Origin: a virus
Reading direction: 5' to 3' (one strand)
Length of the DNA: 36,175 bases
IMG/VR virus record: IMGVR_UViG_3300023179_000279
Coordinates: 1 to 36,175 of that record
The position numbers and the translations under genes are program-made. The stretch's first letter is position 1. The number at the start of each line of letters is the position of its first letter. Below the pieces are notes generated by a model. The model had not been told where the DNA came from. It ran no database searches and saw only the letters and a list, made by a program, of their open reading frames with translations. This document shows, piece after piece, positions 1 through 36,175 of this stretch.

Positions 1-59
1 AACAAATCAGGAACGATTTCAACTGAGTAGTTGTCTTTAATTGCCACTATTTTATTCAT
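1..59 (-). CDS. 5' end of an unidentified gene, cut by the window edge
   Basis: An ATG at 59-57 opens a frame that reads MNKIVAIKDNYSVEIVPDL to the window edge without a stop. It lies 17 nt below the -10 element of the promoter at 77-108, whose leader contains AAATAAAGG just before the start. Too little is visible to assign a function. Confidence 0.6.
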   Translation of the reverse strand, partial: MNKIVAIKDNYSVEIVPDL

Positions 60-76
60 AACCTTTATTTATATCT

Positions 77-108
77 GAATATAATATTATTCTCCTGCGA
101 GGCCAAAC
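77..108 (-). promoter_or_regulatory. Putative promoter GTTTGGC-N18-TATATTC
   Basis: The minus strand reads GTTTGGC at 108-102, an 18-nt spacer, then TATATTC at 83-77. This is the same architecture as the other sites in the window. The -35 part lies inside the last codons of the transglycosylase gene (Phe-Gly-Leu) and its stop codon falls in the spacer, so the promoter overlaps the upstream gene. It would serve the gene starting at 59. Confidence 0.65.
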
Positions 109-656
109 TCTTCTTGAGAGAGGGTATCAACTATAGGAACCAACACATCAGGAATCGAATCACCATGTACCCAATGTTTAAGATAAAAATCTTCTATAGC
201 CGCTTTCTTAGCATACTTGTTTATGATCGGTCTACCTGTATTATATGCCCCAGTTGCTTTCTTCCAGTCCTTATAACGGGTATACCACTCGTTAAGCATT
301 TTCATAGATATTTCAACGTTCAACTCAATTGAGTCGCGTAAAACGGCTTTACTCACTTTAAAACCGGCATAATGTGAGGCGTATTGAGGCATAATTTGCA
401 TTGCCCCGACCGCTCCTGCTTTTGATGTTTGTTTATGATTGTACGCATCATGAAACGGACCTCGATAACCTGTTTCTAAACTAGCTACATTATATGCTAT
501 GTACAATGGGATATCATACTTTTCAGCATACTTGTTAATAGCCACATACAATCGTTGAGCTGAGTTTAATTTGAGTTCTGTTTTCTTGATTGAACTACCA
601 CTTGCGAAGACACATATAGTAATCACAGTTAAGACAAATACTAATAATCTTTTCAT
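87..656 (-). CDS. Secreted lytic transglycosylase, SLT (goose-lysozyme-like) fold
   Basis: The 189-residue protein cleaves the MurNAc-GlcNAc bond of peptidoglycan by family analogy. Residues 1-20 form a hydrophobic signal segment (MKRLLVFVLTVITICVFASG), so it should act in the periplasm. The SLT signatures follow in order: catalytic Glu61 in SLETGY, GAVGAMQIMP at 81-90, and AYNTG at 137-141. The frame extends upstream to 710 from a TTG codon, but that extension reads through a promoter (681-712), so the ATG at 656 is preferred. It may be the lysis enzyme or a virion-associated or entry enzyme. A lipobox is not evident, so a soluble secreted form is more likely than a lipoprotein. Confidence 0.88.
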   Translation of the reverse strand: MKRLLVFVLTVITICVFASGSSIKKTELKLNSAQRLYVAINKYAEKYDIPLYIAYNVASLETGYRGPFHDAYNHKQTSKAGAVGAMQIMPQYASHYAGFKVSKAVLRDSIELNVEISMKMLNEWYTRYKDWKKATGAYNTGRPIINKYAKKAAIEDFYLKHWVHGDSIPDVLVPIVDTLSQEEFGLAGE

Positions 657-680
657 TGTATAAAGTATTAATTTATAACT

Positions 681-712
681 GAATATAACAAAGAAAGGCC
701 CATAGGCCAAAC
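681..712 (-). promoter_or_regulatory. Putative promoter GTTTGGC-N18-TATATTC
   Basis: GTTTGGC at 712-706, an 18-nt spacer and TATATTC at 687-681, identical in boxes and spacing to the site at 77-108. It ends 24 nt before the transglycosylase start at 656. It lies in the gap between that gene and the one ending at 738. Confidence 0.7.
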
Positions 713-737
713 TTTGCTTTAAATATTTTAAATATAA

Positions 738-1130
738 TTAATCTCCTTGATATCGTCCTTTATTTTTCTCATAATCTGCTTGAACACCCTTACTATATTT
801 TTCAGCGGCGTTTAAATACTCAGGATTATTTATTTTAACTTGTTTGAACCAGGTAGGATTATTTTTATCAATCACAATATCAAATTCCATAGCGTTTGGG
901 AAACGTTTAGCTAGATTTTGTTTCCAATTATTAAGAGTATCTTGCCTCCATTCATCATTAAATATAGGTCGATTATCCATTTTAGTCATAGCCGTAAAAT
1001 TAGCTGATGGTACAGATAAACCAGCTACATCTTCCCAAGTTATATCTTTTAACTTTTTAGTGATTGGTGAGGTAATTTCTTCATTAATTTGATCACGTCT
1101 CCACTTATATACATCGAATTTTTTACTCAT
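738..1130 (-). CDS. Hypothetical protein, 130 aa
   Basis: I do not recognise this protein. It is hydrophilic, rich in Lys, Asn and Asp, and has no signal peptide or membrane segment. The N-terminus is basic and helical-looking, and the C-terminal third (from about residue 95) is charged and probably alpha-helical. It follows the 294-residue gene with a 6-nt gap and is probably co-transcribed with it and with the 252-residue gene upstream. The promoter for the transglycosylase starts just beyond its stop. Confidence 0.75.
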   Translation of the reverse strand: MSKKFDVYKWRRDQINEEITSPITKKLKDITWEDVAGLSVPSANFTAMTKMDNRPIFNDEWRQDTLNNWKQNLAKRFPNAMEFDIVIDKNNPTWFKQVKINNPEYLNAAEKYSKGVQADYEKNKGRYQGD

Positions 1131-1136
1131 GATTTT

Positions 1137-2021
1137 TTATAAATTGAAATAATTAAATATAGGTAATTCTGGAAAATCCATAGTTTTATCAAATAGAACA
1201 CTTGATAAAGTACCATCATCTAATTTATATTGAACCTGACATTGAATTCTAACATTTTTAGGAGACATTATAACAAAATCTTTTCTGTTTCTTAGATCAG
1301 TATCTATAGTTAGAGATAATTGTCCACTAGTATATTCTCCTAATAAATTTCCTGTTGCTGATGGAACCCAAGATACTTGCTTATAATCAGGAGTTAACCA
1401 CCATCTAATAACTGATGGAGAAGTTTTAACTCCTTTAATATAAAAATCAGCAGTTAATATTGGTTTTCCTTCTGGGGTATTGTCCTTTATTACATTAATA
1501 GAAACATCTGTAGGTAAAATATTTGGTATGTTAAGATTACATGACCATGTTGCTGAGGCAAATACTTCTGCTACTTCTAAATCACTTGCATTAGGATTTC
1601 CTAATATAGATATAGCTTTGGTATATGCGGGAGTTTTCTTTATGGCATTCATGTTAGCTAATGCCATAAAACTTATAAAAGTATAATTTGTTTTTAAAAC
1701 AAAAGAATCATTTTCATCTAAACTTATTACAGAAGTTAATGTTTGCTTTCTACCATCAATAGTAGATGTACTAACCATAGTGGCTGTTCTATTTCTATAA
1801 TCTAATGTTAATGTTCCTGTTCCTATTTGTCCTAACAAATTATTTTTCATATTAGTCTGTTCAATATAGGAAAATCTTGTAGGATTTGGGTTATATTGGA
1901 AGTATTTTCTATCAATTCCTTGCCAAAATGTCATATCTTTATTATAAAATAAATTTAAAACATTTTTTAACTGATTTAAATCAGTAATTTTTATAGTTTC
2001 TATTTCTAAAATGTTGTTCAT
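1137..2021 (-). CDS. Hypothetical protein, 294 aa, beta-rich, possibly structural
   Basis: I do not recognise this protein. It is rich in Thr, Ser, Asn and aromatic residues with alternating hydrophobic patterning, as in beta-rich phage structural or appendage proteins. It has no signal peptide or membrane helix. Its ATG overlaps the TGA of the preceding 252-residue gene (ATGA at 2018-2021), so the two are probably translationally coupled and may work together. A virion or fibre role is inference from composition only. Confidence 0.75.
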   Translation of the reverse strand: MNNILEIETIKITDLNQLKNVLNLFYNKDMTFWQGIDRKYFQYNPNPTRFSYIEQTNMKNNLLGQIGTGTLTLDYRNRTATMVSTSTIDGRKQTLTSVISLDENDSFVLKTNYTFISFMALANMNAIKKTPAYTKAISILGNPNASDLEVAEVFASATWSCNLNIPNILPTDVSINVIKDNTPEGKPILTADFYIKGVKTSPSVIRWWLTPDYKQVSWVPSATGNLLGEYTSGQLSLTIDTDLRNRKDFVIMSPKNVRIQCQVQYKLDDGTLSSVLFDKTMDFPELPIFNYFNL

Positions 2022-2776
2022 ATGAAAGAATTTAAAGGTATTATTAATGCTGGTTGTGTTGCTTTAACACCATGGTAAAGAATAAAATGGATAGATTCAA
2101 CATCGATGTCTGTTATGTCTACAGATTTATAAACATAGTCAGTTGTTAATTTATTTATATCGGCTCCATTTATTGTAGTTTCTAAAGGTATATCTGTTCT
2201 TTTTGTTATTTTACAAAATTCTAATCTACCACTACCTCTATTAAAATCAAATTTATTACCACAAGCAATATACATGTTCCCTAGATAATTGCTATCAACA
2301 ACATTACTTAATAACCACATACATCCTAATCCTTGAATATCTTCTGTAGAAGTATCTGCTTGCTGCCATGGTTTATAATTTATTGTTGTAGTATTTTTTA
2401 TTTGAGCAATTCCATCAGATACAGTTATTTCAACAGAAGGATTACATTCATATAAATCATTTTCATCAGCTTTAACTAATAAAGAAATAATAGTAGCTTT
2501 ATTTTTATCAACATTATCATAATGCCTCCAATGAGATCCATCATTAGATGAATTTTCTAAAAGAGTTTTTTTATTAGTTTTAGTATTTAAAAGTATAATT
2601 TGGTTAGCTGTTTGACTATCAACTACCATATTATCCCATAAATAATTAGATGGTCTTTTATTTCTAGTAAAAATAACTCCTCCTGTAGAGTCTTTTAAAT
2701 AACTAGCAACCATAACCATGTCTTGTAAACCTAAATTTTTAATTTCAGGTAAAGTGTTAAATAGGGTGTATTTCAT
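2018..2776 (-). CDS. Hypothetical protein, 252 aa, beta-rich
   Basis: I do not recognise this protein. It has mixed beta-type patterning, several Trp residues and scattered Cys, and no signal or membrane segment. Its stop overlaps the start of the following gene by an ATGA quartet. It lies directly downstream of the recombined thyA tail and nuclease fragment. No clear promoter-motif copy sits in front of it, so it may be read from upstream. Confidence 0.75.
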   Translation of the reverse strand: MKYTLFNTLPEIKNLGLQDMVMVASYLKDSTGGVIFTRNKRPSNYLWDNMVVDSQTANQIILLNTKTNKKTLLENSSNDGSHWRHYDNVDKNKATIISLLVKADENDLYECNPSVEITVSDGIAQIKNTTTINYKPWQQADTSTEDIQGLGCMWLLSNVVDSNYLGNMYIACGNKFDFNRGSGRLEFCKITKRTDIPLETTINGADINKLTTDYVYKSVDITDIDVESIHFILYHGVKATQPALIIPLNSFI

Positions 2777-2779
2777 TTT

Positions 2780-2923
2780 TTAGGGTTTTTGTGATAATAA
2801 ATATATATCAATTTGATAAAGGTGCTTTAATTGTTGGGTGTGATTGTGAAATCCTAAGTCTACAATAGCTGTTACTGTATCTCCATCATAAACGTCTTTA
2901 ATTGTTGCTCTATATTTGTACAT
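2780..2923 (-). pseudogene. Truncated staphylococcal-nuclease-like gene fused out of frame to a copy of the thyA 3' end
   Basis: The frame from ATG at 2923 begins YRATIKDVYDGDTVTAIVDL, which matches the start of the SNase (thermonuclease) fold, including the VxDGDT strand. After about residue 25 (Gly-Phe) similarity stops, because the DNA becomes a copy of the thyA 3' end read in another frame. The protein then runs to a stop at residue 48. SNase domains are usually 110-150 residues, so the RxxGIDxPE part and the rest of the active site are missing. In the other frame the copied tail reads QSHPTIKAPLSN followed by TGA at 2808-2810. I treat it as a recombination scar, though a 47-residue peptide could still be made. 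Confidence 0.72.
2810..2840. repeat. 31-bp direct repeat, copy 1 (duplicated thyA 3' end)
   Basis: These 31 bases are identical to 3127-3157, and similarity continues to 2846 with one mismatch at 2841. The minus strand encodes the last ten residues of thymidylate synthase (PTIKAPLSN region) followed by TGA, whereas the functional copy ends in TAA. The two copies are 317 bp apart and bracket a nuclease fragment and a 64-residue gene. Confidence 0.92.
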
Positions 2924-2926
2924 GTT

Positions 2927-3121
2927 TTAGTGTGTTCCATTTGTGAGAGATATTCCATGTCTTAAACCTGTGACAAAATCTTTGAACTCTTGTTCTGTTG
3001 TGATATAATTTCCAAGAACAATTCCAACTTCATTTCCAACATCTGATAAATCTCCATTGTCATATGGTACCTTTGATAAGGATTCTGAAATTTGTTTTAA
3101 GATATGTTGAAAGTTGCTCAT
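2927..3121 (-). CDS. Hypothetical protein, 64 aa, between the two thyA-tail repeats
   Basis: I do not recognise this protein. It is small and acidic, with an amphipathic N-terminal helix (FQHILKQISESLSKV). It starts 4 nt beyond the thyA stop at 3125 and ends 3 nt before the nuclease-fragment start, so it reads as part of the same transcript. It lies wholly inside the segment bracketed by the 31-bp repeats and may have arrived with that segment. Confidence 0.62.
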   Translation of the reverse strand: MSNFQHILKQISESLSKVPYDNGDLSDVGNEVGIVLGNYITTEQEFKDFVTGLRHGISLTNGTH

Positions 3122-3124
3122 GTT

Positions 3125-3904
3125 TTAATTTGATAAAGGTGCTTTAATTGTTGGGTGAGATTGATAATTCTCTAAAATAACATCATTAGTTGATGAACAA
3201 TAAATTCCATCTTGGACTATTACTTTAGGTAGTGGATAAGGTTCTCTACCAATCTGTTCTTTGGCTTGTTCAATATGATTCAAATATAGATGAACATCAC
3301 CCAAATTACCAATCAATTCATCGGGTATCATATTCACTTCATCAGCTATCATAGTCAATAATAATCCATAAGAAGCAATGTTGAATGGTAAACCTAAGAA
3401 TGTATCTACTGAGCGTTGATTCCACATTAAAGAGATTGCTCTTCTTTGTACTCCAATTTTATCTAATACATCGTGATACTGTTCTTCTGTGAGTTCTCCA
3501 ATAGGAAAATCCATAACATCTCTATTAGATAGTTTTTCCCATAAATCAAATCGTTCTTTAATAGACAACTCTCTTGTATAAACTTGAAATCCGTAATGAC
3601 AAGGTGGGAGTACCATATTTGGTAAATCATGGACTGCCCAAGCATTCACAATGAGCCTGCGTGAATCAGGATTTGTTTTTAATTCTTTGATTAGTTCTGC
3701 AATTTGGTCAATACCTGGCTTAATAACTTTTTTAGGTTCATCCACAGTAGACCATTCGCCCCAATTTCTCCATTGCTTACCATAAATTGGACCTAAATCA
3801 CCCCACTTCTTAGCAAACTCATCATCGGTTTTGATTTTGTTGATGAATTCTTCTTGTGTGTATGGTCTTCCATCTGAGTGTAAATCTATTTTTGTGAATT
3901 TCAT
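3125..3904 (-). CDS. thyA: Thymidylate synthase, C-terminal part of a split gene
   Basis: This 259-residue protein is the C-terminal part of ThyA, which makes dTMP from dUMP and methylene-tetrahydrofolate. Visible signatures are DLGPIYGKQWRNW (about 36-48), the phosphate-binding SRR (81-83), the nucleophile Cys102 in LPPCHYGFQ, NIASYGLL, and GDVHLYLNHI near the C-terminus. The Arg loop of the active site lies in the separate N-terminal piece. The start at 3904 is chosen because its ATG overlaps the TGA of the GIY-YIG gene (ATGA), which suggests coupled translation. The longer ATG at 3925 would only add residues read out of frame from the endonuclease end. The two pieces could assemble in trans, as known for phage Aeh1 NrdA, but that is inference. 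Confidence 0.85.
   Translation of the reverse strand: MKFTKIDLHSDGRPYTQEEFINKIKTDDEFAKKWGDLGPIYGKQWRNWGEWSTVDEPKKVIKPGIDQIAELIKELKTNPDSRRLIVNAWAVHDLPNMVLPPCHYGFQVYTRELSIKERFDLWEKLSNRDVMDFPIGELTEEQYHDVLDKIGVQRRAISLMWNQRSVDTFLGLPFNIASYGLLLTMIADEVNMIPDELIGNLGDVHLYLNHIEQAKEQIGREPYPLPKVIVQDGIYCSSTNDVILENYQSHPTIKAPLSN
3127..3157. repeat. 31-bp direct repeat, copy 2 (functional thyA 3' end)
   Basis: This is identical to 2810-2840 and forms the actual end of the thyA C-terminal piece, with the last base belonging to its TAA stop. Together the copies look like a target whose gene end was restored after an insertion, similar to attachment sites at gene 3' ends. Confidence 0.92.
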
Positions 3905-4713
3905 ATTTTGGTTTTGTATTTCCATTTATATCCACTTGCTGTTTTAGTTTTACCTCTTAAAACATTTTGTGGATCTATATTTAATAATTGTTTTACTTCT
4001 GTTTGAGATTTAAATTCTTGGATAAAATTATCTTCTAAATCATATTGTAATATTGGTTTGCTAATTTTATTTTTAAATTCTTCCGTTTTAGGTTTTTTAT
4101 TGATAGATTTTCCTTTAGTAGGACTAGTTCTACCTTTAAGTGGTGATGGTTTACCTATTTTACCATGAGGTTCAAGTATTGGAGGAGTTCCATCCCATTT
4201 ATCTTTATATTTAAAAATATACCCACCTGCTGTTTTAACAGCTCCTCTTAAAACTTCAGCTAAACGTAGGCCAGTAAATTTTACAGCATCATGATAAGAC
4301 TCATATTCTGCTATTAAATTTCCTTGTTTATCAAATTGTAGTACAGGTTTTTTAAGTTTAGAATTAAACCCTTTAGGTTTTGGACCAGAATTAGATAATC
4401 CTATCTTATGTTTTGTTTCTTCACTACATAATCCATTAGCGTTTCCTAGTCTTAAGTTTAATCCATTTTTTCCTAAAACATCATAGTGTAATCCCCAATA
4501 TATCTCTCGTTCATTCAATTGTTCTAAACTACACTCTTCAATTACTTCAAACATATGTTGTTCCCAACCATATTTTTTAAGAGAACGATATAGTTTATGT
4601 TGTTTATCACATCTAAGTTTTTTATAATCTTCTTCTCTTTTTTTAAGATTAATAGACTGACCAATGTAAATTTTGTTGTTTGGGTTTGTTATTTTATAAA
4701 TCCCTATATCCAT
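3901..4713 (-). CDS. GIY-YIG homing endonuclease inserted in thyA
   Basis: The 270-residue protein has an N-terminal GIY-YIG nuclease domain: GIY at 4-6, YIG at 16-18, Arg26, and the Glu-bearing LNEREIYWG near 70. A NUMOD3-like stretch follows (about 95-120, SEETKHKIGLSNSG). Then come two NUMOD1-like repeats (KPVLQFDKQGNLIAEYESY and KPILQYDLEDNFIQEFKSQ). This is the modular I-TevI-like layout, with a nuclease tethered to DNA-binding modules. It separates the two thyA pieces, with 37 nt after the N-terminal piece and an ATGA overlap with the C-terminal piece. I-TevI of phage T4 also resides in a thymidylate synthase gene, but inside a group I intron, for which there is no room here. Confidence 0.9.
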   Translation of the reverse strand: MDIGIYKITNPNNKIYIGQSINLKKREEDYKKLRCDKQHKLYRSLKKYGWEQHMFEVIEECSLEQLNEREIYWGLHYDVLGKNGLNLRLGNANGLCSEETKHKIGLSNSGPKPKGFNSKLKKPVLQFDKQGNLIAEYESYHDAVKFTGLRLAEVLRGAVKTAGGYIFKYKDKWDGTPPILEPHGKIGKPSPLKGRTSPTKGKSINKKPKTEEFKNKISKPILQYDLEDNFIQEFKSQTEVKQLLNIDPQNVLRGKTKTASGYKWKYKTKI

Positions 4714-4750
4714 AATATTATTTTATTATAAATATATGGGAATTCCAAAT

Positions 4751-5083
4751 TTAGCATTCATTATCAACATTTTCTTGAGATTGTTTATACTTTTCGTATT
4801 CTTTTAAATAATTAGAAAAGGCATCTCCATTCCATATGTTGCAGTCTTGTTTTACTAAGTATTTGATGTTAGTATCACCTCTTAAGAACCATAACAATTC
4901 TGTAGTAATTGTTTTGAATGGCATCTTCTTGGTTGTAAGAAGTGGAAAACCTTCTGACATTTTATGTCTGATTTGCCTTCCAAATACTGATAGTGTACCA
5001 GTACCTGTTCTGTCATTCTTTTCTACTCCGTTGTCAAGAATGTCTTGGATTAATGATTGGTAGTCTTTGTCTAATTTATTCAT
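4751..5083 (-). CDS. thyA: Thymidylate synthase, N-terminal part of a split gene
   Basis: This 110-residue piece contains the ThyA N-terminal signatures: the phosphate-binding NDRTGTGT (23-30), [11 protein letters not shown], the [15 protein letters not shown] helix, and NIWNGDAF. After NIWNGDAF it runs on through a lysine-rich loop and stops with Glu-Cys-TAA just before the endonuclease gene. In phage and Bacillus-type ThyA the same loop leads straight into the DDEFAKKWGDLGP region found at the start of the C-terminal piece. The break therefore lies in a variable surface insertion and loses little or no sequence. Alone, this piece lacks the catalytic Cys. Confidence 0.88.
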
Positions 5084-5093
5084 AACTTATATT

Positions 5094-5663
5094 TTATACT
5101 GCTGCAAATCTAACTAAACATCCTCTATATCCTTCTGGTCTATATTCTTCAGGATTGTTTAATACTTTTTCTAACATATCACGAATCATTTGCTTATCGT
5201 CTTCATAAGTTCTCTCAGGAGCATTAATATCTTGAAGAAACTCAGGTGACCAAGTTAAAGTAATACTTTGTTTTGGTTCAAAAGTTTCTGGGTTGTATAT
5301 AGTAGGAGCAAATACACAACCGTCTTTTACTGGTTCATGTAATGATTTTGGATCATACATTTTTGGTGTAAATAAGACTTTATAAACATATCCCACTTTT
5401 CCAGTATGTTTAGGATCATCATTGGTTATTTTATATGATTTTGCGACAATTGGTGTTGTTTTATCTTCTGTAAGACCTGAAGGTAATTCCATCCATACGA
5501 TTCTTTCAAACTCAAAATGTTTGATTAGTTCTGCTTCTACTTGAATACGTTGCTCTTCAGTTAGATTGTCAATACCAAATGTATTGTCTAAACTGTGATT
5601 GTTTTCTAATGGAGCATTTGGAGCACAAATACTCATTAATTTTTCTGCTAGTTCTGTTTTCAT
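5094..5663 (-). CDS. Hypothetical protein, 189 aa
   Basis: I do not recognise this protein. It is acidic and soluble, with several Pro residues and a C-terminal segment rich in Glu and Arg. No catalytic motif is visible. The ATG overlaps the TGA of the small frame-disrupted gene before it (ATGA at 5660-5663). It is followed 10 nt later by thyA, so it probably belongs to the same nucleotide-metabolism transcript. Confidence 0.75.
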   Translation of the reverse strand: MKTELAEKLMSICAPNAPLENNHSLDNTFGIDNLTEEQRIQVEAELIKHFEFERIVWMELPSGLTEDKTTPIVAKSYKITNDDPKHTGKVGYVYKVLFTPKMYDPKSLHEPVKDGCVFAPTIYNPETFEPKQSITLTWSPEFLQDINAPERTYEDDKQMIRDMLEKVLNNPEEYRPEGYRGCLVRFAAV

Positions 5664-5792
5664 AACCCAATTTCTTTTAATTGTTCTGGTGTTAGTGGTT
5701 TAATTGGTTCCGGTTCTACAAATTTAGGAAATGTTCTTTTAAGTGGTTCTTTTTTGAAGGAGTGCTATGTATTGTTTATCTAGGTTGTTCAT
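5660..5792 (-). pseudogene. Small gene (about 43 aa) with a frame change at an A6 run
   Basis: From ATG at 5792 the frame reads MNNLDKQYIALLQ and soon hits TAA. Removing one A from the AAAAAA run near 5750-5756 would give a continuous reading into EPLKRTFPKFVEPEPIKP and on to LKEIGL, ending in TGA at 5660-5662, which overlaps the next start (ATGA). The downstream half is clearly coding-like, yet its own frame has no ATG. Explanations are a recent indel, a sequencing error in the homopolymer, or frameshifting. Its start shares an 18-bp repeat with the neighbouring gene. Confidence 0.5.
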
Positions 5793-5979
5793 CATTTATT
5801 TCTGTAAGATATTTTTCGTTTATTAACCATGTATTAGGTTCTATTTGTTCATCTGTGGTTACCACCAAATAACCATTACCTTTATCCTCAATACATCTAA
5901 CTAATTTACCATTAGGTTCTAAATCAGGTCTATGACTTTCTGATAATCGTGTGCTGTATCTTTTATCTAGGTTGTTCAT
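5776..5979 (-). CDS. Hypothetical protein, 67 aa
   Basis: I do not recognise this protein. It begins MNNLDKRYSTRL, and the 18 bases at its start (5962-5979) recur exactly at 5775-5792, at the start of the next small gene. The middle (GKLVRCIEDKGNGYLVVTTD) has the hydrophobic alternation of a small beta-barrel. Its ATG overlaps the upstream TGA, and its 3' end overlaps the next small gene by 17 nt. Confidence 0.65.
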   Translation of the reverse strand: MNNLDKRYSTRLSESHRPDLEPNGKLVRCIEDKGNGYLVVTTDEQIEPNTWLINEKYLTEINDEQPR

Positions 5980-6095
5980 TCTTTTTCAATTAATTGCATT
6001 ATTTGTCTTGTTAATGAGCCGGCAGTTTTTGTCCCATCAATATTCCAATGAATAATTAATGTTTCAATTTTACTATATAATTCTCTTTTATCCAT
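5976..6095 (-). CDS. Hypothetical small protein, 39 aa
   Basis: The ATG at 6095 opens a frame beginning MDKRELYSKIETLIIHWNID, with TGA at 5976-5978 overlapping the next start (ATGA). It fills the gap between two better supported genes and has a helical, soluble composition. No function is assignable. The tight coupling to both neighbours is the main support. Confidence 0.6.
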   Translation of the reverse strand: MDKRELYSKIETLIIHWNIDGTKTAGSLTRQIMQLIEKE

Positions 6096-6096
6096 G

Positions 6097-6300
6097 TTAT
6101 GCTAAATCTTGTTCTAAGATAATTCCAAAATCCCAAACTAAGAAACTAATTGATAATAACCAATGATCTCCATATACTCCTGTTTCTATAAACGAACCAT
6201 GTGTGTTACGAGTTAAACATATTGAAGGTATTAACTCGAGTTGCCAAAACCAACCTTTTTGAGTTGTGTTGTGAAAATATGTTCTTAGTTTGTATTTCAT
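6097..6300 (-). CDS. Hypothetical protein, 67 aa
   Basis: I do not recognise this protein. It has many aromatic residues and no clear membrane helix, although the segment near the end (WLLSISFLVWDFGIIL) is hydrophobic. The ATG at 6300 lies 5 nt after the -10 element of the promoter at 6306-6337, so its mRNA would be essentially leaderless. It opens the transcript that continues into the small genes and thyA. Confidence 0.65.
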   Translation of the reverse strand: MKYKLRTYFHNTTQKGWFWQLELIPSICLTRNTHGSFIETGVYGDHWLLSISFLVWDFGIILEQDLA

Positions 6301-6305
6301 ACTTC

Positions 6306-6337
6306 TAATATAACAAAAAAGGCTTGCGAAAGCAAGC
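6306..6337 (-). promoter_or_regulatory. Putative promoter GCTTGCT-N18-TATATTA overlapping a terminator
   Basis: On the minus strand GCTTGCT (6337-6331) is followed by 18 nt and TATATTA (6312-6306), then 5 nt to the ATG at 6300. The -35-like box lies inside the terminator hairpin at 6320-6339, and the terminator T-run forms the end of the spacer, so one short segment would stop one transcript and start the next. Confidence 0.6.
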
Positions 6338-6339
6338 CT
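6314..6339 (-). terminator. Intrinsic terminator
   Basis: The minus strand forms an 8-bp perfect stem, AGGCTTGC / GCAAGCCT, with a TTTC loop (6320-6339). A run of six T follows, counting the last stem base and the bases down to 6315. It follows the Ig-like gene ending at 6363 and should end the transcript that carries the two Ig-like genes. Confidence 0.85.
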
Positions 6340-6362
6340 AATTTGAAAATTGTTTAAAATTT

Positions 6363-6677
6363 TTACTTAAGTACAGGTGTACCTACTGTAGTGTTTAATG
6401 CTACTGCTACGTTGTCGTAAACATTCACTTTAAGTGTTTTCACTACTCCGTTATTGTGTTGTAATTGAATTTCACAATCGCCTTTAGTTGTAGCTTTAAT
6501 AGTAGCTGAACTACCATTGTTATCAACTGAAAGAGCTAAAACTGGGTCAGAATCTGTGAACCAACGGATTACTCCAGGAACGTTTACTAATTCAACTTTA
6601 AATGATTCACCTAAGCGAACATCCCATTTAACAACATCATAAGCAGTCACATTATCGAAAATGATATTTGCTTCCAT
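6363..6677 (-). CDS. Ig-like (Big-type) domain protein, 104 aa
   Basis: This small beta-sandwich protein has features of a bacterial Ig-like (Big) domain: alternating hydrophobic strands, the VLALSVDNNGSSATIKATT core, and a final strand before a C-terminal GTPVLK. Such domains often decorate phage capsids or tails and bind surfaces. The next gene (6686-7003) has the same size, fold type and a similar end (TPILK), so the two look like diverged paralogues or partners. No signal peptide is present, so it should stay in the cytoplasm or join the virion. The decoration role is inference. Confidence 0.72.
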   Translation of the reverse strand: MEANIIFDNVTAYDVVKWDVRLGESFKVELVNVPGVIRWFTDSDPVLALSVDNNGSSATIKATTKGDCEIQLQHNNGVVKTLKVNVYDNVAVALNTTVGTPVLK

Positions 6678-6685
6678 GTGTTAAA

Positions 6686-7003
6686 TTATTTTAAAATTGG
6701 AGTTTCAACTACTAAACCTAGAGCTGAAGCTTGAGCAGCAACTACTGCTAAATCAACAACATCAGTTAAAGTTACTACACCTTCGCCTAAGTCAGCGTCA
6801 GCAGTTACTTCAATTTGTGATGTTACATCAGCAGCACCTGATACTAAATAAGCTGAAAGACCATCGGCAGCTACTTCTAATGTAGCGTCACCTGATGCTA
6901 CAGTCCATACTGGAGCACCATCTAAAGTTGCTGGGTTACCAGCGGCAGTTGTCGGAGCTAAAGTTACTAATACTTTTTGCTCATTTGTAATTGTAATTAA
7001 CAT
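6686..7003 (-). CDS. Ig-like (Big-type) domain protein, 105 aa
   Basis: It begins MLITITNEQKVLVTLAPTTA and contains GAPVWTVASGDATL, the strand-turn-strand pattern of small Ig-like proteins common in phage genomes, followed by ADGLSAYLVSGAADV. It is unusually Ala/Val-rich and acidic for this AT-rich genome, as expected for an abundant structural protein. It is 8 nt upstream of its apparent paralogue and both end before the terminator at 6314-6339. A capsid or tail decoration role is likely but not shown. Confidence 0.75.
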   Translation of the reverse strand: MLITITNEQKVLVTLAPTTAAGNPATLDGAPVWTVASGDATLEVAADGLSAYLVSGAADVTSQIEVTADADLGEGVVTLTDVVDLAVVAAQASALGLVVETPILK

Positions 7004-7062
7004 AGGGTGTTTTGGGTTTTGAAATTAATATTGTTTAGTGACCATTTGGTCTCCAATACATA

Positions 7063-7488
7063 TTATTCTTTGTCTTGGTCTTTACCTATTTTTGAAAACT
7101 TCTCTCTAGTATTTTGATATGAAGGTTCAAAAAACGCTCCTACAACAATTGGAAATATTATAAATGAAAGTATTATTAGTGTGAATAAACCACCGGATAT
7201 AGGTAGTGAAATAGCTAGATAAAAACATCTAAGCATGAAAAACTGCCAGCGATGCCATCTATCAGTTAGAAACACTAACGCCGTTGTACTAAACGGAAAT
7301 TTTTCTGGGTATTTAGATTTATATAAACCAAAGTACCACCATTGTTTAGTGGTATTAGGTTTAGTTAAATCATATTTGTTAGGCCAATCTACACCTTTAA
7401 CTCCCTCATCAGCGATAGCATCTAATCTACCTTTACAATGTCCTGCGGCGGCTAGTAAAGCAATAATGATTATAACGTTAAGTATCAT
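7063..7488 (-). CDS. Membrane protein, 141 aa
   Basis: A short N-terminal hydrophobic helix (about 2-16) and a long hydrophobic region (about 84-117, in two likely helices) flank a soluble, Trp/Tyr-rich segment (WPNKYDLTKPNTTKQWWYFG). The C-terminus is charged. I do not recognise a catalytic motif. It is one base downstream of the outer-membrane barrel gene and probably acts at the cell envelope. A role in lysis or superinfection exclusion is possible but unsupported. Confidence 0.7.
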   Translation of the reverse strand: MILNVIIIIALLAAAGHCKGRLDAIADEGVKGVDWPNKYDLTKPNTTKQWWYFGLYKSKYPEKFPFSTTALVFLTDRWHRWQFFMLRCFYLAISLPISGGLFTLIILSFIIFPIVVGAFFEPSYQNTREKFSKIGKDQDKE

Positions 7489-7489
7489 A

Positions 7490-8287
7490 TTAGAATATAA
7501 TTGTTATAACAGCATTAACTGGGCGGTTAGATACTGTTGAGTTAGGTACTATAACTGTCTTGTAATTTGGATTGACAGATAAGGTGAACTTCGCGACTGT
7601 ATTAAAGCTTTTTGAAAATTCCAAGGTACGCTTAATGTGAACTCCAATGTTAGTAAATCCAGATCTAGATTGAAAATTGACATATGAGGGACCTGTGACA
7701 TACCCAGCAAATAATTGAGTGTTAGAGGCGATATGATAGATCGTTTCGACATACCAGGCACTTTTGGGTAAGGCTGCGTTTTGGTAAAACACATAGTTAG
7801 CTTTTAAATCAATTTTAGATTCAGCGTCACCTTTATATTTAAATGTACCTTCAACAAAGTGATGTGTTGTTGCTTTATTTACATTAAAATAATCTGTATC
7901 GTTTGATGTTTCTGTGTTATCTTGAAAATAAACATCTTGCAATCCAAACGACACATTATAAATGTTAAAGTCAACACTTGAGTTTAACTGATTACCATAA
8001 CCAATTTTATATTGATTAGATACAATAGTTGTATTTACTCTAGCAGTAAACCATTTAACTGGTTCATATTCTGCTTCTGCTTTAGCACATGTTTGTCTTC
8101 CAACATCAACACCTCTCCATAGATTAGTTGTTGCTAAACCTAGTTCATAACTAAATGGACTTTCTTTAGGTTTTGGATGATAAAATAATCCTCGATGAGT
8201 TGTTGTGTCTTTTTGACCAAACATCACTATTGATGCTGCTATCAAAAATCCGACTGTGAAAATAATTTGTAACGTTTTTTGTTTCAT
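7490..8287 (-). CDS. Outer-membrane beta-barrel protein (TorF/Gcw_chp-like)
   Basis: The 265-residue protein has a signal peptide (positively charged start, hydrophobic core to about 24 ending in MFGQ). It continues as amphipathic beta-strands rich in Tyr, Asn and Thr and ends in a terminal Phe (VITIIF), the typical outer-membrane insertion signature. The early segment SYELGLATTNLWRGVDVG resembles the first strand of TorF-type putative porins (xxSDYxFRGxS). An outer-membrane porin-like protein is unusual in a phage. It might alter host permeability, block adsorption of other phages, or serve a structural purpose. It lies between two other envelope proteins in one transcript. Confidence 0.72.
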   Translation of the reverse strand: MKQKTLQIIFTVGFLIAASIVMFGQKDTTTHRGLFYHPKPKESPFSYELGLATTNLWRGVDVGRQTCAKAEAEYEPVKWFTARVNTTIVSNQYKIGYGNQLNSSVDFNIYNVSFGLQDVYFQDNTETSNDTDYFNVNKATTHHFVEGTFKYKGDAESKIDLKANYVFYQNAALPKSAWYVETIYHIASNTQLFAGYVTGPSYVNFQSRSGFTNIGVHIKRTLEFSKSFNTVAKFTLSVNPNYKTVIVPNSTVSNRPVNAVITIIF

Positions 8288-8288
8288 T

Positions 8289-8786
8289 TTAAATTTTTGT
8301 TTGTTTTACACTGATTTGAATTTTTCCTTCTACGAATAAATATAGTTCTGTTACTCCAATCGCAATACATACTGGAATCCAAGCGCCTGTTGCTATCCCT
8401 ACTATTCCGCCTACTATCATTGCGCCCTCACCTATCGCTATTTTAGTCCATATTCTTTTTTTCTTATGTTCTTTAAGCATTATTTCTTTAGCTGTAGTCT
8501 CATCTAATTTAGATTCAACTACATCAACTTGTTGTTGATTGTATTTGGCTTCTAAGTCTTTGACTACAGTTTTTAAACTGTCAATTTCTTTTTTAGCAGC
8601 AAACAATTTATCAATACAACTGTTAGTTAAATCTGCTTCATTATTCAATCGAGTTTGATATTTTTCTTTCTCAATTTGAATTTCTGTTTTTTGAGGATTT
8701 AAAATGTCCTCAATTCTTGTCTTAGTGGGTTGGCTAAATGCTAACACACTTGTAAACATAAACATTATTGTTAGTATCTTTTTCAT
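8289..8786 (-). CDS. Secreted coiled-coil protein with a glycine-rich membrane hairpin, 165 aa
   Basis: A Bacteroidetes-type signal peptide (MKKILTIMFMFTSVLAFSQ) is followed by a charged heptad-rich region (about 30-100) that should form a coiled coil. Then comes a Gly/Ala/Ile-rich hydrophobic stretch (about 120-150), long enough for one or two membrane passes. The order of signal, coiled coil and membrane segment recalls envelope-spanning or lysis accessory proteins, but I cannot assign it. The start lies 5 nt after a -10 element, so a leaderless mRNA is predicted. It is followed directly by the outer-membrane barrel gene. Confidence 0.72.
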   Translation of the reverse strand: MKKILTIMFMFTSVLAFSQPTKTRIEDILNPQKTEIQIEKEKYQTRLNNEADLTNSCIDKLFAAKKEIDSLKTVVKDLEAKYNQQQVDVVESKLDETTAKEIMLKEHKKKRIWTKIAIGEGAMIVGGIVGIATGAWIPVCIAIGVTELYLFVEGKIQISVKQTKI

Positions 8787-8791
8787 ATCTA

Positions 8792-8822
8792 TAATATAGT
8801 GAATATTTTTTAAAAGCCAAGC
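8792..8822 (-). promoter_or_regulatory. Putative promoter GCTTGGC-N17-TATATTA
   Basis: GCTTGGC at 8822-8816, a 17-nt spacer and TATATTA at 8798-8792, then 5 nt to the ATG at 8786. It sits immediately behind the terminator hairpin at 8834-8862 and would drive the envelope-protein transcript. Confidence 0.68.
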
Positions 8823-8833
8823 TTATTATAAAT

Positions 8834-8862
8834 AGAGAAGACTCCTTTTGGAGTCAATCTCT
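8834..8862 (-). terminator. Intrinsic terminator-like hairpin
   Basis: The minus strand pairs GACTCC with GGAGTC around an AAAA loop. AGAGA/TCTCT extends the stem outside a small internal loop. An AT-rich stretch (ATTTATAATAA) follows rather than a strict T-run. It follows the stop of the 91-residue gene at 8887 and directly precedes the next promoter. Confidence 0.7.
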
Positions 8863-8886
8863 ATTGGTTAGCTGTTAGCTTATTTA

Positions 8887-9162
8887 TTATTTACGATTTA
8901 ATTTTTCTTTGATTGAACGTGCTTTTTCAAGCTCCGATTTAAATAGAGTTATTTTTTCTTCAACTTCTTTCACTCCACGTTCGGCGGCTTGAATTTCAGC
9001 TCTCATAAGTTTAAACTCTAGTTCCTCGATAATATCTTTAATTGGAAGATTGTCATCAGGTAGAGACTTACTTTTTTGTACACCTATGATTAATTGAATC
9101 ACAGCTACAATCGCTATAATGAATAGCGCTAACATTACAACACTAATTAATAATTTGAACAT
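8887..9162 (-). CDS. Small inner-membrane protein with a cytoplasmic or periplasmic coiled coil, 91 aa
   Basis: An N-terminal hydrophobic helix (about 3-27) is followed by a heptad-patterned, strongly charged region (about 42-90). This single-anchor plus coiled-coil layout matches inner-membrane spanins and other small lysis accessory proteins, but it is also generic. The gene has its own promoter (9186-9216) and a terminator after it, so it is a monocistronic unit. Confidence 0.7.
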   Translation of the reverse strand: MFKLLISVVMLALFIIAIVAVIQLIIGVQKSKSLPDDNLPIKDIIEELEFKLMRAEIQAAERGVKEVEEKITLFKSELEKARSIKEKLNRK

Positions 9163-9185
9163 TTTATTTATTTTTATTTATATTT

Positions 9186-9216
9186 AAATATACATCGAAT
9201 TTCTACAGAGCCAAAC
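9186..9216 (-). promoter_or_regulatory. Putative promoter GTTTGGC-N17-TATATTT
   Basis: GTTTGGC at 9216-9210, a 17-nt spacer and TATATTT at 9192-9186, with a 23-nt A-rich leader before the ATG at 9162. The -35 box encodes part of Lys-Gly-Leu-Ala-Leu at the end of the upstream gene, and that gene's TAG stop lies in the spacer. Confidence 0.68.
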
Positions 9217-9409
9217 CTTTTCTACCAAGCGATAAATTTTCTCCAATCCTTATTTCTTTATTATTTAATGTCCATATCTCACCATCATCCATTGCACATG
9301 TAAATAACAGATCATGTTCTTGGGAGTAGTCAATAACTAGAAAAGCATACCCTTTCATTCCGTCAGAGACACGTTTAATTGGTAGCATTGGATTTAATTG
9401 AATAATCAT
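9203..9409 (-). CDS. Conserved-type phage hypothetical protein, 68 aa
   Basis: It starts MIIQLNPMLPIKRVSDG and contains YAFLVIDYSQEHDLLFTC, DDGEIWTLNNKEIR, a pattern I associate with a common small phage protein of unknown function (beta-rich, about 60-70 residues). The ATG at 9409 follows the stop of the upstream gene. A longer reading from a TTG at 9430 would overlap that gene, so it is not used. It ends in TAG, one of few genes here to do so, which shows TAG is a real stop in this genome. Confidence 0.72.
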   Translation of the reverse strand: MIIQLNPMLPIKRVSDGMKGYAFLVIDYSQEHDLLFTCAMDDGEIWTLNNKEIRIGENLSLGRKGLAL

Positions 9410-9410
9410 A

Positions 9411-9920
9411 TTATTCCCACCATCTTTCAATATTTCTCTCCATTAATTTGAAGAGTAACTTACGAGCACGATCATGATTCATTCGAGACATATACATGGC
9501 TATTCTATGTTTATTTGGATTTGTATGGATATGTTGAGTTACTACTTCTTTATATATAAGTGGATATTTGTTAAAATAATCATTTAGATTATCTGAGATG
9601 TATTCTGATACCATCTCGTAATTATCTGACCCAGGAATAGGAACAAAATTAATATTTGTTTCTTCATAATCAAGATACTCAGTATTGTAGTATTCATTTT
9701 GAATTTTTTCCATTAAACGAACACATAGATTCATTATCTCAGCATCTCGTTTTGCTCGAGTATGAAAATCTCTGTTACCAATATATTTGGCTTGATTTTT
9801 AAGTTTAAATTTAAGGATTTCAAATATGTAATGGAAATCCCAATCTTCGTCTTTCCAAATAATAGGAAACCAACGAATTAGGTTTTTTATTTTACGAAAA
9901 AACATTTTTATTCTCCACAT
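9411..9920 (-). CDS. Hypothetical phage protein, up to 169 aa
   Basis: It begins with a basic, Trp/Phe-rich helix (FFRKIKNLIRWFPIIWKDED) and continues as an acidic helical protein ending ERNIERWWE. I know it only as a type of phage protein of unknown function. Two starts are possible: ATG at 9920, or ATG at 9905, which has GGAG about 8 nt ahead. The second has better ribosome-binding support. It sits between the ClpP-like protease and the 68-residue gene. Confidence 0.7.
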   Translation of the reverse strand: MWRIKMFFRKIKNLIRWFPIIWKDEDWDFHYIFEILKFKLKNQAKYIGNRDFHTRAKRDAEIMNLCVRLMEKIQNEYYNTEYLDYEETNINFVPIPGSDNYEMVSEYISDNLNDYFNKYPLIYKEVVTQHIHTNPNKHRIAMYMSRMNHDRARKLLFKLMERNIERWWE

Positions 9921-9925
9921 AACTT

Positions 9926-10477
9926 TTATTTTATTTCATCTATTAAACCATACTCTAAAGCTTCATCTGCTCCAAAGTACCAGTCTGATTTATCTTTTTT
10001 TACTTTATTTATTTTACGACGAGTTAGTTTAGTTTTAGATAAAAGATACTCATCATACATTTCCATTATTCGATTACCTTCATCCAAGTTTTCTTTAATA
10101 ACAGACATTTTTTCATAGGAAATATTATCCAAACATTCATGGTACATGTAAGATGATAGTGAATGTCCTATTCTATGATGACCTGAGACTAGAATAGCTA
10201 AAGCCATTGACATGGCTGAACCCATACATGTAATATGTATTGGTGTTTTAGATTGCTCAATTGCACCTATGATAGCAAATCCATCATACATTACTCCACC
10301 CATACTGTTGAGAATGATATTAATTGGTTTTCGCTCAGGTGGGTTAATAGTATTGTCTATATCATTGACTGTTGATATAAAATCAATCACGTCTTTAGAT
10401 GTTACTTCGTCTATTTCACCACTTAGAGTATAAGTTCTAAGCAGTATGTGGCTCGGATTGTAACTGTTTTGGTTCAT
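9926..10477 (-). CDS. ClpP-like serine protease
   Basis: The 183-residue protein has the ClpP/crotonase fold signatures. These are INIILNSMGGVMYDGFAI (about 52-69), the nucleophile Ser90 in MGSAMSMALAI, His113 in SYMYHE, and an acidic residue (Asp162 or Asp165) ahead of FGADEALEYGLIDEI. Length and spacing match ClpP (about 190-200). Phage ClpP-like enzymes usually mature the prohead or degrade scaffold, though no capsid genes are visible nearby, so it may instead work with a host Clp ATPase. The start is the ATG at 10477. A TTG at 10495 extends the frame but has no support. It overlaps the upstream gene by 41 nt. Confidence 0.85.
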   Translation of the reverse strand: MNQNSYNPSHILLRTYTLSGEIDEVTSKDVIDFISTVNDIDNTINPPERKPINIILNSMGGVMYDGFAIIGAIEQSKTPIHITCMGSAMSMALAILVSGHHRIGHSLSSYMYHECLDNISYEKMSVIKENLDEGNRIMEMYDEYLLSKTKLTRRKINKVKKDKSDWYFGADEALEYGLIDEIK

Positions 10478-10697
10478 CTGTTTCTTGAATTTCAAACCAT
10501 TCTGGTTCGTCTATATTTTTTAAAAACAATACTCGTTCACCGTTTTGATAAACAAAATCAGCCTCAGTATATTCTTTCCATAAATCAATTAGGTCAGTAA
10601 GTACTTTACCATCATTGACATTATCAATAAATTTACCTGCCCAAACATCCCTAACAATGAGGAATGGGGTGTTATTTAGAGTGATTACATTTTTCAT
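10437..10697 (-). CDS. Hypothetical protein, 86 aa
   Basis: I do not recognise this protein. It is acidic and soluble, with aromatic residues in the middle (AGKFIDNVNDG, VYQNGERVLFLKNID). It is preceded by one of the few Shine-Dalgarno-like sequences in the window (GGGAGG about 12 nt ahead of the ATG). Its 3' end overlaps the ClpP-like gene, suggesting coupled translation. Confidence 0.68.
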   Translation of the reverse strand: MKNVITLNNTPFLIVRDVWAGKFIDNVNDGKVLTDLIDLWKEYTEADFVYQNGERVLFLKNIDEPEWFEIQETDEPKQLQSEPHTA

Positions 10698-10800
10698 TTA
10701 TTACCTCCCATCCTCGTTTTGAAACTATAGAGTGTGCGTCATTACAAAATAATGACTCAAGTATATTTAAAGCAAAAACACTTCTAATCATTTTCATCAT
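10672..10800 (-). CDS. Possible small protein, 42 aa, overlapping both neighbours
   Basis: The frame from ATG at 10800 (alternatives at 10797 and 10791) contains IRSVFALNILESLFCNDAHS and ends with TAA at 10672-10674. It overlaps the previous small gene by 17 nt and the next by 26 nt, and fills an otherwise empty interval of about 85 nt. The codons look ordinary for this genome. The call rests on gap-filling and composition, so it could be spurious. Confidence 0.4.
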   Translation of the reverse strand: MMKMIRSVFALNILESLFCNDAHSIVSKRGWEVINEKCNHSK

Positions 10801-10927
10801 AACGATACTTTTCACGTTTATAAGCTTTACTGTTTTGTTCAGTACGTTGAATCATGTTTCGTCTGATAATTTGAGACACATGACGTTCACTTAACCCATT
10901 GATTGTATTTTTATCTTTCTTTGCCAT
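10784..10927 (-). CDS. Small basic protein, 47 aa
   Basis: The frame begins MAKKDKNTINGLSERHVSQI and continues with IIRRNMIQRTEQNSKAYKRE, ending in TAG at 10784-10786. The middle looks like one amphipathic helix with many Arg and Lys, so nucleic-acid binding is possible. It stands 18 nt behind the -10 element of the promoter at 10946-10977, which strongly supports it as a real gene despite its length. Confidence 0.65.
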   Translation of the reverse strand: MAKKDKNTINGLSERHVSQIIRRNMIQRTEQNSKAYKREKYRYDEND

Positions 10928-10945
10928 GTTTTATTCATTTAGGAT

Positions 10946-10977
10946 AAATATAACTAGAAAATCATGAGAAGCCAAAC
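10946..10977 (-). promoter_or_regulatory. Putative promoter GTTTGGC-N18-TATATTT
   Basis: GTTTGGC at 10977-10971, an 18-nt spacer and TATATTT at 10952-10946, with an 18-nt leader to the ATG at 10927. The stop codon of the upstream small gene (10978-10980) abuts the -35 box. Confidence 0.7.
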
Positions 10978-11154
10978 TTATTGTATGATTCCTAATTCTT
11001 TTTTTATTTGTGTATGAGCCATGTCATAATAATCAATCATACGTAAATGTGGATAACGTTCACGATAAATGTCAACATATCCATACAAAACTGTAGTATC
11101 GCCACGTTGGTGGGCTTGATAAATAATTTCTTCTAAACGTTCTTCATTAGTCAT
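10978..11154 (-). CDS. Hypothetical protein, 58 aa
   Basis: From ATG at 11154 the protein begins MTNEERLEEIIYQAHQRGDT and ends KKELGIIQ. It looks all-helical. Its start overlaps the end of the preceding gene by 8 nt. The stop abuts the next promoter, as at other promoters in this window. No function can be named. Confidence 0.65.
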   Translation of the reverse strand: MTNEERLEEIIYQAHQRGDTTVLYGYVDIYRERYPHLRMIDYYDMAHTQIKKELGIIQ

Positions 11155-11353
11155 AACTATCTCGTTTATGTTTTATTAACATATTTAAGTATTTTAAATA
11201 ACTTGAAAGTGCATTAGCATCCAATTTATGATAATGCCAATAATTTGCAAAATTAACTACCATCAACTTAGCCGCAAATAAATGTTCTATATTCTTACAA
11301 GATCTGATTACTTTTATTATTTTGTGGAAGTGATATGTTAATTTTTCATTCAT
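11147..11353 (-). CDS. Hypothetical protein, 68 aa
   Basis: I do not recognise this protein. It is helical and basic, with His and Tyr residues (MNEKLTYHFHKIIKVIRSCK) and no membrane segment, despite a central hydrophobic patch. The gap to the upstream gene is 2 nt and its 3' end overlaps the next start, so it is part of the same transcript. Confidence 0.62.
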   Translation of the reverse strand: MNEKLTYHFHKIIKVIRSCKNIEHLFAAKLMVVNFANYWHYHKLDANALSSYLKYLNMLIKHKRDSYD

Positions 11354-11355
11354 AG

Positions 11356-11700
11356 TTACCTATAAATATACTGTGACTTATCTATTCTTTGATCTTCTAA
11401 ATAATGGTTTTCACCTGATCTTATAATTCCTTTAGGCGTTACATCATGTGGATACACATAACCTTTTTTAGTCATGTCTTTTAGTTTAATATTTGTCTCA
11501 TATAAAAAAACAGGACCATTATACTCTTCATAATATGGTTGATTCTTTTTATCAAACTTCATAATACGACGTTGACCATTGAAACTTCTAAAGTGTTTAC
11601 ATGTTACTCGATTCCAAGTTCCATGTTCAAATACCTCAGTACTCAATTGAGTAGGGAAGTCATAAAACAACTTTACTGTATTACCTTTTTTCTCACCCAT
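11356..11700 (-). CDS. Hypothetical protein, 114 aa
   Basis: I do not recognise this protein. It is basic and rich in aromatic residues (NGQRRIMKFDKKNQPYYEEY; FLYETNIKLKDMTKKG), and probably beta-rich. No signal or membrane segment is present. One base separates it from the membrane-protein gene upstream. Confidence 0.7.
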   Translation of the reverse strand: MGEKKGNTVKLFYDFPTQLSTEVFEHGTWNRVTCKHFRSFNGQRRIMKFDKKNQPYYEEYNGPVFLYETNIKLKDMTKKGYVYPHDVTPKGIIRSGENHYLEDQRIDKSQYIYR

Positions 11701-11701
11701 A

Positions 11702-12040
11702 TTATTTCACAAATAATTGAATTAACAAAATACAAAGTGCTAAAAATAAACATGCTCCTGTTTTAGGAGTGATTGGTTCACCAAATAAAATTATTGACAT
11801 AATAGCAAATACTATTGTGCCAACAGCGAAACCAATCAAACGTGAGGGCCATAATTGACCATCAAAATGTTGAACCATAAACCTAACTGACAACATGAAC
11901 AGAGCTGAGATAGGAATACCTAGTAATACTACTGCCCACATTTTTTCTTTCATCCATTCCCATTTATATAGGCCTTGTAGTTGGATAAAGGTTAGTATTT
12001 GAGCTGCTAACCCTAATAATATTCCATATAATAGTTTCAT
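11702..12040 (-). CDS. Four-helix membrane protein resembling small drug/metabolite transporters
   Basis: The 112-residue protein has four hydrophobic segments (about 2-22, 35-54, 66-85, 93-111). Its last part, GEPITPKTGACLFLALCIL, resembles the final helix of small EmrE/DMT-type transporters, and the size fits a protein that works as a dimer. There is no visible conserved membrane Glu as in EmrE helix 1, so transport function is unproven. It could instead be a membrane-modifying or exclusion protein. ATGA coupling to the preceding gene is seen at 12037-12040. Confidence 0.65.
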   Translation of the reverse strand: MKLLYGILLGLAAQILTFIQLQGLYKWEWMKEKMWAVVLLGIPISALFMLSVRFMVQHFDGQLWPSRLIGFAVGTIVFAIMSIILFGEPITPKTGACLFLALCILLIQLFVK

Positions 12041-12270
12041 ATATAAATTTGTTCTAATTTAATAATCATTCTAGATGCTCTAGAAAGTGTTCTAAACTGA
12101 GCATCAAAGAATAAAGTTTTAGCATCATCAAAATCATCTGAGAATACTAATGTTCTACCTCCATCTTTTAATCCAACCCACACCTGTAGATACTCATTCA
12201 TAACAATGAATGGCTTATACTCAGGATCAAGAGTAATAAGATCAACTTTTTTCTTTTTAGATTTTTTCAT
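12037..12270 (-). CDS. Hypothetical protein, 77 aa
   Basis: It starts with a very basic tail (MKKSKKKKVDLITLD), followed by a small mixed fold with GLKDGGRTLVFSDDFDDAKT. The start is the ATG at 12270. The codon before it is TTG and is not needed. The gene overlaps its upstream neighbour by 14 nt and its downstream neighbour by an ATGA quartet. Function unknown. Confidence 0.65.
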   Translation of the reverse strand: MKKSKKKKVDLITLDPEYKPFIVMNEYLQVWVGLKDGGRTLVFSDDFDDAKTLFFDAQFRTLSRASRMIIKLEQIYI

Positions 12271-12490
12271 CAAGTTCAGGTACTGCTCCTAGTTCTTCTA
12301 ATTTAACCCACACTCTCACTTTCCACAGATCAACTTTAATACTATCCAACTCAGTAGTTTCATCTACTGTTTCTTGAGCCAAAATTAACAAACATTGATC
12401 TAATGTTTCAACTGCCTGTTCTGTTTCATTGTTTTTGATTTGCTTGAGAGCCTTCTTCCATGTGTTAGTAATCTTCCCTACTGTCTTCAT
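12257..12490 (-). CDS. Hypothetical protein, 77 aa, helical
   Basis: I do not recognise this protein. It appears entirely alpha-helical, with a repeat-like pattern (KITNTWKKALKQIKN; AVETLDQCLLILAQETV), and is acidic. It overlaps the SWIM-finger gene by an ATGA quartet at 12487-12490 and is therefore probably translated with it. Confidence 0.65.
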   Translation of the reverse strand: MKTVGKITNTWKKALKQIKNNETEQAVETLDQCLLILAQETVDETTELDSIKVDLWKVRVWVKLEELGAVPELDEKI

Positions 12491-12828
12491 AGTGATTTTT
12501 CCTTTATAACTTGTTTAATGTGTTTACAAACTCGATCTTTACTTCTCCAATAACCTTGACACGTACAGTAGTACTTATTAACTCGTTTAGTAATACGATA
12601 CATTTCATTACTTGAATTAGATTTAATCTCAATGAACTCAGGTTGCATTTGAACTGACTCATTGTCTTCTCTAATCCAAACAATATCATTTAGTGTGGTA
12701 CCAAACGGTACATCTACCCACCAGGGTATGATAGCTAGTGTTCTTGTTAGATCAACAATCATAGGTGGTATGATGCCACCAACTACATAATGTTTACCGT
12801 CTTTGAAATAATAACTACGTTCACTCAT
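12487..12828 (-). CDS. SWIM-type zinc-finger protein
   Basis: The 113-residue protein ends in a SWIM zinc motif, CxC-x10-CxH: Cys88 and Cys90 in YYCTCQGYW, then Cys101 and His103 in RVCKHIK. SWIM domains bind DNA or protein partners and occur in Rad51-associated factors, transposases and kinases. The N-terminal 80 residues are beta-like and unrecognised. It is the first gene behind the promoter at 12846-12877, with a 17-nt leader, and probably leads the transcript reaching down to 10978. Confidence 0.8.
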   Translation of the reverse strand: MSERSYYFKDGKHYVVGGIIPPMIVDLTRTLAIIPWWVDVPFGTTLNDIVWIREDNESVQMQPEFIEIKSNSSNEMYRITKRVNKYYCTCQGYWRSKDRVCKHIKQVIKEKSL

Positions 12829-12845
12829 AACCTTAATTTATACCT

Positions 12846-12877
12846 AAATATAACATCAAAATCTCCGAAAGCCAAAC
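12846..12877 (-). promoter_or_regulatory. Putative promoter GTTTGGC-N18-TATATTT
   Basis: GTTTGGC at 12877-12871, an 18-nt spacer and TATATTT at 12852-12846, then 17 nt to the ATG at 12828. It begins 1 nt after the hairpin at 12879-12900. Confidence 0.7.
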
Positions 12878-12878
12878 A

Positions 12879-12900
12879 AGGGGTTAATTTCTTAACCCCT
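12879..12900 (-). terminator. Perfect 9-bp hairpin with a GAAA loop, probable terminator
   Basis: On the minus strand AGGGGTTAA pairs with TTAACCCCT around a GAAA tetraloop, followed by TTGTTTGG. The T-run is weak, so termination may be partial. The stop codon of the 45-residue gene lies inside the stem, and the next promoter starts just behind it. Confidence 0.7.
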
Positions 12901-13021
12901 GTTGACTAAGTTCAGTATCTAATGTTAGGAGTATACAGAATTGCTCTAATTTACCCCAGTAATGTTGAGCCATGTATCCTAGATATTCATCTGGGATCAT
13001 GTCTAAGTAATCATTCTTCAT
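12884..13021 (-). CDS. Hypothetical small protein, 45 aa
   Basis: The frame from ATG at 13021 begins MKNDYLDMIPDEYLGYMAQH and ends QQGLRN, with TAA inside the terminator stem. It overlaps the previous small gene by 11 nt. The acidic helical N-terminus and the position exactly between a coupled gene and a terminator support it as real. No function can be assigned. Confidence 0.6.
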   Translation of the reverse strand: MKNDYLDMIPDEYLGYMAQHYWGKLEQFCILLTLDTELSQQGLRN

Positions 13022-13163
13022 TGTATTCCAACGCTGGATGATACTTAACTTGCGCTTGTTGTTTTTTCTTGTTTACTTTTTGATTGCGCTTACGTTTTGA
13101 TTCAAGTGCATGTAACCAATCTTTTAAACATTCTACTCTTTGTTGTGCTGAATTTTTACTCAT
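13011..13163 (-). CDS. Hypothetical basic small protein, 50 aa
   Basis: It starts MSKNSAQQRVECLKDWLHAL and continues with a very basic segment (ESKRKRNQKVNKKKQQ). The ATG overlaps the TGA of the gene at 13160 (ATGA), and its own TGA overlaps the next gene. Nucleic-acid binding is plausible from charge alone. Confidence 0.6.
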   Translation of the reverse strand: MSKNSAQQRVECLKDWLHALESKRKRNQKVNKKKQQAQVKYHPALEYNEE

Positions 13164-13294
13164 CCTTGTCCTTTATATGGTTTTTTATAGTTTTTACTAT
13201 TTTTATTTTTACTAGTTGTTTTCTTAGAGTGGATTCCCGGTCTCTTTTTTCTTGGTTTTCTTTGCTTTACCTGTGTTGGTACTTTCAATGCCAT
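13160..13294 (-). CDS. Very basic 44-aa protein nested out of frame in the preceding gene
   Basis: An ATG at 13294 opens a frame that overlaps the last 71 nt of the 123-residue gene in another frame and continues past it. The product is rich in Lys and Arg (QRKPRKKRPGIHSKKTTSKN, then NSKNYKKPYKGQG) and resembles small basic phage proteins thought to bind nucleic acid. Its TGA is coupled to the next ATG. If it is real, there is no unexplained gap between 13224 and 13163. Confidence 0.62.
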   Translation of the reverse strand: MALKVPTQVKQRKPRKKRPGIHSKKTTSKNKNSKNYKKPYKGQG

Positions 13295-13595
13295 TGTCTT
13301 TTTCTGTTAATTGGTTTATAGCTGTTACTATTTGAGAACATTCTTCATATAGTTCTTTCTCAACATAATATTTTAAATTTTCTTGTAATGTCTCTACAAA
13401 GAAACGTCTTTCTAAAGTAATATCATAAGTAGCATTATCATCAACACAATTGATTGATAATACATGTACATGTTTTTTACGTGTGGAAATATTACTCAAT
13501 ATAGCTTCAACAATTGCTTTAGCTATGACGAAATCTTTTCTATCAATCATTTCTTGAAATTCATCACTGTTTTTCAAAGTAATTTCAGTAGCCAT
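13224..13595 (-). CDS. Hypothetical protein, 123 aa
   Basis: I do not recognise this protein. It has a soluble N-terminal domain of mixed helix and strand (about 1-100) and a Lys-rich tail (GKAKKTKKKETGNPL). The tail is encoded by the bases that also encode the start of the basic protein at 13160-13294, which may explain its composition. It begins 1 nt after the stop of the upstream small gene. Confidence 0.68.
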   Translation of the reverse strand: MATEITLKNSDEFQEMIDRKDFVIAKAIVEAILSNISTRKKHVHVLSINCVDDNATYDITLERRFFVETLQENLKYYVEKELYEECSQIVTAINQLTEKDNGIESTNTGKAKKTKKKETGNPL

Positions 13596-13596
13596 A

Positions 13597-13755
13597 TTAA
13601 AATAAATCTAAAAAGTTAGTGTTAATGTCTTTTTCTTTAAGTTTATTCATCTTGTCATCATTAGCTAACATTTTAGTAGCCAAACGTTCTAGGTGTTTAG
13701 ACTTAATAAGATCATAATTATCTATGATATCTTTATGTTCTTTATTCTTCTTCAT
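13597..13755 (-). CDS. Hypothetical small protein, 52 aa
   Basis: From ATG at 13755 the protein begins MKKNKEHKDIIDNYDLIKSK and ends INTNFLDLF, with TAA at 13597-13599. It is helical and highly charged. It lies between two supported genes with gaps of 13 nt and 1 nt. Function unknown. Confidence 0.62.
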   Translation of the reverse strand: MKKNKEHKDIIDNYDLIKSKHLERLATKMLANDDKMNKLKEKDINTNFLDLF

Positions 13756-13768
13756 CCATTAATAAATA

Positions 13769-14371
13769 TTAAATCCGGCTTATAAACTCACTTCCATCCT
13801 CAGGTGGAGGTGTCTGTTCTAATCCTAATTCTTTTAATCGCTGTAATGTATAATCATCTAACTCCCATTCCACATTACTTTCATTTACTGGTTTATGATC
13901 TTCAAGACCTTCAATCTGTTTATTGTTAAATACATCTCCAACCATTAAAAAATAACAATTGTAACATAACATTTCCATATTTTCTAATCGGTAATGTTGT
14001 TTATTATTATCCTTAAAATGTAGTATAAGTGGAATTTTATAGTCAGATACTCGGCGTTCATGAAATCCGCAATTAGAACACTCTTCCTTTAGATAACCCT
14101 CTTCAATTAATCTGTATTTTATTTTCTGAGGATTGAAGTGAGCCGGATCAATTCTGCCTTCTATAACGTCTAACAGCGCTGGATCTTTTTTTCTAGTACC
14201 ATTGTTTGATAAGAACTTAGGAATACCTTTACCTGATTGGTTTTTATGAGCATCAAATAATGTTATTCCGTCTTCGTTCTTATAAAACTTCATCCATTTT
14301 TTCATATGGATGTAAGACACATTCAAGTATCTAGCGGCGGCACGAACAGACTTAGTCTTGTTCATTGCCAT
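13769..14371 (-). CDS. HTH plus HNH-like zinc protein
   Basis: An N-terminal helix-turn-helix (about 7-30, KSVRAAARYLNVSYIHMKKW) is followed by a zinc region with CSNCG (about 97) and CYNC (about 136). Between these runs LILHFKDNNKQHYRLENMEML, which resembles the HNH fold but lacks the usual second His, so nuclease activity is doubtful. It may be a DNA-binding regulator or a decayed HNH homing enzyme. Coding-like sequence continues 18 codons upstream of the ATG (PKAKHLSKDQVIMAMNKTK) to an ATA at 14425-14423, just after a stop codon. The true start may therefore be a non-AUG codon or a mutated ATG. Confidence 0.72.
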   Translation of the reverse strand: MAMNKTKSVRAAARYLNVSYIHMKKWMKFYKNEDGITLFDAHKNQSGKGIPKFLSNNGTRKKDPALLDVIEGRIDPAHFNPQKIKYRLIEEGYLKEECSNCGFHERRVSDYKIPLILHFKDNNKQHYRLENMEMLCYNCYFLMVGDVFNNKQIEGLEDHKPVNESNVEWELDDYTLQRLKELGLEQTPPPEDGSEFISRI

Positions 14372-14438
14372 TATTACTTGGTCTTTGGAAAGATGCTTTG
14401 CTTTAGGTATAACTTTAAATTTTATTGGTTAATAACTT

Positions 14439-14469
14439 AAATTTAATAAAAAAGCTTAATTCCCCAAGC
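14439..14469 (-). promoter_or_regulatory. Weak promoter-like site GCTTGGG-N17-TAAATTT
   Basis: The boxes GCTTGGG (14469-14463) and TAAATTT (14445-14439) are separated by 17 nt, as in the other sites, but both diverge from the consensus. The site overlaps the hairpin at 14452-14471 and lies ahead of the HTH/HNH-like gene. Confidence 0.4.
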
Positions 14470-14471
14470 TT
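14446..14471 (-). terminator. Probable intrinsic terminator after the GIY-YIG gene
   Basis: On the minus strand AAGCTT (14471-14466) pairs with AAGCTT (14457-14452) around the loop GGGGAATT, followed by a run of T. The decamer AATTAAGCTT is also a direct repeat here. It follows the endonuclease stop at 14522 and would isolate that gene from the next. Confidence 0.55.
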
Positions 14472-14521
14472 AATTCAAAAAATATTTTCATTCAATAATT
14501 ATTTTTATTAATTGATTTTTA

Positions 14522-15199
14522 TCATATACATTTGTATTTCCAAATGAAATTACAGCAGGTTTGAATTTCTCCTCTACAACAAGCAGTTATATTTTGAATA
14601 AATATATTAAGATAGGTCGCTGCTTCTTTGGCACTACCCCATTCTTTTATTAAATCACCTTCTAAACTATATTGTAAAACGGGTTTTTTAGATTTAAAGT
14701 TTTTAGTAATAGGATTTAATTTTAATACTTTAGTATCTGTAAATCTAAAATTTTTAAGAGTCATAGTAGGGTGATTCACAATATGGGATAACCATCCTTT
14801 ACTCATATTTAATTCTAAAGATGCTTCATTAACACTTTTCCATTCTTTAATAAAGTTACCTTCTAAATCATATTGATAAATTTTTTTACTCATTTTAATT
14901 TTAGTTTCTTCACTAATAATACTATTTTGATTTCCTAATTTATGATTTAAACCTTCATTAATAGTATTAAAATGTAGTCCCCAATATATTTCTCGTTCAT
15001 TAAGTTGTTCTTTTGAACATTCCTCTAAAACTTCAAATTTATGGTTTTCATAACCATATTTTTTGAGGGAATTATAAAGTTTAAGCTGACATTTGATACT
15101 ATTAATATGCTTGTAATATTTCCATCTATTCTCAATATCAACTGATTGGCCAATGTAAATTCTACCTGATGGAGATGTTATCTTGTAAATACCTGTCAT
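14522..15199 (-). CDS. Free-standing GIY-YIG homing endonuclease
   Basis: The 225-residue protein has GIY at 3-5, YIG at 15-17, Arg25, and LNEREIYWGLHF near 72. A short NUMOD3-like stretch (ISEETKIKMSK) and two NUMOD1-like modules follow (KIYQYDLEGNFIKEWKSV; KPVLQYSLEGDLIKEWGSA). The nuclease half is closely similar to the enzyme inside thyA, so the two are recent relatives. The start is the ATG at 15199, preceded by TATAAATAATATT, similar to the TAATATT ahead of the thyA-borne enzyme. It lies between genes and disrupts none that I can see. Confidence 0.9.
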   Translation of the reverse strand: MTGIYKITSPSGRIYIGQSVDIENRWKYYKHINSIKCQLKLYNSLKKYGYENHKFEVLEECSKEQLNEREIYWGLHFNTINEGLNHKLGNQNSIISEETKIKMSKKIYQYDLEGNFIKEWKSVNEASLELNMSKGWLSHIVNHPTMTLKNFRFTDTKVLKLNPITKNFKSKKPVLQYSLEGDLIKEWGSAKEAATYLNIFIQNITACCRGEIQTCCNFIWKYKCI

Positions 15200-15242
15200 A
15201 ATATTATTTATAACAAATATATACAAGTTTCTTTAGGCACTT

Positions 15243-15608
15243 TTATTCTTCTTCAAAATTAAAATCATCAATTTCTTCTTCAAATGAGTTTTCAACCTCT
15301 GGTTTATCATCGGTTTCAAAATCGTCTACTGTTGGTATAACCTCATCTTCATCCATTGACACCACCTTTGGTACAGGCGTTTCTTTAACTTGTCTTTTCC
15401 AGTTGTTCTCAATTTCCATCATCTTATCCCAATCCTCTCTTTCAACCGCGTATGTTTCAATCCAAGTATGATCACCTTCACCCATTTGTATTGTTACCGC
15501 TACTTTCTTTTCAGCAGTTGAATGTTGTGTACATGTTTGTGTATGGGGTAATATAGCTATCCTCCTTGGATCAATTTCAATCCCACATGTAATACATTTT
15601 CTACTCAT
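15243..15608 (-). CDS. Zinc-ribbon-like protein with acidic tail, 121 aa
   Basis: The N-terminus MSRKCITCGIEIDPRRIAIL with a later Cys (THTQTC-type) resembles the C-terminal zinc motif of DksA/TraR-like proteins, though here it lies at the start of the protein. The last 40 residues are strongly acidic (FEEEIDDFNFEEE). Acidic-tailed phage proteins may mimic DNA or bind polymerase, but no partner is visible. The gene ends 44 nt before the GIY-YIG start. Confidence 0.6.
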   Translation of the reverse strand: MSRKCITCGIEIDPRRIAILPHTQTCTQHSTAEKKVAVTIQMGEGDHTWIETYAVEREDWDKMMEIENNWKRQVKETPVPKVVSMDEDEVIPTVDDFETDDKPEVENSFEEEIDDFNFEEE

Positions 15609-15615
15609 ATAACCT

Positions 15616-16002
15616 TTATTTTGTTTTTATTATTTTATCTACTAGGTTCCAAAGATCAAGTGGTGTTTTCAACTTGTATTCTTTTTTAGGTTTATCTTTA
15701 ATTGTCACTTCAATGGTAAGTAAGTTTCCATCTTTATCATAACGATCATATACATACCATAAAATTAAAGAACTAATTGCGTCTCCATATTTGAGGTACA
15801 ATAGATCTTCAATCATGGTAAAGTAATGTTGTTCATACTGATAGAAATCAACACCCACTTGAGATTGAAGTAAATTGGTCCTTAACCAGCATTGTTCAAG
15901 AGTAGCAACAATGTTCATGAACATTTCTTTCTCCTCTGATTTAGTGTTAAGATTTATTTTTAATCTATTTCCAAAAGTATTTCCAAAATTACTTATGCTC
16001 AT
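15616..16002 (-). CDS. Hypothetical protein, 128 aa
   Basis: I do not recognise this protein. It is mixed alpha/beta with many Tyr residues (GVDFYQYEQHYFTMIEDLLY; ILWYVYDRYDKDG) and a short Lys-rich end. It overlaps the end of the preceding 60-residue gene by 14 nt and is probably coupled with it. Confidence 0.7.
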   Translation of the reverse strand: MSISNFGNTFGNRLKINLNTKSEEKEMFMNIVATLEQCWLRTNLLQSQVGVDFYQYEQHYFTMIEDLLYLKYGDAISSLILWYVYDRYDKDGNLLTIEVTIKDKPKKEYKLKTPLDLWNLVDKIIKTK

Positions 16003-16171
16003 TTTTTAGTCCTATTGAGTATATTTTAAGAAATTCATTTATAGGCATATTTTTAATAGTAGCGAAATGTTTTGTTGCTTCACCTATATCAGATGATACA
16101 CATACACCTAATGATTCTTTACGAATATCTAGGTGTGAGTAATAATAATATTTGCAGTAGTGTTTTTGCAT
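15989..16171 (-). CDS. Hypothetical protein, 60 aa
   Basis: It begins MQKHYCKYYYYSHLDIRKES and continues as a soluble alpha/beta peptide. The ATG at 16171 lies 6 nt after the -10 box of the promoter at 16178-16209, so a leaderless mRNA is predicted. The frame opens further upstream, but that part reads through the promoter. Confidence 0.65.
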   Translation of the reverse strand: MQKHYCKYYYYSHLDIRKESLGVCVSSDIGEATKHFATIKNMPINEFLKIYSIGLKNEHK

Positions 16172-16177
16172 TACTAT

Positions 16178-16209
16178 AAATATAATAATAAAAAGTTTGA
16201 AAGCCAAAT
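16178..16209 (-). promoter_or_regulatory. Putative promoter ATTTGGC-N18-TATATTT
   Basis: ATTTGGC at 16209-16203, an 18-nt spacer and TATATTT at 16184-16178, then 6 nt to the ATG at 16171. The stop codon of the large glycosyltransferase gene (16209-16211) touches the -35 box. Confidence 0.68.
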
Positions 16210-17339
16210 TATAATTTAATAAGAGTATTTTGATACTCATTCATTGAGTTAATAGTGATTTTTAAGTTATCTAACTCAAATATACCTACCTCACCATTGT
16301 CTTTAATGATATCTGATAATTGTTGTATAAGACTGAATTGGTTGTTTCCGAATTTAAAACCATCAAATTCAATTAATATGTTATTTTGTTTTTTACTATG
16401 ATATGGCTTAATACGTTCTGATAAGTCAAATTTAGTATTTGGTTGTTCTTTTTTAATATAATCATCATAATTACAATCAACATATAATGTTGAACACCAT
16501 GGTTCTAAGGCTTCTAATAATTGTTGGTTACAATTTTTAATTATAAATCCTATATCATATTTACAAGGAATAATTGGATATTGATACTCATCATTTTTTA
16601 TCCAAGAACCCCATTTACGTAAATAATTTTTAGCAGCTCGTTGAGATACAATTTTATAATAATCATCATCTTTCCCAACTTGTTCATTCCATCTATGGCC
16701 TCTGCAAGTTAAATGATACACAAAAGCATCTCTCGATTGAATTAACTCATAACCCGCTAATATCCATCTTTGAAATATATCTGAGTCTTCATATGGGAAT
16801 GGAGCAAACAATGGATCATGTCCTCCAATTGCTTGGAAATCTTTTTTATAAAGAATCCAAGGTGCGAACATTCCTCTTGTGGTTTGATCTTTAAACTCAT
16901 TCTGTACTTCTAAAACATATTTTTCAAAAGCGTCTATGTTTAGAGTATTAAAATCCATTCCAAAATCTTTAATAATTTTTTCTTTACCTTCTGGGTGAAG
17001 TGGAGGTTCAATTCTAGTAGCGCATACTACTTTACCTGGTTGTAAATGTTTTAATAGATTCTTAACATAATTAGGGCCTACAATCATATCAGCATGTAGT
17101 ATACCAACTATTTCATTTGTTGCTAACTCTATTCCTTTGTCATAAAGTATAGTGTGACCTACTCTTTCTTCGCTTCTATATTTAATACAGTCTTGTTGTT
17201 GTATCCATTCCCAAGAACCATCTGTTGAACCATCATCTAATAGTATTATTTCAGTTTCAGGTTCATGTTTTTTGATAGAACTATAAACATTTTTTAAATG
17301 TTGTAAGTTATTATAACTAGGAATTATAAATGAGATCAT
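16209..17339 (-). CDS. Glycosyltransferase, GT-A fold (family 2-like), with C-terminal extension
   Basis: The N-terminal 240 residues form a GT2 domain: ISFIIPSYNN at the start, LLDDGSTDGS (about 33-42), a DxD-like HADMIVG (about 82-88), and the acceptor-side EDSDIF near 190. About 110 further residues follow with no recognised motif (from about 265), so the protein is longer than a minimal GT2 and may carry a second, perhaps methyltransferase-like or binding, domain. It is the last gene of the glycosylation island and likely transfers sugars to DNA, virion proteins or host glycans. Confidence 0.85.
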   Translation of the reverse strand: MISFIIPSYNNLQHLKNVYSSIKKHEPETEIILLDDGSTDGSWEWIQQQDCIKYRSEERVGHTILYDKGIELATNEIVGILHADMIVGPNYVKNLLKHLQPGKVVCATRIEPPLHPEGKEKIIKDFGMDFNTLNIDAFEKYVLEVQNEFKDQTTRGMFAPWILYKKDFQAIGGHDPLFAPFPYEDSDIFQRWILAGYELIQSRDAFVYHLTCRGHRWNEQVGKDDDYYKIVSQRAAKNYLRKWGSWIKNDEYQYPIIPCKYDIGFIIKNCNQQLLEALEPWCSTLYVDCNYDDYIKKEQPNTKFDLSERIKPYHSKKQNNILIEFDGFKFGNNQFSLIQQLSDIIKDNGEVGIFELDNLKITINSMNEYQNTLIKL

Positions 17340-17344
17340 AAATT

Positions 17345-17965
17345 TTATTTTATAAATAATACATCTTTTTGATATTCGTCTAACGTAACTTCGTTTAATA
17401 TTCTAAATCCAAATTGAGTCAAATAATCTACTACATCTTGATAATATGATTGTCCTTCCCACACTTGTTTTAACTCTAATTCAACTTGGATAGCTTTGAT
17501 ATTGGTAATTTTTTCTCCGAAACCTTTTAATACTTGTAATGCCATTCCTTCAACATCAATTTTAATTAAATCAAAATAATCAACATTTAAATGTACCATT
17601 ATTTCTTCCATTCTCCAAGCGTCTATTTCTATTTTTTCACTTATAAAAGAATCAAGAGTTCTATTTAGTAGAGAAGATACCCCTACATTTTTTTCTTCCC
17701 CTAATACCCCAGCGTTAAATTCTACTACTTCAGTTTTGTCTGAAGCGGCTATATTAAATGTATTAAAATGAGGATATTGATTTATTATATATGAATAACA
17801 TTGGGGATGTGCTTCTATTATATAACAATGTTTATTACTTAATCCCCAAAAATTACATACATAATTAGTATCATGTCCATCTCTACTCCCAATTTCAATA
17901 AAGTTAGTTGGTTGGAAGTTATTTTCTTTTAATAAAAAAGTCAGTTGATTTAGATCATGTCTCAT
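17345..17965 (-). CDS. FkbM-family SAM-dependent methyltransferase
   Basis: The 206-residue protein has the AdoMet-binding FIEIGSRDG (about 23-31), IIEAHPQC (acidic residue at the end of strand 2), NIAASDK, and the FkbM signature DLIKIDVEGMALQVLKGFG (about 137-155). FkbM enzymes usually O-methylate sugars or natural products, so it probably modifies glycans made by the neighbouring transferases. Its ATG overlaps the upstream TGA (17962-17965). Confidence 0.85.
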   Translation of the reverse strand: MRHDLNQLTFLLKENNFQPTNFIEIGSRDGHDTNYVCNFWGLSNKHCYIIEAHPQCYSYIINQYPHFNTFNIAASDKTEVVEFNAGVLGEEKNVGVSSLLNRTLDSFISEKIEIDAWRMEEIMVHLNVDYFDLIKIDVEGMALQVLKGFGEKITNIKAIQVELELKQVWEGQSYYQDVVDYLTQFGFRILNEVTLDEYQKDVLFIK

Positions 17966-18819
17966 GAATTTGATACTTTAATTTTAAATTCAGTTATTAA
18001 ATTATATAACTCTTGGTCTGTTATTTTTTGTTTATCTTGTATTTTAACATTAATTAAAGGCTTAATATAATCTTTATTTGTTAAAAAACATTTTCCTATT
18101 TCACTAACTACTACACCACCAACAATATATTGTGATATAATATCTGATCCACAAAACGATAAATAAGTATCATCTGGGGCGTATGAACCTAATTCTTCTA
18201 CTAAAGGTATTTTATTAAAAACTGAATTTTTGATAAGATTAAACCATCCTCCTCCAAATTTTATAGTATTATTTTTACGTACATAAACATGGTTTTCGCT
18301 AACTAATTTTTCTAAACTATATAAATCAAAGTAGTCTCTATGGTTATGGGGTTCATTTAAAAACTTATCATGTGTTATGCAATCCCAACTGTGATCCCAA
18401 TATTTAATAATCTCAGGAGACACTATAAAATACTCATCTGTAATTTGACGAGAAGAATGAATCAGATAAGGTAAAGTCAAATGAGAAAAGTATAGATCAG
18501 AATCTAACCATATTACAAAATCTTGTTCTTTAGATTGGACTTGTCTTCTTTTATCAGTACATCCTTTTATATTTGGATCAGTATCAAAGTTAACTGTAAA
18601 ATATTGTTTTAATTTAGTCTCTAAATATTTAAATTTATTTATAAAATACTCAGAAGGTAAAGTACTATTATTCCAATCTACTATTTCTAAATTCATAGTT
18701 ATATCAAATATGATTTCATCATTTTCAATATAATATGAACTTTTAATATGTTGATCTATTTGTCTATCTAGATCATCTATTTCCCAGGGTTGAATATATT
18801 GTACTATTCTATACTTCAT
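17962..18819 (-). CDS. Glycosyltransferase-like protein, GT-A type
   Basis: Although divergent, it has FVIWLDSDLYFS (DxD motif, about 121-132), GGGWFNLIKNSVF (about 189), and YAPDDTYLSF (about 213), a pattern typical of GT-A enzymes that bind nucleotide-sugars through a metal. The first 110 residues are acidic and hydrophobic. It overlaps the gene before by 11 nt and the FkbM gene by ATGA. Donor and acceptor are unknown. Confidence 0.72.
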   Translation of the reverse strand: MKYRIVQYIQPWEIDDLDRQIDQHIKSSYYIENDEIIFDITMNLEIVDWNNSTLPSEYFINKFKYLETKLKQYFTVNFDTDPNIKGCTDKRRQVQSKEQDFVIWLDSDLYFSHLTLPYLIHSSRQITDEYFIVSPEIIKYWDHSWDCITHDKFLNEPHNHRDYFDLYSLEKLVSENHVYVRKNNTIKFGGGWFNLIKNSVFNKIPLVEELGSYAPDDTYLSFCGSDIISQYIVGGVVVSEIGKCFLTNKDYIKPLINVKIQDKQKITDQELYNLITEFKIKVSNS

Positions 18820-19552
18820 AATTATAGTTTGCTGAGTGATGTCTAAATTCGTTTACTTTATCCATTAGATTATTTTTATGGAAGTATTCAAACATATGTT
18901 GTTCTGCTTTTTGAGAATATTCTGATTGTTTTATATCACTCTTCTCAGATCTATAAGTAAATGCTGAAAAATGAATTATTGGTAACCAATCTATAACTCC
19001 TACTTTCCAATTATTTTGTTCACATGTGATCCCTGAAAGTATATCTTGGCCCCAACCGTATATTAATTCATTAGGAAATTGCTCCATAGCGTCTAAATAT
19101 CTTCTATGGATCATAGGTGCTTGAAAATCTACCCACTTTACGTCTCTAGTTTTAGTAGCTCCCCAATTATGGACTGACTTCCAGAAACACTGTCCTTTTT
19201 CAGGTTGTAGAACACATGGACTTAAAATTGTATAATTTTCTTCAAACATTACTCGTCTCATTTCTTTTACAAAATTAGGACCATGTAAAATGATATCATT
19301 ATTCAATGATAGAAAAGAATCATATTTATCATCTTGTTTAAAGAGCTGCATAGTTAAATTTAAAGCTCCTCCAAAATAGCAATTATACTCAGTTTCAAAC
19401 GAAGTATATTTACTTTTACCTTCAGGCTTTGAAGCATTATCTAATATAAAAACATCATAAAGATTATTTTCATATGGTTTTAAACTTTCATAAAGCTGAT
19501 CAGTTAAATCAGGCATGTTATGATTGTAAATTACTACTAATGTTTTTTTCAT
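18809..19552 (-). CDS. Glycosyltransferase family 2 (rhamnosyltransferase-like)
   Basis: The start is KTLVVIYNHNMPDLT, followed by FILDNASKPEG (nucleotide-binding strand), YFGGALNLTM, and SLNNDIILHG (DxD-like). The pattern YNHN, DNAS, NND resembles rhamnosyl- and related GT2 transferases. The 247-residue length is near the family minimum. It sits 4 nt after the epimerase stop, so sugar supply and transfer are encoded together. Confidence 0.82.
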   Translation of the reverse strand: MKKTLVVIYNHNMPDLTDQLYESLKPYENNLYDVFILDNASKPEGKSKYTSFETEYNCYFGGALNLTMQLFKQDDKYDSFLSLNNDIILHGPNFVKEMRRVMFEENYTILSPCVLQPEKGQCFWKSVHNWGATKTRDVKWVDFQAPMIHRRYLDAMEQFPNELIYGWGQDILSGITCEQNNWKVGVIDWLPIIHFSAFTYRSEKSDIKQSEYSQKAEQHMFEYFHKNNLMDKVNEFRHHSANYNYEV

Positions 19553-19556
19553 TGTT

Positions 19557-20561
19557 TTATTTTTTCCAAAATGAATAAATACCTTTATCTAACTCATATG
19601 AAGGCCATACAAAACGATCACGTTTAGGTTGTTGATTTGCCCATTTCCACATATTAGTTAATCCTTCTTTTAAATCTGTTTTATGTTCAAACCCTAAAAT
19701 ATCTACTGATTTTTGCCAAGTAGGAATAGAGTGTTTTACTTCATGACGTTGTTCTCTATAATCTACTACTCCATCACCAATAATTTCTCTTAATATAGTA
19801 TTAGCTTCATTAATTGAGTATTCTTTAATACCTCCTAGATTAATTATTTGTTTTGAAGCTCCGGGTAGCATAGCTGCATTCCATAATGGCTCTAAACTAT
19901 CATCTATATAACTGAATGCTCGTGTTTGGTTTCCATCTCCAAATATAGTCATTGGCTCTTTATTTAAATGTTGATACATCCAAATACCTAATACGTTTCT
20001 ATATTTGTCCCAAATATTTTGCTTAATACCATAAACGTTGTGAGGACGAATAATACACCAATCTAAACCATGTTGTTCTCCAGCTATTTGAATATCCATT
20101 TCACAAGCGTATTTAGCTACTCCGTATGGGTCAATTGGTTTTGGAATTTGGATTTCATCAAATACTCCACCATAACCATGACCATAAACTGCTAAAGTAG
20201 ATGTAAACACTAAACGTTTAACATTATAATGAATACATTCATTAATAATATTCGCTGTTACAATAAGATTGTTTTGGTAATTATAATTACGAATAAAAGG
20301 TGATAAACCTTCAGCCGCATACGCAGCTAAATGAAAAACATAGTCTGGTTGATATTTTTCAAAAACTTGTTTTAAAGTAATCTGATTAGTTAAATTCATC
20401 TCTATAAATTTAACTTTAGGGTTGATATTTTCAACGTATCCTCCGCTTAAATCATCTATCCCTATTACTTGATATTCTGGGTGGTTTTCTAAGATCCAGT
20501 CGGAAAGACGACTGCCTAATAAACCCGCTACTCCTGTTATTAATATTGTTTTATTATTCAT
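19557..20561 (-). CDS. NAD-dependent nucleotide-sugar epimerase/dehydratase (extended SDR)
   Basis: The 334-residue protein has the Rossmann motif GVAGLLG (10-16), the active-site TST (120-122), YGVAK (Tyr146, Lys150), IIRPHNVYG, and the FGDGNQTRAFSYIDD segment that contacts the nucleotide-sugar. This matches UDP-glucose 4-epimerase-type and related C4-epimerases. The exact sugar cannot be read from motifs alone. It probably makes a donor for the surrounding transferases. It overlaps the upstream gene by 8 nt. Confidence 0.87.
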   Translation of the reverse strand: MNNKTILITGVAGLLGSRLSDWILENHPEYQVIGIDDLSGGYVENINPKVKFIEMNLTNQITLKQVFEKYQPDYVFHLAAYAAEGLSPFIRNYNYQNNLIVTANIINECIHYNVKRLVFTSTLAVYGHGYGGVFDEIQIPKPIDPYGVAKYACEMDIQIAGEQHGLDWCIIRPHNVYGIKQNIWDKYRNVLGIWMYQHLNKEPMTIFGDGNQTRAFSYIDDSLEPLWNAAMLPGASKQIINLGGIKEYSINEANTILREIIGDGVVDYREQRHEVKHSIPTWQKSVDILGFEHKTDLKEGLTNMWKWANQQPKRDRFVWPSYELDKGIYSFWKK

Positions 20562-21354
20562 AATTTAAAGGTGCGTTAAAGTTTGATTGTAAAACTATAC
20601 CGTAATATAGTTTAGAGTATACTTCTTCTGTGTATTTTTGTTCTCTAGCTTGAATATATTGTAATGGGTAATGAAACACCTTAAATAAAGGCTGTACTGG
20701 AAGTATTTCAAACGGTTTAAACGCTAATAACGCTTCTCCATACCATGTGAACTCACTTGGGCAATATTCTATCAGTTTAGAAAATGTTAACTCATTAGGA
20801 ATAATATAATTTTCCTCTAAAGATTTCCAAACTTTTCTTGACCAAATTGTAGGAGAAGGTCCAAAGTCCCATCTCTTATTTAATTTACGATTGAATAAAT
20901 TCATTACTTGATCTTTTTCATTATTAAATCCTTCCTGAGGATTAAAATGTAGATGTATATGAGCCCATTCAAATAGTTCTTTTTGTTCATGCATTACAGT
21001 GTAAGGAACATCATCATATGCAATAAAATCTTTTTTAAAAAATGGTTTAATAAAATATGAATCAGAATCAATACATAAATAATTTTCACATAAGTTTAAT
21101 TTCCAGAAATTAGACTTAACTATTTGTTGTTGTTCCCATTTTCTACTATTAGAATTCACTTGTTGTATTTCCTCATCAGAAATTAATTCTACAGATGGTA
21201 AATTTCTTTTTTTAAAGATATTTAGATCTTGTTTTGGAACACTTACATAGAATCTAAGGTTATCTTTATTATACTTCTGTATAGAGTAGGCTAGTTTTTC
21301 TACTCTATCTAAATCATTTATATATGATTTACAATATAAAACTAAAGAATCCAT
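20554..21354 (-). CDS. DUF6492-like glycosyltransferase
   Basis: The 266-residue protein contains QQIVKSNFWKLNLCENYLCI followed by DSDSYFIKPF, the DxD-bearing core of this GT-A-like family, and FTWYGEALLAF further on, another family hallmark. The first residues (LVLYCKSYINDLDRVEKLAY) form the first beta-alpha unit. It is one base downstream of the methyltransferase and overlaps the epimerase, so it belongs to the island. Donor unknown. Confidence 0.75.
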   Translation of the reverse strand: MDSLVLYCKSYINDLDRVEKLAYSIQKYNKDNLRFYVSVPKQDLNIFKKRNLPSVELISDEEIQQVNSNSRKWEQQQIVKSNFWKLNLCENYLCIDSDSYFIKPFFKKDFIAYDDVPYTVMHEQKELFEWAHIHLHFNPQEGFNNEKDQVMNLFNRKLNKRWDFGPSPTIWSRKVWKSLEENYIIPNELTFSKLIEYCPSEFTWYGEALLAFKPFEILPVQPLFKVFHYPLQYIQAREQKYTEEVYSKLYYGIVLQSNFNAPLNYE

Positions 21355-21355
21355 A

Positions 21356-21985
21356 TTATTTGATATATTTTATACCTATTCCCATTCCATTATTATTAAA
21401 ACATATTTCTTCATCTAAAACTACATTTGAGTCTTTAATAGCTTGATAAACATCACTTTCTATAGGTCTAATATCATGAAATATTAATATGTCTTTAGAT
21501 AATGGAGCAAAGTTTTTAATGTCAGATATAACAGATGAATAATGATGATCAGCATCTATATACACTATATTATAATCTTTTCCATTAGTTAAAACTTTAT
21601 TGAGTGCTTGTTCTGAAAGAGAATTTTCGTCTATTAATACTGTTTCTAATCCTAAAGACTCTATATGTCTTAAACTATGAAAAATAGATTGATTATTTGA
21701 ATCATGTTCTAACATAGTTACTGTTATATATTTCCCTTTAATATTATTTAAATTACAAAACTCGGCAAATGCTATACCCCATAGTCCTTTCCATGCTCCT
21801 ATTTCTAAGAAAGTTAATTGGTCACTAGGATTTTTAGAATAATAATTTGAAATTGAATCCCAAGCTGAAAAAAATTCAAATTGTTTTTGGGACCCTTCAA
21901 AAGATACTTCTCCTCCGTCTATATATAAAATTGGAGAATGAATTTTGGAATACGAATCAATGATTTTATTTCTTAAAGTGCTCAT
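21356..21985 (-). CDS. Class I SAM methyltransferase (Methyltransf_24-like)
   Basis: Motifs are TFLEIGAWKGLWGIAFAEF (motif I, about 58-76), an acidic strand VTMLEHDSNN, and YIDADHHYSSVISDIKNF with LIFHDI, as in CmcI and Methyltransf_24-type enzymes. These methylate small molecules or sugars. With the FkbM enzyme it is the second methyltransferase of the island. The ATG overlaps the upstream stop by ATGA (21982-21985). Confidence 0.8.
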   Translation of the reverse strand: MSTLRNKIIDSYSKIHSPILYIDGGEVSFEGSQKQFEFFSAWDSISNYYSKNPSDQLTFLEIGAWKGLWGIAFAEFCNLNNIKGKYITVTMLEHDSNNQSIFHSLRHIESLGLETVLIDENSLSEQALNKVLTNGKDYNIVYIDADHHYSSVISDIKNFAPLSKDILIFHDIRPIESDVYQAIKDSNVVLDEEICFNNNGMGIGIKYIK

Positions 21986-22845
21986 AAATTGTTTAATTTA
22001 ATTATTTCATTTAAAATATTTTCTAATCGTTTATAAAAACATCCATTTTCTAAAGCTAAAGAATAATTATTTTCTATGTATGGTAATCTTTTATAATAAT
22101 CTTCTGGGGTTAAATTGTTAATTACTTCTATAGCGTGTTGTTTATTTTCAATGAATATAATTCCTCGCTCATCCCAAAACTCACCTAGATTAGGACAACC
22201 CCAATATATAGGAATTGTTTTAGTATAAAAACAATCCTGTACTTTTTCAGTGTAATAATTATTATGTTTAGTATTTTCTATACAAACATGAAACATAGAA
22301 TTTCTGTTCCATATTTGTTTTTTTCCTTCTCCCCAGATAGAATTTCCATTTATATCATCTCCAGGTCGACTCATATTTTCCCAATTAAAATCATCTAATA
22401 CAGGCCAAAAAATATGAGGAATAGTAATGTTATTTTGTGAGTCAAATAAATTATGTCTAAGATTATGTCCTTCAGTTTTGTTTAAAATGCCTCTTAAAAA
22501 AGATACTTCAAATTTTCTTTCAGGATTTATTTGAAAAGATTTTATATAATCATCATCTAACTTTTTTTCAGCTGGAGGGAGTAGGATACTATTTTTAGTA
22601 TTATTTAATATTAATTCATCCCATGTTAATATTAATGAAAACGCACTACTATTTTGAAACGCGTAAGTGTGATGCCCAAAATATTCATTAGGTTCATTTA
22701 TAATTAAAATATTAATTGGATTAATACTTAATTCTTCAATTGAAGGTATATAATCATTAAATATAGTAATAGGTTTGTTTTCAAATAAATCTGAGATTAA
22801 TGTTTTATATTTGGCCTCAGGAAGAAATCTTGTAAATACTCTCAT
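21982..22845 (-). CDS. GT10-like (alpha-1,3-fucosyltransferase-type) glycosyltransferase
   Basis: The hallmark C-terminal donor-binding motif is present: FHVCIENTKHNNYYTEKVQD followed by CFYTKTIPIYWGCPNLGEFW (about 184-224). It matches the GT10 pattern in which an EN residue pair, YxTEKxxD and TIPIYWG contact GDP-fucose. The N-terminal half is a variable acceptor domain with FHH-like residues. The GDP-fucose donor is inferred from the family. It overlaps both neighbours by ATGA. Confidence 0.85.
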   Translation of the reverse strand: MRVFTRFLPEAKYKTLISDLFENKPITIFNDYIPSIEELSINPINILIINEPNEYFGHHTYAFQNSSAFSLILTWDELILNNTKNSILLPPAEKKLDDDYIKSFQINPERKFEVSFLRGILNKTEGHNLRHNLFDSQNNITIPHIFWPVLDDFNWENMSRPGDDINGNSIWGEGKKQIWNRNSMFHVCIENTKHNNYYTEKVQDCFYTKTIPIYWGCPNLGEFWDERGIIFIENKQHAIEVINNLTPEDYYKRLPYIENNYSLALENGCFYKRLENILNEIIKLNNL

Positions 22846-23705
22846 TTTTTGGTATAGTTATTTCGTTTTATCATTCCCCATTCATCAAATTCAGGTGCTT
22901 TACCCCATTTACTTAACCATTTTTGGATGTTTTTTTGTTCTGCTTCTTGTTGTCTTTGTGATGTTTGACCATTATTTTCTTCTAGACGGTGAGATCCTCG
23001 AGCACCAAAATGCCATACTAATGAGTTGCTAGTTAATATAAACCTATAACCTTCAATTAGCATTCGTAAAAAGAGATCCATATCATCATATGACGCAGGT
23101 GCAAATAATGGGTCATTACCTCCTATATAGTCCCAATCTACTTTGCGGATTAGTCCTGATACACCTTCTCCTTTTGGTATTTCAATATCTGGGTTCATTT
23201 GTTTAAAATCACTAGCCCATTCTTCAAATGCTTGTTGATCAAAGTCATTATGATATGCTCCAAAGTAATCTGGTGGTACTATAAGTGTTCCTGGACGTGA
23301 TGAAGGATTATTAAACATATTTGGTTCTACACGATGAGAACTTATCCAAAGTTTTTCATTAGGATATTTTTCAAACAACTTTAAAGCCTCTACATCCCAA
23401 TCTTTAGTGACGTAGAAGTCGGAATGTAAGAACATTATATACTCTGTTTCTACGTGAGATGCACATACATTCATTCCTCCACCTATGCCACGAACCTCTA
23501 TAGTTTTAGGCTCCACTAATAGTGTTAAACCGTACCTATCTCTATTCTCAAACAACCACTCATTAGTACCATCTGTACAATTCTCAGCGTGGATAATAAA
23601 CGGAGCATCCTTGAAGTGACTATTCCTTCTTACAGAATCTATAGCTATTTTAAGATAAGGAAGGTTGTTGTAGGTTGATATGCAAAACGTTATTAAATTA
23701 CTCAT
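22842..23705 (-). CDS. Glycosyltransferase family 2
   Basis: The start is LITFCISTYNNLPYLKIAID, with HAENCTDGTNEW (about 39-50) in place of the usual DDGSxD, a DxD-like LHSDFYVTKDW, and the YDDMDLFLRM acceptor region. The C-terminus contains many Gln/Glu residues and FDEWGMIKRN. It resembles the 376-residue transferase at 16209-17339 in motif order, so the two may be paralogues. Confidence 0.84.
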   Translation of the reverse strand: MSNLITFCISTYNNLPYLKIAIDSVRRNSHFKDAPFIIHAENCTDGTNEWLFENRDRYGLTLLVEPKTIEVRGIGGGMNVCASHVETEYIMFLHSDFYVTKDWDVEALKLFEKYPNEKLWISSHRVEPNMFNNPSSRPGTLIVPPDYFGAYHNDFDQQAFEEWASDFKQMNPDIEIPKGEGVSGLIRKVDWDYIGGNDPLFAPASYDDMDLFLRMLIEGYRFILTSNSLVWHFGARGSHRLEENNGQTSQRQQEAEQKNIQKWLSKWGKAPEFDEWGMIKRNNYTKK

Positions 23706-24322
23706 AAAGTATTATAATAATTATTTTGTTTTTCTTGACGTTCTATTGTCTTAAAATGATATAAAGCATATTCTTCCATTTCAGGTAAATTAGCATATGT
23801 TTTATAACCATTTAACACTTCATGGAGTTTGTTTTCCCATTTAATATCAGGAGTATTTTTATATATTCTCCATTGATAATCAGGCCATTGTACCCAACCT
23901 TTTTCATTCTGCTGCCAACTCCACGCTTGTAAATGTTGAAGAGTAATACCTTCAACTATGTTTACTCTTGGTACTAAGATAATATCAGATTGATTATTCT
24001 CCAATATAATATGAAGATTTTCAATTAATATTTCATTAGGTAATTCATCTGCGTCAATCTGAAAGATATAATCACCAGAACACATTCTAGTTAATTCATT
24101 TTTCCAATCAGCAAAATGTCCTGAAAATTTACTTTCTTTTAAAGTAATCCAATCAGCGGATGAGTATCTGTATAGTTGGTCTAATAATTCTTGAGATGCT
24201 TTTGGTTTGTCTAACAAAACACAAATTTCATCTTCAGGACGTTTATATTGGCGAAGAAAAGGAACTAGACGTTTTATTTCGTCTAGTTCATTGCATACTG
24301 TGATCGCGTAAGATATAACCAT
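23702..24322 (-). CDS. Small glycosyltransferase family 2 (WaaE-like)
   Basis: The 206-residue protein starts VISYAITVCNELDEIKRL and contains CVLLDKP, KESKFSGHFADWKNELTRMC and FQIDADELPNE (DxD, about 92). The tail has QWRIYKNTPDIKWENKLHE. This is the layout of LPS-core type GT2 enzymes such as WaaE. The ATG lies 5 nt after the -10 box at 24328-24334, so it heads a transcript of up to ten island genes that is predicted to be leaderless. Confidence 0.84.
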   Translation of the reverse strand: MVISYAITVCNELDEIKRLVPFLRQYKRPEDEICVLLDKPKASQELLDQLYRYSSADWITLKESKFSGHFADWKNELTRMCSGDYIFQIDADELPNEILIENLHIILENNQSDIILVPRVNIVEGITLQHLQAWSWQQNEKGWVQWPDYQWRIYKNTPDIKWENKLHEVLNGYKTYANLPEMEEYALYHFKTIERQEKQNNYYNTL

Positions 24323-24327
24323 ATTTG

Positions 24328-24358
24328 TAATATAATAATATTTTCTAGAATTACAAGC
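24328..24358 (-). promoter_or_regulatory. Putative promoter GCTTGTA-N17-TATATTA
   Basis: GCTTGTA at 24358-24352, a 17-nt spacer and TATATTA at 24334-24328, then 5 nt to the ATG at 24322. The -35 box deviates from GGC, so it may be weaker. It lies in the only clear gap inside the island. Confidence 0.55.
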
Positions 24359-24363
24359 TTATT

Positions 24364-24822
24364 TTAAGGAAGTAAGCCAATATAACTTAAAGCTTCCATA
24401 AAATCTCTTTCTTCAAAATGTTGAAGTGTTTCCATATCCATTCTAAATTCATAAAATTTTCCTGGTTGTTTTGGAATTGGATATTTATGTTTTTCCTCTT
24501 CACTCACTGGGACTGCTTTTACCGCGGCCCATTTCCAATTATCAGCGTTAACTCCATTAGCAAACACCATACCTTGTTTAGGTTCATTGATAGTTTGAGG
24601 TAACCATATTAATTCAGTTTCTGGATCTTTCCAAGCTAAATCTTTATATAGTTCAGGTAATACTTCCATTTGTTCTTTATAAAAATCACTACCTTCAGTC
24701 ATTAAACTGTTAGTCCAAAACCCACAGGATAATGATGTATATATTGTAATTTCTGGTGAGACTTCTACTTGATACATCAAGTTCCCTCCAGTCTTAGGAC
24801 ATATAGATAAATTATCTTTCAT
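24364..24822 (-). CDS. Hypothetical protein, 152 aa
   Basis: I do not recognise this protein. It starts MKDNLSICPKTGGNLMYQVE, with a CPxTGG pattern as in small proteins of phages and bacteria, and is acidic with many Trp and Pro residues (WLPQTINEPKQGMVFANG). It has no signal peptide. It abuts the end of the broken endonuclease gene, with only the stop codon between them. The CPKTG motif could bind metal with a partner Cys, but I see only one further Cys (about 33). Confidence 0.68.
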   Translation of the reverse strand: MKDNLSICPKTGGNLMYQVEVSPEITIYTSLSCGFWTNSLMTEGSDFYKEQMEVLPELYKDLAWKDPETELIWLPQTINEPKQGMVFANGVNADNWKWAAVKAVPVSEEEKHKYPIPKQPGKFYEFRMDMETLQHFEERDFMEALSYIGLLP

Positions 24823-25509
24823 TTAATTAAATTTATATTTCCAAATATATCCAAAAGCTGATTTAGATATATTTGTTAGATTGTTTGTAATACTTCTTTT
24901 ATTAATTTGTAATTGTTCAGATGCTTTTTTTATAGAAGACCATTCTTTAATAAAATTACCTTCTAAATCGTATTGTAAAATAGGTTTTAATGTTTTACTA
25001 TTAGTATTGTGTATCCAATTTTTCCCTAAATTATGTTTACATTTTCCTTTAAGAGATTTACTTTGCTTTACTTTACTTTCTTCACTCCTAGGCCCTCTAT
25101 TTTTAAATCGTAGTTTTTGGGCTTCAGAAAATCCTTTAGGTTTTGGTTTTTTATTTTTTATTTTAGAAATACCTTTTTGTTTTTCTCCTCTTTTTTTATA
25201 AATAATTTGTTTTTCTTCTTCACTCTTATTTTGAAAAGGATTAGTACCTCGTTTTCTATTATCTTCTAAATTGTAAAACATTGGATCTTTTAAAGCATTA
25301 TATTTATTTATCTAATATGTTTCTTTCAATTCCATTTCATATATAGAAGAACAATATTCTAAAATTTCTTTTTTAAAATTTTCTTTACCGTATTTTTTAA
25401 TAGCCTTTAAAATTAAAGTCCCACTACCAATATATTTAGGATTATTATTACTATCCATTCCAATATATTTTTTTCCATTTATTAAATTTGTTGTTAGGTA
25501 AACTACCAT
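24823..25509 (-). pseudogene. GIY-YIG homing endonuclease gene interrupted by an in-frame amber codon
   Basis: The N-terminal part (ATG at 25509) reads VVYLTTNLINGKKYIGMDSN to MELKETY and then TAG at 25314-25312. The same frame continues after it (INKYNALKDPMFYNLEDNRK) through NUMOD3-like segments and a NUMOD1 module (KPILQYDLEGNFIKEWSSI) to TAA at 24823. In relatives the stop position is usually Trp, so TGG to TAG is one substitution. The full frame is 229 codons. The N-terminal peptide contains the YIG half only, so nuclease activity is unlikely unless the stop is suppressed. Confidence 0.82.
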
Positions 25510-25553
25510 TTTTGTTATAAATATGGCCTAAAGTTGGAAGTGAACTTTAATTT

Positions 25554-26864
25554 TTATCCAACATCTTCTTCTACTTTTTTAAGTTTAGGTAATTCGATTT
25601 TCTTTAATTGAGGTAATTTTAATTCTACTTCTTTAGGAAACTCAGGTACATATTGTGTAAGAATTGAATCAATTTTTTCTTTCATCTTTTCAAAACTAAA
25701 ATTATTTTTACTATATGAACCTTGCATTTTAGCTTTTTCAGTATAGTTTTTATAATTTTCAAACATATCTTTTAAATATGCTCCTGCTTGACCTGTGTCT
25801 ACTGAGAACCATTGTGATTCTTTTAATAACCATTGATTAGCAGCGCTTGGGTGAACCTGAGTCATAGTACCTGGGAGTAAAGTAGTCATATTTGATTTTA
25901 AGAAATCAATATGTCCACTCCATCCTGTTGTGATGATAGGTTTTTTAGTCAAACTAAATTCAAGTAATGGACGACCAAATCCTTCACCTTTAGTTAAACT
26001 TACCATTGCTTTTACTTTAGAGTGGTTATATAACTCGTTCATCTCAGAGTCACTAAATTCACCATGAAGTAAGTAAACGTTTGGTAAATCGTCTGAATTA
26101 ACTGTATTTTTAATAAAATCAATTCGTTTTAAAATTTCATCTCTGTCCATGTAAGAAGAACCTACTTGAGATGTTTTTAAAATAAGTGCGGGACGTTGTT
26201 TTTTGTTTTTAAACAATTCATAGAATGCTTTAACTAACAATCCAACATTTTTTCTATCCTCACCTACATCACCATTAATCCAGTGGCCTACAAACAGATA
26301 ACAAAATGATTCTTTAATATCATCTAAGTTAATATTTTTAACTTCACTCTTGTCAATTGGCTTATAAGTGTTAGTATCTGCTCCTTCAAACAATACTTCA
26401 ATTGATTTTTCAACTTTTACATTACCTACAACTTGATTAGTACGTTGATCTACTTTTTGAGCTATAGTACTAAGTAATACATTTTTAGAATGTTCAGATG
26501 AAGTTAAAACTAAATCCATTCTGTTATTACCTTCAATCCAATCCGCAGGTGATAATGTTGTTTCAATACCTGCTGTTACTCCAATATTAAATTTACCTAT
26601 ACGTTGGAATTCACTTGGAATTGTAATTTGCATCCATATTTCAGGTTGTTTAGGTAGTTGTGGTGATGATAAAAAATGATCTTTTAGGAATGACCATTCG
26701 GGGTTGTCTTCTATAAATCCCCAAGGTGTGTTACCCCACATTTGAGAAGCAATTTTAACATCATACTTATCTAATTCAATAATTGCTTTGATTAGATCTC
26801 TAGAACGGGCTCCATATCCTGAGTAGGTGTCTACTGGAGCACTTATAATAAACATTGGTTTCAT
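25554..26864 (-). CDS. Glycosyltransferase, GT-B fold (GT4/GT1-like)
   Basis: The 436-residue protein starts MFIISAPVDTYSGYGARSRD, typical of the first Rossmann domain with a Gly-rich donor loop. The second domain has VSLTKGEGFGRPLLEFSLTK followed by KPIITTGWSGHIDFL (about 290-325), the GT4 signature with the catalytic-region Glu. About 25 C-terminal residues form a Lys/Leu/Pro-rich tail (LKLPQLKKIELPKLKKVEED) of unknown role. It follows the other GT4-like gene after 5 nt, and the two probably act in sequence. Confidence 0.84.
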   Translation of the reverse strand: MKPMFIISAPVDTYSGYGARSRDLIKAIIELDKYDVKIASQMWGNTPWGFIEDNPEWSFLKDHFLSSPQLPKQPEIWMQITIPSEFQRIGKFNIGVTAGIETTLSPADWIEGNNRMDLVLTSSEHSKNVLLSTIAQKVDQRTNQVVGNVKVEKSIEVLFEGADTNTYKPIDKSEVKNINLDDIKESFCYLFVGHWINGDVGEDRKNVGLLVKAFYELFKNKKQRPALILKTSQVGSSYMDRDEILKRIDFIKNTVNSDDLPNVYLLHGEFSDSEMNELYNHSKVKAMVSLTKGEGFGRPLLEFSLTKKPIITTGWSGHIDFLKSNMTTLLPGTMTQVHPSAANQWLLKESQWFSVDTGQAGAYLKDMFENYKNYTEKAKMQGSYSKNNFSFEKMKEKIDSILTQYVPEFPKEVELKLPQLKKIELPKLKKVEEDVG

Positions 26865-26869
26865 AACTA

Positions 26870-28306
26870 TTAATATACTAATTTATGTGGTACTACTTTT
26901 TTCTCTACTTGGTTCGCGTTTATTAGTTCATATTTTTCTCTTGGTTTCCAAGTATCAAATAAGTTATCTAATGTTTCAATAACACGCGCACCCATTTTAT
27001 CTCCAGTGAATCCTGCTTCATCACTTAAAGCCCATTCACGACCTTTTAATCCTCGTGATTTTCTTTCTTCTTTAGACAAAGCATAAACAGCTTTAATTTG
27101 TTCAGCTGCATCTTCAGCATTACATCTGTCATCCCAAATATAAGGCGTCATCGGTGAACCTTGAATTGAACGGTTAGTTGGATAGACTGGAAACGCCCAC
27201 TCACCGTGTTCTCTAACAGCACCTGTATGGTTTGAAGGAAAATCAGCACTAAAATCAATCCATTTACCATTTATAGAAAAACGCATTTGATCTTGCATTC
27301 CTCCAGTTACATTAGCAATAATCGGATTGCCCGCTAAAATTGCTTCAGTTAAACTTAATCCCCAACCTTCATTATTAGTTAATAGAATCTGACAGTCAGT
27401 ACTATTATAAAGCATATTCATTCCTGCTGGGTCTAATATTTTGTCTGAAAAAATAATATTGTATTTTTCATCATTACCAAATAACATTTCTTTAACTGCT
27501 GCTAAGTCAGTTCCATTATCATCTACTACTTGAGTATGTAAAACAAAAGCACAACGTTTAGCTTGTTCTTCAGTTAATGAATCAATGAAGATTTTATAAG
27601 CAAATAAAGCATCTGGAATTTGTTTACGACGAATATTTCTTGAGTTAAAGAATAAAGCGAAATCAATTTCTTTGTTTCCAAATAATTGTTTCTTAAAATT
27701 AACTAACTCAGGTGTAGTAGGATCAAGTGGTTTGAAAATATCTTGATTTAAACCGTGAGGTATATATTCTATAATTTTATTTTTAGCTTTATTACCTAAT
27801 ACTAATTCATTAATATTTTTGGTTTGTTTCGAAATAGCTAATAATGCATCACATGATTCATAATAAGCTCTATTATACATTGGTGCTGGGTAGTCGTCCC
27901 AAATGTTTAAGTATATAATAGGTATTTTCTTTCTAACTTCATTTTCAATCTGAAATAACCAAGTGAAATATCTTGGATCAGTGATCAAAAATATAGCATC
28001 CGGTTTTTCCATGCTAATTAATTGTCTAACTAAGCGAGCATCCCCATAACCGTGAGTTGGGTACAAAGTAACTGAGCTGTCAGTTAAACCAGTATTATTA
28101 TTAGTATCCGCGCTTAAATCTAAGCGTTTACCTTGTTCTGGATGGTTAATGGCTCCACCTATATTGACCCAGTTAAAATGTTGAGCGGTATTAAGAACTA
28201 ATTCACGAGCAATAGTAGCTACTCCTGAGTGTACTCTTATATCGTCACAGATAAGAAGGATGCGGCGTCTTTGATTTTGAGGTAAATATGCAAAACTTGA
28301 ATTCAT
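26870..28306 (-). CDS. Glycosyltransferase, GT-B fold (GT4-like), 478 aa
   Basis: The start, RRILLICDDIRVHSGVATIA, is a classic GT-B N-terminal strand and Gly loop. The second domain has ILLTNNEGWGLSLTEAILAG followed by NPIIANVTGGMQDQM (about 300-335). A charged tail follows. It is the first gene of the glycosylation island in transcription order and lies 8 nt after the ribbon-helix-helix gene. Acceptor unknown. Confidence 0.86.
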   Translation of the reverse strand: MNSSFAYLPQNQRRRILLICDDIRVHSGVATIARELVLNTAQHFNWVNIGGAINHPEQGKRLDLSADTNNNTGLTDSSVTLYPTHGYGDARLVRQLISMEKPDAIFLITDPRYFTWLFQIENEVRKKIPIIYLNIWDDYPAPMYNRAYYESCDALLAISKQTKNINELVLGNKAKNKIIEYIPHGLNQDIFKPLDPTTPELVNFKKQLFGNKEIDFALFFNSRNIRRKQIPDALFAYKIFIDSLTEEQAKRCAFVLHTQVVDDNGTDLAAVKEMLFGNDEKYNIIFSDKILDPAGMNMLYNSTDCQILLTNNEGWGLSLTEAILAGNPIIANVTGGMQDQMRFSINGKWIDFSADFPSNHTGAVREHGEWAFPVYPTNRSIQGSPMTPYIWDDRCNAEDAAEQIKAVYALSKEERKSRGLKGREWALSDEAGFTGDKMGARVIETLDNLFDTWKPREKYELINANQVEKKVVPHKLVY

Positions 28307-28313
28307 AAAACTT

Positions 28314-28496
28314 TTATCTATCTAATTTATTGTGATTGTGAATTGACTTTCTGAAATTATCGTCTGTAAGATATAAATGAATTGCCCGTTCGGCAAGCTT
28401 TTGTAAAGAAAATTTATGTTTGACACAACTTACTTTAAAATCTTCCCATAATGATTCATCTATCTTAAGAGATGTTGTATGTTGAGTATTTTTCAT
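28314..28496 (-). CDS. Ribbon-helix-helix DNA-binding protein
   Basis: The 60-residue protein has the ribbon strand TTSLKIDESLWEDFKVSCVK followed by a second helix (SLQKLAERAIHLYL), matching the Arc/MetJ/CopG fold. Residues on the strand contact DNA in that family. As the gene before the glycosylation island, it is a candidate regulator of that transcript or of the replication genes, but the operator is not visible. Confidence 0.8.
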   Translation of the reverse strand: MKNTQHTTSLKIDESLWEDFKVSCVKHKFSLQKLAERAIHLYLTDDNFRKSIHNHNKLDR

Positions 28497-28526
28497 ATAA
28501 CTGTATTTGTATATAAATATATAAGA

Positions 28527-29453
28527 TTATTTTAAACAATGAGAAGTATTATTAAAAGGGCAATATTTGCAATTATCACTTGGTTTTATAGGATAAGTAG
28601 TATCTTTATAAGTACCATCTAAATTAAAACTATGCTCAATAAATTCATTTAAAGCAGTTAATGCTTTCTTCATTTTGATTTTACCACTTGGAGGAGCAAA
28701 CTCTTGAATACGACTTTGAGGATAATCACTTTCTTCCCATATTTTTCTTTTCAATATAAAAAATTCAACTTCAATATTGTCTTCTGGGATATTAAATTGT
28801 TTACTAAAGAAATTCTTGTAAAGTATTAATTGAAATTGTTTACTTTCATCTTTTTTAGTCTTATCATTCCATCCCCTAGTAGACGTTTTAAAGTCGATTA
28901 TCTTAAATGTATCTGTATTTTCATTATATAATACTAAGTCAAGATAGCCCTTGTATATAACGTTTGGTAACTTAGCATCTGGGTGTACTACAACTGGTAG
29001 TTCACATTTAACTAAATGCCAACCACGTTTACTAAAGTATTGTCCTCGTTTCTTTTTAAAGAAATTTAATATTTCAATACCATCATCAAAAAACTCTCTC
29101 ATTTCAACTGAAGAACTAAAATGGGTATTGTTATTTGCTTTGTATTCTTTTAGATATATTTCACGAAACTTGTCCTCAAAGAATGTTTCAATGTCAAATC
29201 TATCAGCAGCAGCGGCACTTTGTTCATACATTATAGTAATATAATGTTGAAGCGCCTCATGCATTGCTGTACCAAATACAGTATGGATAGTTGAACTATA
29301 TTGTTGTAGACCATCCTTATATAACAATTCCCATTTGTGAGGACATTCTTTAAATATCGAGAATTGACTATATGAGATAGTCTTTTGATACGCGTAATTT
29401 ACTTCTTGTGGAGTAAAACTTTTTATTTTCTTAACTATTGCTGGTATCTTCAC
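28527..29453 (-). CDS. PD-(D/E)XK nuclease with a predicted Fe-S cluster, Cas4/RecB-like
   Basis: The 308-residue protein has GTAMHEALQHY (about 61-71), then YKGYLDLVLY (Asp172) and FKIIDFKTS (Asp187, Lys189), the PD-(D/E)XK core, and QFQLILYKNFF. Cys37 plus CKYCPFNNTSHC at the end gives the one-plus-three Cys pattern of Cas4/AddB-type Fe-S clusters. Such phage enzymes resect DNA ends in recombination and replication. No helicase is adjacent. The start is a GTG at 29453, and the frame has no earlier ATG. It overlaps the MazG-like gene by 23 nt. Confidence 0.86.
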   Translation of the reverse strand: MKIPAIVKKIKSFTPQEVNYAYQKTISYSQFSIFKECPHKWELLYKDGLQQYSSTIHTVFGTAMHEALQHYITIMYEQSAAAADRFDIETFFEDKFREIYLKEYKANNNTHFSSSVEMREFFDDGIEILNFFKKKRGQYFSKRGWHLVKCELPVVVHPDAKLPNVIYKGYLDLVLYNENTDTFKIIDFKTSTRGWNDKTKKDESKQFQLILYKNFFSKQFNIPEDNIEVEFFILKRKIWEESDYPQSRIQEFAPPSGKIKMKKALTALNEFIEHSFNLDGTYKDTTYPIKPSDNCKYCPFNNTSHCLK

Positions 29454-29634
29454 CTTTAATAATTTTAATAGCTTTTTCTAAGTATAAAGTCATATCCATA
29501 GCTTCCTCTTTAGCATGCTGTAGATAATCAAGTAAAGATAAGTCTGTTCTATCTAGATCAGTACCGTATTTTTCTTTACCTTTAATGCTTCGTTCTTCGA
29601 ATTGTTTTATAATTGATCTTACAATACTGTCCAT
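29431..29634 (-). CDS. MazG-like (all-alpha NTP pyrophosphohydrolase) small protein
   Basis: The 67-residue protein is helical with KEKYGTDLDR and the metal-binding-like KEEAMDMTLYLEKAI (ExxD pattern). It resembles the core helices of MazG-type nucleotide pyrophosphohydrolases but is shorter than most (about 90-110), so activity is uncertain. Such enzymes clean the dNTP pool, which would fit beside replisome genes. Confidence 0.55.
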   Translation of the reverse strand: MDSIVRSIIKQFEERSIKGKEKYGTDLDRTDLSLLDYLQHAKEEAMDMTLYLEKAIKIIKGEDTSNS

Positions 29635-29638
29635 TATT

Positions 29639-30313
29639 TTAATATTTTATGTCTTTTACTTTTTCTATAGCTTGTGGAGGTATATTATTTAGAGTGTAGT
29701 ACCCATTAATATAATTTGGGTCAGTATATAATTTTAAATAATCCCCAGGAATCATATCTGTTTCTATTTTTAATATAGACCAATCTTTTACTCCTGTTTT
29801 TTGGTAAAACATCTCACCTAAATTTTCTATATCTTCTAAATCTTTAGATAGATAAACTCTATCTGGATGATAAGATGCTTTTGATCTTGATTTAGGTACT
29901 AATCCTATATTTAAAATTTTATCAACATTTTGAGTTGGGGTGATATGATAAAGAATTTTAGGTATTTTTTCAACTATTTCTTCATCAAATTTAGCTTCGA
30001 ATCTTAATTTAATTTCACCTCCTTTAAAATATTTTTCATTCCATTTTCCAGTATATTCTTCAGTTTCCATAAATGAAGGAAACCATCCTAAAGTATTAGC
30101 ATCCTTAATAATATTATTTAAATTATTAATATTTGTATGAAACGTTTTAATATAAAATGAATTTTTACTTCTAGTAAATATAAATTTAGATGAGTATTTT
30201 TTTTCTAAAATATTTAAAGTTTTTCCAATATTAGTAGTTTTAATTAAACCCTCTTTAAGATTTAATTCATATTCTTCTTTATAAATTTCTAATAATACTT
30301 TTAGTAATTTCAT
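29639..30313 (-). CDS. ADP-ribosyltransferase-fold (ART-like) protein
   Basis: The C-terminal domain (about 115-224) shows the KptA/DarT/ART-like pattern. It has ILYHITPTQNVDKILNIGLV (His123), then HPDRVYLSKD (about 149-158), a strand SILKIETDMIP, and a YYTLNNIPPQAIEKV end (Tyr/Glu region). This suggests an NAD-binding transferase or a related 2'-phosphotransferase. The first 110 residues are a separate helical and strand region beginning MKLLKVLLEIYKEEYELN. T4 phages use ARTs to modify host polymerase, but substrate and activity here are inference. It sits 3 nt inside the gp62 end. Confidence 0.66.
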   Translation of the reverse strand: MKLLKVLLEIYKEEYELNLKEGLIKTTNIGKTLNILEKKYSSKFIFTRSKNSFYIKTFHTNINNLNNIIKDANTLGWFPSFMETEEYTGKWNEKYFKGGEIKLRFEAKFDEEIVEKIPKILYHITPTQNVDKILNIGLVPKSRSKASYHPDRVYLSKDLEDIENLGEMFYQKTGVKDWSILKIETDMIPGDYLKLYTDPNYINGYYTLNNIPPQAIEKVKDIKY

Positions 30314-30720
30314 TTTAATAACTTTTTGATTTCTTTATCGTCAACACCTGATTGTTTCAAGATATTTTTAACACCGTTATCTCTTAATATGTCGGCATAT
30401 TCTTCAGCTTCACCTAGAGAACACTCATAATAAGTAGCAATGTACTTAAGCATAGCTTCTTGTCTCTTAGTTTTAGTTGATTTAATATATTTTAGCCACA
30501 TATCTCTTTTTGGTATCGTATATAAATATATATTATATATTCTCTCTTTACTAGTATATGGAACTGTTTGTACAGTGTTTACAAAGTCCACATAATCAGG
30601 ATTCATTGATAAGAAACGGTGGATCATATATGGGTTAAATGATTCTCGATCCTCCTCAGTAAATGAATTCCAAGGTGACTTGTTGTAGGTTATTTCCTTC
30701 AACCAGTCAAAAATTGTCAT
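30310..30720 (-). CDS. 62: Clamp-loader small subunit, gp62-like
   Basis: The 136-residue protein starts MTIFDWLKEITYNKSPWNSF and contains EEDRESFNPYMIHRFLSMNP, NTVQTVPYTSKERIYNIYLY and a C-terminal YECSLGEAEEYADIL with EIKKLLK, as in gp62 of T4-like marine phages. gp62 joins gp44 to load the clamp. The start at 30720 follows the upstream stop by 4 nt. A longer frame from 30756 would overlap the upstream gene and add only Lys/Thr-rich residues. Gene order 45, 44, 62 is preserved with insertions. Confidence 0.82.
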   Translation of the reverse strand: MTIFDWLKEITYNKSPWNSFTEEDRESFNPYMIHRFLSMNPDYVDFVNTVQTVPYTSKERIYNIYLYTIPKRDMWLKYIKSTKTKRQEAMLKYIATYYECSLGEAEEYADILRDNGVKNILKQSGVDDKEIKKLLK

Positions 30721-30724
30721 TTTC

Positions 30725-30982
30725 TTACTTACTTCTTTCTTGGTTGTACGTTTCATATTCTTCTCTTAATTCTTTAGGAAGCATTTCAATCAGTACTTGT
30801 CCGTTTGTTGGATCAAAAAAACAAGGTACTGGTACGATTGCGTCCTCAGGTGTACCTGCTACGAATTTAGATACTTTACGCAAAATTACTCCTTCAGTAA
30901 ATACTTGGTTACCATTTGGAGCTGTAATAGGCTGAGTAGCCTTGATATCAATATTGATATTTAATTGTTGTTGTTTGTTCAT
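30725..30982 (-). CDS. Hypothetical protein between clamp-loader genes, 85 aa
   Basis: I do not recognise this protein. It is acidic with a Gln-rich start (MNKQQQLNINIDIKATQPIT) and a KVSKFVAGTPEDAIVPVPCF middle, probably a small beta-type domain. It overlaps gp44 by ATGA and precedes gp62 by 4 nt, so it is translated between the two subunits and may belong to the loader complex. Confidence 0.7.
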   Translation of the reverse strand: MNKQQQLNINIDIKATQPITAPNGNQVFTEGVILRKVSKFVAGTPEDAIVPVPCFFDPTNGQVLIEMLPKELREEYETYNQERSK

Positions 30983-31908
30983 ATTACTTGTAAAATTTTA
31001 CTAATTAACGCCATTAAGTTGATTTCTTTGTCTATTCTAAAATTAGCATGGAACATATACTCTTCAATAAGAATAGTGATAACTCCTTTATTCATATCGT
31101 CTTTTACATATTCATCTAATGAATCATATAAAAATCTAAATACATCTTCAAAATCCTCAATATTAGAGTCAGCAATTATTTGTCTAACATTCTTAAAAGT
31201 AGATTTACCTGGTGATTTAAGTTCTTTAAGTAACTTATCTTTGTAACCTGATACTAATATTGATTCATCTATTTTAAGGTAAAGATCATTTTGACCACCA
31301 TCTAAAATATTAACTTGGCATGTATTAAGTATCTTTCTAATATCAGGGTAGTACTTATTAACTACTAATGCTAGTTTATCTACTTCATAGTTAATACCTT
31401 CTGTTTCTAAAATATTAGCAACATGTTGTGCTGCTTCTTTTTTAGATGGAGGAGTAATTTTTAGTACTTGACATCGGGATTGAAGAGGCTCGATAATACG
31501 CTCAAGATAATTACAGGTTAAAATAAATCGAGTAGTACGTGAATAAGTCTCAATAATGTTTCTAAGTGATGCTTGAGCTTGAATAGTTAAAAAATCTGCT
31601 TCATCTAATATGACAATTTTAATAGATTTAAATGATGCTGATGAAGCAAAACCTTGTACTTTATCTCGGATAGTATCGATACCTCTCTCATCCGATGCAT
31701 TTAAGTATAGATAATCACAGTTAATATTTTTAACTATGATCTTGGCTAGTGTTGTTTTACCTGTACCTGGTGTACCATATAGTAGAAGATTCTGGATATC
31801 ATTGGTTTCAATATACTTACCAATGATTTGTTTTAGTTGTTCATTACCAACATAGTCTTCTAATGTTTGACTTCTATATTTCTCAACAAATAAACTGTGC
31901 TCTTTCAT
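30979..31908 (-). CDS. 44: Clamp-loader large subunit, gp44/RFC-like AAA+ ATPase
   Basis: The 309-residue protein has FVEKYRSQTLEDYVGNEQLK, Walker A GTPGTGKT (45-52), Walker B IVILDEADF (about 98-106), sensor residues in FILTCNY, and SRC (144-146) with its Arg finger. It is a typical RFC small-subunit/T4 gp44 and opens the gp45 clamp with gp62. The ATG lies 6 nt after the -10 box at 31915, so its mRNA is predicted to be leaderless. It overlaps the 85-residue gene by ATGA. Confidence 0.93.
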   Translation of the reverse strand: MKEHSLFVEKYRSQTLEDYVGNEQLKQIIGKYIETNDIQNLLLYGTPGTGKTTLAKIIVKNINCDYLYLNASDERGIDTIRDKVQGFASSASFKSIKIVILDEADFLTIQAQASLRNIIETYSRTTRFILTCNYLERIIEPLQSRCQVLKITPPSKKEAAQHVANILETEGINYEVDKLALVVNKYYPDIRKILNTCQVNILDGGQNDLYLKIDESILVSGYKDKLLKELKSPGKSTFKNVRQIIADSNIEDFEDVFRFLYDSLDEYVKDDMNKGVITILIEEYMFHANFRIDKEINLMALISKILQVI

Positions 31909-31914
31909 ATAACA

Positions 31915-31945
31915 TAATATAATAAAACTTTTATTTAAGCCAAAT
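31915..31945 (-). promoter_or_regulatory. Putative promoter ATTTGGC-N17-TATATTA
   Basis: ATTTGGC at 31945-31939, a 17-nt spacer and TATATTA at 31921-31915, then GTTAT and ATG at 31908. The last 20 nt closely resemble the start of gp45 (TATATTA-GTTATATG context), so the two replisome genes may share regulation. Confidence 0.68.
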
Positions 31946-31949
31946 TTAA

Positions 31950-32195
31950 TTAATAATCTCCATAAATGTTATATTTTTTAATAGGCGGAGGTGCTACTTC
32001 ACCTGTAGTAATAACATATAATTCTCCTTTTAATGGTTCAAGTCTGAACGCTTGAGGCTTGTTTGTACTTTGTTGATAATATGCTTCAAGTGTTTCGGTT
32101 AGTGATTTATATACTACACTTTCATCACTAAGTAAACACCATTGATCGCCTGGAGGTACCCTCCGAGCGATCAATATGTTTTTTTCTTCTATCAT
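31950..32195 (-). CDS. Hypothetical protein, 81 aa, after GroEL
   Basis: I do not recognise this protein. It starts MIEEKNILIARRVPPGDQWC and ends with a Pro-rich tail (APPPIKKYNIYGDY). The ATG shares bases with the GroEL stop (TAATG at 32197-32193), a tight coupling that suggests it is made with the chaperonin. It has no signal or membrane segment. Confidence 0.7.
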   Translation of the reverse strand: MIEEKNILIARRVPPGDQWCLLSDESVVYKSLTETLEAYYQQSTNKPQAFRLEPLKGELYVITTGEVAPPPIKKYNIYGDY

Positions 32196-33808
32196 TAGAA
32201 CATGCCTCCCATGCCCATCATATCATCCTGTTTTTTATCTTCAGGCTTATCTACTACTGTACATTCTGTTAATAGAATTGTTCCTGCTACTGATGCTGCG
32301 TTTTCAATTGCAGTACGAGTAACTTTAGTTGGATCAATGATACCAGCTTCTTTCATGTTAACAAACGCTTCAGTTTCAAGATTATAACCAGTCCAAGTAT
32401 TAGTTGGATCAAAGTTATTTATCAATCCAAACGCTGCTTCTTTTTCATAACCAGCATTAGTAAGAATTTTCATAAATGGTGATGAACAGGCTTTGTAGAC
32501 AATTTTACCACCAATTGTATCTCGGTTAGTAATTGCTTCACGAGCATATATTAAAGCGGCGCCACCTCCAGGTACAATACCTTCTTCAATTGCAGCTTTA
32601 GTTGCTTGAAGCGCATCATCTACACGGTCTTTCTTTTCTTTAATCTCGGTTTCAGTATTACCACCAACGTGAATAATAGCTACTCCTCCGACGAATTTTG
32701 CCAATCGTTCTTGAAGTTTTTCTTTTTCGAATGGCGTTTTTGCTTTTTCGATTTGTTGCTGTAGCTCTTCAATACGTGTTTCAATTCCCTCAGATTGTCC
32801 TTTTCCATCGACAATTGTTGTTTGATCTTTTGTTACTGTTATCAATCGAGCTTGACCAAACCAGTCCCAACTGAATTTATCAAGCTTCATACCTTTATCA
32901 GTACTAAATACTTGACCTCCTGTTAAGATAGCAATATCATCTAAAATAAGTTTTCTACGATCACCAAAGTCAGGTGCTTTTACAGCACATACTTTAATTG
33001 TACCTCTCATTTTATTAACAATCAATGTTGCTAATGCTTCACCATCAATATCTTCTGCTATAATAAACAATGGTCTACTTTGTGCTCCAATACCTTCTAG
33101 AATAGGTAACAATTCTTTAATTGACTGGAATCGTTTATCCGCGATAAGGATATATGGATTCTCTAAAGTACAAGTCATTGTGTTATTATCAGTAACAAAG
33201 AAGTGAGATTTGTAACCACGATCAAATTGCATACCTTCTACTGTTTCAAGATATGTATCTTCTGATTTTGCTTCTTCAATATAAACAACACCCTCACGAC
33301 CTACTTTTTCCATTGCTGTAGCAATTAATTGTCCTACTTCAGGGTCATTATTAGCTGAAATAGTAGCAACTTGTTTAAGTTGATCTTCAGAAGTAATGTC
33401 TTCAGAAATTGATTTACGAAGTGATGTTACTACTTCTTTAACTGCTTTATCAATGTCTCGCTTAATAGTAACAGCGTTTGCACCTTGGTTTAGTGATGAC
33501 AAACCATTTTTAACCATTTCTTGAGCCAACAATGTTGAAGTAGTTGTACCATCACCTGCTCCATCTGCTGTTTTAATAGCGGCTTGTTTAACAAGTTGTA
33601 CACCCAATTCTTCAATTGGATCTTCAAGTGAGATATTTTTAGCTACAGTTACACCATCCTTAGTTGATTGAGGATAACCTTGGTTGTTTGAAATAACAAC
33701 GTTACGACCATTAGGACCTAATGTTGATGTGACTGCGTTTGCTAGTTTATCAATACCTGATACTAGTTTTTCTCTGGCCTCAGGCCCAAATTCTATAATT
33801 TTGCTCAT
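32195..33808 (-). CDS. groEL: GroEL-type chaperonin (HSP60), 537 aa
   Basis: This is full-length group I chaperonin. Visible motifs are STLGPNGRNV (28-37), the ATPase loop ADGAGDGTTT (81-90), the apical and intermediate domain pattern up to AIEEGIVPGGGAALIY (about 400-415), and a Gly/Met-rich tail ending MGMGGMF. Length is close to the 540-550 of bacterial GroEL. It refolds proteins in a ring with the GroES encoded just upstream. It sits between gp45 and gp44. Phage GroEL is rare, but the pair with GroES and the overlapping neighbours argue for a resident gene rather than contamination. Confidence 0.95.
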   Translation of the reverse strand: MSKIIEFGPEAREKLVSGIDKLANAVTSTLGPNGRNVVISNNQGYPQSTKDGVTVAKNISLEDPIEELGVQLVKQAAIKTADGAGDGTTTSTLLAQEMVKNGLSSLNQGANAVTIKRDIDKAVKEVVTSLRKSISEDITSEDQLKQVATISANNDPEVGQLIATAMEKVGREGVVYIEEAKSEDTYLETVEGMQFDRGYKSHFFVTDNNTMTCTLENPYILIADKRFQSIKELLPILEGIGAQSRPLFIIAEDIDGEALATLIVNKMRGTIKVCAVKAPDFGDRRKLILDDIAILTGGQVFSTDKGMKLDKFSWDWFGQARLITVTKDQTTIVDGKGQSEGIETRIEELQQQIEKAKTPFEKEKLQERLAKFVGGVAIIHVGGNTETEIKEKKDRVDDALQATKAAIEEGIVPGGGAALIYAREAITNRDTIGGKIVYKACSSPFMKILTNAGYEKEAAFGLINNFDPTNTWTGYNLETEAFVNMKEAGIIDPTKVTRTAIENAASVAGTILLTECTVVDKPEDKKQDDMMGMGGMF

Positions 33809-33809
33809 C

Positions 33810-34142
33810 TTATCTGTTAGTAATTTCTAATTCAATTTGATTTTGTTCTATCTCCTCAATAACAGCAAGTACTTGGTTTTCAGGACAAACCCAATATTCT
33901 TGGCCTTCAAGCTCAATCTTATTAGGACCCATACTTGGAAGCATTACTTCTTGTCCTACTTTCATTACTGTAGGAATGAATTCTCCTGTTGCTGATGGGT
34001 GACCTGGTCCTACAGATACAATAGTACCAATAAGTGCTTTTTCTTTACCTAAGTCTGGTACTACAATGTTACCATACATTGCCTCATTTTCTTCTCGAGG
34101 CTTAACTATAACTGCGTTAAATGTCGCTTTTAATTGTTTCAT
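33810..34142 (-). CDS. groES: GroES-type co-chaperonin
   Basis: The 110-residue protein has AVIVKPREENEAMYGNIVVP, the mobile-loop region, and GTIVSVGPGH, followed by a KVGQEVMLPSMGPNKIELEG end and an acidic tail beyond the usual 97 residues. It forms a heptameric lid over GroEL. The intervening loop contains GEFIPTVMKV, so it is longer than bacterial GroES and partly resembles T4 gp31 in function. One base separates it from groEL. It overlaps the upstream gene by ATGA. Confidence 0.88.
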   Translation of the reverse strand: MKQLKATFNAVIVKPREENEAMYGNIVVPDLGKEKALIGTIVSVGPGHPSATGEFIPTVMKVGQEVMLPSMGPNKIELEGQEYWVCPENQVLAVIEEIEQNQIELEITNR

Positions 34143-34465
34143 TTTTCTATATTTACTATATTATTAATTTCGTCTCTTACTCTTTTCCATTCAGTCACAT
34201 ACTCAGAAATTGAGTTATAAACTGGTCGATTATCAACTTTAAGTTTAGCAATACTAGCTAAACATGAAGCAAAATTTGAATGGAATGAGATAGGTTTAAT
34301 ACCTTCTTTAGTTCTTGTTTTACGACCACGTCCTTTGTTATTAGCACCTATTTTCATACTTTCATATACAGTGTAACTACTTGCGTCCTTACCTATGAAA
34401 TAAGGTTCAATAAGTGGATCCTTGATTAGGGTCATTGATGATAATGCTTCTTTTTCTTCTGACAT
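34139..34465 (-). CDS. Hypothetical protein, 108 aa, between clamp and GroES
   Basis: I do not recognise this protein. It starts MSEEKEALSSMTLIKDPLIE and contains the basic GANNKGRGRKTRTKEGIKPI. The C-terminal half is helical. It overlaps GroES by ATGA and lies 16 nt after the clamp gene stop, so it may be a chaperonin substrate, adaptor or replication accessory. All of this is inference from position. Confidence 0.7.
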   Translation of the reverse strand: MSEEKEALSSMTLIKDPLIEPYFIGKDASSYTVYESMKIGANNKGRGRKTRTKEGIKPISFHSNFASCLASIAKLKVDNRPVYNSISEYVTEWKRVRDEINNIVNIEK

Positions 34466-34481
34466 AACTTATTATTTGTAT

Positions 34482-35222
34482 TTATTCTGATTTTGCTACT
34501 ATGTAATACTTACTTTGTAAAGTATCATTATGTTTAAATGCTAGTTTCATTAAACCATTTGAATTTAGGTTTAATATGCTTGATTCAGCTCCTTTATTAC
34601 AAACCAAAACTTGTTTTAATAATTCAGAACTATATTTTACTTTAAATTCTTGTGATGTAAATGTCTGAATATTAGGAATAGAATATGTAATTTTATTAGC
34701 ATACTCAATATCTCCATTGAATGTAAATTCAAGTACTAAACCATTAGATAAATGGTTAGTTAATTCTATGATTACATTTTCACAGTCAGGTAAAGCGTTT
34801 TTAGCTTTAATTAAAGCGGTAATAATTTCATTATTCAATTCTGCTTCAACTTCATATTCTTCAGGCCCATTATATGAACCAGGTTTGGGAACAGTAAGCA
34901 AATCAGCTAATGAATAATTTAGATTAAACTGTGGGTCAGTTATAAGTAATTTAGTTATTACTTTACCTTCTTTAATATAATCTAACATTAAATCTCCATT
35001 AGTAATAGATAATAGTTTATCTAATTGTGTAGTATTACTAATACCAATAGATGACTCAGGTAATGGAAAATCAGAAGCAATAACATTACCAATCATTTCT
35101 CTTGATGGAGACATGAAATCGATTGATAATGTTTTGTCTTTATTTATTACCCACTTGACGTTTTCGACTAGACCGTCAAGATGATATTTTTCAATAATAG
35201 ATTGTAACTCTAATTTTGTCAT
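34482..35222 (-). CDS. 45: DNA polymerase sliding clamp, gp45-like
   Basis: The 246-residue protein has the two-domain PCNA-type layout: LSIDFMSPSREMIGNV (first domain), LDKLLSITNGDLMLDYIKEG (about 67-86), and in the second half NHLSNGLVLEFTFNGD and LVCNKGAESSILNLNSNG. It is slightly longer than T4 gp45 (228). It forms a trimeric ring around DNA, loaded by gp44/gp62, and in T4-type phages also acts in late transcription. The ATG lies 6 nt after the -10 box at 35229, so the mRNA is predicted to be leaderless. Confidence 0.88.
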   Translation of the reverse strand: MTKLELQSIIEKYHLDGLVENVKWVINKDKTLSIDFMSPSREMIGNVIASDFPLPESSIGISNTTQLDKLLSITNGDLMLDYIKEGKVITKLLITDPQFNLNYSLADLLTVPKPGSYNGPEEYEVEAELNNEIITALIKAKNALPDCENVIIELTNHLSNGLVLEFTFNGDIEYANKITYSIPNIQTFTSQEFKVKYSSELLKQVLVCNKGAESSILNLNSNGLMKLAFKHNDTLQSKYYIVAKSE

Positions 35223-35228
35223 ATAACC

Positions 35229-35260
35229 TAATATAATAAAACCTTTAATTTAAGCCAAGC
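35229..35260 (-). promoter_or_regulatory. Putative promoter GCTTGGC-N18-TATATTA
   Basis: GCTTGGC at 35260-35254, an 18-nt spacer and TATATTA at 35235-35229, then 6 nt to the ATG at 35222. The stop codon of the upstream small gene (35261-35263) abuts the -35 box. Confidence 0.68.
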
Positions 35261-35416
35261 TTAAAGTTGAATCCCTAAATTACAAATAATAAATTTGTAA
35301 ACGCTTGAAGATAAGTCAATACTTATTTCAAACATAGTTAATTTAGAAATACGAAGTGTAAATTCAAATTTGTCACTTTGTTTTCTAATTGCTTTGAATG
35401 AGTTAATTAATTTCAT
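35261..35416 (-). CDS. Hypothetical small protein, 51 aa
   Basis: From ATG at 35416 the protein begins MKLINSFKAIRKQSDKFEFT and contains TMFEISIDLSSSVYKF, ending in TAA at 35261-35263. It fills the interval between the 189-residue gene and the clamp and has beta-like hydrophobic alternation. It is preceded by the same ATAATATTTATCAT segment seen ahead of the 189-residue gene. Function unknown. Confidence 0.6.
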   Translation of the reverse strand: MKLINSFKAIRKQSDKFEFTLRISKLTMFEISIDLSSSVYKFIICNLGIQL

Positions 35417-35439
35417 AGTTGTAATGTTTATGATAAATA

Positions 35440-36009
35440 TTATAACTCTTGGTATTTTAAAACATCATCTACTGTGATATTATATGTTGAAACAAAAGGA
35501 GAAGTCACATATTTACCTTTATGTGCATTTTCTATATCTTTTTTTAACATTTGTAATGCGTACTCTTTACCAAATTTTTCACTACGAAATTTATACTCTC
35601 GTGCGTACCATCTTATTTCAGCTTGTTTATTGATTTTATCAACATCTTCTGAGTATTGGCTAAAATACTTTTTAGCTAAATTAAGAATTTTATCTTTAGT
35701 GTCTTTTGTGATTTGATTTAATTCGACTAATCTATTAAAGAATTTTAAAAGTCCTTCATTATTAAAATCTTCAGGACCAGAGTTACAATATGTTCCACCC
35801 ATATATCCTAACATATTATATATTTCTTCATCAGGAGTGGAAGATGTAAGTTTGGTTCCAGCCATACCAAATCCCCTCTCTTTAGCTAAAGGATCATTTT
35901 TAATTAAAGATACATATTGAGGAAATTTTCTATAGAAACCCTCCCATTGTGCATTATAGAAACATTCTGTTAATAATATTTCTTTTAATAAATTAGTTAA
36001 TTTAATCAT
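35440..36009 (-). CDS. Hypothetical protein, 189 aa
   Basis: I do not recognise this protein. It begins MIKLTNLLKEILLTECFYNA, an N-terminal pattern also loosely seen in the ART-like protein (MKLLKVLLEIYKEE). Later parts are helical and basic, with GFGMAGTKL and MLGYMGGTYCNSGPEDF. It may carry a shared leader helix for localisation or processing, which is speculation. No membrane segment is visible. Confidence 0.7.
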   Translation of the reverse strand: MIKLTNLLKEILLTECFYNAQWEGFYRKFPQYVSLIKNDPLAKERGFGMAGTKLTSSTPDEEIYNMLGYMGGTYCNSGPEDFNNEGLLKFFNRLVELNQITKDTKDKILNLAKKYFSQYSEDVDKINKQAEIRWYAREYKFRSEKFGKEYALQMLKKDIENAHKGKYVTSPFVSTYNITVDDVLKYQEL

Positions 36010-36020
36010 GATGATAAATA

Positions 36021-36175
36021 TTATCTAAACGAGAAAAACTTATTAACATTCTCATTTAATGGTGGAAATTCCCATTTTAAATCGCTATATAGCTCTTTTA
36101 ATTTATTTAAAATCATTGATTCAAATATTTCTTCAACATCTATATATTTTTTAATAAATTCTTCTATTTCTATGG
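36021..36175 (-). CDS. 3' end of an unidentified gene, cut by the window edge
   Basis: The minus-strand frame is open from the window edge to TAA at 36021-36023. The visible 50 residues are acidic and helical (YIDVEEIFESMILNKLKEL, then YSDLKWEFPPLNENVNKFF). I see no motif that identifies it. It would be transcribed before the 189-residue gene. Confidence 0.65.
   Translation of the reverse strand, partial: IEIEEFIKKYIDVEEIFESMILNKLKELYSDLKWEFPPLNENVNKFFSFR

Follow-up and report, generated by a model that had tools for sequence, protein, structure and literature searches.

The 3' end of the thymidylate synthase gene thyA is present twice in the viral DNA analyzed here, a stretch of 36,175 nt (IMG/VR record IMGVR_UViG_3300023179_000279) that is termed the window throughout, and the downstream copy is very probably the scar of an insertion behind thyA that replaced the 3' end of the gene and left the old tail further downstream. 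In related phages, too, genes have repeatedly been inserted behind thyA, with its 3' end renewed and the old tail left over; an I-TevI-like endonuclease probably started the process there. For the event in the window, we infer a homing endonuclease step as the cause.

A second thyA 3' end in the window

The genes and elements surrounding the two copies are all located on the minus strand:

2018..2776 (-): 252-aa gene, which would have followed the original thyA tail
2780..2923 (-): hybrid ORF of 47 aa, an SNase start followed by the relic in another frame (ORF list, phrog_452 match)
2795..2804 (-): motif ATATTTATTA, a probable promoter just past the relic (motif enrichment)
2808..2846 (-): tail relic (copy 2), CAATCACACCCAACAATTAAAGCACCTTTATCAAATTGA, read as the displaced end of another thyA allele
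2849..2923 (-): 5' fragment (25 codons) of an SNase-like nuclease gene that breaks off at the junction (phrog_452 match and intact SNases)
2927..3121 (-): inserted gene for a 64-aa protein (p64) with no assigned function (relatives in other phages)
3125..3163 (-): tail copy 1, CAATCTCACCCAACAATTAAAGCACCTTTATCAAATTAA, which closes the functional thyA frame
3125..3925 (-): 3' part of thyA, 266 aa (Pfam Thymidylat_synt, E 2.6e-62; aligned to the intact ThyA of locus L002)
3901..4713 (-): GIY-YIG/NUMOD endonuclease gene splitting thyA (Pfam GIY-YIG, E 5e-6; NUMOD1, E 8e-8)
4751..5083 (-): 5' part of thyA, 110 aa (Pfam Thymidylat_synt, E 1e-31)

The two tail copies contain an exact direct repeat of 31 bp (2810-2840 and 3127-3157); the 36-kb window has no other that reaches 20 nt, and the longest repeat in 100 Markov resamples of the window measured 20 nt. 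This 31-bp identity, described in an earlier sequence-only reading, is indeed exact, and the homology around it is longer than stated there, spanning 39 nt with 37 matches between 2808-2846 and 3125-3163 of the minus strand. As that reading proposed, both copies are able to end a ThyA frame: each encodes QSHPTIKAPLSN followed by a stop, and they differ in a synonymous Ser codon and in the stop codon itself (TCT and TAA in copy 1, TCA and TGA in copy 2). A degenerate pattern for the thyA tail matched exactly these two copies and nothing in shuffled sequences, and a chance match as the source of the repeat was ruled out by this pattern search and the Markov resampling.

Copy 2 carries the form that is commoner among 75 thyA genes of relatives; two of these, L005 and L060, differ from it in the stop codon only. 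Since its Ser codon is common in relatives, copy 2 need not derive from the thyA gene of the window. The sequence that follows it, TGATATATATTTATTATC, is similar to the thyA 3' flanks of L021, L027, and L003. Taken together, the commoner form and the thyA-like flank make copy 2 look like the end of a different thyA allele with its own flank, and the earlier proposal of a simple duplication of this gene's end was abandoned.

Between the copies, the previously noted 64-residue gene is present at 2927-3121, and in other phages, relatives of p64 are encoded 0.4-1.1 kb behind thyA. It is followed by the SNase fragment: residues 1-31 of the 47-aa ORF match the phage SNase family phrog_452 (E 8e-6). 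A motif scan, used only for comparing SNase sequences, yielded 25 SNase contigs, and since intact SNases carry different residues past DLGF, the gene in the window is cut after approximately 25 codons. The earlier description of a tail copy fused to the first 25 SNase codons was thus correct as to the SNase start and the cut, while the copy itself is out of frame in the SNase ORF. The 47-aa hybrid at 2780..2923 is probably no functional gene. No endonuclease ORF was found between the tail copies of the window, which enclose p64 and the SNase fragment alone. The 3' part of thyA upstream exhibits a standard I-TevI-type site, RSVDTFLGLPFN, and a standard tail, i.e., it is not recoded. From thyA onward, the order is therefore standard thyA end, p64, truncated SNase gene, relic, promoter-like motif, and 252-aa gene.

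The GIY-YIG/NUMOD gene that splits thyA is a separate insertion elsewhere in the gene and may be unrelated to the tail event. Within 3901-5083, it interrupts thyA in a variable loop, and the two parts jointly align end to end with the intact ThyA of L002, which suggests a two-chain enzyme. In L185, an HNH gene apparently interrupts thyA at a comparable position. Upstream of thyA, the window contains a 189-aa gene (5094-5663) whose family occurs as a thyA-tail cassette in L265, L267, and L272. A second GIY-YIG-like gene (14522-15226) and a possible remnant of an endonuclease of this type (24823-25281) were noticed when the translations were read.

Tail relics in related phages

A profile of the 39-nt thyA tail detected additional tails behind thyA in numerous contigs and had no match in 2.2 million shuffled positions. 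Of 173 distinct thyA 3' ends, 25 are followed by such relics (35 in total), and two cultured Flavobacterium phages are among these 25; two of the contributing scans were aimed at tails, and the sample drawn by ThyA protein alone showed a relic in 7 of about 75 loci. In 19 whole records, all profile matches are grouped in a single place and on the same strand, with as many as four tails in succession.

The relics sit between small accessory genes. The genes on their left fall into more than 20 unrelated families, and one and the same unit of gene and relic is joined to different right neighbors in different loci. Measured back from the last base of the stop codon, 10 of the 35 relics have their left end at 38 nt and 21 have it at 36-42 nt; the full range is 22-63 nt. 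Genes often make use of the relic for their own end, with a stop codon that abuts it, a stop inside it in another frame, or the thyA frame itself. Rare bases are found at 0.43 per 21 nt in relics versus 0.02 in genuine tails (p 3e-8), as expected of sequence that no longer codes for ThyA.

The motif ATATTTATTA follows 9 of the 35 relics and 11 of the 173 thyA genes, with 0.007 occurrences expected per 45 nt. A motif ATATTTATNA, possibly a phage promoter, was observed on the minus strand of the window at 2804, 4735, 36021, 25524, 35440, and 13769; three of these sites are situated 12-28 nt ahead of gene starts (2776, 4713, and 36009). Cassette proteins of L264, L265, L266, L035, L138, L269, and L282, as well as the window protein encoded at 35440-36009, share N-termini such as MKKSELQQIIREEI or MIKLIDLL, which might function as a targeting sequence like that of the T4 internal head proteins.

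Filled and empty sites

For 16 of the 35 relics, another phage has the gene on the right immediately behind an intact thyA, at similar spacing, and thereby provides an “empty site.” Filled and empty loci share 91% identity over 298 nt in the pair L268/L005, 88% over 300 nt in L273/L232, 90% in L280/L027, and 82% over 299 nt in L028/L154. The latter pair has an odd tail in common, QAHPHIKAPLSN, which is the relic in one locus and the thyA end in the other. From the relic onward, the filled locus L311 and the empty locus L185 are 95.5% identical over 1367 nt, whereas their upstream thyA sequences are different alleles (66% identical). The cultured isolates immuto 2-6A (MW353175) and 3-5A (MW353176) show 95% identity up to the thyA stop and, past a non-homologous segment that ends in a 24-nt relic in 3-5A, resume at 99.6%. 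As both are complete isolate genomes, the pattern in general is no artefact of metagenome assembly.

In 8 of 12 relative pairs, the relic is closer to the empty allele than the locus's own tail is (361 versus 308 of 432 nt); in L280, L282, L083, and L082 it is not nearer. The recurrent relics, the pairs of filled and empty sites, and the two cultured isolates strongly support the suggestion, already made from the window alone, of an insertion that renews the 3' end of the gene. The search of IMG/VR and phage records revealed no relative of the 252-aa gene and no phage in which thyA is directly followed by it, and p64 followed by an intact SNase gene was absent from all loci examined. The window event is consequently without a filled and empty pair of its own.

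I-TevI-like endonucleases behind thyA

Recoding of the thyA end and the presence of an endonuclease behind it are associated in relatives when sequences, as opposed to independent events, are counted and relatedness is left uncorrected: in the thyA-based sample, 9 of 19 thyA genes whose tail is recoded, versus 1 of 147 with a standard tail, have an endonuclease at most 500 nt behind them; a search from one GIY-YIG endonuclease placed the gene 58-71 nt behind thyA in 27 of 35 non-redundant loci, with a recoded tail in 27 of 27 thyA genes directly ahead of a GIY-YIG gene; and in a separate count, FLGLPFN is kept in 0 of 23 thyA genes with an endonuclease versus 134 of 161 without, and the tail IKAPLSN in 0 of 23 versus 142 of 161. 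The T4 td intron and the I-TevI target fall in the same FLGLPFN motif.

The endonuclease of L311 contains GIY-YIG (4e-9), I-TevI_DNA-bd (1.6e-7), and I-TevI_ZnF (4.7e-7) domains, and that of L033 contains GIY-YIG (6e-9) and ZnF (1.6e-8), with the DNA-bd domain below the cut-off. In L033, L268, L028, and L311, for example, the endonuclease gene is located between the tail copies. In six loci (L299, L307, L311, L322, L345, and L346), its frame continues into the native tail (NYQ followed by SHPxIKAPLSN and the stop), and these in-frame fusions place the insertion point between the thyA codons NYQ and SHP. Judged by gene layout, the relatives' endonuclease is not carried by a group I intron; the thyA 3' end and stop are uninterrupted, and the gene starts 58-71 nt further on. 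These arrangements strongly suggest that relatives harbor an intron-free, I-TevI-like element composed of a recoded thyA end, an endonuclease gene, and the native tail.

In three of the four cases that were folded, the start of the endonuclease gene lies under a stable hairpin whose loop contains the motif ATATTTAT. In the thyA 3' flanks of L017, L032, L033, and L057, the hairpin is formed by AGGACTACC and GGTAGTCCT, and its loop contains ATATTTATA or a close variant; with a FLGLPFN-like stretch also present, the region is read as an I-TevI-like control region. The view that FLGLPFN past the thyA stop is another thyA scar was dropped, since in three of the four folded cases this stretch shares a hairpin with the start of the endonuclease gene; by analogy with I-TevI, it is better read as a putative regulatory mimic of the target.

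A homing co-conversion scar, as envisaged in the sequence-only reading, agrees with the relatives in which an endonuclease lies between a recoded and a displaced native tail. This support does not extend to the window, where no endonuclease lies between the copies and thyA is not recoded; homing is a putative cause of that event.

Proposed mechanism and alternative explanations

In the proposed scenario, a phage with the 252-aa gene behind its thyA would have acquired, by recombination, DNA comprising a thyA 3' end and extra genes. The new end would have taken the place of the resident one, and the last approximately 39 nt of the old thyA would have stayed downstream of the new genes as the relic. 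The left exchange may have occurred by homology within thyA, and the right exchange would have fused the truncated SNase gene with the old tail close to the thyA codons NYQ and SHP. The process may descend from an I-TevI-like element that cut unmodified thyA and carried a recoded, immune thyA end; repair of the break would copy the donor thyA end and its cargo, with the native tail acting as the right-hand homology. Endonuclease-free cassettes, including that of the window, would be later derivatives or passengers spread by recombination on the repeated tails.

It is a real possibility, if short of a probable one, that ordinary homologous recombination was sufficient, in which case the repeated tails of 36-45 nt would serve as exchange points and units of gene and relic, such as the insert of the window, would move without an endonuclease. 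This alternative is compatible with the scar reading and competes with the endonuclease step only. It would account for the units of gene and relic that are joined to different right neighbors, as in the MEKSK family (L264, L266, L277, L279, and L280), the MENYK family (L033, L267, L271, and L273), and the p189 family (L265, L267, and L272), and for the many relic loci that have no endonuclease. However, it explains neither how the left genes, of more than 20 unrelated kinds, each first came by a tail at almost the same point of thyA nor the link between endonuclease and recoding. A simple illegitimate recombination of two phages, in which SNase codon 25 met the thyA tail by chance and without any system, is unlikely. 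While the truncated SNase gene that is read out of frame, the weak microhomology at the window junction (GGATTT-CA-CAATCA), and the short microhomology AATTAA at the junction of immuto 3-5A are in line with it, relics occur in 25 loci with left ends clustered within a few nt, although remnants of other lengths would serve equally well.

Arrays of up to four tails, and the stops of several unrelated genes that abut the relic at the same base (TAA followed directly by TCACACC), are reminiscent of integron-like, site-specific insertion with the thyA tail as attachment site for a recombinase acting in trans. This is nevertheless very improbable, as the left ends of the relics range from 22 to 63 nt and no recombinase or integrase gene was present among the ten window ORFs scanned around the site. 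The classical attachment site considered previously is not borne out on the same grounds, and the variable boundaries in particular disfavor attachment-site recombination. Lastly, 31 identical bp at one locus could be taken for an in-place tandem duplication of the thyA end in the window genome, yet L060 and L005 contain the entire 31 bp of both copies, i.e., distinct alleles can be that alike. With the Ser codon that is common in relatives, a different stop, and a right flank like the thyA 3' flanks of L003, L021, and L027, copy 2 was assigned to another allele, and a fresh duplication, being extremely unlikely, was rejected.

Comparison with known systems

The closest described systems are the mitochondrial ORFs with C-terminal duplication (PMC3630166; PMC6279837) and the T4 homing endonucleases (PMC2988022). 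In fungal mitochondria, mobile endonuclease ORFs with C-terminal gene duplication are known from Allomyces atp6, from Glomus atp6, atp9, cox2, and nad3, and from Endoconidiophora atp6 and cob; they provide the host gene with a foreign 3' end, behind which the endonuclease ORF is located, and displace the native C-terminus downstream (PMC3630166; PMC6279837). The window similarly contains a second host-gene 3' end downstream (2808-2846) and is classed as a scar of this general type, but has no endonuclease between the copies and, lacking this defining feature, is not placed in the C-terminal-duplication family. The phage loci further differ from the mitochondrial ORFs in the host gene, thyA, in relics of approximately 22-63 nt, in multi-gene arrays of non-endonuclease cassettes, and in that cleavage is putative.

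Free-standing T4 seg and mob endonucleases are also situated beside a conserved gene and co-convert neighboring sequence; unlike these, in the available description, the relatives leave a duplicated gene tail and cassette arrays (PMC2988022). The relatives' start hairpin, with its promoter-like loop motif and FLGLPFN-like stretch before the gene, resembles the I-TevI operator (PMC2988022). As in the system of I-TevI and the T4 td group I intron, the enzymes of the relatives carry GIY-YIG, I-TevI zinc finger, NUMOD3, and I-TevI DNA-binding domains, and the thyA target region is altered, in relatives by recoding. In contrast to the td intron, their gene lies behind thyA without an intron, and immunity would come from recoding rather than from interruption. 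In integron cassette arrays, genes of uniform orientation, each with a short repeat behind it, are lined up beside a fixed landing site. The thyA-tail cassettes share the common direction, the short repeat after each gene, and the fixed site, whereas their repeat is coding sequence of a metabolic gene with variable boundaries, and no integrase was seen among the ten window ORFs.

Implications

The literature searched, the coverage of which was incomplete, contained no earlier description of thyA tail relics. It is tentatively proposed that the thyA 3' end serves as a permanent landing site at which a group of large phages, Flavobacterium phages among them, acquires genes: an intron-free I-TevI-like endonuclease would have made tail-flanked units, and the tails of 36-45 nt would now act as homology arms for the capture, stacking, and shuffling of unrelated accessory genes, recording successive insertions. 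The findings suggest how phages may take up accessory genes at one fixed place and still keep the metabolic gene. I-TevI-like enzymes apparently spread through the thymidylate synthase gene without an intron, by means of recoding, and the tail relics provide a sequence tag for finding and ordering such acquisitions in many phage genomes.
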